A stretch of DNA of 47,258 nt from Meiothermus sp. GTDB lineage: Bacteria > Deinococcota > Deinococci > Deinococcales > Thermaceae. The stretch is from assembly GCF_025056915.1 (NCBI RefSeq), contig NZ_JANWVH010000013.1, positions 1-47,258 on the forward strand, read 5' to 3'. Made by a program: the position numbers and the translations under genes. Under the pieces are notes generated by a model. It was not told the DNA's origin. It saw nothing but the letters and a program-made list of their open reading frames with translations, and made no database searches. Positions 1-47,258 of the stretch are shown piece by piece (within the stretch, counting starts at the first letter, position 1; each line of letters begins with the position of its first letter).

Positions 1-88
1 AGCTTTTGACCTCACTTGGCTGGGATCTCACCGAGCTTCACTAACCTAGAAGCAGGCATGTGCAAAAGTAAGGGGGTTCAAGTAGGGT

Positions 89-700
89 TTACTCTTGAAG
101 AGGCTGTTCTTTGTGAAGCAACCCAGACTTGTGGGCCTCAACCAACCTCCGCAGGGCTTTACCCCTATGGGAGTAAGCAGCTTTTTGCTCGAGGGTCATC
201 TCGGCAAAGGTTTTGCCCACCTCGGGCAGGAAAAACAGGGGGTCGTAGCCGAAGCCCCACTCCCCCCGGGGTGCTTCGAGGATCTCCCCTTCGGTCTCAC
301 CCCGGTAGAGTTCCATGTAGCCATCCGGGTAGGCGATCACCAAAACGGCCACAAATTTGGCTTTTCGCTCGCCCCTGGGAATGCCTTTGAGGCGCTCGAG
401 CAAATACACATTGCGCTCGATGTCGGTTTTCTTGTTGCCGTAGCGGGCCGAGTACACGCCGGGCTCGCCCCCTAGGGCAGCGACCTCGAGGCCCGAATCG
501 TCGGCCAGGGTGGGCAAACCGCTGTGCTTGGCGGCAAACGCCGCTTTCAGCACAGCGTTGTCTTCAAAGGTAGAACCCTCCTCCGGAGGCATCTTGAATG
601 GGTAGTCGAGTAAGGAAAAAAGCGTCCAGCCCAGGGGCGCAAGTCCTTCTTTAATCTCGCGGTACTTACCTGGGTTGGAGGTAGCAATCAGCAGACGCAT
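89..700 (-). CDS. rdgB: dITP/XTP pyrophosphatase (RdgB/HAM1 family)
   Basis: House-cleaning enzyme of the cytosol that hydrolyses non-canonical purine nucleoside triphosphates (ITP, dITP, XTP) to monophosphate and pyrophosphate, keeping them out of DNA and RNA. The N-terminus has the family SNPGK signature (residues 8-12), followed by DDSGLEV around residue 67, a GYDPLF segment and a C-terminal SHRGKALR motif. About 203 aa is the normal length. Start: ATG at 700; a GTG one codon upstream (703) is possible. A TAAGAT box on the minus strand (714-709) lies 5-8 bases before these codons, so the transcript is probably leaderless. It follows rph on the same strand after 184 bases, a pairing also seen in related genomes. 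Confidence 0.95.
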   Translation of the reverse strand: MRLLIATSNPGKYREIKEGLAPLGWTLFSLLDYPFKMPPEEGSTFEDNAVLKAAFAAKHSGLPTLADDSGLEVAALGGEPGVYSARYGNKKTDIERNVYLLERLKGIPRGERKAKFVAVLVIAYPDGYMELYRGETEGEILEAPRGEWGFGYDPLFFLPEVGKTFAEMTLEQKAAYSHRGKALRRLVEAHKSGLLHKEQPLQE

Positions 701-887
701 CACAAACTATCTTATCCAAAAGTTAGGGCTTCAAAAGCACAAGACCCTTGCCTGATAGGCCGCTGAGTCGGCAAGATAACCCTACACCTCTCGCTGAAAA
801 AGTTTCACCCAAGCATATCTACACCTGGGGGCGGGTTATAGGAGTCTTCTAGCTCCAGGCTGGCGTCCGGCAGTGGGTTCCGGCTTC

Positions 888-1607
888 TTATCCACTTCGA
901 TGTACCAGCTGCCCGTGTACCCGTCGTACCATCTCGGGAATCTGGGCCAAGCCCAGTTCCAACATGGCCTGATAGATGGCTTTGGGCACCGGGCGGCCCT
1001 CCCCCGCTCCATGCAGTTCGATGATGTCGCCTGATTGGGTTGCCACCACCGTCAGGTCGGCCCAGGCGTTCTCGTCTTCAATCTGGGTCAGGTCTAGCAG
1101 CAGGGTGTTCTCGCCCATCCACCCCACGCTCACCGCGGCAAACTCGGTCAGGGGCCACTCGTCCAGCTTGCCCTGGTTCACCAGCCGGTCCATGGCCACG
1201 TGCAAAGCGGCATAGCCCCCTAAGAGAGAGGCCACACGGGTTCCCCCATCGGCCTGGAGTACATCGGCATCAATCACCACCGTCTTGTTGGGCAAAAGGC
1301 TCAAATCCAGGGCAGCCCGGAAGGCCCGACCCAGGAAGCGCTGAATCTCCGCTGTCCGACCCGATATCTTCTGGCGCTCGCGCTCCTTGCGTTCTCTTGT
1401 GGAGCGGGGAAGCAGGTTGTACTCGGCCATCAACCACCCTTCGCGCCCCGAGACATGCCGGGGCACGCCTTCGGTCAGGGAGACATTGACCAGCACTCGA
1501 GTGTTGCCCAACTCCACCAGCGCCGACCCCTCGGCATAATGCACGTAGCCCACCCGTATGGCCAGTGGGCGCAGTTCGTGGGCCTGTCGCCCGTCTTTGC
1601 GCTTCAT
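888..1607 (-). CDS. rph: Ribonuclease PH
   Basis: Phosphorolytic 3'-5' exoribonuclease that trims the 3' ends of tRNA precursors, releasing nucleoside diphosphates. The 239-residue protein has the family N-terminus (KRKDGR followed by RPL), the EYNLLPRST segment, the phosphate-site region GRTAEIQRFLGRAFRAALD, the ADGGTRVAS motif and a C-terminal EGRPVPKAIYQAML. Length is typical. The ATG at 1607 is supported by the conserved N-terminus and by a TAAAGT box (1620-1615, minus strand) seven bases upstream, which predicts a leaderless message. rdgB follows on the same strand. No gene is visible in the 302 bases upstream, between rph and the tRNA. Confidence 0.96.
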   Translation of the reverse strand: MKRKDGRQAHELRPLAIRVGYVHYAEGSALVELGNTRVLVNVSLTEGVPRHVSGREGWLMAEYNLLPRSTRERKERERQKISGRTAEIQRFLGRAFRAALDLSLLPNKTVVIDADVLQADGGTRVASLLGGYAALHVAMDRLVNQGKLDEWPLTEFAAVSVGWMGENTLLLDLTQIEDENAWADLTVVATQSGDIIELHGAGEGRPVPKAIYQAMLELGLAQIPEMVRRVHGQLVHRSG

Positions 1608-1614
1608 CTGCGAG

Positions 1615-1620
1615 ACTTTA
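1615..1620 (-). promoter_or_regulatory. -10 box of rph (leaderless)
   Basis: Minus-strand TAAAGT ends seven bases before the rph ATG, so transcription should start at or next to the start codon. No good -35 box is seen. The rest of the stretch 1608-1909 holds no convincing gene; an open frame on the minus strand there only reads through the tRNA complement. Confidence 0.55.
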
Positions 1621-1870
1621 CCACCGAGAAGGGATATTTGCCAGCCGGAGCCAGCGCCAGCAGACGCTCCAAGTCCCCTTCATACCCCGTCCCTGCTCTG
1701 GTTTCACGATCTGGGCAGGGCAGGCGCTGGTCATTGGGCACCGAACCCTCCGGCGATACCCATTGCCAACACGTTCGACCCAAACGCCCTTTGGTGATTT
1801 CCAACCACCCTCCCTCACGGTGGGGTGCGAAAATCGAAGAAGGATAACCGCCATCGAACAGGTATGGGAG

Positions 1871-1899
1871 TTGTGCACTTTGCCCAAAGCCGCTATAAT
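1871..1899 (+). promoter_or_regulatory. Promoter of tRNA-Thr
   Basis: TTGTGC (1871-1876), a 17-base spacer and a perfect TATAAT (1894-1899). The predicted start is about four bases before the mature tRNA 5' end. Confidence 0.75.
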
Positions 1900-1909
1900 C
1901 TCTCGGCGT

Positions 1910-1984
1910 GCCGGTGTAGCTCAGCGGTAGAGCACTCGATTCGTAATCGAGCGGTCGTCGGTTCAAATCCGACCACCGGCTCCA
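1910..1984 (+). tRNA. tRNA-Thr (anticodon CGT)
   Basis: Full cloverleaf: acceptor arms GCCGGTG and CACCGGC, D-arm with AGCTCAGCGGTAGAGC, anticodon stem CTCGA/TCGAG around loop TTCGTAA (anticodon CGT, reads ACG), T-arm GTCGG TTCAAAT CCGAC, discriminator T and an encoded CCA (1982-1984). It has its own promoter and converges with the gene ending at 2019. A weak CCAGCC/GGCTGG inverted repeat (1986-2018) follows, without a T-tract. Confidence 0.97.
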
Positions 1985-2018
1985 ACCAGCCTCCCCAAAA
2001 TCGCAAACCTTTGGCTGG

Positions 2019-2843
2019 CTAACCCAACTGCTTCTGGAGCCACGGTGCCAGGTCGGTCAGGCTGTTCATCTCGGGAACATGGCTGGCCAGAGGGCCGTGA
2101 AGGATAAGCGGTACCGGGTTGAGGGTGTGCAGGGGGTGCCAGGGCTCTTCGGCGTTGCCGTGGTCAGCTGTGAGCACCAGGGTGAGTTCAGATCCCGCAT
2201 TCAGGAAGCCATAAACGAACCGATCCAGCTCCACAAATCGCTCGTCTAACTTCTCTGGCTGGCGGTGGGCAGTGTAGTCCAGCGCCCAGTTCTCCAGGAT
2301 GGTCAGGTGATGTGCCTGGGCCAGCTCGGCAAAGCGCTGGCCGGCAGCCTCGGGTTCAGGCCAGAACGCGGGCAAAAGGGCCTTGGGATGGTTCATTTGA
2401 AGCAGCTCCAACCCGGCCACCCTAGCCGCATAGGCGAAAGACGAAAGCAAGTTGCGACGGCTCTGTGTCACCCGTTCCAGGTATTCACCCCGGTACCCGT
2501 TGGCATGCCACACCCTTAAGCCCCGCCGGGCTGCCCAGACCTGAATGCTGTGCTCTTCCAGCAGCGTTTGCAGCCGGCGCAAGGGGTGAGGCCCCTGATG
2601 GTGGCCCAGCATCCGGGCCGCTTTAACTCCGGTTAGCAAAGCCGTCTGGCCGGTGCCCGACTGGGGCAAACCTTCCACCCCCTGCCGGGCATCCAGAACA
2701 CGATAGGCCAGATGGGGCTGACTAAAGGGCTGGTGGCTGAACCCACCGCTCAAACCGCGTAGGGTGGGCAAATCCAGGCGCTGGAGTGGACTGCGGGGGT
2801 CGTCCGAAAGCCCCCACCCGTCCACGAACAAAAAGGCCAGCAC
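2019..2843 (-). CDS. Alkaline-phosphatase-superfamily metalloenzyme (phosphoglycerate/phosphopentomutase-like)
   Basis: Predicted two-metal enzyme of the alkaline phosphatase/phosphopentomutase/cofactor-independent phosphoglycerate mutase superfamily. The metal and nucleophile motifs are visible: FVDGWG at residues 6-11, SGTGQTALLTG around residue 62 (the nucleophile region) and TADHGN near residue 225. At 274 aa it is half the length of a true iPGM and lacks its large inserted domain, so it is a stand-alone catalytic core of unknown substrate. It starts with GTG at 2843, six bases after a CACAAT box, which fits a leaderless transcript. No partner gene is evident; it converges with tRNA-Thr. 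Confidence 0.75.
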   Translation of the reverse strand: MLAFLFVDGWGLSDDPRSPLQRLDLPTLRGLSGGFSHQPFSQPHLAYRVLDARQGVEGLPQSGTGQTALLTGVKAARMLGHHQGPHPLRRLQTLLEEHSIQVWAARRGLRVWHANGYRGEYLERVTQSRRNLLSSFAYAARVAGLELLQMNHPKALLPAFWPEPEAAGQRFAELAQAHHLTILENWALDYTAHRQPEKLDERFVELDRFVYGFLNAGSELTLVLTADHGNAEEPWHPLHTLNPVPLILHGPLASHVPEMNSLTDLAPWLQKQLG

Positions 2844-2849
2844 CAGGGC

Positions 2850-2878
2850 ATTGTGCGACCTTTACCGCCAAAGGTCAA
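2850..2878 (-). promoter_or_regulatory. Promoter of the 2019-2843 gene
   Basis: Minus strand: TTGACC (2878-2873), a 17-base spacer, CACAAT (2855-2850), then six bases to the GTG start. This fits a leaderless message. Confidence 0.6.
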
Positions 2879-2997
2879 ACCGGCGACAAGGCAAATGGTG
2901 AGCGAGAACGGCGATGATGGCGGTACAAAGGTCACCGGATCGGAAGATGCCCCTGTTGTTCCAACGAGGCCTACGCCCTCGCGGGTAGGTCGCAAGA

Positions 2998-3035
2998 CTC
3001 GTGGATCATGGGTTCGATTCTGCGTGGGCTTGCAC
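2998..3035 (+). other. T-loop-like sequence in the intergenic stretch 2844-3185
   Basis: The 342 bases between 2843 and the peroxidase start have no credible gene. They contain GGTTCGATTC, the T-loop consensus of tRNAs, but the flanking T stem does not pair and no complete cloverleaf forms. It may be a tRNA remnant or chance. Confidence 0.2.
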
Positions 3036-3185
3036 TTTGGAGCAGGTTTTATGCGTTGCCGCTCTGAGCAGGTAGGCCAAAACTCAACGGGCCATGCCTG
3101 GGCCGGCCCCTACCCCCAATATGCAACATACGACACAACCATCTCGCTTCGAGAGGCCAATGATGTTACGGGAAAGGAGTCAGGT

Positions 3186-3605
3186 ATGCCAATACGTTCA
3201 GCAAGCGCAGTTTGGAAGGGCACTTTGAAAGAGGGCCAGGGCCACCTGAAGCTGGAAAGCGGGGTGTACGAAGGCCCTTATACCTGGGCCTCGAGGTTCG
3301 CCGATGCTGCCGGCACCAACCCCGAGGAGCTGATTGGGGCAGCCCATGCGGGCTGCTATGCCATGTTTCTTTCGGCCCTGCTCACCAACCACAACACCCC
3401 ACCCGAGGAACTCAGCGCCACCGCCAGGGTACACCTGGGCGAAGGCCCCACCATCACCAAGATTGAGCTTCACCTGGTGGCCAGGGTGCCCGGTATCAGC
3501 GCCGAGAAGTTCCTGGAGCTGGCCCAGGAGGCCAAAGCCAAGTGCCCCATCTCCAAGGCCCTGGCGGCAGTTCCCGAAATAACCCTGGACGCACGGTTGG
3601 CCTGA
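3186..3605 (+). CDS. osmC: OsmC/Ohr-type peroxiredoxin
   Basis: Cytosolic thiol peroxidase that reduces organic hydroperoxides and hydrogen peroxide. The 139-residue protein carries both active-site cysteines: C57 in the GAAHAGCYAMFLSAL helix and C120 in AKCPISKAL. It resembles OsmC rather than Ohr because of the HAGCYAM context. The start is the ATG at 3186, set by a strong GGAAAGGAG ribosome-binding site six bases upstream; the frame is open much further upstream (to 2853), but that part is not conserved-looking. It stands alone on the plus strand. An 8-bp inverted repeat (3671-3678 with 3711-3718) lies downstream. Confidence 0.92.
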   Translation: MPIRSASAVWKGTLKEGQGHLKLESGVYEGPYTWASRFADAAGTNPEELIGAAHAGCYAMFLSALLTNHNTPPEELSATARVHLGEGPTITKIELHLVARVPGISAEKFLELAQEAKAKCPISKALAAVPEITLDARLA

Positions 3606-3720
3606 GCGGCGGTCGGCAGGGTTGGTACGGAACCGGAAATCCTCATGGCGCCTCCCACCCCTGCGCCTCACCCGGTGCGGCGAAATGTCCGTGGCACAGC
3701 AAAGACCCCGGCACCGGGCA

Positions 3721-3732
3721 TTCGTGGGAGGC
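3721..3732 (+). repeat. Short repeat core TTCGTGGGAGGC
   Basis: This 12-mer differs from the core at 9912-9923 and 10096-10107 by one base and from 46118-46129 by one base. It may be a decayed end of the interspersed repeat described at 9781-9950. Confidence 0.3.
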
Positions 3733-3788
3733 GCTCTCACTTGAGCATTCATTCTGCTTGAACATCTATAGCGCCAGCGCCCGGCGTA

Positions 3789-4358
3789 GTGTTGAATAGA
3801 GGCGTGGAGCCAGACATTGCCCTGATGTCGCGCCTCGCCAGAGGAGATGAGCGTGCCCTGGAAGAGCTATACCGCCGCTATAGCCCCTCGCTGTACGCGC
3901 TGCTCCTGCGGATGCTCCAGAGCCGTGAGGAGGCCGAAGAAATCTTGCAAGACAGCTTTGTTCAGTTCCACCGGGAGGCCGCCCGCTACCAGACCGAGCG
4001 CGGGAGCGTGACGGCCTTCCTGTTCACCATTGGACGAAATCTGGCCCTTTCCCGGCTGCGCAGCCGCAAAGCCAGACCCCAAAAGCTGGAGAGCCACGAC
4101 CTGCACAGCCCGGAGCAGGAGTTGGGACTGTGGCGGGAGGACGACCCCACCGACCGGATTCTGGTCCGGCGGGCTTTAGCGCGGCTCGAGCCCACCGACC
4201 GGGTGCTGCTCGAGGAGGCTTTTTTCGATGGCTACAGCCACAGCGAGCTGGCCGAACGCCACCAGCTGCCGCTGGGCACGGTCAAGACCCGTTTGCGCCG
4301 GGCCCTGCTCAAGCTGCGCGCGTACCTCGGCGGGCCGCAGGTCTCGGAGGAAGCATGA
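3789..4358 (+). CDS. ECF-type RNA polymerase sigma factor (SigK-like)
   Basis: Alternative sigma factor that directs RNA polymerase to a stress regulon; held inactive by the anti-sigma factor encoded next. Region 2 spans residues ~15-85 (LEELYRRYSPSLYALLLRML ... AEEILQDSFVQFHREAARY ... TFLFTIGRNLALSRLR-like core promoter-melting helices). Region 4 spans ~128-180 with the helix-turn-helix GYSHSELAERHQLPLGTVKTRLRRALLKLR. The 189-aa length is typical. It starts with GTG at 3789 (TTG at 3792 is possible); no clear Shine-Dalgarno is seen. Its TGA overlaps the ATG of the next gene (ATGA, 4355-4358), so the two are translationally coupled. Confidence 0.92.
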   Translation: MLNRGVEPDIALMSRLARGDERALEELYRRYSPSLYALLLRMLQSREEAEEILQDSFVQFHREAARYQTERGSVTAFLFTIGRNLALSRLRSRKARPQKLESHDLHSPEQELGLWREDDPTDRILVRRALARLEPTDRVLLEEAFFDGYSHSELAERHQLPLGTVKTRLRRALLKLRAYLGGPQVSEEA

Positions 4359-4996
4359 AAGACCCCCGCGAGTTGCTGCCCGACTATGCGCTGGGGCTGC
4401 TGGAGGGTGAAGAGAAGGCCCAGCTCGAGCACGCCTTGCAAACCTCCCCCGCACTGCGCCAGAAACTCTCGGAGCTCCAGGCGGTGTTGCTGCGTCTTCC
4501 CGAGGGCCTGCCGCCGGTAGCTCCACCGCCAGGCGTTTGGGCCCGGATTCAACGAAGAACCTTCCCAAAGCGCAATTACCTGCCCTGGGCGGCTGCCGTG
4601 CTGGTGCTGCTGGGGCTCTGGTTGGGGGGCTGGAGCGTGGGGTTATACCGCCAGTACCAGGCCCTCGCCCAGGAACAGGCCTTGCTGGCCCGCTGGCTGG
4701 CCGACCCCGAGGTGAAATGGCGACCCATCAAGAACAGCGAAGGCCGGGCCTTTGGCACCATGCTGTGGCGGGAGGAGGGGCCTTGCTTAATGGTATTGAA
4801 GGAGCCCCCTCCTGCGGGCAAGGTCTACCAGGCCTGGGGCCGCAAAAGCGGCGCAGACCCGGTTTCGCTGGGGGTTTTTTCGGGGCGGGTCTTCGAGACC
4901 GACTACGAAGGGTTCGACTTTATGGGGGTGAGCCTCGAGCCCCCCGGCGGCAGCCCCCAGCCTACCGAGCCCCTGGGCCGGGTGCCCACCTCATAG
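4355..4996 (+). CDS. Anti-sigma factor, RskA type (membrane-anchored)
   Basis: Predicted inner-membrane inhibitor of the sigma factor above. Residues 1-60 form the cytosolic sigma-binding part (LLPDYALGLLEGEEKAQLE...), without the HxxxCxxC zinc motif, as in RskA-type proteins. A single membrane helix lies at ~75-97 (YLPWAAAVLVLLGLWLGGWS), followed by an outer domain (100-213) with the RskA C-terminal pattern GKVYQAWGR ... PVSLGVFSG ... VSLEPPGGSPQPTEP. Start: ATG at 4355, overlapping the sigma gene stop by four bases. Release probably needs regulated proteolysis, as in Mycobacterium RskA; no protease gene is adjacent. Confidence 0.9.
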   Translation: MKDPRELLPDYALGLLEGEEKAQLEHALQTSPALRQKLSELQAVLLRLPEGLPPVAPPPGVWARIQRRTFPKRNYLPWAAAVLVLLGLWLGGWSVGLYRQYQALAQEQALLARWLADPEVKWRPIKNSEGRAFGTMLWREEGPCLMVLKEPPPAGKVYQAWGRKSGADPVSLGVFSGRVFETDYEGFDFMGVSLEPPGGSPQPTEPLGRVPTS

Positions 4997-5042
4997 CCTT
5001 GATTGCGCTTTCCACGAATACCCGGCACCGCAATGACCGCCG

Positions 5043-5072
5043 TACCGGTGCAAGCACTACCGGTGCAAGCAC
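5043..5072 (+). repeat. 15-bp tandem duplication
   Basis: TACCGGTGCAAGCAC occurs twice head to tail. GCAAGCACTA recurs again just downstream (around 5087-5096). It sits between the convergent anti-sigma and aldehyde dehydrogenase genes. Confidence 0.7.
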
Positions 5073-5120
5073 TAGGGCATTTGGAGCAAGCACTAGGAAC
5101 AAGCTCTCGTGGGAATCGCT

Positions 5121-6722
5121 TTATACCCGATACCACAGCCGCGTCAGCCATTTGAAAGCCCGCAGCGCTGCGGTCACGATGCGCCCATACCAGCCTCTTG
5201 GAAGCCAGCTCGGGCCGGTGACGGGAATAAAACGCTCGATGGCAATGGTCTGCACCTCGGTAAAGCGGTAGAGCCCTTCCTTACCGTGCCGCCGCCCCAG
5301 CCCCGAGGCCTTGAAGCCCCCCATGGTCGCATCCATCGAGGCCCAGGCAGCGGCGTAGCTCTCGTTGATGTTGACCGTTCCGGCCTGGATGCGGGCGGCC
5401 ACCTCGCGGCCTTTGCGGCGGTCTCGAGTCCAGACACTGGCATTGAGGCCGTACTCGCTGTGGTTGATGAGGGTGAGCACCTGCTCGAGGTCGCTGAACT
5501 TGTACAAACTCACCACCGGGCCAAAGGTTTCCTCTGCGTAAACGCGCATCTCGGGGGTTACGTCGGTCAGAATGGTCGGCTCGAAAAAGAGGGGCCCCAG
5601 GTCGGGCCGGGGCCGCCCGCCCGAAAGCACCCTGGCCCCTTTGGATACCGCGTCCTGTACATGTGCCAGCACGGTGTCGAACTGCCGCTGCACGGTCAGG
5701 GAGCCCATCTGCGAGCGGTGGTCGAGGGTGGCCCCCAGCCGCAGGGCCCGGGTTTTTTCCACAAAACGCTGGGTGAAGGCTTCGAAGACCTTTTCGTGAA
5801 CAAAGATGCGCTCGAACGAGACACAAAGCTGTCCCGCGTTGGCAAAGGCCCCGTGAATGGCCCCGTCCACGGCGGCCTCGAGGTTGGCATCTTCCAGCAC
5901 CAGCATAGGGTTTTTGCCGCCGAGCTCGAGGCTTACCCCAATCAGCCGCTCCCCGGCCTGCCGGGCCACCTTCCGCCCGGTGGGGGTGCTGCCGGTCAGG
6001 GCGATGAAGTCGGCGGAGCTCACCAACGCCGCCCCCACTTCCGCCTCGCCGGTCACAATCTGAAACAGCCCGGGTGGCAGACCCGCCTCTTCCATCTGGG
6101 CCTGAACCCACAGCGCGGTGAAGGTGGTCTGGGGGTCGGGCTTCAGCACCACCGCGTTGCCGGCCATCAGGGCCGGAATCGGCTCACTCACCGCCATGAC
6201 CAGCGGATAGTTCCAGGGCGAGATGACCCCCACCACCCCCACCGGGTGGCGGTATTCCCAGGTCTGGGTCAGGCCCACAAAAGTCCCGCCAGTTCGCCGG
6301 GGCCGCAGCCAGCCAGGGCTGCGGGTGGCGTAGAACTGCGCCACGATGGCCGAGTCCAGGAGCTCCTCCTGGGCATCGCGACGGGCCTTGCCGGTCTCGT
6401 ACTGGGTCAGGTCCAGGATTTCGACCTGCCGTTGCAGCAACAGGTCGTGAAAGCGCAGCATGATGCGCGCTCGAGCTTTGCAATCCACTTTTGCCCATGC
6501 AGCCTGGGCCGTTCTGGCCCGCTGGACTGCTTGCTGGACATCCTCGGGGGTGCAAATCGGAATGACCCCCAGCACCCCCCCGTCGAAAGGGGCGTAAATG
6601 GTTTGGCAGGCCCGCTCCCCAAACAACGCGACCCGCCCTGCCAGTTGCTCCAGCAGTTCGGGCGTAAATTGCGGGGCCTCGCGGGGCGGGTTAATCACAC
6701 GGAGGCGTCCGGTTTCAATCAT
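5121..6722 (-). CDS. NAD(P)-dependent aldehyde dehydrogenase, succinate-semialdehyde type
   Basis: Oxidises an aldehyde to the acid with NAD(P); the closest family is succinate-semialdehyde dehydrogenase (GabD2-like), but substrate is inferred. Catalytic residues are all present: N171 (SPWNYP), K194 (VLKPD), E266 (LELGGKNP) and nucleophile C300 (NAGQLCVS). The cofactor site GSTPTGRKVA lies at 244-253. The 533 residues include a C-terminal extension after ~510 (RGWYGRIVTAALRAFKWLTRLWYRV) that is basic and amphipathic and may touch the membrane. ATG start at 6722, six bases after a TAAACT box, so probably leaderless. It stands alone. Confidence 0.9.
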   Translation of the reverse strand: MIETGRLRVINPPREAPQFTPELLEQLAGRVALFGERACQTIYAPFDGGVLGVIPICTPEDVQQAVQRARTAQAAWAKVDCKARARIMLRFHDLLLQRQVEILDLTQYETGKARRDAQEELLDSAIVAQFYATRSPGWLRPRRTGGTFVGLTQTWEYRHPVGVVGVISPWNYPLVMAVSEPIPALMAGNAVVLKPDPQTTFTALWVQAQMEEAGLPPGLFQIVTGEAEVGAALVSSADFIALTGSTPTGRKVARQAGERLIGVSLELGGKNPMLVLEDANLEAAVDGAIHGAFANAGQLCVSFERIFVHEKVFEAFTQRFVEKTRALRLGATLDHRSQMGSLTVQRQFDTVLAHVQDAVSKGARVLSGGRPRPDLGPLFFEPTILTDVTPEMRVYAEETFGPVVSLYKFSDLEQVLTLINHSEYGLNASVWTRDRRKGREVAARIQAGTVNINESYAAAWASMDATMGGFKASGLGRRHGKEGLYRFTEVQTIAIERFIPVTGPSWLPRGWYGRIVTAALRAFKWLTRLWYRV

Positions 6723-6728
6723 GTTCAG

Positions 6729-6734
6729 AGTTTA
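6729..6734 (-). promoter_or_regulatory. -10 box of the aldehyde dehydrogenase gene (leaderless)
   Basis: Minus-strand TAAACT, six bases before the ATG. A TTGACG (6762-6757) is present but 22 bases away, too far for a standard -35. Confidence 0.5.
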
Positions 6735-6758
6735 TGGTGCTCCGAAGTGAAAAGGCCG

Positions 6759-7060
6759 TCAAGTGAGGGACGCTCCATTGCCTGAACCCCGCCGGCGGGC
6801 TAAAAACCTTCGCAAGCGCTCCGCCCATTCTGGGTTCAGGGTGAACTCGTAGACCCACTGCACCACCTCGAGGCTATCCTCACCCGGATCGGTCTGACCC
6901 AACAGCAAAGCAGCCTTGGGAGCATAGGGGTCGTCGGGGTGGGCCATGAGGGCCTGGCTTAGCTGTTTCTGGGCCAGGGCAGGCTCCAGGTACTTTCAGT
7001 GCAGGGCCCGTTCGGTCTGGCCCACCTCGAGCCACCTGGGGGATCTACCAGCCCCCTCCA
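6759..7060 (-). pseudogene. Decayed gene, TPR-like protein remnant
   Basis: One minus-strand frame reads WLEVGQTERALH, then a TGA (plus 6996-6998), then KYLEPALAQKQLSQALMAHP and on to a stop at 6759. The text before and after the stop looks like one helical-repeat (tetratricopeptide-like) protein, suggesting a nonsense mutation in a gene already cut at its 5' end. The remaining bases up to 7154 hold no recognisable gene. A short protein from an internal ATG at 6947 (62 aa) could still be made. The family is not recognised with confidence. Confidence 0.4.
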
Positions 7061-7154
7061 AAAACCCGCACCAACGAACAACCGTTCCGAGTCCAAATGC
7101 AAACTTGATGGTCTGCGAATCAGAAGCCTTCAATAAGTCTCGTATCAGATGGAA

Positions 7155-7937
7155 TTAGAGCCCCTTGAAACCTTCGGGAACCGGTAAGGTTCGAATGCGG
7201 TTCAGGGGCCACCAGACCGCATTGGCCCGACCCGCAATCGAGGCCGTGGGAACCGGCCCAAAGGTGCGCGAATCCTCCGAGCCGCCAAAGGTTCGGTTAT
7301 CGCCCATAACAAAGTAATAGCCAGGTTTGAGCTTCAGCGAGCCGGTAAAGCAATGCTCCCCGCTGTTGCTCCGCTGCAAATCGTCGGCGCTGGGCGGCAC
7401 GAGCATTTCCAGGGTGGGTTTGAGATACTCGGGCAGCTCTTCGGGGGAAAAGCGCACCTGCTGCTGGGTAATGAGGGCGGTAAGCTTCTGGTTGGCATAG
7501 CAAACCACCGGGTAACTGTCGGGGTAGGGGGTCAGGGAAGCCGTGATGTGGAGTTCATTGAGGGGTTTGCCGTTGATGTAAACCACGCCCTCGCGCAAAC
7601 TGATTTCGTCCCCCGGCAGGCCGATGATGCGCTTGATGAAAAAGGCCCGGAATTGAAAACCCAGCACCGGAAACTCGGCCACCGCATTGGGCGTCCCCTC
7701 GGGCGGCTTAACGATGGCCACCTCACCCCGCTGCCACTGCAGCAGGCCGAGCCGAACCAGCCAGGTCTCGTATTTGGGCACGAACACCCGCTCCCCGTTG
7801 AGCAAGGTGGGATTCATCGAACTGCCCACCACACCCACGGTGGTAAAGACGAAGGTGGTGAACAGGAAAGCCAACAAGAGGGCCTCGCCCACCTGGCGAA
7901 ACCATTCCTTGAACAGGTAGTCAAAAAAGTTGCGCAT
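7155..7937 (-). CDS. lepB: Signal peptidase I
   Basis: Membrane-bound serine protease that removes signal peptides from exported proteins. The 260-residue protein has an N-terminal membrane helix (~17-37), the catalytic serine S40 in GSSMNPTL, the catalytic lysine K102 in FIKRIIGLPGD, and box E near the C-terminus (VMGDNRTFGGSEDSRTFGPV). The insert between boxes D and E (~115-195) is long. The chosen start is the ATG at 7937; an open frame continues 21 codons upstream but the residues there are not signal-peptidase-like. AAGGGG ten bases upstream may be the ribosome-binding site. Confidence 0.95.
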   Translation of the reverse strand: MRNFFDYLFKEWFRQVGEALLLAFLFTTFVFTTVGVVGSSMNPTLLNGERVFVPKYETWLVRLGLLQWQRGEVAIVKPPEGTPNAVAEFPVLGFQFRAFFIKRIIGLPGDEISLREGVVYINGKPLNELHITASLTPYPDSYPVVCYANQKLTALITQQQVRFSPEELPEYLKPTLEMLVPPSADDLQRSNSGEHCFTGSLKLKPGYYFVMGDNRTFGGSEDSRTFGPVPTASIAGRANAVWWPLNRIRTLPVPEGFKGL

Positions 7938-8062
7938 CGTAAAGAGTCCCCTTGGTCTTGGCCGAAGCCCGGCCCATAGCATATCGCACCACGGCCTCAA
8001 GCCCGGGCGCTCCCCGGATTATGGCGCTTGCCAAGTAGGAGCGCATGAGTCGGGCAATTCAC

Positions 8063-8806
8063 CTAAAACCTTAACTGGGCCTGTGAGGCTGCCCTGCGGC
8101 CCGCCTCGACAATCTCCTCCAGGCGGCCGAACTGCTCGATTCCAACCCCGGGCAGTTCGGGGCGTATGTAGAGTTCGGGGGGGTAGAGCGAGCGCCTTGC
8201 TGCGGTCAGGTGGTTTTGCATAATGTCTATGGCCCGACGCACCTGGCCGATGGCAGAACGGGGAACCCCCGGCAGTCGCATTTCGGGGGTCACATCTACG
8301 GCCAGCACGTATTTGGCCCGCATGAACCGGGCGGCATCCACCGGCAGGTTGTCGAGCACCCCCCCATCCACGTAGGTTCGGCCTTCGTACAGAACCGGCG
8401 CCACCAGCCCTGGGTAGGCCACCGAGGCCAGCACCGCCCCCGGCAGGTCGCCTTCGGAAAAATAAGCCAGCTTGCCGGCCTCGAGATCCACCGCCGTGAC
8501 CACCAGCTTCTTCGAGAGTTGCTCAAAGCGGGGGGGCAGGTGCCGGGCCAAAAAGTCGCGCAGACCGCGCTGCGAGATCAGGCCGGGCCGGGGCACCAGG
8601 TCGAGCAGGCGCAACCAGGGGGTCGAACGGGAAATCTCGAGAATTTCGGCGGGCCTTTTCCCTGAGGCGTATAAGGCCCCGATCACCCCGCCCATGCTGG
8701 TTCCGGCCACCACCTCGGCATCAAAACCCTGGGCCTCGAGCACCTCCAGCACGCCAATGTGGGCCAGTCCCCTGGCCCCACCCCCCGACAACACCAGACC
8801 GCGCAC
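8063..8806 (-). CDS. Patatin-like phospholipase (RssA/NTE family)
   Basis: Predicted serine lipid acyl hydrolase. The oxyanion-hole motif SGGGARGLAHIGVL opens the protein (residues 7-20), the nucleophile S37 sits in GTSMGG, and the dyad aspartate D147 lies in YVDGGVLDNLP. The 247-residue length matches stand-alone bacterial patatins of the YlbK/RssA group. I chose the GTG at 8806 because GGGAGG stands seven bases upstream and the conserved motif begins at once; a TTG at 8824 would add six residues. It has no signal peptide, so it probably acts in the cytosol or on the inner membrane face. Confidence 0.92.
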   Translation of the reverse strand: MRGLVLSGGGARGLAHIGVLEVLEAQGFDAEVVAGTSMGGVIGALYASGKRPAEILEISRSTPWLRLLDLVPRPGLISQRGLRDFLARHLPPRFEQLSKKLVVTAVDLEAGKLAYFSEGDLPGAVLASVAYPGLVAPVLYEGRTYVDGGVLDNLPVDAARFMRAKYVLAVDVTPEMRLPGVPRSAIGQVRRAIDIMQNHLTAARRSLYPPELYIRPELPGVGIEQFGRLEEIVEAGRRAASQAQLRF

Positions 8807-8956
8807 CCTGCAACCTCCCGTCAAAAAGCCAGCCCAATTCTAACCATGCCACAGCCCCATCAAGGCCCGGCCCCCATGCGCTCGGACTCTGCCAGCCCTT
8901 GACCCTGCTCGGCAAGGGATAGCGCTATTTTGCCCAGGTTATCGGTTGAAAATCGG

Positions 8957-8962
8957 TATAGT
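8957..8962 (+). promoter_or_regulatory. -10 box of the kinase gene (leaderless)
   Basis: TATAGT, seven bases before the GTG at 8970 and one base before the ATG at 8964. This spacing favours the GTG as the start. Confidence 0.45.
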
Positions 8963-8969
8963 GATGCAT

Positions 8970-9782
8970 GTGGGGCTGGCCGGCATCACTCTGGAGGGCC
9001 GATACAAGGTCATCCGACCCATTGCCCGTGGAGCTTTGGCAACGGTCTACCTGGCCTTTGATGTGCACGGCACCCCCTATGCGCTCAAGGTGTTCCCCAA
9101 GGGCTTTGAGGGGCGGGCCGACCGCGAGTGGAAGGTGGGGGGGCAGCTCAAACACCCCCACATCAACCCGGTGCTCGCCCGGCTGAGCGTACCCCACGAC
9201 GGCACCGAAAACCCGGCGGTTTTGCTGGCTTATGCCCCCGGCAGCCGTCTTTCCGAATGGCGCAAGGACCACCCCAAAAAGGTTCTTGGGGTGTTCAGGC
9301 ACCTGCTCGAGGCCCTCGCCCACATGCACAGCCAGAGCCTGGTGCACCGCGACGTCAAGCCAGACAATCTGGTCGTGGACGGTACCGGCGAGGCACGTCT
9401 GGTGGATTTCGACCTGTCCGGCCCGCAAAGCGAGCGTTTTAGCCAGAGGGTTCGTCTGGGAACCATCGCCTATATTGCCCCCGAGCAGATCAGGGGGCAG
9501 TCACCCACCCCGGCCTCGGATATGTACTCGGCAGGCATCCTGCTCTACTGGGCCATTGCGGGTGAGCTGCCGTTTGTAGGTGAGCCCGTAGAGGTCATGA
9601 ACGCCCACCTGAATCTGCCCCCCCCGCCCCTGGTCGCCGCTCCCGAGAGCGGCCTGATGGTTACCGCAGAGCTACAGGCCTACCTCGACCGACTCATAGC
9701 CAAAGACCTGACCAGGCGGTATGCCAATGCCGTCGAGGCCCTGCGCGATTTTGAGGCCATGGGGCTTTTACGGGCCACCTAG
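8970..9782 (+). CDS. Soluble Hanks-type Ser/Thr protein kinase with a DFD motif
   Basis: Eukaryotic-like protein kinase. Visible parts: glycine loop IARGALATVYLA (18-29), lysine K40 (YALKVF), catalytic loop H126-R127-D128 (VHRDVKPDNLV), metal-binding motif D146-F147-D148 in place of DFG, and the activation-segment end GTIAYIAPEQIRG. The chain ends soon after the kinase fold (270 aa), with no membrane helix or sensor domain, unlike PknB. The start is set at GTG 8970; ATG 8964 and TTG 8946 are alternatives. Substrate unknown. A copy of an interspersed repeat starts at its stop codon. Confidence 0.88.
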   Translation: MGLAGITLEGRYKVIRPIARGALATVYLAFDVHGTPYALKVFPKGFEGRADREWKVGGQLKHPHINPVLARLSVPHDGTENPAVLLAYAPGSRLSEWRKDHPKKVLGVFRHLLEALAHMHSQSLVHRDVKPDNLVVDGTGEARLVDFDLSGPQSERFSQRVRLGTIAYIAPEQIRGQSPTPASDMYSAGILLYWAIAGELPFVGEPVEVMNAHLNLPPPPLVAAPESGLMVTAELQAYLDRLIAKDLTRRYANAVEALRDFEAMGLLRAT

Positions 9783-9950
9783 AGCGCTCTTCGCATATTA
9801 AGAGCCATCGAGTTCGAGATAGCCTGGTTCTGAACAGAACGGTGGCCGCCTGGAAACTCGAAAACATGCACCTAGGCCCAGACGCAACGCAGACACTTGT
9901 CCCTTCTCGTTTTCGTGGGCGGCCACGTCTGTGAGGGGCGCGATAGAGCG
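9781..9950 (+). repeat. Interspersed repeat, copy A (~170 bp)
   Basis: It matches the reverse complement of 32321-32488 over its whole length with few mismatches and one 1-base gap. It begins inside the stop codon of the kinase gene. Internal pairing is strong: GCTCTT/AAGAGC (9786-9803), GTTCTG/CAGAAC (9828-9841), and a long stem in which TGGCCGCC and CGAAAAC on the left pair with GTTTTCG and GGCGGCCA on the right. No protein is encoded. Confidence 0.85.
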
Positions 9951-10024
9951 TTTTTCGCACAGCAAGAGCCCCTCGACTTCGGGAAAGCTTTGTCCCGGAC
10001 AGATGGCCGACGGGGAACTCAAAA

Positions 10025-10058
10025 CCCCAGCGTGCGCCGGGCTCGAGCCACGCTGGGG
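10025..10058 (-). terminator. Probable terminator of gltA
   Basis: A perfect 10-bp stem, CCCCAGCGTG/CACGCTGGGG, with a 14-base loop. Read on the minus strand it is followed by TTTT. It lies 105 bases after the gltA stop. Confidence 0.55.
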
Positions 10059-10089
10059 TGCGTAACAACCGTCAAAGGCCCGTCCGAAT

Positions 10090-10130
10090 CCCGTTTTCGT
10101 GGGCGGCCAGGTTCGTGAAGAGCACGCTGT
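10090..10130 (+). repeat. Interspersed repeat, 3' fragment (copy A')
   Basis: CCGTTTTCGTGGGCGGCCA followed by a G(T)TCGTGAAGAGCACGC stretch repeats the right end of copy A (about 9907-9946). The left two thirds are missing. Confidence 0.6.
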
Positions 10131-10162
10131 ATTAGTTGACCGCCAGCCGGGCCGGTTTCGCG

Positions 10163-11305
10163 CTAGCGCTTGGACAGCGGCTTGTAGGGCAGGTCCAGTT
10201 TTCCCGTGTAGTGCGAGTCTGGGCGCAGCAGGCGGTTGTCAATTCGGGTGTACTCGAGGATGTGGGCACACCAGCCCGAGATGCGGGCCACCGCAAAGAT
10301 TGGGGTGAAGAACTCGAGGGGATAGCCTAGGTCGGAGTAAACCACCCCCGAGTAGAAGTCCACATTGGGATAGATGCCCTTGGGGTTGTAGATGGCGCCG
10401 GCCTGCCGTTCGATTTCTTTCAGAATGGCGTATTCCTTGCTGTGCCCGTGTTTGGCAGCCACTTCGCCCGCGTACTTGTCGAGCACCCCCGCCCTGGGGT
10501 CGTAGGACTTGTAGACCCGGTGGCCCATCCCCATCACCCGGCCTTTTTTAGCTTGCAGGTCGGCCAACCACGAACTGACCTTCTCCGGCGAGCCGACCTC
10601 GGCAATCATTTTCATCACCGCTTCGTTGGCCCCACCGTGACGCGGGCCCTTGAGCGCGCCAATGGCGGCCACAATGGCGCTGTAGATGTCGGCCTGGGTG
10701 GAGTAAGCAGCGATGGCGGTGAAGGTAGAGGCATTGAAACCGTGCTCGGCTTGCAGAATCAGGGCCACGTCCATCAGCTTGGTCTCCTCCTTGCTGGGCA
10801 CCTTGCCGTTGGACATGTAAAGGAAGTTGGCCGCATGGGACAAACCCTTGCGCGGCGAAAGAATTTTCTGCCCTTCGCGGTGGCGCTTGGTCGCGGCCAC
10901 GATGGTGGCAAACTTGGCAATCAGTGAGAGCGATTTCTCGTAGAGCGCTTCGGGGGAAACATCGCTTTCGGTCTCGTCGGCCATGCCCAGCTCGCTGACC
11001 GCAGTTCGCAGCATGGACATGGGGTGGGCATTGCGGGGGAACTGCCGGATCTGTTTGATGATCGAAGGCGGCAGCGCCCGCAGGGAGGCCAGCCTGGCGC
11101 TGAACTCTTTTAGCTCGGCCCGGTTGGGTAAGTGGCCGTGCAGCAGTAGGTAGGTCACTTCCTCGAAGGTCGCGTACTCGGCGAGGTCCTGGATTTTGTA
11201 GCCGCCGTAGTACAGGCGGCCCTGGTCTCCATCAATGAAGCACAGGCTGCTTTCGGTGAAAATTACATCTTCCAGACCCCGGGCAATCGTCACAGTTGCA
11301 CTCAT
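10163..11305 (-). CDS. gltA: Citrate synthase
   Basis: Condenses acetyl-CoA with oxaloacetate to citrate, the entry step of the TCA cycle. The 380-aa length and sequence are of the short dimeric type found in Thermus, Bacillus and archaea. Catalytic residues are present: H188 (AEHGFNAST), H223 (GPRHGGANE), H262 (MGHRVYK) and D316 (PNVDFYSG). Start: ATG at 11305 with AAGGAG five bases upstream. A TACAAT box (11357-11352, minus) lies between it and the E1-like gene, so it can be transcribed alone, though it follows the DUF2461-JAMM-E1 set on the same strand after 60 bases. Confidence 0.97.
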
Positions 11306-11365
11306 GATTTCTCCTTGAACTGTTCGAGCCGATGACGGCTTCAGCCTGTGTATTGTATCGCGTTC

Positions 11366-12166
11366 CTACACCGAAATACCGCAGAACAGCTCATAATCTT
11401 GCAGTGTAGTTACACTCGGTTGGTCGCCACAAACCGGGCAGTCGGCGCGGCGAGGGAACCGGATGGTACGGAAGTGGGCTTCTAGCCCGTTGTAGACCAG
11501 GAGCCTGCCGGAGAGGGTTTCGCCCTGCCCCAGCAAAAGCTTGAGCGCCTCGGTGGCCATCAGGCTGCCGATCACCCCCGGCAGCACCCCAAAAACCCCG
11601 GCTTCGGCGCAGCTCGGAACGGTTCCGGGTCGGGGGGGCTGCGGGTACAAACAACGGTAGCAGGGGCCGTCCCGGTCATGAAAAACCGAAAGCTGTCCTT
11701 CAAACTGGTGTATAGCGCCGTACACCAGGGGCTTGTTCAGCAATACACAGGCATCGTTGACCAGGTAGCGGGTCGGGAGGTTGTCGCTGCAATCTATGAC
11801 CAGGTCGTAGGCGGCCAGGATTGAGAGGGCGTTGTGCGAGTCCAGCTTGCAATGGTAGGCCTCCACCTGTACGTGAGGGTTGAGGCTGTTCAACCGGGCT
11901 TTGGCCGCATCGGCCTTGGGCTGCCCGAGGGCCTCGGTACCGAACAACACCTGCCGCTGCAGGTTGGAGAGGCTCACCACGTCCATTTCGACAAGTCCCA
12001 GTCGGCCCACGCCGGCTGCGGCCAGGTACATCAAGACCGGCGAACCCAGGCCGCCCGCCCCCACCACCAGGGCCGAACCCTGCTTGAGCCGGGCCTGACC
12101 GGCCCCGCCCACCCCCGGCAGCACAATGTGGCGGGCGTAACGATCCAGCTCTTCCTTCGTCCACAT
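11366..12166 (-). CDS. E1-like adenylyltransferase (MoeB/ThiF/TtuC family)
   Basis: Activates the C-terminal glycine of a ubiquitin-like sulfur carrier by adenylation; members serve molybdopterin, thiamine or tRNA 2-thiouridine synthesis. The ATP-binding loop GAGGLG is at 36-41, followed by EMDVVSLSNLQRQ (61-72) with the acidic D62, and D128 in CSDN. Zinc ligands C169, C172, C243 and C246 form the two CxxC pairs; C186 in PSCAEAG may be the active-site cysteine. There is no rhodanese tail, so it is the short MoeB/ThiF form (266 aa). It lies 27 bases after a JAMM peptidase gene on the same strand. In Thermus one such protein (TtuC) serves several carriers. Confidence 0.9.
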   Translation of the reverse strand: MWTKEELDRYARHIVLPGVGGAGQARLKQGSALVVGAGGLGSPVLMYLAAAGVGRLGLVEMDVVSLSNLQRQVLFGTEALGQPKADAAKARLNSLNPHVQVEAYHCKLDSHNALSILAAYDLVIDCSDNLPTRYLVNDACVLLNKPLVYGAIHQFEGQLSVFHDRDGPCYRCLYPQPPRPGTVPSCAEAGVFGVLPGVIGSLMATEALKLLLGQGETLSGRLLVYNGLEAHFRTIRFPRRADCPVCGDQPSVTTLQDYELFCGISV

Positions 12167-12193
12167 AGGCGTTCTTAAGCCTACCCAATCGGC

Positions 12194-12598
12194 TCAAGGC
12201 TCGCATCCTACCGCGTCCTCGTGCTGAATGACCACTTGATCGCCCTCGGGCAGCCGGTAGGCCCGCACCTCACCGGTCTGCATGTCGAAAATCACGTAAG
12301 GAACCCGCCAGAAGGCTTGCGAGCGATCGGTTTCGCTGGGCCGGGCGGGGCCCCTGGGGTGCGAATGGTAGATGGCGACGAGCTCGAGGCCCTCCTTTTC
12401 GATGCGCCGCAGCACCTCAACCAGGGCCTGGCCATCGGCCTGGTAGCGCTCATGCGGCGCAGGGTGCACATTTTCCAGCGGCCAGACCTGTTTGACCCAG
12501 CCCCGCTGGCCTACCCAAAGCCCCACCCCTTCGCGGGGCAGCGCGGCCCGGAGGTGGCTCAGGGTTTGCTCGAGGCAGCTCTGCGGAAGCCGTAGCAT
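12194..12598 (-). CDS. JAMM/MPN+ metallopeptidase (M67-like)
   Basis: Predicted zinc isopeptidase or carrier-processing peptidase related to the Rpn11/AMSH fold. The complete JAMM signature is present: E23, then H78-S79-H80-P81 ... S88 ... D91 (HSHPRGPARPSETD). The 134-residue length fits stand-alone bacterial members that cleave ubiquitin-like sulfur carriers. It starts with ATG at 12598, two bases after the DUF2461 stop, and is followed by an E1-like gene, so activation and cleavage of a ubiquitin-like partner seem to be co-expressed. No carrier gene is in the window. Confidence 0.88.
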   Translation of the reverse strand: MLRLPQSCLEQTLSHLRAALPREGVGLWVGQRGWVKQVWPLENVHPAPHERYQADGQALVEVLRRIEKEGLELVAIYHSHPRGPARPSETDRSQAFWRVPYVIFDMQTGEVRAYRLPEGDQVVIQHEDAVGCEP

Positions 12599-12600
12599 GG

Positions 12601-13284
12601 CTAGTCGCTCGCCTCCAGCAAGAGCACCTCGCTCAAAAACCGGTTGAAGGGCAGCAGCTTGCGAAACACCTTCTCCACCCTGTCGAGCAGCTGCCCGGAA
12701 AGCACCTCCTCTTCCGCAAGGCGGTATGAAACCGTAAAACTGCGCTGCTTGAGGTCTTCAATCAAGGGATGGTCAGCGCTGTATCCCCTGGGTGGACGGA
12801 TTAGTTTGCCCTCCCCATCCAGTTCAAACCTGCCTCGCAGTTGCAGCCAGCGTGGGTCTTGGCGGGCAATGGCCGCCCGAATGCGGCGGAGGTTTTCAGG
12901 CTCGGGCATCCATATTCCGGCCCCCAGAAAGCAGTTGTCGGGCTCGAGGTGAATATAAAACCCCGGCAGATGAACATCCTGGCCCAGGCGGTGGCGAAAC
13001 TGCGCGGCGGCATGGGTCTTGTAGGGCGCTTTGTGGGCGCTATAACGGGTATCGCGGTGGATGCGGAAAAGGCTGCGGGGGCTGGCGATATAGTCCGGGC
13101 TGATCCGCTCCAGGCGGGGGGCCAGGTCCTCGATGAAGCGTAAAAACGGCTGGCGAACCAGGGCCTCGTAGCGGGGTTTGTTGGCCTGGAACCAGGCCCG
13201 ATGGTTGTTGTAGCGCAGTTCTATCAGGAACTCAAACAGTCCGGCCTCGAAGTAAGCGCCTTTGCTGGGAAGCACACGGGGCAC
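12601..13284 (-). CDS. DUF2461 family protein
   Basis: Conserved protein of unknown function matching the DUF2461/TIGR02453 family: FEFLIELRYNNHRAWFQANKPRYEALV near the start, then FRIHRDTRYSAHKAPYKTHAAAQFRH and GFYIHLEPDNCFLGAGIWMPEPE. It has 227 residues, the usual length, and no membrane helix or signal peptide. It is first in a tight set with the JAMM peptidase (2-base gap) and the E1-like gene. The GTG at 13284 is six bases after a TAGTTT box, suggesting a leaderless message. The 244 bases upstream hold no clear gene. Confidence 0.82.
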   Translation of the reverse strand: MPRVLPSKGAYFEAGLFEFLIELRYNNHRAWFQANKPRYEALVRQPFLRFIEDLAPRLERISPDYIASPRSLFRIHRDTRYSAHKAPYKTHAAAQFRHRLGQDVHLPGFYIHLEPDNCFLGAGIWMPEPENLRRIRAAIARQDPRWLQLRGRFELDGEGKLIRPPRGYSADHPLIEDLKQRSFTVSYRLAEEEVLSGQLLDRVEKVFRKLLPFNRFLSEVLLLEASD

Positions 13285-13290
13285 CCTCTC

Positions 13291-13296
13291 AAACTA
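13291..13296 (-). promoter_or_regulatory. -10 box of the DUF2461-JAMM-E1 set (leaderless)
   Basis: Minus-strand TAGTTT, six bases before the GTG start. No good -35 box. Confidence 0.4.
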
Positions 13297-13528
13297 CCGC
13301 CCGCCTCAATCCAGAATTGTTCGTCGTTCCCGATTCAGCCCCAGGGCTTTGGGTAACGAAGGCTGGCCGCTCTTGAACCACCAAATACGACGCCGGTTCC
13401 CATGTCCGTTGAGGTTGGGGAGCCGCTGCCTTGTGCCCGATGAGGGAGTGCAACGATACCCAGGGAGAGCCCCTTTGCCAGACGCACCTCCACTTCATCG
13501 GCTACCTCGAGGGAGCCAAGCCGGGGCT

Positions 13529-14035
13529 CTAGTCGAGCTGTGCCAGCGCCGCCTGAAGCTGCTCCGGGCTCATGTAGCCGCGCACTTCCCCAACCAGCTT
13601 GCCCCTCGAGTTATAGAAAAAGTTAGAGGGGTAGCCGTTCACCCGCAACGAACTGGAAACCGTGCGAAGGGCATCCTGATACACCACTGCGCTGGAGAAA
13701 CCCCTGGTATCGTGAAACTGCCGCACCAACTGCGCAGGCTCGCCATCGTTTACAAACGCAAACTGCACATCGGAACGCCGCCGGGCCACCTCCTCGAACT
13801 CGGGCAACTGCCGCTGGCAGTAGCTGCACCAGGTAGCCCAGACCGTGAGCACGGTAGGCTTGCCGCTTTGCAGCACAGCACTGCCGCCATCGAGCCGGAT
13901 TAGCCGGGCCTGTGGCAAATCTCCGGCCCTCTGGGGCGGCGAAGAAAGCAGGGCCATGACCAGCAATCCCACCAAAATAAGCCCTACAAAACCAAGCTGC
14001 ACGGCGGGGGATAGTTTTTTGGGCGTACCTTCCAT
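13529..14035 (-). CDS. Membrane-anchored thioredoxin-like protein (TlpA/ResA type)
   Basis: Thiol-disulfide oxidoreductase facing the outside of the inner membrane, probably reducing cysteines for cytochrome c or other exported proteins. An uncleaved anchor helix spans ~12-31 (VQLGFVGLILVGLLVMALL). The thioredoxin fold has active site C-S-Y-C in VWATWCSYCQRQLPEFEE (~65-82), and the cis-proline is in NGYPSNFF. The 168-aa length is typical. ATG start at 14035. A 9-1-9 palindrome covers the -10 box directly upstream. It stands alone and diverges from the MFS gene. Confidence 0.9.
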   Translation of the reverse strand: MEGTPKKLSPAVQLGFVGLILVGLLVMALLSSPPQRAGDLPQARLIRLDGGSAVLQSGKPTVLTVWATWCSYCQRQLPEFEEVARRRSDVQFAFVNDGEPAQLVRQFHDTRGFSSAVVYQDALRTVSSSLRVNGYPSNFFYNSRGKLVGEVRGYMSPEQLQAALAQLD

Positions 14036-14054
14036 CCTGCTAAAGTTTAGCAGG
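14036..14054. promoter_or_regulatory. Perfect 9-1-9 palindrome over the tlpA-like promoter
   Basis: CCTGCTAAA-G-TTTAGCAGG abuts the ATG of the thioredoxin-like gene. It contains the minus-strand -10 box TAAACT (14049-14044), eight bases from the start codon. It is a likely operator, or a hairpin at the very 5' end of the message. The rest of 14055-14378 shows no gene. Confidence 0.55.
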
Positions 14055-14378
14055 GTTCGCCCGCTCCAAATGTTCGCACATACCGCTGTTCAGACCTGGG
14101 CCTTCACCGACCCCTACCTTTCGCTGGGGTGTAGCCGATTCGATGAGGTTTGACCATGAAAGCGTCGAGGGGATTGTCAAATCGGCAAACCAAAAACCAT
14201 TCGAGGATGCACCTTCCGAGTGGAACCTGGTAGGAAGCCAAGCGGGTCCACAGTGGGTACGGCGGGGCCCCAGCGGGCTTGCTTCACCTCTAACCAGTTT
14301 TTGCGTTCAAGATGCCATTCTCGTCCAGCGCCGACGATGGTTGATGAACGCCCATGGGTGGCTCCCGGCCCACCAGCG

Positions 14379-14384
14379 TATACT
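14379..14384 (+). promoter_or_regulatory. -10 box of the MFS gene (leaderless)
   Basis: TATACT, six bases before the GTG at 14391. It is the main reason for choosing that start over upstream codons. Confidence 0.55.
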
Positions 14385-14390
14385 GCCCTT

Positions 14391-15662
14391 GTGTCCGCAC
14401 AGCCCGGTTCTCAAGCCCTACCCGAGGTTCCGATTCCCCCCCTGGTCAAGAAAAACACCCTGCTGCTGGCCATCACCCAGGCCATCAATGGGGCTGGTAT
14501 GCAGTTGGTGCCCACCTTTGGGGCAATTCAGGTGGTCATGTTGCTGGGCAATGCGGCCTTTGCCGGGGTGGCGACCAGCATCATGGGGTTTTCCCGCATG
14601 TTGACAGCCTATTTTGTGGGCCGCTTGACCGACCGACGTGGGCGCAAGGCCGGGATGTATCTGGGGCTGTGGCTGGCCCTGGTGGGGGCCCTGGTAATTG
14701 GCATGGCTACGCTTCTGGGCTCCTTTGCCCTGTTTTGTGTGGGGGCCCTGATATTTGGCAGTGGGGTGGGGGCTGTGCAGCAGATGCGGGTTGCAGCCGC
14801 CGATATGTACCCGCCCAGCCGGCGGGGCGAGGGTATCAGCCTGGTGGCGATGGGCTCGCTGTTTGGCGCGGGTATCTCGCCGCTTCTGGTTGCTTTGGCC
14901 GAATGGTTGGGCAAACTACTGGGCATTAACGAGATTGCGCTGGCCTGGTTGCTGGTTCCGGTGCTCATCCTGCCCTGTTTTTTGCTGGTGCGAAGCATCC
15001 GTCCCGACCCGAAGCAGATGGCCCTCGAGCTGGAGAGGTATTACCCGGCCTGGGCTTTGGACGGGGCCGGCTCCACTGCCCCGATGCTCGAGCCGGGCGA
15101 CCTTTCCCGCGTGCGGGGAGCGGCCCTCCTCTCAGCCGTGGCGGTGCAGGGGCAGATGGTCATGATGATGGCCATGACCGCCCTGGCCCTCAAGGCGCTG
15201 GACTGTAGCCTTTCGCAGATTTCCTTTTCGGTGGCGCTGCACGTGCTGGGGATGTTTGCCTTTTCCTGGCCTATTGGCCGGCTGACCGACCGGATTGGGC
15301 GCAAGCCGGTGATTGGGGCCGGGCTGGTGGTGGCGGGACTGGGGGCGCTTTTGGTTGGGTTGGGCGGGGGCTACTGGGTCATTACCACCGGAACCTTTCT
15401 GGTGGGTCTGGGCTGGTCGGGGGCGTTTCTGGGTTCCAACACCGTGGTGACGGATGTCACCCCCGCCACCCGACGCGGGCAGGCCATCGGGGTGCTCGAG
15501 CTGTGGTCCAATGCAGCGGGCATGACCCTTCCTCTCCTGGGAGGGCTGATTGTCGAAGCATTCGACCTGCGGATGCTGGGATTTTTTGGTGCCTTGCTGG
15601 TGCTGCTGCCCATTTATGCGATGGCCCAGGTGCGGGAGCAGAGGCCCGGAAGCTATAGCTGA
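14391..15662 (+). CDS. Major facilitator superfamily transporter
   Basis: Inner-membrane transporter with about 12 predicted helices in 423 residues. The loop 2-3 signature is GRLTDRRGRKAG in the first half, and a near copy, GRLTDRIGRKPV, appears in the second half, as expected of the duplicated MFS fold. Substrate unknown; the general look is of a drug or metabolite exporter. I chose the GTG at 14391 because TATACT lies six bases upstream and the first residues (MSAQPGSQALPEV) lead directly into helix 1; the frame stays open to 14220. No neighbour suggests a substrate. Confidence 0.88.
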   Translation: MSAQPGSQALPEVPIPPLVKKNTLLLAITQAINGAGMQLVPTFGAIQVVMLLGNAAFAGVATSIMGFSRMLTAYFVGRLTDRRGRKAGMYLGLWLALVGALVIGMATLLGSFALFCVGALIFGSGVGAVQQMRVAAADMYPPSRRGEGISLVAMGSLFGAGISPLLVALAEWLGKLLGINEIALAWLLVPVLILPCFLLVRSIRPDPKQMALELERYYPAWALDGAGSTAPMLEPGDLSRVRGAALLSAVAVQGQMVMMMAMTALALKALDCSLSQISFSVALHVLGMFAFSWPIGRLTDRIGRKPVIGAGLVVAGLGALLVGLGGGYWVITTGTFLVGLGWSGAFLGSNTVVTDVTPATRRGQAIGVLELWSNAAGMTLPLLGGLIVEAFDLRMLGFFGALLVLLPIYAMAQVREQRPGSYS

Positions 15663-15804
15663 AGCGCCCCAGGCTCAATGCCAGAGGCCCAGGGCGATTC
15701 CCACGAGCGCTTGCTCCAAATATCCCATATGGTTGCACCAAACAGCGGTTCTGGCTGGGCCAGGGACTTGTGGAAACCATGAAAGACCAGCACACCAGAC
15801 CTAC

Positions 15805-15831
15805 TTGGGACGACCCCCGTTCCGCTATACT
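15805..15831 (+). promoter_or_regulatory. Promoter upstream of the helicase operon
   Basis: TTGGGA (15805-15810), a 15-base spacer and TATACT (15826-15831). The predicted start falls on an ATG (15839) that opens only a three-codon frame before TGA, about 100 bases ahead of the helicase GTG. Confidence 0.4.
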
Positions 15832-15937
15832 TCCGACCATGTGGGCCTGAGGTGCAACCCCTGTCAAAGCCATCTAACCAGGGCCATCTGTTTGGCCCGC
15901 AGCAAGTCTCAACCACCCTTGAACCCCGAGAACCCAG

Positions 15938-18247
15938 GTGTTACCCCTCGAACTCTTGCCCTACAACTCCTATTCCGAGTGGCTCCGCGACACTGAAGGC
16001 TATGCGGGCCAGCTCGGTTTCGTGCGGCTACTCCCCGCGCAACCCCCTGCACGGGTTGATTATCAAGGGGTTTTTTCTGGTGTTCTGCTGACCCTGGGCC
16101 TAAAGCCCTATAGCTACCAGGTCGAAGCATTTGAACACCTGGAGCGAGGCCGTCACGTGGTGCTGGCCACCTCCACGGCTTCGGGCAAGAGCCTGGTCTT
16201 CCAGGTGCCGGTGCTCAAGGCGGCGCTCGAGGGCCAAACCACCCTGTTGCTCTACCCCACCAAGGCCCTGGCCCACGACCAGCTAAGTCGCCTGCGGCAG
16301 ATGGCCAGAGCGTTCGGGGTAGAGGAACGAATCTACACCTACGACGGTGATACCTCTGGCGCCGAGCGCAAAAAAGCCAGAGAAAAAGGCCGGGCACTGC
16401 TCACCAACCCCGACATGCTGCACTTCGGTCTGCTGCCCCACCACAGCGACTGGGCCGGGTTTTTGTCCCGGTTGCACTACATTGTGGTGGACGAGCTCCA
16501 CGCCTACCGCGGCGTGTTCGGCACCCACGTGGCGCTCATCCTGCAGCGGCTCTTGCGGCTGGCCTGGCACTATGGGGCCAGCCCCCAGGTAATCGCGGCC
16601 AGCGCCACCATCGCCAATCCAGCGGAGCACGCCGCGAACCTGACGGGGCTGAACTTTCATGCGGTCAGGGCCAACCCTTCGCGGGCCGAACGGGAGTTTG
16701 GGGTCTGGACCCCCAAGGCCCTCGATAAGGAGGGCAAACTGCGCCGCAGCCCCAACCTCGAGGCCGCCCTGCTGGCCCGCCACCTGGCCGAACAGGGCCT
16801 GCGAACCCTGATCTTTACCAACGCCCGCCGCACCGCCGAGCTGGTCGCCCGCTACGCCGCCAACGAGCAGGTTCGGCCCTATCGGGCTGGCTACACGGCG
16901 GCGGAGCGACGAAGGCTGGAGCAGGCCTTGCAAGAGGGGACGGTGCGGGTTTTGGTGAGCACCAGCGCGCTCGAGCTGGGCGTGGATATCGGCGGCCTGG
17001 ATGCCGTGATTCTGCTGGGCTATCCGGGCTCGGTGAGCTCCTTCTGGCAACGGGCCGGGCGGGCCGGGCGCTCGAATCGGCGGGCGCTGGTGCTGTGGAT
17101 ACCGCGCGAAGACCCCCTGGACGCCTACTTCGAGCAGCACCCCGAGCTGTTGCTGGCCGGCCCGCCCGAATCGGCCATGGCCGACCCGGATAATCCGGTG
17201 CTGTACCCGGCGCATGCCCACTGCGCGGCGCGTGAGCTGCCCATTGCACTGCCAGCGGCAGAGGGGCCCGCAAAACCGACCCTGGACCCTCTGTACAAGC
17301 CCTGGCTGAATATAAAGCCCCCACTGGTGGAGAGATACGGGCGGCTTTACTCGCCCAAGCGCTCCCCGCACCGGGACGTAGTTCTGCGCGGGCTGGGCCA
17401 GGGCTTCAGCTTGCGCGACAACACCGGCCAGCTGCTGGGCACCCTGGACGAACGGCAAGCCTACTGGGAGGCCCACCCCGGCGCAGTGTACCTTCACCAG
17501 GGCGAGAGTTATCTGGTGCGCAACCTGGACCCTGAAAAGCGCGAGATTGTGCTGTTGCCGGGCCTCGAGGACTACTACACCCAGCCCCGGGCCGAGACCG
17601 AGATCGAGGTCTTGCAGGGGGAGGAAATCCTGAGCGGCATCTGGGTAGGGCCGGTGCTGCTGCGGGAGCGGGTCACGGGCTATGTGAAAAAGCGTTTCGT
17701 GAGCGAGACGGTGCTGGAGGAGGTGGCGCTCTTGATGCCCGAACTCACCTTCCAGACCGAGGCCATCTGGTTCCACCCCTGCGAAGGCCTGGCGGTGCTT
17801 CCGACCCTGGAAACGGGAAACCCTATCGAAGCCAGCTCGCCCGACCCGAGCCTCCTGGCCGAGGCCCAGGTTCCTTCGGCCATCCACGCCCTCGAGCACA
17901 CCCTGATTGGCCTGTTGCCGCTGTTGGTGCTGGCCGAGCGGCAGGACATCGGGGGCGTCTCGTATCCTTTTTATCCCAGGCCCCTCCCGTCCGGCAGCGG
18001 GCCAACCATCTTCATCTACGACGGCTACCCCGGTGGGGTAGGGTATGCTCGAGCGGCTGCGCGGCAGTTCCCGCGCTGGGTGGCCGCCGCCCGCGACCTG
18101 CTGCAAAGCTGCCCTTGTGAAACAGGCTGTCCGCGCTGCATCCTGTCGCCCAAGTGCGGCAACGGCAACCAGTTTCTCGACAAGCCCACCGCCCGGATGC
18201 TGGCCGAAGCGCTCAGCAATCGCTACAAGTCTGGAAAGCCCAACTGA
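15938..18247 (+). CDS. DExH-box helicase with C-terminal Cys cluster (MrfA/YprA-like)
   Basis: ATP-dependent DNA helicase of the group that includes Bacillus MrfA, which takes part in mitomycin-lesion repair. Motif I is TASGKS (80-85), motif II DELH (185-188), motif III SATIANP, and motif VI QRAGRAGR (371-378). The C-terminal half has the DUF1998-type region (SYPFYPRPL ... IFIYDGYPGGVGYAR) and a cysteine cluster, C725, C727, C731, C734, C740, likely to bind zinc. It has 769 residues, typical. Start GTG at 15938; an in-frame TGA at 15848 bars the earlier ATG. Its TGA shares one base with the ATG of the next gene, so the genes form an operon. Confidence 0.9.
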   Translation: MLPLELLPYNSYSEWLRDTEGYAGQLGFVRLLPAQPPARVDYQGVFSGVLLTLGLKPYSYQVEAFEHLERGRHVVLATSTASGKSLVFQVPVLKAALEGQTTLLLYPTKALAHDQLSRLRQMARAFGVEERIYTYDGDTSGAERKKAREKGRALLTNPDMLHFGLLPHHSDWAGFLSRLHYIVVDELHAYRGVFGTHVALILQRLLRLAWHYGASPQVIAASATIANPAEHAANLTGLNFHAVRANPSRAEREFGVWTPKALDKEGKLRRSPNLEAALLARHLAEQGLRTLIFTNARRTAELVARYAANEQVRPYRAGYTAAERRRLEQALQEGTVRVLVSTSALELGVDIGGLDAVILLGYPGSVSSFWQRAGRAGRSNRRALVLWIPREDPLDAYFEQHPELLLAGPPESAMADPDNPVLYPAHAHCAARELPIALPAAEGPAKPTLDPLYKPWLNIKPPLVERYGRLYSPKRSPHRDVVLRGLGQGFSLRDNTGQLLGTLDERQAYWEAHPGAVYLHQGESYLVRNLDPEKREIVLLPGLEDYYTQPRAETEIEVLQGEEILSGIWVGPVLLRERVTGYVKKRFVSETVLEEVALLMPELTFQTEAIWFHPCEGLAVLPTLETGNPIEASSPDPSLLAEAQVPSAIHALEHTLIGLLPLLVLAERQDIGGVSYPFYPRPLPSGSGPTIFIYDGYPGGVGYARAAARQFPRWVAAARDLLQSCPCETGCPRCILSPKCGNGNQFLDKPTARMLAEALSNRYKSGKPN

Positions 18248-18906
18248 TGAACAACCTGATTGCTCAAGTAGTGGAAATGCTCAAGTCCGACCCCAAGGTG
18301 ATGGGGGTTCTGCTCACGGGCTCCCGCGCCCGGGGCGATGCCACCCCCGGCTCCGACGTGGACTTCTGGGTGCTTTTGAGCGGGGTCAACGAACGCAAGT
18401 TTCGCAGCGAGGTGCGCCAGGGGTATCGGGTTGAACTGCACTTTCGCAACCTGGTGCAGGCCCGGGACAAGCTGCGAAGCCACCCCATGGAGCTCTATAG
18501 CCACCTCGATGGCAAAATCCTGTATGACCCCGAGGGCAAGCTGGCCGAGTTGCAGAGCGAGGCCGAGCAACTCTACCAGTCGTACCAGATGCCCGAGGCC
18601 GAGCGAAAAGCCCTGGCCTACCGGCTGGAAAGCGCCCGGCGCAAGCTCCAGACGGCGCTGGACGAGCAGGCGCAACTCAAAATGGGCTACCTGGCCAGCA
18701 CCCTGAGCTGGAACATCCTGGAGGGCCTGTGGGCTGCCAACCAGAAGCCCATGCCCCCTGCCGGGGCGGTGTTGGCCCATCTCAGCAAGCTCGAGGCTCC
18801 CCTCCCCCATTTCGAGCTGATGAACGCTCTTTTCAGCGCCGACCCTCTGACCCGCAGCAAAACCGCCCTGACCCTCATTGACTGGGTTCTTCCGCGCATA
18901 AACTAG
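18247..18906 (+). CDS. Nucleotidyltransferase-domain protein
   Basis: Predicted nucleotidyltransferase of the pol-beta fold. The signature G25-S26 ... D37-x-D39 (TGSRARGDATPGSDVDF) gives the two metal-binding aspartates. The rest, residues ~95-219, is helical (EAERKALAYRLESARRKLQTAL...) and looks like a substrate-binding bundle, as in aminoglycoside adenylyltransferase-like and kanamycin-nucleotidyltransferase-like proteins. Substrate unknown. It starts on the last base of the helicase stop (TGATG) and ends six bases before mnmE, so it is the middle gene of a three-gene operon. Confidence 0.82.
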   Translation: MNNLIAQVVEMLKSDPKVMGVLLTGSRARGDATPGSDVDFWVLLSGVNERKFRSEVRQGYRVELHFRNLVQARDKLRSHPMELYSHLDGKILYDPEGKLAELQSEAEQLYQSYQMPEAERKALAYRLESARRKLQTALDEQAQLKMGYLASTLSWNILEGLWAANQKPMPPAGAVLAHLSKLEAPLPHFELMNALFSADPLTRSKTALTLIDWVLPRIN

Positions 18907-18912
18907 AACCTC

Positions 18913-20226
18913 GTGGGCCTGCCTTCGCTGAACGACGTGATCGCCGCCATCGCCACCCCCCCCGGCAAGGGCGCGGTGGGGATTGTGAGGGTCTCCGGCA
19001 ACGGCAGCCTGGAGCTGGTCTCGAGGCTCTGGCAGGGCAAAAGCCCCTCCAGGCTTCGGGGAGGGCGCTTTACCTACGGAAAAATTCGCGACCCCCGCAC
19101 CCAGGAAATCCTGGACGAGGCCCTTCTGCTCGTCTTTCGGGGGCCGCATTCCTACACCGGCCAGGACAGCGCCGAGCTGCACACCCACGGTTCCCCGGCT
19201 GTGCTGCGCCGGGTTTTGCAGACCCTGTTCGAACTGGGGGCCCGCCCGGCCCAGCCCGGCGAGTTCACCCTGCGGGCCTACCTGAACGGCAAAATGGACC
19301 TGGCCCAGGCCGAGGCCGTGCTGAGTTTGGTGGAGTCCGAGTCGGAGGCGGCCCGGCGGCAGGCCTTGCGGGGCCTGAGTGCAGGGTTGTCGCGCCGGAT
19401 AGCGGCCCTTTCCGAACAGCTTTTCTCCCTGCTGGCCCACATCCAGGCCTGGCTCGACTACCCCGAGGAAGGCGTCGAACCCGCCCGCATTCACGAAACC
19501 CTGGAACCCGCTTTGCGGGAAATCCAGCACCTGCTCGCCACCGCGCCCGCCGGGCGCATCGCCCAGAAAGGGGCCCGCATCGCCTTGGTGGGGGCGCCCA
19601 ATGCCGGCAAGTCCAGCCTGCTCAACGCGCTGTTGGGCTACGAGCGGGCCATCGTGACCCCCATCCCCGGCACCACCCGCGACTACCTGGAAGCCCCCCT
19701 GGAGATTGCCGGGGTGCCGCTGGTGGCCATAGACACTGCGGGCCTGCGGGAAACCGAGGATGTGGTCGAACAAAGCGGCGTGGAGCGGGCCCTGCAAATT
19801 GCCCAGGAGGCCGACCTGATCCTGTATCTGGCCGACCAGAGCCAGCCCTTGCCCCCGCCCCCCGCTCTGCCCTGGGAGCGCACTTTGAAGGTGGCCACCA
19901 AAGCCGACCTGCCGGCCGCATGGTCCAGTGCCGAGTATCTAGAGGTCAGCAGCCAGACCGGGCTGGGCCTGGAAGCCTTGCGCCAGCACATCCACCAACG
20001 GCTTCTGGGCGAGGCCCCCGAGGGGGAAATCTGGGTCAGCAACGAGCGGCACGTGGAAGCCCTGCGCCGCGCCGAAGCGCATCTGCAAGAAGCCCAGGGG
20101 GCCCCCGAAGACCTGGCCGGGGTGTCCATCGAGATGGCCCTGGACGCACTGGCCGAAATCCTGGGCAAGGATGTGTCGGAAGAGGTGATTGAGCGGGTGT
20201 TCCGCAACTTTTGTGTGGGCAAGTGA
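18913..20226 (+). CDS. mnmE: tRNA modification GTPase MnmE
   Basis: With MnmG installs the carboxymethylaminomethyl (or aminomethyl) group at U34 of tRNAs reading split codon boxes. The N-terminal folate-binding domain (1-~115) includes DVIAAIATPPGKGAVGIVRVSG and SAELHTHGSPAVL. The G domain has G1 GAPNAGKSS (227-235), PGTTRD and DTAGLRET. The protein ends in the catalytic CxGK motif with C434 (FRNFCVGK). The 437-aa length is normal. It starts with GTG at 18913, six bases after the nucleotidyltransferase stop, with no obvious ribosome-binding site. Read with mnmD 2.5 kb away, two steps of the same U34 pathway are in the window. Confidence 0.97.
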   Translation: MGLPSLNDVIAAIATPPGKGAVGIVRVSGNGSLELVSRLWQGKSPSRLRGGRFTYGKIRDPRTQEILDEALLLVFRGPHSYTGQDSAELHTHGSPAVLRRVLQTLFELGARPAQPGEFTLRAYLNGKMDLAQAEAVLSLVESESEAARRQALRGLSAGLSRRIAALSEQLFSLLAHIQAWLDYPEEGVEPARIHETLEPALREIQHLLATAPAGRIAQKGARIALVGAPNAGKSSLLNALLGYERAIVTPIPGTTRDYLEAPLEIAGVPLVAIDTAGLRETEDVVEQSGVERALQIAQEADLILYLADQSQPLPPPPALPWERTLKVATKADLPAAWSSAEYLEVSSQTGLGLEALRQHIHQRLLGEAPEGEIWVSNERHVEALRRAEAHLQEAQGAPEDLAGVSIEMALDALAEILGKDVSEEVIERVFRNFCVGK

Positions 20227-20333
20227 AAGCGTGCCATTGGCCTGTAGCAAGCAACCCGACCACGGCACTGCCCCCTCACCTGAGCCATACCCAGACCGGT
20301 GCCACAAAAAGCACAAAAAAACTGGTCAAAATC

Positions 20334-20434
20334 GTCATTCCGAGCGCAGCGAGGAATCTGATGCCTTATGGTCCCCAACGTTCGCTGGCCTTACGCCGTA
20401 CCAGGTTCCTTGCCCACCACCGCCTCGGAACGAC
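20334..20434. repeat. HSERSEES-type interspersed repeat with inverted ends
   Basis: The left arm (20334-20359) begins GTCATTCCGAGCGCAGCGAG and would translate as HSERSEES, a repeat seen in many bacterial genomes. The right arm (20403-20434), read in reverse complement, is a diverged copy of the left arm. A further GGATGAC-like end is at 20455-20461. It sits between mnmE and the next gene. No transposase is encoded. Confidence 0.7.
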
Positions 20435-20533
20435 CGAGGTCTTGGCGTTCGCTTGGATGACCCCTGGGCCGTTATCCGGGTTGTTCAGGGGAACCATCAT
20501 TCGACCAGCGACCCATCACGGTGCGCTCGGCCC

Positions 20534-20562
20534 TTGTATGCAAGCGGCTCCGTGCGTACACT
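20534..20562 (+). promoter_or_regulatory. Promoter of the 20570 gene (leaderless)
   Basis: TTGTAT (20534-20539), a 17-base spacer, TACACT (20557-20562), then seven bases to the ATG. Confidence 0.7.
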
Positions 20563-20569
20563 TGCGCCC

Positions 20570-21088
20570 ATGTCGGGTGTTCAGAAAATCTCCTCCAGGC
20601 GTAGCGTTCAGACCTATCTGGTGGCAGTGGGGCTGATAATCATGGGCCTCGCGCTGGGGGCCCTTTGTGTGGCGGCCTGGTTTCAGGGCGTGGAGCCGCG
20701 CTGGTCGGTGATCCTGTTTGGGGTGCTGGGGGTTTACATGGTTTTTCTGGGGGTGGACGAGGGCTGGCTGAGCGGCCTCGAGGTCACCCCCGAAGCCCTT
20801 CGAATCCAAAGCTTTGGACGCTGGGAAGAGCACCCCCTCACGCGCTTTGAGGCCGTGGATGGCCTGCGGGACATTCTGGGCGGGGGCCTGCAGTTGGTGC
20901 TGATTGCCGCACAGGGCCAGGCCCTTCGCGTACCGCTGCGACGCTACGCCAATGCCGGCCAGCTAACCCAGGCCCTGCTGGATGCGCTCTGGCTCAAAAA
21001 CAACGACCTGCTGACCATGCCTCGCCTGGCCCGACGGCTGGGCCAGCCGCCTTTTGGGGTATTTGCAGGGAAGAAGTCCCGGCGTTAG
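20570..21088 (+). CDS. Small membrane protein with a PH-like outer domain (unrecognised)
   Basis: Function not recognised. Two membrane helices lie at ~15-37 (TYLVAVGLIIMGLALGALCVAAW) and ~43-62 (WSVILFGVLGVYMVFLGVDEGWL). They are followed by a ~110-residue soluble part whose pattern, VTPEALRIQSFGRWEEHPLTRFEAVDGLRD and LRVPLRRY, resembles bacterial PH-like domains. The start is the ATG at 20570, fixed by a complete promoter seven bases upstream, although the frame is open back to 20189 through the repeat. It may be cotranscribed with the antiporter gene 15 bases downstream, which also has its own -10 box. Confidence 0.75.
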   Translation: MSGVQKISSRRSVQTYLVAVGLIIMGLALGALCVAAWFQGVEPRWSVILFGVLGVYMVFLGVDEGWLSGLEVTPEALRIQSFGRWEEHPLTRFEAVDGLRDILGGGLQLVLIAAQGQALRVPLRRYANAGQLTQALLDALWLKNNDLLTMPRLARRLGQPPFGVFAGKKSRR

Positions 21089-21091
21089 ACC

Positions 21092-21097
21092 TATGAT
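21092..21097 (+). promoter_or_regulatory. -10 box of the antiporter gene (leaderless)
   Basis: TATGAT, six bases before the ATG at 21104 and just after the stop of the upstream gene. Confidence 0.45.
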
Positions 21098-21103
21098 GGG
21101 GTT

Positions 21104-22672
21104 ATGGAGCTGGCTTGGGTCGGGGCTGCCTATGCGCTGGGGTTGCTGGCGAGCCGCTTTGGACTGCCCCCCCTGGTGGGCTATCTGGGGGCCGGCTTTG
21201 TGCTCTGGGCCATTGGCTACAAAAACAGCGCCTTGCTTGGCGAAATTGCCGATGCGGGCGTATTGCTGCTTCTGTTCACGGTGGGACTGAAGCTGCGCTT
21301 TAGCAGCCTGGTGCGCCTCGAGGTGCTGGGCGTGGGCGGAATCCACCTGGTGCTGTTCGCCCTGCTGCTGGGCCTGATTACCCTGGGGATGGGCCTGGGC
21401 AGCCACGCGGCCTTTTTCGTGGGCATCGGACTGGCCTTCTCGAGCACCGTCCTGGCGGTGAAATTGCTGGACGACCGGCGGGAGCTCTCCACCTTTCACG
21501 GACGGGTGGCGGTGGGCATCCTGATTCTGCAAGACCTGGTGGCGGTGGGACTGCTGGCGTACGCCGGGGTGAAGAACCCCACCCCCTGGGCCTTGCTGTT
21601 GCTGGCTTTGCCCCTGCTGCGCCCCGTGGTGGGCTGGGTTCTGGAGCGGAGCGGCCACGACGAACTCCTGCTGCTGTATGGCCTGGGGCTGGCCCTGGGA
21701 GGGGCCACGCTGGCGGGGAGCCTGGGCGTCTCGCCCGAGCTGGGTGCACTGCTGATAGGGGCGGCTCTGGCCGGACATCCCCAAACCTCCGAGCTGTCGC
21801 GCACCCTGTGGGGGCTGAAAGAGGCTTTTTTGGTGGCATTCTTCCTCCAGATTGGGCTGATGGGCCTGCCTGCGGCCTCGAGCCTGCCGCTGGCCCTGGG
21901 CTTTGTGCTGCTTTTACCGCTCAAGGCCGTGCTGTTCTTCGCGCTCTTCATCGCCTTTGGCCTGCGGGCCCGCACCGCCTTTGTGACCAGCGTATCCCTC
22001 ACGAGTTACAGCGAGTTTGCCCTGATTACCAGTGTGGCCGCTGTGGAGGGCGGGCTGCTGCCGGAGTCCTCGAGCCAGCTGGTGGGCCTGGTGGTGGCGG
22101 TCTCACTGGCCCTGGCAGCCCCCCTCAATCGTTCGGTGCACAGTTTGTTCCAGCGCTACGAGGGCTTTTTACTGCGCTTTGAGCGAAAGGGCCGCCACGC
22201 CGACGATGAGCCTACCAGCCTGGGCGGGGCCGAGTGGCTGGTGGTGGGGATGGGGCGCACCGGGGGGGCCGCTTACAAGATGCTCGAGGGCCAGGGGTTT
22301 CGGGTGCTGGGCCTGGATGCCGACGAAGGCAAGCTGGAAGCCCACCGGGCCAAGAAACGCCACGTGCGCTATGGCGACGCCGAAGACCCCGAGCTGTGGG
22401 AGCGGCTGGACCTGAGCGGCCTGCGCGGGGTGCTGCTCACCCTGCCCGACCTCGAGGCCAAAGTACGGGCCATCCAGGGTCTCAAACAACGGCGCTTTGA
22501 GGGCACCATCGGCGCCACCAGCTACCACCGCGAGGAAGACCCCATCCTGAAAGCCGCCGGGGCCACCCTTATCTCCCATCCCTTTGCCGAGGCCGGGGAG
22601 CGCCTGGCCGAGCGGGCCCTGGGCCTCAACCTGGTTCAGGAGTCCGAACCCACCGAAGCCCCCACGCGCTAG
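21104..22672 (+). CDS. Kef-type cation/proton antiporter with TrkA-N domain
   Basis: Inner-membrane monovalent cation:proton antiporter of the CPA2 family. About 11-12 helices fill residues 1-~350, with the FTVGLKLR and SSTVLAVKLL segments and GRVAVGILILQDLVAV typical of KefB/C-like proteins. A cytosolic Rossmann domain follows (WLVVGMGRTGGAAYKML near 380, then LDADEGK), probably binding NAD(H) and gating the transporter. It has 522 residues. The TAG stop shares CTAG (22669-22672) with the stop of the convergent mnmD gene, so the two genes overlap by four bases. Confidence 0.9.
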   Translation: MELAWVGAAYALGLLASRFGLPPLVGYLGAGFVLWAIGYKNSALLGEIADAGVLLLLFTVGLKLRFSSLVRLEVLGVGGIHLVLFALLLGLITLGMGLGSHAAFFVGIGLAFSSTVLAVKLLDDRRELSTFHGRVAVGILILQDLVAVGLLAYAGVKNPTPWALLLLALPLLRPVVGWVLERSGHDELLLLYGLGLALGGATLAGSLGVSPELGALLIGAALAGHPQTSELSRTLWGLKEAFLVAFFLQIGLMGLPAASSLPLALGFVLLLPLKAVLFFALFIAFGLRARTAFVTSVSLTSYSEFALITSVAAVEGGLLPESSSQLVGLVVAVSLALAAPLNRSVHSLFQRYEGFLLRFERKGRHADDEPTSLGGAEWLVVGMGRTGGAAYKMLEGQGFRVLGLDADEGKLEAHRAKKRHVRYGDAEDPELWERLDLSGLRGVLLTLPDLEAKVRAIQGLKQRRFEGTIGATSYHREEDPILKAAGATLISHPFAEAGERLAERALGLNLVQESEPTEAPTR

Positions 22673-23349
22673 GGCCGCCGGGCCTGGGTCCAGGCCTTTT
22701 TGCCCACCCCCGGCACCTTCTTCACGCTGAACCCGGCAGCTTCCAGTCCGCGCCGAACCTGGCCCGCCACCGAGTACGTGGCCAGGTAGCCCCCCGGCTG
22801 CACGGCCTCAAACAGCCGCCGCAGCACCGGCTCCTGCCAGGGCTCGGGGTTGACCTCCGGGCTGAAGGGGTCGAGGTAGACCGCGCTGGCCCAGCGGGCC
22901 GGAAATTCCGCTGCCGTCACGTCTTCACGGCGAACCTCGAGGCGGCCCCAAAACCCTTCCAAAACCAGAGGCAAACGCGGACGGGGGGGCCAGTGGGTGA
23001 GTAGCGCCGCCCATACCGGCTGGGACTGGGGGCCGAGGGGCACCTCCACTGAGGTCAGAACCTCCCTCGAGACCGGCAAAAACTCATAGCTCAGATACGC
23101 CAGGGGCACCCCGCGTTGCACACAATTGTCCAGCGCGGCCCGGAAATTCACCCCCAGCCCAAAGCCGATTTCCAGAACGTGCGGCGAGGAATGTCGGTGG
23201 GTCTGGGTTTGTTTTAGGTACAGCTCGTTGGCCTGCATCCAGGCTCCGTGCCGGGAGCTGTAGGCTTCGCCAAACACCGGATGCACCAGCGTCAGTGAGC
23301 CGTCCTCGGTTTGCACAGGCCGATATAGAGGGGAGCAGTCAGGTGCCAA
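22669..23349 (-). CDS. mnmD: MnmD-like tRNA U34 methyltransferase
   Basis: SAM-dependent methyltransferase expected to turn 5-aminomethyl(-2-thio)uridine at tRNA position 34 into the methylaminomethyl form. The SAM motif is LEIGFGLGVNF. The family block YLDPFSPEVNPEPW lies mid-chain, followed by GGYLATYSVAGQVRRGLEAAGFSVKKVPG. It is the methyltransferase half of MnmC, without the FAD oxidase half. The start is uncertain: TTG at 23349 overlaps the decarboxylase gene by 11 bases and gives 226 residues; codons upstream (to 23427) lie inside that gene. Likely cotranscribed with it. Confidence 0.85.
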   Translation of the reverse strand: MAPDCSPLYRPVQTEDGSLTLVHPVFGEAYSSRHGAWMQANELYLKQTQTHRHSSPHVLEIGFGLGVNFRAALDNCVQRGVPLAYLSYEFLPVSREVLTSVEVPLGPQSQPVWAALLTHWPPRPRLPLVLEGFWGRLEVRREDVTAAEFPARWASAVYLDPFSPEVNPEPWQEPVLRRLFEAVQPGGYLATYSVAGQVRRGLEAAGFSVKKVPGVGKKAWTQARRP

Positions 23350-24763
23350 TTTCCACCCTCTGGGCTTCCTCTTGCATGCGGGCCCACAGGGCCTCCACAT
23401 GGACGCGTTCGGTGGCCTCGGCCCCAATGGAGACCCGGGCCATCCAGCGGCCCTTGAGCAGCGCCGGGGTCAGGAAAGCCTGGCCCGAGCGGTTCAGGCG
23501 GGCCACCCAGTCCTGGGTGTGCTGGTCAAGTTGCGCTGGGCTCAGGCCCCCCGGGTTGTAGCGCACACACAGCGTCTGCAGGGGCACAGGGGCTAAGAGT
23601 TCCCAGCCGGGGGTGGCCTTTACCTGGGCCTCGAGCCACCGGGCATTGGCCAGGTCGCGCCGCAGCCGGGCCTGAAGCCCTTCCACCCCTTGCTCGCGCA
23701 GGGCAAACCAGATTTTGAGGGCCCGAAAACGCCGCCCCAGCGGGATGCCCCAGTCTTTGTAGTTCCTGACCTGCCCATCGGCTGCCGAGTGCAGGTAGGA
23801 GGGGTTGGTGGACATGGCCCGGATCAGGTGCTCGGGCTCGCGCACGTAGTAAAGCGAACAGTCGAAGGCCACCCCCAGCCACTTGTGGGGGTTGATGGCG
23901 ATGGAGTCGGCCTGCTCGATGCCGTCCCACATCCAGCGGCACTCCGGCAGAATCATGGCCGAACCGGCCATGGCCGCGTCCACGTGCAGCCAGAGGCCAT
24001 ATTGGCGGCATAGCTCGGCAGTTTTCCGCACCGGGTCGAGGGCCGTGGTGGCGGTAGTGCCCACCGCGGCCACCACCGCGCAGGGCTTGCGGCCTTCGGC
24101 CAGATCGCGCTTCAGGGCGGCCTCGAGGGCATCGGGCCGCATGGCGTGGGCTTCATCGGTTTCAATCAGGCGCAGGTTTTCGCGGCCAAAACCGGCCAGC
24201 AGCGCGGCTTTGGGCACCGAGCTGTGGGCCTGGTCGGAGACGTACACCGTGAGGGGCCGGGCCTCGGCCTGAAGCCCCCCCCGGTCTTGGGACTGGCCTG
24301 TGGCCCACTCCCGAGCGGTGAGCAGTGCCACCAGGGTCCCGCTCGAGGCGGTGTCCTGAATCACCCCCTGGAACTGCTCGGGCAGGCCAAACATCTGGCG
24401 CAGCCAGTCGGTCATCACCTCCTCGACCTCGGTCAGGGCCGGGCTGGCCTGCCAGGTGATGCCGGTCTGGCCCAGGCCGGTGGCCACCAGGTCGGCCAGC
24501 ACCGAGGAGAGCGGGGCATTGGAGGGGAACCAGGCGAAAAAGTGCGGGCTTTGCCAGTGGGTAAGGCCCGGCAACAAAGCCTTCAGCTCGTCCTGGATGC
24601 CAGCCAGCCCCATCCCCTGTTGGGGCGGTGCGGGGTCAAACCGGGCCTTGATGGCCCCCGGCGGCACCTGCGCCATCACCGGCAGGGCCTCGAGGCCCGC
24701 GCGGTACTCCGCAATGAAGTCAATCAGCTCGTAGCCCAGACGCTTGAACTCTTCCGGCGACAT
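23339..24763 (-). CDS. PLP-dependent group II decarboxylase (aromatic-L-amino-acid decarboxylase-like)
   Basis: Predicted decarboxylase of aromatic amino acids (Trp, Tyr, Phe or Dopa), giving the amine and CO2. PLP lysine K294 is in NPHKWLGV; HVDAAMAGSA supplies the cofactor aspartate. The C-terminal lobe has the typical GQVRNYKDWGIPLGRRFRALKIW segment (given in two parts here: VRNYKDWGIPLG, RRFRALKIW). The 474-aa length and N-terminal FKRLGYELIDFIAEY match eukaryote-like DDC enzymes. ATG at 24763, six bases after a TAGGCT box (24775-24770). mnmD overlaps its end. The substrate cannot be told from sequence. Confidence 0.9.
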   Translation of the reverse strand: MSPEEFKRLGYELIDFIAEYRAGLEALPVMAQVPPGAIKARFDPAPPQQGMGLAGIQDELKALLPGLTHWQSPHFFAWFPSNAPLSSVLADLVATGLGQTGITWQASPALTEVEEVMTDWLRQMFGLPEQFQGVIQDTASSGTLVALLTAREWATGQSQDRGGLQAEARPLTVYVSDQAHSSVPKAALLAGFGRENLRLIETDEAHAMRPDALEAALKRDLAEGRKPCAVVAAVGTTATTALDPVRKTAELCRQYGLWLHVDAAMAGSAMILPECRWMWDGIEQADSIAINPHKWLGVAFDCSLYYVREPEHLIRAMSTNPSYLHSAADGQVRNYKDWGIPLGRRFRALKIWFALREQGVEGLQARLRRDLANARWLEAQVKATPGWELLAPVPLQTLCVRYNPGGLSPAQLDQHTQDWVARLNRSGQAFLTPALLKGRWMARVSIGAEATERVHVEALWARMQEEAQRVEIGT

Positions 24764-24883
24764 AAAAGTAGCCTACCCCAAAGACGGGGATTGAAAGGGT
24801 GACAGGGTTCCGGCCAGCTAGAACGGCGCTCCCGGTTCAAAACTTTTGGCGAATCGCGGCGGGTCTTTCAGCCGGTCATTCTT

Positions 24884-24912
24884 TTGGCTTCCCCTGCGGA
24901 GAGGGTTAGAAT
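24884..24912 (+). promoter_or_regulatory. Promoter of gatC-serS (leaderless)
   Basis: TTGGCT (24884-24889), a 17-base spacer, TAGAAT (24907-24912), then seven bases to the ATG at 24920. The ATG at 24911 overlaps the -10 box and so cannot be used by this transcript. Confidence 0.75.
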
Positions 24913-24919
24913 GGCGCGT

Positions 24920-26513
<1,594 letters not shown>

Positions 26514-26750
26514 AGGGGTCGCCAGGGCAAACCGGGCGCCTCAGGATGGCCCAGAGATGCGTGCCGCCGCTCGCGCTCTGGTTTGGTGGGTGAAAGTTTG
26601 AAGCTCATGAGCCGGGGGTGGGTCTCCAGCGCCAGCCCTCTACTTCCTGCTTCCCCCCGCTACGGTTTGTGGAGTGTTTGGGCAAGGACGGCGATTACTG
26701 CCCACGCTAGCGCCTTGAAGCTCGCCCGTTGCGGCAAGCTCAGGGCCCAT

Positions 26751-26780
26751 TTGGGGTTTCAACGCCCTGCACGGTAGCAT
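26751..26780 (+). promoter_or_regulatory. Promoter of the racemase-GNAT operon (leaderless)
   Basis: TTGGGG (26751-26756), an 18-base spacer, TAGCAT (26775-26780), then seven bases to the ATG at 26788. The stretch 26514-26750 holds nothing recognisable. Confidence 0.6.
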
Positions 26781-26787
26781 GTGAAGC

Positions 26788-27906
26788 ATGAAAATCGAAG
26801 CCGCCGAACTCCGCCTGATCTCGCTGCCCCTCAAGTTTCGCTTCGAGACCTCCTTCGGGGTGCAGACCATGCGCCACCTGATTCTCCTGACCCTGTACGG
26901 CGAGGGCCTCGAGGGCTATGCCGAAACCGTCATGGAGTACACCCCGCACTACCGCGAGGAGACCATTCCGGGGGCCTGGGCGCTTTTGGAGGAGCTGCTC
27001 ATTCCGCAGGTGCTGGGCAAAGACCTGGCCAACCCCGAGCAGCTCTGGGGCGAGATTGCCGGTTTCCGGGGCAACAAGATGACCAAGGCTGCGCTCGAGA
27101 TGGCCTTCTGGGATTTGTGGTGCAAAAGCCTGGGCCAGCCCCTCTGGAAGGTGCTGGGGGGGGTTCGCACCGAAATTCCGGTAGGCATCAGCCTGGGCAT
27201 CGAGCCGAGCATAGAGGCCACCCTGGAAAAGGTGGGCCAGGGGCTTTCCAATGGCTACCGGCGCATCAAGCTCAAAATCAAGCCCGGCTGGGACGTCAAA
27301 CTGGCCTTAGCCGTGCGGGAAGCCTACCCCGAGGCCAACCTCACCGTGGACGCCAATTCCGCCTATAGCCTCAACCACATCGCCACCTTCAAAGCCCTCG
27401 ACGCCGCCAGCCTCGACTACATCGAGCAGCCCCTGGCCTTCGACGACATCCTGGACCACGCCAAGCTGCAAGCCGCCATCTCCACCGCCATTTGCCTAGA
27501 CGAGTCCATCACCTCGCCCGAGGACGCCCGCAAGGCCTTGGAGATAGGGGCCGGACGGGTTATTAACCTCAAGCCGGGCCGGGTCGGGGGCATTCTGGCC
27601 AGCCGCAAGGTGCACGACATCACCCAGAGCTACGGGCTGCCGGTCTGGATGGGGGGGATGCTGGAGGCGGGCATTGGCCGGGCCGCCAACATCCACGTGG
27701 CCACCCTGCCCATGTTCATCAAGCCGGGGGATACCAGCAGCGCCAGCCGCTACTGGCAGGAGGACATCATCGAGGAGGCCCTCGAGGCCCAGAACGGTCT
27801 GATGCCCGTACCCCAGGGGCCTGGTCTGGGCGTGAACCTGAAGCGCGACCTCGTCCAGAAACTGACGGAGAAATCGGCCTACGTAACCCACGCGGTGCAG
27901 GGATAA
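26788..27906 (+). CDS. Enolase-superfamily N-succinylamino-acid racemase / o-succinylbenzoate synthase
   Basis: Metal-dependent enzyme of the MLE subgroup. Catalytic lysines K163 (RIKLKIKPG) and K262 (NLKPGRVGG) and metal ligands D188 (VDANSAY), E213 (IEQPL) and D238 (LDES) are all at the positions expected for the NSAR/OSBS family. The family includes both MenC and amino-acid racemases, which sequence alone separates poorly. Here a GNAT gene follows after 12 bases and a predicted futalosine-route deaminase is third, so the racemase role is favoured over menaquinone synthesis. 372 residues; ATG at 26788 is set by the promoter. Confidence 0.85.
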   Translation: MKIEAAELRLISLPLKFRFETSFGVQTMRHLILLTLYGEGLEGYAETVMEYTPHYREETIPGAWALLEELLIPQVLGKDLANPEQLWGEIAGFRGNKMTKAALEMAFWDLWCKSLGQPLWKVLGGVRTEIPVGISLGIEPSIEATLEKVGQGLSNGYRRIKLKIKPGWDVKLALAVREAYPEANLTVDANSAYSLNHIATFKALDAASLDYIEQPLAFDDILDHAKLQAAISTAICLDESITSPEDARKALEIGAGRVINLKPGRVGGILASRKVHDITQSYGLPVWMGGMLEAGIGRAANIHVATLPMFIKPGDTSSASRYWQEDIIEEALEAQNGLMPVPQGPGLGVNLKRDLVQKLTEKSAYVTHAVQG

Positions 27907-27918
27907 AAACCGCTGCGT

Positions 27919-28752
27919 ATGCAGGTGCTCATCCGCGAACTCCACGAGCCCGAGGAGATTGCCGAAATCCCCCGGCTCGAGCAGGCCATCTGGAACGACC
28001 CCAGCGACACCATCCGCACCGGAACCCTGATGGCCCTGGTCCACGAGGGGGCCTTGCTGGCGGGCGCGTACCGGGTCGAAGCCACAGCCCCTTTCTCCCT
28101 GGGGGAAAAGGCTCAGGGGGCGGGGGGCTTTGCCCCGGAGCTGGTTGGGTTTATCTTTGGCTTCCCCACCAACCGCCCCACCGACCACCACTCGCACATG
28201 ACCGGGGTGCTGCCCGCCTACCAGGGCAGCCAGGTGGGCCTTCTGCTCAAGCGCTTCCAGCGCGACTGGGCCTTGAGCCGTGGCTACGAGCGGGTGGTCT
28301 GGACCTTCGACCCTCTGCGAAGCCTCAACGCCCACTTCAACCTGCGTAAGCTGGGCGCCACCTTCCATCGTTACATTCCCAACTGCTACGGGAATATGGG
28401 GGGCATCAATGCGGGCGCTCCCTCGGACCGGGCCTATGCTGTCTGGGAGCTGCGCTCGGCCCGGGTCTACAACCGCATCTACGCCCCACCCCCAGCCCCC
28501 CGCACCGAGGGCCTGCCGCAGGCCAACCTGGTCGAAGGGCAAGAGCCCCTGGGGTTCCAGCCCGACCTGAGCGAACCCCGCATCCTGGTAGAGATTCCCG
28601 AAGACTGGGGCCAGATCCTGCAAACCAACCCGGCTTTAGCCCTGCGCTGGCGGGCGCACAGCCGCGAGGTTTTTGAGCACTACTTCGCGCGGGGCTATCA
28701 GGCCACCGACTTCGTGCGGAGCCCCAACCGGTACGTTCTGGAGCGAAGATAA
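27919..28752 (+). CDS. GNAT-family acyltransferase (COG3375-like)
   Basis: Predicted acyl-CoA N-acyltransferase. The GNAT core is seen as HMTGVLPAYQGSQVGLLLKRFQRDWALSRGY (acyl-CoA loop, Q/G-x-x-G region QGSQVG), then TFDPLRSLNAHFNLRKLGA and YIPNCYGNMGGINAG. It has 277 residues, longer than a minimal GNAT because of a C-terminal extension (~190-277). In Geobacillus an acyltransferase next to NSAR transfers succinate from succinyl-CoA onto D-amino acids; the same role is inferred here from position, 12 bases after the racemase gene. Start ATG at 27919 without a clear ribosome-binding site, consistent with coupling. Confidence 0.8.
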   Translation: MQVLIRELHEPEEIAEIPRLEQAIWNDPSDTIRTGTLMALVHEGALLAGAYRVEATAPFSLGEKAQGAGGFAPELVGFIFGFPTNRPTDHHSHMTGVLPAYQGSQVGLLLKRFQRDWALSRGYERVVWTFDPLRSLNAHFNLRKLGATFHRYIPNCYGNMGGINAGAPSDRAYAVWELRSARVYNRIYAPPPAPRTEGLPQANLVEGQEPLGFQPDLSEPRILVEIPEDWGQILQTNPALALRWRAHSREVFEHYFARGYQATDFVRSPNRYVLERR

Positions 28753-28815
28753 AAATCGGCCTGGCCTTTAGGAGATGTTGAAAATACCTCAAACCCCGGA
28801 CTGTGAGCCATCGGC

Positions 28816-29964
28816 TTGTTCGAGCCTTTGGCGCTGGGCACATGGGAGGAAGCCCTGATACTCGCCCCTGAAATCTGGACCGCCGAGGTGGTCTACCTAG
28901 GCTTCGGAACGCCCATGCTCAAGGGCGGCCTGGTGGTGGTGGGCCAGCACATCGCCGCGAGCGGCCCCCTCGACGAGTTGCGGCAGCGCTACCCCGAGGC
29001 CCCCATCGTGCACAAGGGCAAGGCCCTCACGCCGCCGGTGGTGAACGCCCACACCCACCTCGACCTCTCCACCGTGCCCTACTTTCGCGGCCCGTACACC
29101 GAGTTCATCCAGCACGTGATTGACCACCGCATGAAGCGCACCCCGGAGGCTACCCAGCAGGGCCTCGAGGCGCTTCGGGCGCTGGGGGTGGGGGGTTTTG
29201 GGGACATCGCCTACCAGCCCGAGGTGGTGGAGTGGCTGCTGGAACACTGCGCCCTGCCCGGGGTGGTCTACCTGGAGGTTATCAACCGCAACCCCACCGA
29301 GGCCGAAGGGATAGCCAGCTGGGTGGCCCGCCGGTTGTCCGAGTGGCGGGGGCGAAACAGCCAGCTCAGGGTGGGAATTTCACCCCACACACCCTACAAC
29401 GTGAGCCCGGCCCTGCTGAAAAAGCTGGTGGAGATCGCCCGGCTCGAGGGCTTCCCCCTGCAGATGCACGTGGCCGAAAGCCCCGAAGAAACCGAACTGA
29501 TGACCCAGGGCCGCGGCCCCTTGCAGGCCCTCCCTGAGCGGTATGGCTTTCCGCCCTACCAGGCGCTGCCCGGCCTGACCCCGGTGCGCTACCTGGCCGA
29601 ACTCGGGGTGCTGGGGCCGCACCTGACGGTGGTGCACGGGGTGCAGGTGGACGAGGAAGAGGTAGAGATGCTGGCCCAGTCGGGCACCCTGGTGGTGGCC
29701 TGTCCGCGCAGCAACGAGGCCTTAGCCTGCGGCCAGATGCCCTGGGACTGGTATCTCAAGCACCGCCTCGAGCCCGCCTTAGGCACCGACTCCCAAAGCA
29801 GCAGCCCCGACCTCGACGTGCGCAACGAGGCGCTCTTTTTGTGGGGGCGGGTAGACCCCCGGGTGCTGGTACGGGCCGCGACCCGTAGCGGCTACCGGGT
29901 GCTGGGGCTGGAAACGCCCCGCATCACCCGCGGAACGCCGGTTTCCCAAGTACAATCCTGGTAG
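28816..29964 (+). CDS. Amidohydrolase, probable aminodeoxyfutalosine deaminase
   Basis: Cytosolic zinc-type deaminase of the amidohydrolase superfamily. Metal motif NAHTHLDLS gives H79 and H81; further ligands are in QMHVAESPEE, VVHGVQVDEEE and ALGTDSQSSSP. The layout matches the Deinococcus 6-aminodeoxyfutalosine deaminase group (menaquinone by the futalosine route); other aminopurine deaminases remain possible. The start is uncertain: TTG at 28816 or 28828; a GGGAGGA (28844-28850) precedes only non-standard codons. It is separated from the GNAT gene by 63 bases and may share its transcript. Confidence 0.75.
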   Translation: MFEPLALGTWEEALILAPEIWTAEVVYLGFGTPMLKGGLVVVGQHIAASGPLDELRQRYPEAPIVHKGKALTPPVVNAHTHLDLSTVPYFRGPYTEFIQHVIDHRMKRTPEATQQGLEALRALGVGGFGDIAYQPEVVEWLLEHCALPGVVYLEVINRNPTEAEGIASWVARRLSEWRGRNSQLRVGISPHTPYNVSPALLKKLVEIARLEGFPLQMHVAESPEETELMTQGRGPLQALPERYGFPPYQALPGLTPVRYLAELGVLGPHLTVVHGVQVDEEEVEMLAQSGTLVVACPRSNEALACGQMPWDWYLKHRLEPALGTDSQSSSPDLDVRNEALFLWGRVDPRVLVRAATRSGYRVLGLETPRITRGTPVSQVQSW

Positions 29965-29987
29965 TCGGCCTCAGTGCCGGGATTTTT

Positions 29988-31319
29988 ATGCAGATTGGTG
30001 CGCTCATCCTCTACAGCGCTTTCGTGGGGGCCCTGACCGGGGTTTTTGCCGCCGGGTTTGTGTTCTTACTGAGGGTAGTGGAGCGCTATCTGCTGGGCGA
30101 GACCTTGGGCTACCTGCCGCCGGGCCTGCCGGGCGAGGGGGGGCTTTCGCAGGTTTTTCGCGGGCCGGCCTTCGGGTGGCTGGCACTGCTGTTACCGCTG
30201 GTGTTTGCGGCCTCGAGCTACCTGGGCTCGGGCCGGGGGCTGGGCTGGCTGCTGGCGGCCTACCGGGCGGGGCGTCCGGTACGGGCCAGCGAGTATTTTC
30301 GGGGCATTGTCGGTTCGCTGGTGCAGCTGGGCGCCGGCTCTCCCCTGGGCCGCGAGGGGCCCATGGCTGCCCTGGGCTTGTGGGTGGGCAGCGTGATGGG
30401 GCGGCGGATTCCACTGGGGGAGTCGAGCCGGTTTCTGCCCTTTGCCGGGATGGCCGCCGGGTTTGCCTCGGCCTTCCATGCGCCCATGGCCGGGGCGCTT
30501 CTGGCCAGCGAGATTGTCTACCGGGGGCTGGCTTTGGAGGTCGGCGCCCTGGCCCCCGCCCTGATTGGCGCGCTGGCCGGCTTCACGGTTTACGGGCTTT
30601 TTCACGGCTACGGGCCGCTGCTCGAGCTCTCACCGGGGCCTCTGGAGTGGCCCCAGCTCCTGTTTGGGCTGGCCATCGGTCTGGTGTGTGCCGGGGTGGG
30701 CACCCTCTGGCTCGAGGCCGAGCGGTTTTTGCAACGCTTCTTACGGCGCCTCACCTTCGGGGTGCGCCATGCCCTTTTTGGGCTGGTGCTGGCGGGGGTC
30801 TTGCTCCTCATGCCGGAGGCCATCGGCAGCGGGCTGCCCTGGGTTCAGCTCGGCACCTCGCCGATCCTGACCCTGCCCTTTTTGGGCACGCTCTTTCTGG
30901 TGCAGCTGGCCCTGCTGATTTTGGGCGGGGGGGTGCGGGCTTATGGGGGGCAGCTCACCCCGGCCCTGACCCTGGGCGGCCTGAGTGGGCTCATTCTGGC
31001 CCAGCTGCTGGGCCAGGTTTTCCCTTCCATTGCGCCCCCACCCGAGACCGCCGCCCTGGTGGGGGTGGCTTCGCTTCTGGCCGGTATTGCCCGCGCACCC
31101 TTTGCTGCGGTGGTCTTGGCAGGCGAGATTGGGGGCTACAGCCTGCTGCCCCTGACCCTGATTGCCGCTTTTGCCGCCTACACCTTCACCAGCCCACGGG
31201 GCAGCTTCGAGGTGGGGGAGCTCAGCCAAGAAAAGGATGGGCCAGCGGAGCCTCTGCCTGAAAACGCTCCGCAAACTTTACGCCAGCCTCGGCCCCCAGC
31301 CTCGAGCGATTCGCCCTGA
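29988..31319 (+). CDS. ClC-family chloride channel/transporter
   Basis: Inner-membrane anion channel or proton-coupled chloride exchanger. About 10-12 helices are seen. The filter motif GREGP is at 121-125 (AGSPLGREGPMAALG), with E123 as the gating glutamate, and GSGLPWVQ is in the second half. There is no CBS domain. From residue ~410 the tail (VGELSQEKDGPAEPLPENAP and on) is hydrophilic, low in complexity and lies antisense to the end of bshB, a 98-base convergent overlap. ATG at 29988; a TACAAT box (29951-29956) stands 31 bases upstream. Confidence 0.9.
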   Translation: MQIGALILYSAFVGALTGVFAAGFVFLLRVVERYLLGETLGYLPPGLPGEGGLSQVFRGPAFGWLALLLPLVFAASSYLGSGRGLGWLLAAYRAGRPVRASEYFRGIVGSLVQLGAGSPLGREGPMAALGLWVGSVMGRRIPLGESSRFLPFAGMAAGFASAFHAPMAGALLASEIVYRGLALEVGALAPALIGALAGFTVYGLFHGYGPLLELSPGPLEWPQLLFGLAIGLVCAGVGTLWLEAERFLQRFLRRLTFGVRHALFGLVLAGVLLLMPEAIGSGLPWVQLGTSPILTLPFLGTLFLVQLALLILGGGVRAYGGQLTPALTLGGLSGLILAQLLGQVFPSIAPPPETAALVGVASLLAGIARAPFAAVVLAGEIGGYSLLPLTLIAAFAAYTFTSPRGSFEVGELSQEKDGPAEPLPENAPQTLRQPRPPASSDSP

Positions 31320-31887
31320 ACGCCTCCAGGCTCAGCTCCCACTGGTAAAAGTCGCGGTAAAAGCCAAACACCCGCTCGGCCACCGCCTGGCCCTCCTCGC
31401 CCACGTCCACATAGACCGCCGGCCTCGGAATATCGCTGCGGTAGTAGTGCAGCAGGCGCACCGGCTGGCGGTGGGGTTCGCCGACCAGCTTGGGAATGCG
31501 GCAGAACTTGAGCGCCGAGAGGGTGGCCCAGTAGGCGGCCCGGTGGTCGGGGTGGACGTCGTGGGGGTTCCAGGTCAGCACCACATCGGGTTTGAAGCTC
31601 GCCACCACCCAGGCAATGGCCAGGGCTTCCTCGCGGCCCCCGGTCAGGCTCGAGTCCGGAAAATCGAGAAACTGGGGCTCTGCGCCCACCATCTCGGCCA
31701 CCGCGTGTCCGTGCCCCTCGCGGATGCGGGCCACCTCCTGGGGGGGCATGTCGCCAAACTGGCTGGCCAGTTCGCCCCGCGTGAGCCAGAGGATTTTTGC
31801 CGCGTCGCCGCGCGCGACGTGCTTGGCCAGGGTGCCACAAACGCCTATTTCGTCGTCCGGATGAGGAAAGATGGCAAGTAGACGCAC
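31222..31887 (-). CDS. bshB: LmbE/PIG-L deacetylase, bacillithiol type
   Basis: Zinc N-deacetylase, likely acting on GlcNAc-malate in bacillithiol synthesis, a thiol made by Deinococcota. Motif PHPDDE (8-13) supplies metal ligands and the base; the second motif NPHDVHPDH (108-115) supplies the remaining histidines. 221 residues, close to BshB1 of Bacillus. The start is GTG at 31887, because the protein must begin just before MRLLAIFPHPDDE, and TATACT (31899-31894, minus) lies six bases upstream. The open frame runs further upstream only through the complement of tRNA-Ser. The last 98 bases overlap the ClC gene. Confidence 0.88.
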   Translation of the reverse strand: MRLLAIFPHPDDEIGVCGTLAKHVARGDAAKILWLTRGELASQFGDMPPQEVARIREGHGHAVAEMVGAEPQFLDFPDSSLTGGREEALAIAWVVASFKPDVVLTWNPHDVHPDHRAAYWATLSALKFCRIPKLVGEPHRQPVRLLHYYRSDIPRPAVYVDVGEEGQAVAERVFGFYRDFYQWELSLEAFRANRSRLGAEAGVKFAERFQAEAPLAHPFLG

Positions 31888-31893
31888 GCCCGA

Positions 31894-31899
31894 AGTATA
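31894..31899 (-). promoter_or_regulatory. -10 box of bshB (leaderless)
   Basis: Minus-strand TATACT, six bases before the GTG. It lies back to back with the tRNA-Ser promoter. Confidence 0.55.
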
Positions 31900-31911
31900 C
31901 CCCTCGGACGC

Positions 31912-31940
31912 TTGACGCTCCCAGGAGCGCCCTGTACACT
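31912..31940 (+). promoter_or_regulatory. Promoter of tRNA-Ser
   Basis: TTGACG (31912-31917), a 17-base spacer and TACACT (31935-31940). The predicted start is about 30 bases before the mature tRNA. Confidence 0.7.
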
Positions 31941-31975
31941 CAACGTTGCCTGCCCAGGCAGGTTCAGTTTGTGCT

Positions 31976-32066
<91 letters not shown>

Positions 32067-32070
32067 AAAA

Positions 32071-32099
32071 GCCATTCGCCTTGCGGATGGCTTTTTTTT
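32071..32099 (+). terminator. Rho-independent terminator of tRNA-Ser
   Basis: GCCATTCGC/GCGGATGGC stem of nine pairs (one G-T) with loop CTT and eight T's. The A-run just before the stem means it could also work on the other strand. Confidence 0.85.
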
Positions 32100-32320
32100 G
32101 CGCCTGCGCCCGTGCGCCTCGAGCAAAGGGCTCCTGGCAAGGGCGGCCCTGGGGAGAAGCCCCAGAACCATCTTTCCACAAACACCTTACTAACGGTATA
32201 AGCGGCCAGGCAGGGCCCAGGGATATGGGGATAAGGAGCACGGAGTCAAGACCGCCGCCCCCTCCTGCCCTGTGCATTGTTGAACGTTGCTCGTGCGGCT
32301 GAACCCGGCACTACCACAGC
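32100..32320. other. Intergenic stretch without a gene
   Basis: Nothing coding is seen. It holds one short hairpin, CTGGGG-AGAAG-CCCCAG (32149-32165), of unknown use. The stretch from 32321 to 32465 is filled by copy B of the interspersed repeat. Confidence 0.5.
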
Positions 32321-32488
32321 GCCTCTCGCGCTCTTCACAGACGTGCCGGCCCTCGAAAACGAGAAGGGACAAGTGTCTGCGTTGCGTCTGGCCGAGACCC
32401 ATCTTTTCGAGTTTCCACGCGGCCACTGTTCTGTTCAGAACCAGGCTTTCTCGACCTCGAACGGCTTATAACATGTGAAGAGCGCTCT
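32321..32488 (-). repeat. Interspersed repeat, copy B (~168 bp, inverted)
   Basis: Reverse complement of copy A at 9781-9950. Perfect blocks include AGAGCGCTCTTC, AGCCTGGTTCTGAACAGAAC and the 32-base block from AGACGCAACG through CTTGTCCCTTCTCGTTTTCG (shown in pieces). It overlaps the last codons of the class V aminotransferase gene, which ends ESALHML inside the repeat. Some of the stem pairs of copy A are lost in this copy. Confidence 0.85.
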
Positions 32489-33668
32489 CGAGCGCTTCGG
32501 CGAGCCGCTCGATGTCTTCGATTTCGTTGTACACCTGGGCCGAGACCCGCACCCACAAGCGCTCATCCCGGCACAGAATGGGGGCCTCGAGGCGGTGCTC
32601 GTAGAGGAGGGCATACTGCAACCGGGCGGCCTCCTCGCGGGTTTTCCCCCGCGAAAGGGGCAGCGGCAGGGTTGCCATACACCCCAGCATGACCTCCGGG
32701 GCCGGGAGGTCGGTTCCCCAACGGCTCGAGAGCACCTGGGCCGCTTCCCAGGCCAGGCGGTGATTGTAGGTTTGCATGGCTTCCAGACCCCATTCGCGCA
32801 TTAAATCCAGGGCTGCCGGCGCTGCCAGATAGGGGGTGGGGTCTTTGGTTCCCACCCAGTCGAACTCCTGGGTGAAGCCCTGCCCCAGGCCCCAGGAAAT
32901 CACCGGAGGGTGCAGGTCTGGCTGCCGTTCGGGGGCCACCCACAGGATGCCGCAGCCTTTGGGGGCCAGCGCCCACTTGTGCAGGTTGCCGGTGTAGTAG
33001 TCCACGCCCAGGCTGGGGATGTCCAGCGGGATGGCCCCGGGCGCGTGCGCCCCATCGGCCAGCACCGGCACCCCCGCCGACCGGCAAACCGCCGCCATCT
33101 CGGCCAGGGGCAACACCAGCGCCGTCTCCGAGGTGATGTGGTCGAGGATGGCCAGGCGCGTGCGGGGAGTCAGGGCTTCGGCCACCGCCGAGACAATCTG
33201 CGCCGGATGCCTGAGCGGAAATGGGAGCTCTACGGTCAGCAAGCGCGCCCGGGCCCGCTCAGCCCAATACCGGGCCGCGTTCACCACCGCGCCGTAGGCC
33301 AGGCTGGTTATGAGAATTTCGTCCCCTGGCCGTAAATCCAGCGAGCACAGCACCGCGTTCACCCCGGTGGTGGCGTTGTCCACAAAAACCAGATCGGAGC
33401 CTCGAGCCCCCACGAATCGGGCCACCGCATCTGCGGCCTCGCGCAGCCGGGGCACCGCCCGGGGAGACTGCCCCGACAGGGCCGAAAGCTCCCGCAACAA
33501 AAAGCGGGCCGGCTGCCGCTCCATCTCCTCCCGCAGGGCCTGCTGCACCGCCAGGACGCTTGTGGGCGTTGCCCCCACGGTGCCGTGGTTGAGGTAGGTG
33601 ATGGCCGGGTCGAGCAGCCAGTGCCGAAGCATTGCCCTACCAAAGCGGACGAAGCCCACACCGCTCAT
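32466..33668 (-). CDS. Class V aminotransferase-fold PLP enzyme (isopenicillin N epimerase-like)
   Basis: PLP enzyme of the CefD/cysteine-desulfurase fold; reaction unknown. It begins with YLNHGTVGATPTSVLAVQQ, has the cofactor aspartate in VLADGAHAPGAI and the PLP lysine in TGNLHKWALAPKGCGIL. 400 residues, typical. ATG at 33668 overlaps the stop of the UPF0303 gene (ATGA), so it is the third gene of a coupled operon with an oxidoreductase. The last seven codons (ESALHML) are inside copy B of an interspersed repeat, so the original C-terminus may have been replaced or extended. Confidence 0.85.
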   Translation of the reverse strand: MSGVGFVRFGRAMLRHWLLDPAITYLNHGTVGATPTSVLAVQQALREEMERQPARFLLRELSALSGQSPRAVPRLREAADAVARFVGARGSDLVFVDNATTGVNAVLCSLDLRPGDEILITSLAYGAVVNAARYWAERARARLLTVELPFPLRHPAQIVSAVAEALTPRTRLAILDHITSETALVLPLAEMAAVCRSAGVPVLADGAHAPGAIPLDIPSLGVDYYTGNLHKWALAPKGCGILWVAPERQPDLHPPVISWGLGQGFTQEFDWVGTKDPTPYLAAPAALDLMREWGLEAMQTYNHRLAWEAAQVLSSRWGTDLPAPEVMLGCMATLPLPLSRGKTREEAARLQYALLYEHRLEAPILCRDERLWVRVSAQVYNEIEDIERLAEALESALHML

Positions 33669-34156
33669 GGGTCGAGGGCCAGCTCCTCGTAGGGCACCCC
33701 CAGGTAGTCGGCCAGCACCTCGACCACCAGCTCGTGATCCTCGCGCTGCGGCAGGCCCGAGACCGTGACCGCGCCAATGCACCCCACCCCCTTCACAAAG
33801 ATGGGAAAACCTCCGCCGTGGGCTGCATAATCGCGGGCATCCAGGCCGCGCTCCTCGAGGCTGCTCTGCTTCTGCTTGAGCATCAGGCCCACCGCATAAG
33901 AGCTTCGATGAAAGCGCTGGACCACGTTGCGCTTACGCCTGACCCAGTCGGCGTTGTCGGGGCTGGTGCCGCGCATGGCGTAGAAGAACAGCGGCTGACC
34001 AAACAAACCGATGTCCATCGCAATCGCGCTGTGCAGGGCATCTGCCGCCTGCCTGAGTTTTTGCCCCAGTTCCCAGGCCACCTCGGCGTCGAAATGCTCG
34101 AAGCGCAGGCGGGCTTCCTGTTCCGCAATACCGGCCAGGTCTTGCTCAAGGTTCAT
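33665..34156 (-). CDS. UPF0303 family protein (HbpS/YBR137W-like)
   Basis: Conserved 163-residue protein of the UPF0303 group, whose fold is shared with heme-binding HbpS and GlcG-like proteins. Recognisable blocks are HSAIAMDIGLFGQPLFFYAM, WVRRKRNVVQRFHRSSYAVG and AHGGGFPIFVKGVGCIGAVTVSGL (given in parts). No signal peptide, so cytosolic. Function unknown; heme or small-ligand binding is only an inference from the fold. Its ATG overlaps the stop of the oxidoreductase gene, and its stop overlaps the start of the aminotransferase gene (both ATGA), so the three proteins are made together. Confidence 0.85.
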   Translation of the reverse strand: MNLEQDLAGIAEQEARLRFEHFDAEVAWELGQKLRQAADALHSAIAMDIGLFGQPLFFYAMRGTSPDNADWVRRKRNVVQRFHRSSYAVGLMLKQKQSSLEERGLDARDYAAHGGGFPIFVKGVGCIGAVTVSGLPQREDHELVVEVLADYLGVPYEELALDP

Positions 34157-35193
34157 CCGTTCACCTCCAGGGGAATCTCCCGACCTTCCTGAGCGCTCTT
34201 GAGGGCGGCCTCGAGCACCTCCATCAGCCGCACTGCCTGCTCCGGGGGCACGGGGTTGGGCCCCTCCTGCCGGATGGCATCGCGGACCCCCTCGTAGTAA
34301 CGCCGATAATCGCCCGGCTCCATGGGCACGCGCTCTGCGGCTCGATGGGGATGGTAGAGCCAGCCCTCGCAGGGTTCCGGCGCCCAGCCAGCCGCCCCCG
34401 GACGCAGGCCCTGCTTCAGCAGGGCTTCCTGGCCGTCGAGTCCGCTGGACACAAAACTGGCCAGTGTACCGTGAACCATAAAACGCGGACTGCCCCCCGG
34501 CACCAGCGCACTGGCGTGCAAGACCACCCGCAGCCTTGGGTAGCGCAGCAGCACGTGCACGTAATCGGGGGTTTGGGCCTGCTCACGTTGACGGGCAAGG
34601 TCGGCGTACACCGCCAGGGGCCGACCAAAGAGCTCGAGCGCCTGGTCCAGCAGGTGCGGGCCCAGATCGTACCACAGGCCGCTCCCCGGCCCGGCCTGTT
34701 CGCGCCAGCGATTCTGCACCTCGGGCCGGTAGCGGTCAAAGCGGGACTCGAAATAGATCGCCTCGCCCAGGGTTCCCTGATACAGCAGCTTTCTCAGGGT
34801 CAGATAATCGCCATCCCATCGCCGGTTTTGAAAAACCGACAGGAACCTTCCGCGGCTCCTGGCCTCCTCCTGCAAAATGCGGGCCTCAGCCGCGGTCAGG
34901 GTAAAGGGCTTGTCAACCACCACGTGTTTTCCCGCCTGCAAAGCGCTTTGGGCCAGCTCAAAATGGGTATGGTTGGGCGTAGCGATAACCACCAGGTCGA
35001 TTTGTGGATTCTCAACCACCTCCCGAAAGGTCTGGCTGACCCAAACTTCGGGCCAGTCCGAGCGCACCTGCTCCGGCTGGCTGCTTTGAATGGTGACCAG
35101 GCGCAAGCCCGGTACGGCCTGGATGACCGGTGCGTGGAAAACCCTTCCAGCCATTCCATAGCCAATCAGGGCGGTGTGAATAGGTAGGGTCAT
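34153..35193 (-). CDS. Gfo/Idh/MocA-family NAD(P) oxidoreductase
   Basis: Predicted NAD(P)-dependent dehydrogenase of sugars, inositols or similar polyols. N-terminal Rossmann fold: [18 protein letters not shown] (dinucleotide loop GYGMAGR), then [18 protein letters not shown] and the hallmark VDKPFTLT. The C-terminal domain has [10 protein letters not shown] and [19 protein letters not shown], with the catalytic DxGxHxxD pattern. 346 residues from the ATG at 35193; a TTG at 35214 would add seven. It heads the ATGA-coupled operon with UPF0303 and a class V aminotransferase. The 228 bases before glnS separate the two divergent genes. Confidence 0.88.
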
Positions 35194-35421
35194 ATTCTGG
35201 CTCGAGGGCTTCAAACATTCAGCTTATGGTTGCTGGTACTTGCCGCCACCCCAACGTCGGGCTTTTATCATCTTACTTTGCCTCCCCACTTCCCAAAAAA
35301 GAGGGTAGCAACCACCCCGCGGATGGGACAAAAATGGTGGCAATGGGGCCGTAACCTGAGGCGGATGGCATATGATAAAGGTGTATCTGGGCCTTGCACA
35401 TTGTATCCTTTCCCTGTTGGC

Positions 35422-37800
<2,379 letters not shown>

Positions 37801-37801
37801 G

Positions 37802-38839
37802 CTACTTCTTGTGTTTGCTCGCCCCACACGACTCGCGAATCACCAAAGGTGTTTCAAGCAATACCTGGCGCTCGGGCGGCGGGTTGCCGCGGATAAGAGC
37901 CGAGAGCATCTCGACGGCAATGCGGCCTTGTTCAACCGGCGAGACCCGAATGGTGGTTAGGGGCGGGTTCATGTAGGGTGCAGTTGGAATGTCGTCGTAA
38001 CCTACCACCGCGATATCCTCTGGAATACGCAGTCCTTGCTCGTGGATGGCAGCCATTGCGCCCATGGCAATGGTATCGTTGCCGGCAAACAGCGCCGTAG
38101 GGTAAGGTTTGCGCCGTAGCAGCTCTTTCATGGCCTGGTAGCCACTGGCTGCGCTGTAGTTGCCATATCGCACCAGGCTCGAGCGGTAGCCTATCCCAGC
38201 CTGCTCCAGGGCTTGCCGGTAGCCCAAGTGGCGATCCCGGGTGGCCACATACGCCTCGGGCGAAAAGGTAATGTGGGCAATGCGGGTATGCCCTAAGGAG
38301 ATCAGGTGCTCGGTGGCCCGCCGACCCGCGCCAATCCCATCGGTAACAACCGAGTACCCCTCCCAGCCGGGAAACCCCAGCAAAACCACGGGATAATTTC
38401 GGCGAATCAGCTCGGGTAGCTGGCGGTCATCTGAGCGAACATTAACCGCAATAAACCCATCTATGTGCTTGCCCCTTACCAGGTCGGTATAAGCATCGGG
38501 ACGCGAGACATCCTCAACTGTTTCCAGCAATACCCGGTATCCATGCAGGTGGCTATGCTGGCTCATACTGAACAGAAGCTGCGGGATGAAGGCATCCACT
38601 TTTAGATGTTCGGCATAGGCCACCACCAGCCCAATCGTCAGGGTGCGTCCACTCACCAGGCTGCGGGCCGCCGCGTTGGGAACGTAGCCCAGCTCTGCAG
38701 CCGCTCGTAGCACTCTCTGCCGGGTCTCCTCACTAATGTTGGCCCCCGGAACGTCGTTAAGGACAAAGGAGACGGTAGTGCGGGAAACCCCGGCCCGTTT
38801 GGCAACCTGTTGACTGGTGACGGGACGATGGTCAGCCAT
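37802..38839 (-). CDS. LacI-family transcriptional regulator of the alpha-galactoside operon
   Basis: DNA-binding repressor. The N-terminal helix-turn-helix and hinge are TSQQVAKRAGVSRTTVSFVL (8-27) and ETRQRVLRAAAELGYVPNAAAR; a periplasmic-binding-protein-like sensor domain fills 60-335 (TIGLVVAYAEHL ... ALFAGNDTIAMGAMAA ... VVGYDDIPTAPYMNPPLTTI). 345 residues. It is the last gene of the operon and also has a TATAAT box (38855-38850, minus) in front of it, so it can be expressed alone. The ligand is probably an alpha-galactoside such as melibiose or raffinose, by context only. It likely binds the tandem sites at 45909-45933. Confidence 0.92.
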   Translation of the reverse strand: MADHRPVTSQQVAKRAGVSRTTVSFVLNDVPGANISEETRQRVLRAAAELGYVPNAAARSLVSGRTLTIGLVVAYAEHLKVDAFIPQLLFSMSQHSHLHGYRVLLETVEDVSRPDAYTDLVRGKHIDGFIAVNVRSDDRQLPELIRRNYPVVLLGFPGWEGYSVVTDGIGAGRRATEHLISLGHTRIAHITFSPEAYVATRDRHLGYRQALEQAGIGYRSSLVRYGNYSAASGYQAMKELLRRKPYPTALFAGNDTIAMGAMAAIHEQGLRIPEDIAVVGYDDIPTAPYMNPPLTTIRVSPVEQGRIAVEMLSALIRGNPPPERQVLLETPLVIRESCGASKHKK

Positions 38840-38849
38840 ACCTTTTTCG

Positions 38850-38855
38850 ATTATA
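38850..38855 (-). promoter_or_regulatory. Internal promoter of the lacI-type gene
   Basis: Perfect TATAAT on the minus strand, ten bases before the ATG, with AAAAAGG between as a possible ribosome-binding site. The octamer TAGAAGGC occurs twice around it (38853-38874), a possible autoregulatory site. Confidence 0.5.
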
Positions 38856-38865
38856 GAAGGCCTTT

Positions 38866-40209
38866 CTAGAAGGCAGCTGCGTAACTGCGCAGGTTGACGG
38901 GAATAAACTCGCCGTGTGCCTCCAGCAGTTCATCTACCAGCTTCCAGATTTGCTCGAGGTCGAGCTCGGCTGCCGTGTGCGGATCCAGCATGGCGGCATG
39001 ATAGAGGTGTTCGCGCTTACCGGTCAGGATGGCCTCTACGGTGAGCTCTTGCACGTTGATATTGGTTCGCATCAAGGCCGCTAGCTGAGGCGGAAGCACC
39101 CCTATTTTGGTGGGCTGAATGCCATTCTTGTCTACCAAGCAGGGCACTTCCACACAGCAGCCCTGGGGCAGGTTATCAATTAGGCCGTGGTTCAGCACAT
39201 TACCATAGACCACCCTGGGCTGGCCGGTCTCGAGGGAGTGGATGATACCCGAGCCATATTCCACGCTGCGCCGAACCTCGAGTGGTGCGCGCTCGCTCAG
39301 AAGCTCCTGACGCTGGGTCTCCCAGCCAGCAATCTGGGCCTCGCACCTGCGAACATACTCGTCCAGGGGAATCCCGTATCGCTCGATCAGGTCGGGGCGA
39401 TCGCGCTTGATGAAGTAGGGCAGGTACTCGGCGTGGTGCTCGCTGCTCTCGGTGACAAAATAGCCCAGCCTTTTGAACATCTCATAGCGCACCCGATCAG
39501 GGAGTTGAACCTCGCCATGGTCGCGGTATGGGGTCTGGCCACTCTCGGCAAAGGTGCGCAAGCGGGGGTAGAGGTCTTGACCCTGGTGCTCGAGCCTCAA
39601 GAAATAGGCCATATGGTTGATGCCCGCAACCAGGTAGTTGACTTCCTCCACCGGCACCCCAATGTCGCGGCAAATTTCACCGGCTGTGTGCTGCACACTA
39701 TGACACAGCCCGATGGAGCGGATGGGGCTGGCTTTCTGCAAGGCCCACATGATCATGGCCATGGGGTTGACATAGTTGAGGTGCAGTACCTCGGGACAGA
39801 GTCGTTCCATGTCCCGGCTCATCTCCAGAAGGACAGGAATGGTTCGTACCGCCCGCATAATGCCACCAATGCCCAAAGTGTCAGCAATGGTCTGGCGCAA
39901 GCCGTATTTCTTGGGAATCTCGAAGTCAATTACTGTGGCGGGCTTATATCCCCCAACCTGAATCATGTTAATGGCATAGTGGGCGCCGTCCAGAGCACGT
40001 TCTCGGTCGGTGGTGACCACTATTCGGGGTTTTGCTGAGAGCGCTTGGGCCACTTTGCGGGCTACGATCTCGGAAGTGGCCAGTCTTTCGGCATCAATGT
40101 CATACAGCACCAGTTCCGACTCGGCAAGCTCGGGAAAAGAGAGGATATCGCCGATCAAGTTCTTGGCAAAAACCGTGCTTCCTGCGCCTATGAAGGTGAT
40201 TTTGGGCAT
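38866..40209 (-). CDS. melA: Alpha-galactosidase, glycoside hydrolase family 4
   Basis: Cytosolic hydrolase using NAD+ and a divalent metal by the GH4 redox mechanism. The dinucleotide loop ITFIGAGSTVFAKNL opens the protein. The family's substrate-telling motif is C169-H170-S171-V172 (GLCHSVQH), the form found in alpha-galactosidases. N148 (NYVNPM) and H199 (GINHMAYF) complete the metal/substrate site. 447 residues, usual. ATG at 40209 with AAGGAG six bases upstream. It follows an unusual membrane protein gene by ten bases and precedes the LacI gene. Confidence 0.94.
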   Translation of the reverse strand: MPKITFIGAGSTVFAKNLIGDILSFPELAESELVLYDIDAERLATSEIVARKVAQALSAKPRIVVTTDRERALDGAHYAINMIQVGGYKPATVIDFEIPKKYGLRQTIADTLGIGGIMRAVRTIPVLLEMSRDMERLCPEVLHLNYVNPMAMIMWALQKASPIRSIGLCHSVQHTAGEICRDIGVPVEEVNYLVAGINHMAYFLRLEHQGQDLYPRLRTFAESGQTPYRDHGEVQLPDRVRYEMFKRLGYFVTESSEHHAEYLPYFIKRDRPDLIERYGIPLDEYVRRCEAQIAGWETQRQELLSERAPLEVRRSVEYGSGIIHSLETGQPRVVYGNVLNHGLIDNLPQGCCVEVPCLVDKNGIQPTKIGVLPPQLAALMRTNINVQELTVEAILTGKREHLYHAAMLDPHTAAELDLEQIWKLVDELLEAHGEFIPVNLRSYAAAF

Positions 40210-40219
40210 AGGATTCTCC

Positions 40220-40954
40220 TTAGCGGGGTTGAATAAGGCGAGCCAGTTGGGTGTGGGCCGCTAACACCAGCAACCCGGTCTCGCCCAAATTCCAAAGGAA
40301 GTGGATGGCCACTCGGGGTAACGTCGTAAGGCCCGGAACGCCGGTGCAGAGGTTGTTCTCTGCCAACCAGCCGTCGCGGCCCAGGATGCCCGGGAGGGCC
40401 TGGGCAACTTGGAAGCCCGAGAGGCCCAGCGCACCGAGTTCAGCTTGGAGTTGCAAGTAGCGTAGTAGCAGGTAGGCGTGCTCGAGGGTGTGCGCCGTAG
40501 TCCAGCCTAAAAGCGCCCAACCCCAGAAACCGCGCAACCCTCGCCGCAGCAAAAAAATCACCATAGACAGCACAAAAACATTCCAAAGGAAGTGCACCCA
40601 TTCAACATTGAGCGAGGAGATGAGCCCTTGGGACAGGATGGGAGGACGATTGAGCAGGTAATACTGCACCATCTGTACGGTGTGCTCTAAAAAGTGAAAA
40701 CCCTGGAGCATCAGCAAAGCGCTTAGCACAAAGGCAGCAGCTCCCAAGCACCTAAAGTCGTCCCACCACTTGAGCCCCACCGGCACGGCCACCACACCCA
40801 AAAAAACCAGCGTCCCGCCCCAGACGGGCAGGCCGGCTCCATATACCCCTACCCCGGCCAGCACCAGTCCCAAAGCCCCCAAAAGCAGCAATAGCTCGCG
40901 GTAGACCCGGAAGCTAAGCAGTCCAGCAAGACTTCTAGGGGGGGTAGGACTCAC
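40220..40954 (-). CDS. Polytopic membrane protein with duplicated HxxEH and HFLWN motifs (unrecognised)
   Basis: Family not recognised. 244 residues, about six membrane helices. Two copies of a motif pair are clear: H87-F-L-E90-H91 then H121-F-L-W-N125, and H155-T-L-E158-H159 then H218-F-L-W-N222. All are in or next to predicted helices, so the protein is an internal duplication that could bind heme or metal within the membrane, or be a membrane enzyme; this is inference. It starts with GTG at 40954, whose GTGA overlaps the stop of the FG-GAP gene, so the two are co-translated. The frame is open 30 codons further upstream inside that gene. melA follows after ten bases. Confidence 0.8.
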   Translation of the reverse strand: MSPTPPRSLAGLLSFRVYRELLLLLGALGLVLAGVGVYGAGLPVWGGTLVFLGVVAVPVGLKWWDDFRCLGAAAFVLSALLMLQGFHFLEHTVQMVQYYLLNRPPILSQGLISSLNVEWVHFLWNVFVLSMVIFLLRRGLRGFWGWALLGWTTAHTLEHAYLLLRYLQLQAELGALGLSGFQVAQALPGILGRDGWLAENNLCTGVPGLTTLPRVAIHFLWNLGETGLLVLAAHTQLARLIQPR

Positions 40955-42585
40955 GGGGTCTCCCTTCGGATCAGGGTCAGCAGTTGGCCGGCCCTTGCCG
41001 CTTGCCAGGAGCGTTTTCCATCGGGCCAGACCACCTCGAGCCACCCCTCCTCCTGGGGTAGGGCAAAATGCAGCCGGGGTGCGTCGCCCGAGAGATAGCC
41101 ACTAGTCGCCGTGACTTGCCGCCACTGCCGCCAGCCATTGCTGTGCAAAATCACCGCGGCCCCTATGGCGCGGGTGTTCTGGCTCTGTGGCCAGCGAAGC
41201 TCGACTTCCAGGGTGGGGTGGCCACAGAGCCGGTTTTCAAAGAGCTGGGCCGGGCTGCTCAGGTTGTTGACCACAATGTCCAGGTCGCCATCGTTGTCCA
41301 GGTCTGCCATGCTCATGCCTCGAGCACTGCGCTTCGAACCCAGTTTCCAGTCCGGCTGATGCTCGAACCGGCCTCTTTGGTTGCGAAAGACCCGGTTTTC
41401 TTCGATCAGCTCGCCACCCGGCAAATAAGGAAACTGCTCGATATCCATCATGCCGTTCACCACATAGAGGTCTTGCCAGCCGTCGCTGTCCAGGTCGCCA
41501 AACTTGGCCGACCAACTCCAACCGGTAGCATCCAGACCAAGCGCATAGGCCATATTGCGAAAGCCCTGGGCCTGCCGAACCTGCAACATGTTCTCGGTTT
41601 TCTGGGGGCCCTGCGTACGGAATTTTTTGTAGCCCCGCTCCAGCAAGGGCATCCAGGTAGCCAGGGTCTTGAGGTCGCGGAAATCCGGTTTCATGTCGGT
41701 AGAAAAAAGCTCGGGCACACCGTCGTTTTGGATATCGCCCAGGGCAAAACCCATGGGGTGCTTGCTAAACTGCCGGAAGGGTTGAAACTGCTGCCAGGTT
41801 CCATCATCCCAGCGCCAGGCCATATCGGGCAGGTCGAAGTCGTTGCCCACAATCAAGTCGCGCTGCCCGTCCAGGTCTGCATCGAAGGCCACCAGCCCCA
41901 GGGCAAATGCCTTGGGGTATAGACGTTGTTCTGTATAGCCCTGTGGGCCTGCTTCATATAAAAACACCCCAGCCCCTCGGCCAAACAAGAATCCGTCGCG
42001 GTTCTCGGCCTCGAGGATCGGATCATACGAGGCGGTGACCAAATCCAACCGACCCCGCCCCAATAGGTCATCCCACAAAAACACGAAAGCCGGATGGCGC
42101 ACCCCTTCCAAACGTTGCTGTACAAAACGCCCATTTTGATTGCGCCAGTAACTGGGATAAGAGTTGTTATGGGTAAAAGTGATGTCCAGCCAGCCATCCG
42201 CATCCACATCTACCAAGGCTACCGCCTTAGTACCTTCTGTGGGTAAAGCCTCCCGTTCAAAGCGGAGTTGACCCTGGTTCCAAAAAACACTGGCCTCGCC
42301 GACCTGGGAAGCCAGCACGATCTCGATGAGGCCATCGTTATTGAGGTCGCCTAGCCCCACCCCTGCGCCATTGCCGTCGAAACCCCGCACCGGCCATGTG
42401 CGGCCCTGGGCAGTGTGTGGCAAATCGTGGGCTTCAAAAGCAGTACCGCACAAACCCTGTTCAAGTTTCACAAAATCTACCGTTATCGCTACCGTGCCAT
42501 CGGAAGGGGCATGCGGTGGGGATGCGCCAGCATCCAAAGACCCTAGAAGGAGGGCTAGGGCTACCTTGGATAGTGCTGCGCGCAT
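40951..42585 (-). CDS. Secreted FG-GAP beta-propeller protein with ASPIC/UnbV domain (CRTAC1-like)
   Basis: Predicted exported protein. A signal peptide, MRAALSKVALALLLGSLDAG, opens it. At least six calcium-loop repeats of the integrin/FG-GAP kind follow: DLNNDG, DVDADG, DADLDG, DIQNDG, DLDSDG, DLDNDGDLD, forming a beta-propeller. The C-terminal ~100 residues (RAIGAAVIL ... VTATSGYLSGDAPRLHFALP ... WLEVVWPDGKRSW) are an ASPIC/UnbV domain. 544 residues from the ATG at 42585; an upstream GTG is possible. Role unknown, perhaps binding a glycan or surface partner. It lies inside the sugar operon, between the binding protein and the membrane protein it overlaps. Confidence 0.9.
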   Translation of the reverse strand: MRAALSKVALALLLGSLDAGASPPHAPSDGTVAITVDFVKLEQGLCGTAFEAHDLPHTAQGRTWPVRGFDGNGAGVGLGDLNNDGLIEIVLASQVGEASVFWNQGQLRFEREALPTEGTKAVALVDVDADGWLDITFTHNNSYPSYWRNQNGRFVQQRLEGVRHPAFVFLWDDLLGRGRLDLVTASYDPILEAENRDGFLFGRGAGVFLYEAGPQGYTEQRLYPKAFALGLVAFDADLDGQRDLIVGNDFDLPDMAWRWDDGTWQQFQPFRQFSKHPMGFALGDIQNDGVPELFSTDMKPDFRDLKTLATWMPLLERGYKKFRTQGPQKTENMLQVRQAQGFRNMAYALGLDATGWSWSAKFGDLDSDGWQDLYVVNGMMDIEQFPYLPGGELIEENRVFRNQRGRFEHQPDWKLGSKRSARGMSMADLDNDGDLDIVVNNLSSPAQLFENRLCGHPTLEVELRWPQSQNTRAIGAAVILHSNGWRQWRQVTATSGYLSGDAPRLHFALPQEEGWLEVVWPDGKRSWQAARAGQLLTLIRRETP

Positions 42586-42645
42586 CACCACACCCCATGC
42601 GGATAAGGCTAGGGGGGAGAAATGCCTCCCCACCCTCCAGGCAAT

Positions 42646-43959
42646 CTAGCGAAAGAGGGCATTCACCTTGGCATTGGCTTCGCGCAGGGCATCCACTGCG
42701 GTGACCTTGCCCAAGAAGATAGAGTCCATCGCAGCTTGCATGATGCTACTGACCTCGGAAGCCTTGTCGGCGATGGGGAACAAGAAAGTGGCTCCAGGGG
42801 TGTTGGCCACAGTTGTAAAGGCACTCACGTCAATGCCTTTGGAGGCATGCGCCTTCAGGGCAGCATCCACCCCGGACTTGATGGCTGGGAAGACCACCCC
42901 AAAGCTCCCCACAATGTTCTGGCAGGCCGGAGAACCCATGAACCTGACCCACCGCCAGGCCTCTTCTTTCTTTTTACTGCCCACCCAGATGTTGTCTGCC
43001 AGACCGTTGAACATGCTCTTGCGTCCCAGCGGCCCTATGGGCAAAGGGGCCCAACCGTATTCAAACTTGGTGTTGTCGCGGAAGTAGGTGATCATCCAAG
43101 AGCCCTGGGGCATCATGGCTGCTTTCCCCGAGGTAAAAAGCGGTTCGACACCACCGCTGGTGGGCAGATCCTTGAAGGGCACAGCAATACCTCGCTTCAG
43201 CCCGAGGTCGGCTAGCCACTGGATGGTCTCGGCCAGCTTGGGGCTATCGTAGTAGTACTTGCGCGACCAGGGACCATCGTTGAACTTGAAACCATTGGCA
43301 ACTGCCAGCCAGCTCCACTCGGTCTGACCGTACCCTCCCCCATTGGGGCTAACCCAGCCGTACTGCACCACGTTTTTCGGGTCGAAGCGAGGGCTCAAGG
43401 CATTGTTGCCGTTCTTATCTTTGGTTAGACGGGCCAGAATCTGACCGAAGGTGCCACCGTCCTTGGGATTCCAAGTCCAGTTCTTGATTTGCGCTTCTGT
43501 AACCCCCGCCTCTCTCAACATTTTCTTGTTGTAGACAATGGCAACGGTGTCCCAATCCTTGGGCAAACCATACTGCTTACCGTCTTTTCCCCATAAATCA
43601 TAGAGGCCAGGATAGTAGATTTTGGTGTCCAGATTATCCCGCTTGATGTAAGGAGTTAGGTCAACAATCTGGTTGTTGAGCGCAAACTCAGGGTACTTGG
43701 CCAGATGGCTGGTAAAGACATCGGGAGCAGTACCCGCAACGAAGCCCGTGGTGATGCTGGTCCAGTAGTCATCCCAGCCTTTTTGCTCAATCTTTACACG
43801 GATGTTGGGGTTTTGTTTGTTGAACTCGGCTGCACAAGCTTCATACGCGGGCTTCTGGTTGGCATCCCACAACCAGTAAGAGACCTCGGTCTGGGCTAGG
43901 GCGGTACCCAGTAAACCTGAAATGGCCAGCATCCCTACTTTTTGAGCCAGTTGTTGCAT
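42646..43959 (-). CDS. ABC sugar transporter substrate-binding protein (CUT1)
   Basis: Extracellular binding protein for the operon's sugar, probably an alpha-galactoside. Residues 1-22 are a signal peptide (LAISGLLGTALAQ) without a lipobox cysteine, so the mature protein may be free or held by other means. The fold signature of family 1 binding proteins is seen in APDVFTSHLAKYPEFA, GLPKDWDTVAIVYNKKML and GKAAMMPQGSWMITYF. 437 residues. ATG at 43959 with a strong GGAGGAG five bases upstream, better than other sites in the operon, fitting the need for excess binding protein. Confidence 0.93.
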   Translation of the reverse strand: MQQLAQKVGMLAISGLLGTALAQTEVSYWLWDANQKPAYEACAAEFNKQNPNIRVKIEQKGWDDYWTSITTGFVAGTAPDVFTSHLAKYPEFALNNQIVDLTPYIKRDNLDTKIYYPGLYDLWGKDGKQYGLPKDWDTVAIVYNKKMLREAGVTEAQIKNWTWNPKDGGTFGQILARLTKDKNGNNALSPRFDPKNVVQYGWVSPNGGGYGQTEWSWLAVANGFKFNDGPWSRKYYYDSPKLAETIQWLADLGLKRGIAVPFKDLPTSGGVEPLFTSGKAAMMPQGSWMITYFRDNTKFEYGWAPLPIGPLGRKSMFNGLADNIWVGSKKKEEAWRWVRFMGSPACQNIVGSFGVVFPAIKSGVDAALKAHASKGIDVSAFTTVANTPGATFLFPIADKASEVSSIMQAAMDSIFLGKVTAVDALREANAKVNALFR

Positions 43960-44035
43960 GTTTCTCCTCCAAAAAAAGAAGCCTAAGACGGGTTTGCCAA
44001 TCTCTCTTTAGACTTGTTCTCCTACCTCCTTTACG

Positions 44036-44944
44036 TCATTTCACGCCACTGAATTGCAGCGACTCCACCACCTGACGCCCCAGCACCAAGAGCAGGATGA
44101 TCACTGGAATGATTGCAAGGGACGTTGCTGCCATAATTCCGGTCCAGTCCGCACCACCCTGGGGTGACTGCGATTGAAAGGCCTTGAGGGCCACCGTAAT
44201 TACCTGCCATTCATCTCCCCTGGCCACGATGTAGGGCCAGAAGAACTCGTTCCAGGTAGCAATAGCGGTGAGGATGCTCAGGGTGGCAATAGGGGTTTTG
44301 CTAATAGGCAGCACCAGCCGCCAGAAGATGTAAAAAGGCGAAGCCCCATCCAGGTAGGCGGCCTCCTCGAGCTCTTTGGGCATCGAAAGGAAAAACTGCC
44401 GCAGGAAGAACACCGCAAATGGCGCCATCAGGACATAAGGCGCTACCATTCCCTGGAATGTGTTGAGCCAGCCCAGATCGCGCATAAGGATGAAATTGGG
44501 TATGAACAACACCACGCCCGGGATCATGGTGGCCGACAGAAAAAGGAAGAAGATCAGGTCTCGGCCAGGAAACTTCAGACGTGCAAAGGCATAGGCCGCC
44601 AGGGCGCTGAAGAAGGTCTGGAATATCACCACACAAGCCGTAAAGAGCAGAGAGTTGCGCAGTGCGTGCGCGAAGTTGATTACCGCTCCAGAGCCTCCTG
44701 CCGCCTGGTTTTGCTCGAGGCTCAAGAAACCAAGCACGCGCTCAAAATTAATCAGGGTCGGCGTGCTGGGAAAAAGCCTGGTGGACTCAGCAAAAAGATC
44801 CTTGGCGGGGGTAATGGCCGTCTTGAGTACTACCCACAATGGAAACAGGGTGACAAAGATCATTATCACCAACAGCAACCACGACAGCGCGAGCCCCCAA
44901 GAAAATCTGCGCACTTCTCTGGTAGAGGAAAAAGTAGGTTCCAT
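44036..44944 (-). CDS. ABC sugar permease, MalG type
   Basis: Second inner-membrane subunit of the CUT1 transporter. About six helices in 302 residues. The ATPase-docking EAA loop is EELEEAAYLDGASPFYIFWR-like (ELEEAAYLDGASPFYIFW, then LVLPISKTPIAT) in the second half. It begins nine bases after the MalF-type gene and is followed after 76 bases by the binding protein gene. No ATPase gene is in the operon, so a shared MalK/MsmK-type ATPase encoded elsewhere must power it. Confidence 0.93.
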   Translation of the reverse strand: MEPTFSSTREVRRFSWGLALSWLLLVIMIFVTLFPLWVVLKTAITPAKDLFAESTRLFPSTPTLINFERVLGFLSLEQNQAAGGSGAVINFAHALRNSLLFTACVVIFQTFFSALAAYAFARLKFPGRDLIFFLFLSATMIPGVVLFIPNFILMRDLGWLNTFQGMVAPYVLMAPFAVFFLRQFFLSMPKELEEAAYLDGASPFYIFWRLVLPISKTPIATLSILTAIATWNEFFWPYIVARGDEWQVITVALKAFQSQSPQGGADWTGIMAATSLAIIPVIILLLVLGRQVVESLQFSGVK

Positions 44945-44953
44945 AGCGCACCT

Positions 44954-45883
44954 CTATCCCAGGTCGGACTGATTGGCCCGCAACAGGCGCATCTGCACTA
45001 GGGTGAACGCAATCAGGATCAAGAACAACACCACCGACATGGCCGACGCATAGCCCATTCGCAGGAAATTAAAGGCATTTTCGGAGATATACCAGACAAT
45101 GACTCGAGTGGCATCCACCGGGCCCCCACCTGTGGTTACTGCAATCATGTCGTAGACTTGAAATGAGCCAATAACGCTGGTAACCAACACAAAAGCCATT
45201 ACCGGTCGCAGTAGCGGCAGGGTGATGTGCCAGAAGGTATGCCATTCGCTCGAGCCATCAATTGAAGCGGCTTCATAGAGTGAGCGGGGAATGGACTGCA
45301 AGCCTGCATAAAAAAGCAAGGCCGTAAGACCCATGTGTTTCCAGATGTTTACAGCAGCCACCGAAGCCAGGGCCTGATCGGGCGAGCCAAAAAAGGGTTG
45401 CCTCTCAACGCCCAGCCCCTGTATGAAGGCGTTGATATATCCCAACTGGGGGTTTGTCAGCCAAACAAAAATCATGCCTGCCACAATGCTCGAGAGCAGG
45501 TACGGCAGAATAATCACTGCCCGTAGCCACAGTGCCCGCACCACCCGATCCATCAGTACCGCTAGAAAGAGTCCCAACGCCGTTTGGATAGGAATGTTGT
45601 ACAGCACGTAGAGTCCGGTAACCCGCAAAGAGTGCCAGAAGTTTTCATCGGCAATCAATCTGCCGTAGTTTTCCAGCCCTACTCCTTTGGGCGGACGCAA
45701 CAAGTTCCAGTCGGTAAAGCTAATCTCCACAGCACGGAACACGGGAATAAGGTAGAACAGCACGAATCCAATCAGAGCGGGTAGTATGAACAAGAAACCC
45801 GTTAGGGCCTCTCGACTCAGGGTGCGACCCCGCCACCCCCTTGGCAAAGTATGAACTGCCTCTTTCGGGTCATCTGACGTCAT
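44954..45883 (-). CDS. ABC sugar permease, MalF type
   Basis: First inner-membrane subunit of the CUT1 transporter and first gene of the operon. About six helices in 309 residues; the N-terminus is cytosolic. The EAA loop is SLYEAASIDGSSEWHTFWHI followed by TLPLLRPVM. ATG at 45883 with AGGGGG about six bases upstream. The promoter and two operator-like 12-mers lie 26-83 bases upstream. It works with the MalG-type subunit and binding protein that follow. Confidence 0.93.
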   Translation of the reverse strand: MTSDDPKEAVHTLPRGWRGRTLSREALTGFLFILPALIGFVLFYLIPVFRAVEISFTDWNLLRPPKGVGLENYGRLIADENFWHSLRVTGLYVLYNIPIQTALGLFLAVLMDRVVRALWLRAVIILPYLLSSIVAGMIFVWLTNPQLGYINAFIQGLGVERQPFFGSPDQALASVAAVNIWKHMGLTALLFYAGLQSIPRSLYEAASIDGSSEWHTFWHITLPLLRPVMAFVLVTSVIGSFQVYDMIAVTTGGGPVDATRVIVWYISENAFNFLRMGYASAMSVVLFLILIAFTLVQMRLLRANQSDLG

Positions 45884-45908
45884 GCCTACCCCCTATAACC
45901 TCATGGGA

Positions 45909-45933
45909 TAACTCGTGTTACTAACTCGTGTTA
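45909..45933. promoter_or_regulatory. Tandem operator sites of the alpha-galactoside operon
   Basis: TAACTCGTGTTA occurs twice (45909-45920 and 45922-45933), one base apart. Each is a near-palindrome centred on CG, as LacI-family sites usually are. They cover the predicted start and early leader. An adjoining TTAGT-TAC-ACTAA inverted repeat (45931-45943) covers the -10 box, and ACAGT-TTC-ACTGT (45945-45957) fills the spacer. Confidence 0.7.
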
Positions 45934-45936
45934 GTT

Positions 45937-45966
45937 ACACTAATACAGTTTCACTGTTTTTGTCAA
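45937..45966 (-). promoter_or_regulatory. Main promoter of the alpha-galactoside operon
   Basis: Minus strand: perfect TTGACA (45966-45961), an 18-base spacer and TAGTGT (45942-45937). TATTAG with a 15-base spacer is an alternative -10. Confidence 0.65.
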
Positions 45967-46020
45967 TAGCAGATCCAAAAATGCATCTACACCGCATCAC
46001 GCAGGCTTCAAGAAAAGCAT

Positions 46021-46139
46021 AGAGCGCTCCTCACCTATCTTTGAGCGGTTACCACGAATAGTCCCTACAGCACACACCGCTGTTGGGGGTAAAACACTGG
46101 CCGCTGCGAGGGCAGTGTTTGTGGGAGGCCGCGATTAAG
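46021..46139 (+). repeat. Possible diverged copy C of the interspersed repeat
   Basis: It opens with AGAGCGCTC as copies A and B do, has ACTGGCCGC in the middle and TTTGTGGGAGGCCGCG (46118-46133) near its end, in the same order as copy A but with shorter spacing. Sequence between these blocks does not align well. Confidence 0.35.
46092..46120 (-). terminator. Hairpin downstream of the sugar dehydrogenase gene
   Basis: Stem AAACACTG/CAGTGTTT with an inner GC-rich loop, followed on the minus strand by one more T and then A. It is a possible terminator 32 bases after the stop; the T-tract is short. Confidence 0.4.
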
Positions 46140-46151
46140 CTCCACGCTGTT

Positions 46152-47258
46152 TTACCCATCCCTGTACCAGATGCGATAAACTCGCCCTCCCTTAGCATCC
46201 GATACATACATCGCCCCATCCAAGCCAATCACCAGCCCCACCGGGCGGCCCCAGGCATCGCGGCACATCTGGCCTGTCTCCCGCCAACCGGTGGCAAACA
46301 CTTCCGAGCGAACCGGCAAATCGTTCTGGATCACGAAGCGTTCAATTTTGCAGTCGCGGTACTTGGCCGGGTTCTGCACCCCCAGCGAACCGTGGTAGGC
46401 GATGTAGAGACTGTTGCGGTACTCGAGCGGAAAGTGGCTCTTCGTACCCCAGGTCATGCCCAGCGGGGCCGAGTGGGCCGGGGCCGTAAACAGCGCGGGA
46501 ACCGCCTTGCGGCAGTCGAAGCCCTCGGTGCGGGGGTCGGGCACCTCGCTACGCTCGGCCTTCAGGTTCAGGCCCAGGCCCGGCGTGTAGCAGTAGGGCC
46601 AGCCGTGAAAACCCCCCGGCTCTACCGCCACAATCACCTCTTCGGGGGGCAGGTCGTCGCCCAGGTGGTCGGTGCCGTTGTGGGTGGCCCAGAGCGAGCC
46701 TCGAGGAGTCCAGGTAAAGTCCACGCTGTTCTTGAGCCCTTCGGCCCAGACCGTCCGGCGGCGGGGGTCAGGGTCGCGCACAAAGGGGTTGTCGTGCGGA
46801 ACGCTGCCGTCGGGGTTATAGCGCAAAATGGCCGCCCGGCGGGGGTCGCGCTCGGGGCCAAAGTTGGTCTCGGAGCCCACCGACACATACAGCTTGCCAT
46901 CCGGCCCGAAATGCAGGGTGCGGGTGAAGTGCCCGGAAGGCCCCGGAATCTCGGCGATGACCGTTTCACGCAGCCAGACGTTGCCCCTCGGCTGCAAGCG
47001 AATGACTGCGTTGCTGACCGCCACGTAAAGCCAGCCCCGGTGCCATTCCAGGCCGTGCGGAAGCTCGAGGCCCCCCACCAGCACCTCGACCCTATCGGCC
47101 CGGCCATCGCGGTTGCGGTCGGGCAGGCGCACCACCTGGCCCCCGTACATCAGGGTCAGGTAGAGGTGTCCATCCGGCCCCACCGTCATCATGCGGGGGG
47201 CCCCCTCAAAGCCTCCAGCAAACACCTGAATGGCAAACCCGGGGGGTAGCCGGATGCG
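46152..47258 (-). CDS. PQQ-type glucose/sorbosone dehydrogenase (5' end outside the window)
   Basis: Soluble aldose sugar dehydrogenase of the six-bladed beta-propeller type, which oxidises sugars with PQQ as cofactor, usually outside the cytosol. Visible segments: LPPGFAIQVFAGG at the window edge (the usual start of the mature domain), TVGPDGHLYLT, SGHFTRTLHFGPDGKLYVSVGS, AEGLKNSVDFTW, PGGFHGWPYCYTPG and GLDGAMYVSDAKGGRVYRI. The frame runs off the window, so the N-terminus, probably with a signal peptide, is missing. TAA stop at 46152. It may feed on the same sugars as the operon next to it, but is on a separate transcript. Confidence 0.88.
   Translation of the reverse strand, partial: RIRLPPGFAIQVFAGGFEGAPRMMTVGPDGHLYLTLMYGGQVVRLPDRNRDGRADRVEVLVGGLELPHGLEWHRGWLYVAVSNAVIRLQPRGNVWLRETVIAEIPGPSGHFTRTLHFGPDGKLYVSVGSETNFGPERDPRRAAILRYNPDGSVPHDNPFVRDPDPRRRTVWAEGLKNSVDFTWTPRGSLWATHNGTDHLGDDLPPEEVIVAVEPGGFHGWPYCYTPGLGLNLKAERSEVPDPRTEGFDCRKAVPALFTAPAHSAPLGMTWGTKSHFPLEYRNSLYIAYHGSLGVQNPAKYRDCKIERFVIQNDLPVRSEVFATGWRETGQMCRDAWGRPVGLVIGLDGAMYVSDAKGGRVYRIWYRDG

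Follow-up and report, generated by a model that had tools for sequence, protein, structure and literature searches.

An alpha-galactoside operon of Meiothermus sp. encodes, between its importer and its alpha-galactosidase, a two-gene cassette that consists of an FG-GAP/ASPIC propeller and a membrane protein with a duplicated HxxEH/HFLWN unit. The best explanation as a whole, which we hold tentatively and with somewhat less than even confidence, is that the membrane protein is an outward-facing metalloprotein that would work with the secreted partner at uptake. The pair is more than a chance arrangement: both genes are under purifying selection, their synteny is kept in 10 genomes, and the membrane protein consists of two halves that can be aligned with each other. 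The features discussed below, all located in the 47,258-nucleotide stretch of DNA that was analyzed (hereafter, the window), are listed in Table 1.

Table 1. The alpha-galactoside operon of the window and the sequence features of the embedded cassette.
Feature	Position	Strand	Evidence
Two tandem LacI-type operator-like palindromes, CTAACACGAGTTAG and TAACACGAGTTA, 13 bp apart	45909..45934	-	site scan
Sugar ABC transporter permease, UgpA/MalF-like, first gene of the operon	44954..45883	-	PF00528
Sugar ABC transporter permease, UgpE/MalG-like	44036..44944	-	PF00528
Sugar ABC transporter substrate-binding protein	42646..43959	-	PF01547
FG-GAP/ASPIC (CRTAC1/UnbV-type) propeller, 544 aa from ATG 42585	40951..42585	-	PF13517, PF07593
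GTGA overlap: propeller TGA stop / membrane-protein GTG start	40951..40954	-	sequence
Membrane protein, 244 aa, GTG start, duplicated HxxEH/HFxWN unit	40220..40954	-	no significant profile match
First HxxEH, H87FLEH91 (H87, E90, H91)	40682..40696	-	invariant in 10 and in 14 sequences
First HFLWN, H121FLWN125, preceded closely by E118	40580..40594	-	E118 and H121 invariant
Second HxxEH, H155TLEH159 (H155, E158, H159)	40478..40492	-	invariant in 10 and in 14 sequences
Second HFLWN, H218FLWN222	40289..40303	-	H218 and N222 invariant; invariant P213-R214 closely preceding
GH4 alpha-galactosidase, MelA type	38866..40209	-	NF011657, PF02056, PF11975
LacI-family regulator	37802..38839	-	PF00356, PF13377

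The gene order of the operon is permease-permease-binding protein-propeller-membrane protein-melA-lacI. Given that a GH4 enzyme, a sugar ABC importer and a LacI regulator are all present, the locus is classified, from its predicted gene products, as a MelA-type alpha-galactoside operon. The MelA protein scores 680.5 bits against the NCBIfam NF011657 cut-off of 486; the similarity of the first permease to UgpA and MalF and that of the second permease to UgpE and MalG fall below the NCBIfam cut-offs. All components of ABC-type alpha-galactoside operons with MelA and LacI, namely, the permeases, the binding protein, MelA and the regulator, are found in the window, which differs from such operons in the two-gene cassette added between the binding-protein gene and melA. 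The initial annotation had placed the pair in this slot, and the gaps on either side are short: 60 bp from the end of the binding-protein gene to the propeller ATG and 10 bp from the membrane-protein stop to the melA start. The GTGA overlap that it described, in which the GTG start of the membrane-protein gene lies over the TGA stop of the propeller gene, is borne out as well, and the coordinates of L013, L014 and L019 give an identical 4-bp overlap. Operator-like sites were found in the window only at the head of the operon. In 10 of the 13 loci scanned, LacI-type sites precede the gene of the first permease, and 8 of the 13 have them as a pair with the 13-bp spacing. With such operators ahead of the whole operon, the cassette most likely shares the LacI control of alpha-galactoside use, in line with the joint regulation proposed originally.

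The propeller combines FG-GAP repeats (PF13517, E 1.7e-33, 115.4 bits against a cut-off of 26.9) with a subsequent ASPIC/UnbV domain (PF07593, E 1.1e-12, 48.1 bits against a cut-off of 23.4), an arrangement that assigns it, on these profile matches, to the FG-GAP/ASPIC (CRTAC1/UnbV) family. In a phmmer comparison, it matches cartilage acidic protein 1 (9etn, a solved structure) at E 1.9e-12 (residues 435-546). Both the repeats and the ASPIC domain are common to CRTAC1/UnbV (ASPIC) propellers and the window protein; in contrast to these propellers, the gene in the window overlaps that of a membrane partner and resides inside a bacterial sugar operon. An in-frame GTG is located further upstream of the propeller gene, at 42633. 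The N-terminus, judged by eye, is hydrophobic and signal-like, which agrees with the signal peptide noted initially, and the propeller is probably secreted. The AlphaFold2 model of the propeller (two sequences; mean pLDDT 35.3) is too poor for use.

The motifs of the membrane protein occupy exactly the positions first claimed, H87-H91, H121-N125, H155-H159 and H218-N222. In the alignment of 14 sequences (A4), 15 motif positions (H-E-H-Q-Q, G, E-H, H-E-H, P-R, H, N), including six His and three Glu, are invariant across the Deinococcota, Streptomyces and Geminocystis/cyanobacterial-plasmid relatives. The original description of repeated motif pairs stands with respect to these His and Glu residues, and has to be relaxed for N125 of the first HFLWN, which varies in distant relatives, N222 and two Gln being kept along with the His and Glu. 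Aligned against each other with hhalign, the two halves of the protein match at E 1.5e-6. By its sequence, the window protein fits the definition of the HxxEH four-helix core family, a family without a name that is defined in the present analysis. Searches of Pfam, NCBIfam, PHROGs, PADLOC and the PDB sequences gave no significant match to it, the best PDB line obtained with profile A1 (E 0.81) being unrelated; the protein is, as initially stated, unrecognized, with no named family in the libraries searched. The weak Pfam lines Ldh_2 (0.14), DUF6909 (0.29), Pre_tape_measure (0.12) and STN1_2 (0.26) were taken as chance.

The HxxEH spelling is shared with the M16 metallopeptidases, and the initial annotation had pointed to it as a peptidase pattern; with a probably secreted protein encoded next to it, the membrane protein could be pictured as an intramembrane or membrane-bound, M16-like metallopeptidase that processes the propeller. 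However, Pfam and NCBIfam scans yielded no match to any peptidase profile, M16 included, and, unlike in M16 enzymes, the motif is duplicated within predicted membrane helices. In addition, publications on HxxEH and transmembrane proteins, among the matches listed, deal mostly with known peptidases by title. Given the lack of a profile match in these scans, a peptidase identity was rejected; a peptidase role of the membrane protein is unlikely in general, and processing of the propeller by such an enzyme is highly improbable.

The positive-inside pattern sets the face of the membrane protein that carries the invariant His and Glu outside. In the relative L074, a C-terminal cNMP-binding domain (PF00027, E 2.6e-25) fits a cytoplasmic C-terminus, in agreement with an outside position of the motif face. 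Hydropathy is weak at helices 4 to 6, the AlphaFold2 model (two sequences; mean pLDDT 57.7) is poor, and Foldseek with this model found no fold match (best E 1.2). The four core helices each carry invariant His, and the protein has an extracytoplasmic-looking neighbor, features that would also suit a quinone-linked or b-type (di)heme electron-transfer protein acting on behalf of the secreted partner, in the manner of MsrQ, a membrane heme protein that serves the periplasmic enzyme MsrP; the ASPIC gene in enediyne-type clusters likewise adjoins a gene annotated as RnfD-like. The likeness to MsrPQ, a His-bearing membrane protein with an extracytoplasmic partner, is by analogy only, whereas a sequence relation was not seen in the Pfam and NCBIfam profile scans, in which the known heme and ferric-reductase-like membrane families went unmatched. 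Furthermore, heme ligands do not usually show the i, i+3, i+4 spacing of HxxEH combined with an invariant Glu and Gln, and the profile scan found no recognized redox domain in the propeller. A heme or quinone-linked protein is thus an unlikely identity, and redox chemistry of the membrane protein, taken more broadly, is possible.

Close relatives of the membrane protein are encoded in 10 of the 111 Deinococcota genomes, from three families. In all 10 carriers, melA is located 3' of the membrane-protein gene and a propeller sequence directly 5' (8 intact, 1 cut by a contig edge and 1, in L021, present as a fused relic). The pair described at the outset is a real two-gene unit. Judged against G037 alone, the one close relative compared, both genes are under purifying selection (dN/dS of 0.09 for the membrane protein and 0.13 for the propeller). 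The pair is optional and goes with importer genes. It is missing from five complete operons and, given these and the relic, is not needed for alpha-galactoside use. Among the 24 judgeable melA loci, those with the pair comprise 9 with an adjacent importer and 0 without, compared to 5 and 10, respectively, for those that lack the pair (Fisher p 0.002, kinship ignored; a tree-aware sign test is borderline, with a median p of 0.06 and a range of 0.03-0.125). The absence of the pair from many melA loci and the fused relic could indicate passenger genes with no part in sugar use, an option to which we give very little weight because of the purifying selection, the constant position of the pair in 10 genomes from three families and the fact that, among judgeable loci, the pair was not seen away from importer genes. 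The gene overlap and the tie of an optional pair to the importer are also compatible with a non-enzymatic role, whereby the membrane protein would anchor, mature or help export the propeller, which, as a sugar-binding scaffold or sensor on the surface, would enhance alpha-galactoside capture; propellers of the same family without the membrane protein are found in L028, L029 and L030. An anchor, however, would have no need of the six His and three Glu that are invariant, and the membrane core recurs with different neighbors and fused to a cNMP-binding domain, making such a role rather unlikely.

On the MelA tree, presence of the pair changes 7 times, and 112 of 500 label shuffles are as low, that is, there is no clustering beyond that of shuffled labels. 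The membrane protein and MelA lose identity to the window in nearly the same order, suggesting that the pair is old and was lost repeatedly; a recent gain in single lineages is disfavored by these sequence comparisons. Several forks are left open in the membrane-protein and propeller trees. A genome-contig search seeded with the membrane protein of the window returned one locus. No relative was detected in three scans of viral contigs, no plasmid was matched by the membrane-protein queries from the window, L020 and L074, and no phage was matched by the Geminocystis relative, the only query used in that search.

A profile of nine pair members matches proteins of Streptomyces, Nonomuraea and Geminocystis at E 3e-8 to 7e-5. 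In 9 of the 10 Streptomyces loci examined, the relative lies four genes away from an ASPIC gene that belongs to a cluster of enediyne type (DUF1702 - ASPIC - RnfD-like/UnbU - type I PKS). These include C-1027 (plasmid SGLP1; relative WP_010056327.1), and clusters of this type are antitumor-antibiotic clusters. An ASPIC gene and a gene for a membrane protein of this kind are found near each other here as in the window; unlike in the window, the Streptomyces relative is divergently transcribed, consists of the four-helix core only and has a small membrane-anchored neighbor of its own. Five genes, E3/E4/E5/E/E10, are described as common to enediyne clusters in PMC5181780. The operon of the window has no PKS, DUF1702 or RnfD-like gene and therefore does not represent this cassette. 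The ASPIC/UnbV gene is presumably one of the five, among E3/E4/E5, which agrees with the C-1027 gene order. Members of other subfamilies are mostly adjoined by another signal-bearing or membrane-anchored protein; no recognized secreted neighbor was found for the Geminocystis relative, L073 and L074. The optional occurrence of the pair, its adherence to importer genes and the proximity of distant relatives to enediyne-type ASPIC genes are new with respect to the initial annotation, and the points on which that annotation depended, namely, membership in no known family, co-occurrence of the pair and conservation of the histidines, all hold within the data searched. Among the matches listed from the open-licence PMC literature, we found no paper on an ASPIC protein paired with an HxxEH-type membrane protein.

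Under the explanation that we favor, an outward-facing metalloprotein with a secreted partner, the membrane protein would have six helices, the last four being two copies of a two-helix unit. The invariant His and Glu would cluster on the outward side of the membrane and hold metal, most likely in a two-metal, non-heme site given six His and three Glu. The secreted propeller would dock on this side and bind either a galactoside or a surface molecule that bears galactose, which the metal site would oxidize or otherwise process, or with which it would exchange electrons in either direction. The processed molecule would then become usable by the ABC importer and MelA, so that the cassette would be an uptake accessory outside the core pathway.

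On a broader and more doubtful view, offered as a conjecture, the membrane proteins would be enzymes of a new family, embedded in the membrane, outward-facing, probably two-metal and made up of a duplicated two-helix unit. Such enzymes would have interchangeable extracytoplasmic partners (the ASPIC propeller, other secreted domains or a small anchored domain) and serve both alpha-galactoside uptake in Deinococcota and enediyne making or handling in Streptomyces, and in either setting the ASPIC protein would be partnered with a redox or metal site in the membrane. The sugar operon is small, has a clear class of inducer and occurs naturally both with and without the pair. Given a cultivable carrier, it would open the functions of bacterial ASPIC proteins and of the unnamed membrane family to testing.

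The pair is embedded in a complete operon on the minus strand, in the order permease, permease, substrate-binding protein, propeller, membrane protein, GH4 alpha-galactosidase (melA) and LacI-family regulator. The genes flanking the pair receive the expected names from Pfam and NCBIfam, with the glycosidase scoring 680.5 bits, above the curated alpha-galactosidase cut-off of 486. The ASPIC end of the propeller matches cartilage acidic protein 1 (9etn) at E 1.9e-12; the genome of the window (assembly 94% complete) has no ASPIC match other than this propeller. The GTGA overlap of the two genes reported in the initial annotation is borne out in the sequence, and the four motifs it described in the membrane protein, two HxxEH and two HFLWN, are all found where it placed them. 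Upstream of the operon, a gene for a glucose/sorbosone dehydrogenase-like protein (PF07995; 46152-47258, minus strand) is truncated by the window end.

Operon genes and operator-like sites in the window
Feature	Position	Strand	Remarks
Two tandem LacI-type operator-like palindromes, CTAACACGAGTTAG and TAACACGAGTTA	45909-45934		13 bp apart; upstream of first permease
Sugar ABC permease, first	45883-44954	minus	
Sugar ABC permease, second	44944-44036	minus	
Substrate-binding protein	43959-42646	minus	
FG-GAP/ASPIC propeller	42585-40951	minus	PF13517, PF07593
Membrane protein, 244 aa	40954-40220	minus	
GH4 alpha-galactosidase	40209-38866	minus	
LacI-family regulator	38839-37802	minus	

A protein search found the membrane protein in 11 of 111 Deinococcota genomes, of which 10, the window's among them, encode close relatives and one (G025) a distant subfamily member. 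The proposed co-occurrence with the propeller extends to these genomes: 8 of the 10 with a close relative have an intact propeller gene immediately upstream. In the ninth (G005, locus L017), the contig ends ~150 bases upstream and an ASPIC-like C-terminus is readable there by eye, and the tenth (G099) carries a relic (L021:7780-8778) that fuses the initial part of the propeller with the final part of the membrane protein; apart from this fused frame, the L021 operon is complete. Downstream, melA and then LacI follow in all 10 genomes, and the binding-protein gene precedes the pair in all 9 loci where the contig extends far enough (in L019, it stops inside this gene, leaving no permeases in view). 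The 4-base overlap is found in the window, L013, L014 and L019; in L016 the genes share one base, in L015 (counted once with L002, which has the same match) two bases lie between them, and in L018 and L020 the start of the membrane protein is uncertain. In G006, the second permease gene is seemingly split into two frames (L016:4418-5334), the operon with the pair being otherwise intact.

The window contains a single match to the pattern GTAACNNNNGTTA, against 0.04 expected. Among 13 loci whose sequence extends to the first permease, scanned over 400 bases upstream with up to 2 mismatches, 10 have at least one operator-like site and 8 the 13-bp-spaced pair of sites; L018, L020 and L046 have none in this stretch, L018 having one elsewhere. 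A promoter scan gave 3 sites versus 3.9 in shuffles, that is, no excess, and a terminator scan 16 versus 9.7, some within genes, the pair's included, and none in either gap flanking the pair. Given the operator-like sites at the first permease and the lack of a predicted terminator in these gaps, the pair is most likely under the LacI control of the operon.

The membrane protein, initially described as unrecognised, indeed has no significant match in profile searches of Pfam, NCBIfam, PHROGs and PADLOC, and its profile finds no relative among solved structures (best E 0.81); that this HxxEH protein is a peptidase is unlikely. Conservation of the histidines in homologues is confirmed by an alignment of 10 sequences, in which H87, H91, H121, H155, H159 and H218 are invariant, as are, among others, E90, Q94, Q97, E118, E158, P213, R214 and N222. 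From this residue make-up, we infer that six histidines and three glutamates would hold metal, that two metals would be present and that the protein would perform redox chemistry. It is possible that the protein binds heme; the predicted structure (mean pLDDT 57.7) is too low in confidence to place the histidines relative to each other.

A plasmid search with the distant member L022 uncovered relatives on 14 records: 12 from Streptomyces, one from Nonomuraea and one from the cyanobacterium Geminocystis (NZ_AP014826.1), where the family member (L026:5995-6459) is short, 154 aa, and its neighbours are annotated hypothetical. Searched against a set that includes 3,154 frames of the compared loci, a profile of nine pair members recovers the proteins from these three genera with E-values between 3e-8 and 7e-5, the first frame not assignable to the family appearing at E 2; the reverse profile matches the nine pair members at E 4e-13 to 1.5e-3 (next frame, 0.18), and the two profiles match each other at E 2.4e-12. 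Across 14 sequences (Nonomuraea excluded), 15 motif positions are invariant. The family core spans ~155 aa in four helices and is extended in the window type by N-terminal helices and a loop; the two halves of the protein align at E 1.5e-6, a value to be read with caution given that the halves come from the same proteins. Lys/Arg means are 1.7-2.2 in the would-be inside segments; of the three would-be outside segments, two have 0.1-0.8, and the third, a 48-residue loop preceding the last helix, has 2.1 Lys/Arg but 3.0 Asp/Glu. This distribution, together with the C-terminal cNMP-binding domain (PF00027) of the HxxEH protein at L074:8549-9892 (minus strand; G083), suggests cytoplasmic termini and a motif face on the outside.

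In 9 of the 10 Streptomyces records (out of 12) whose neighbourhoods were examined, the C-1027 producer among them, an ASPIC (CRTAC1) gene lies four genes from the relative and adjoins DUF1702, RnfD-like/enediyne biosynthesis and type I PKS genes, the relative being divergent; the tenth (L049) has no ASPIC gene within 9 kb of the relative and one ~11 kb away. On the C-1027 plasmid SGLP1 (NZ_CP013739.1), the relative WP_010056327.1 (L047:11968-12531), annotated as a hypothetical protein and divergent from the DUF1702/ASPIC/RnfD-like/PKS genes, is followed by a small, seemingly membrane-anchored protein. Such a protein follows the relative in Nonomuraea and in each of the four Streptomyces loci analysed at the sequence level, and a short hypothetical gene occupies this position in the other Streptomyces regions. 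In the passages cited, the enediyne cassette comprises five genes (PMC5181780) and the sgcE1 product is an HxlR-like regulator (PMC2657911); the helix-turn-helix gene adjoining the relative may be sgcE1. At E 1e-60, the C-1027 ASPIC protein matches 49 plasmid records, 46 from Streptomyces. Each of the 12 Streptomyces records that carry the relative, mainly of one lineage, is among them, so that most of the matching records are without it.

A wide-alignment search yielded matches in 14 of 111 Deinococcota genomes. The distant subfamily consists of L022, L073, L075, L076, L077, L078 and the longer L074. A protein that looks secreted by eye is encoded directly upstream of the membrane protein in L075, L076 and L077, ~1 kb upstream in L022, where it shares 48% identity with that of L077, and directly downstream in L078; none of these neighbours has a Pfam match, and none was recognised in L073 and L074. 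EamA transporter genes lie downstream of the family member in L022, L075 and L076, and a regulator resembling the BTAD protein of L022 is nearby in L073, L075, L076 and L077. A second cluster thus recurs (L022:6098-12673, L075, L076, L077), comprising the secreted-looking protein, the HxxEH four-helix protein, the EamA transporter and the BTAD/TPR regulator, some loci showing only part of this set. A general link to ASPIC is weakened because no ASPIC gene was found in the examined Nonomuraea, Geminocystis and distant Deinococcota stretches, with the exception of L078, in which two ASPIC-like matches fall in one protein ~8 kb from the family member.

The pair is dispensable for the alpha-galactoside operon because five loci (L032, L033, L038, L039, L046) have it complete without the pair, the binding-protein gene adjoining melA. 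At E 1e-80, melA is matched in 39 of 111 genomes, and the melA loci of 25 of these and the window were compared; the remaining 13 have no membrane-protein match. The importer adjoins melA in 9 of 9 loci with the pair versus 5 of 15 without it (24 loci, window included; L035, without the pair at a contig start, and L017, with it at a contig end, omitted). Fisher's test gives p 0.002 with kinship ignored, and a tree-aware sign test a median p of 0.0625 (range 0.03-0.125); along the MelA tree, presence of the pair switches 7 times, with clustering no stronger than under shuffled labels. In the comparison with G037, the membrane protein has a dN/dS of 0.09 and the propeller one of 0.13; both values are low, yet they exceed the 0.01-0.07 of the other five operon genes. 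Of the 111 genomes, 21 encode a propeller relative (E at most 1e-10); the three close relatives that come without the membrane protein (L028:8446-10158, L029:2029-3645, L030:6999-8636) group in a clade of their own (99/99). A PIG-L-like deacetylase gene, read by eye, adjoins the propeller in L029 and L030.

Among the matches listed from the open-licence PMC literature, there is no paper on the propeller and membrane protein pair. The observations are consistent with a membrane metalloprotein that faces outward and cooperates with a secreted partner; in this operon, the partner would be the propeller, and the two would act before or at uptake.
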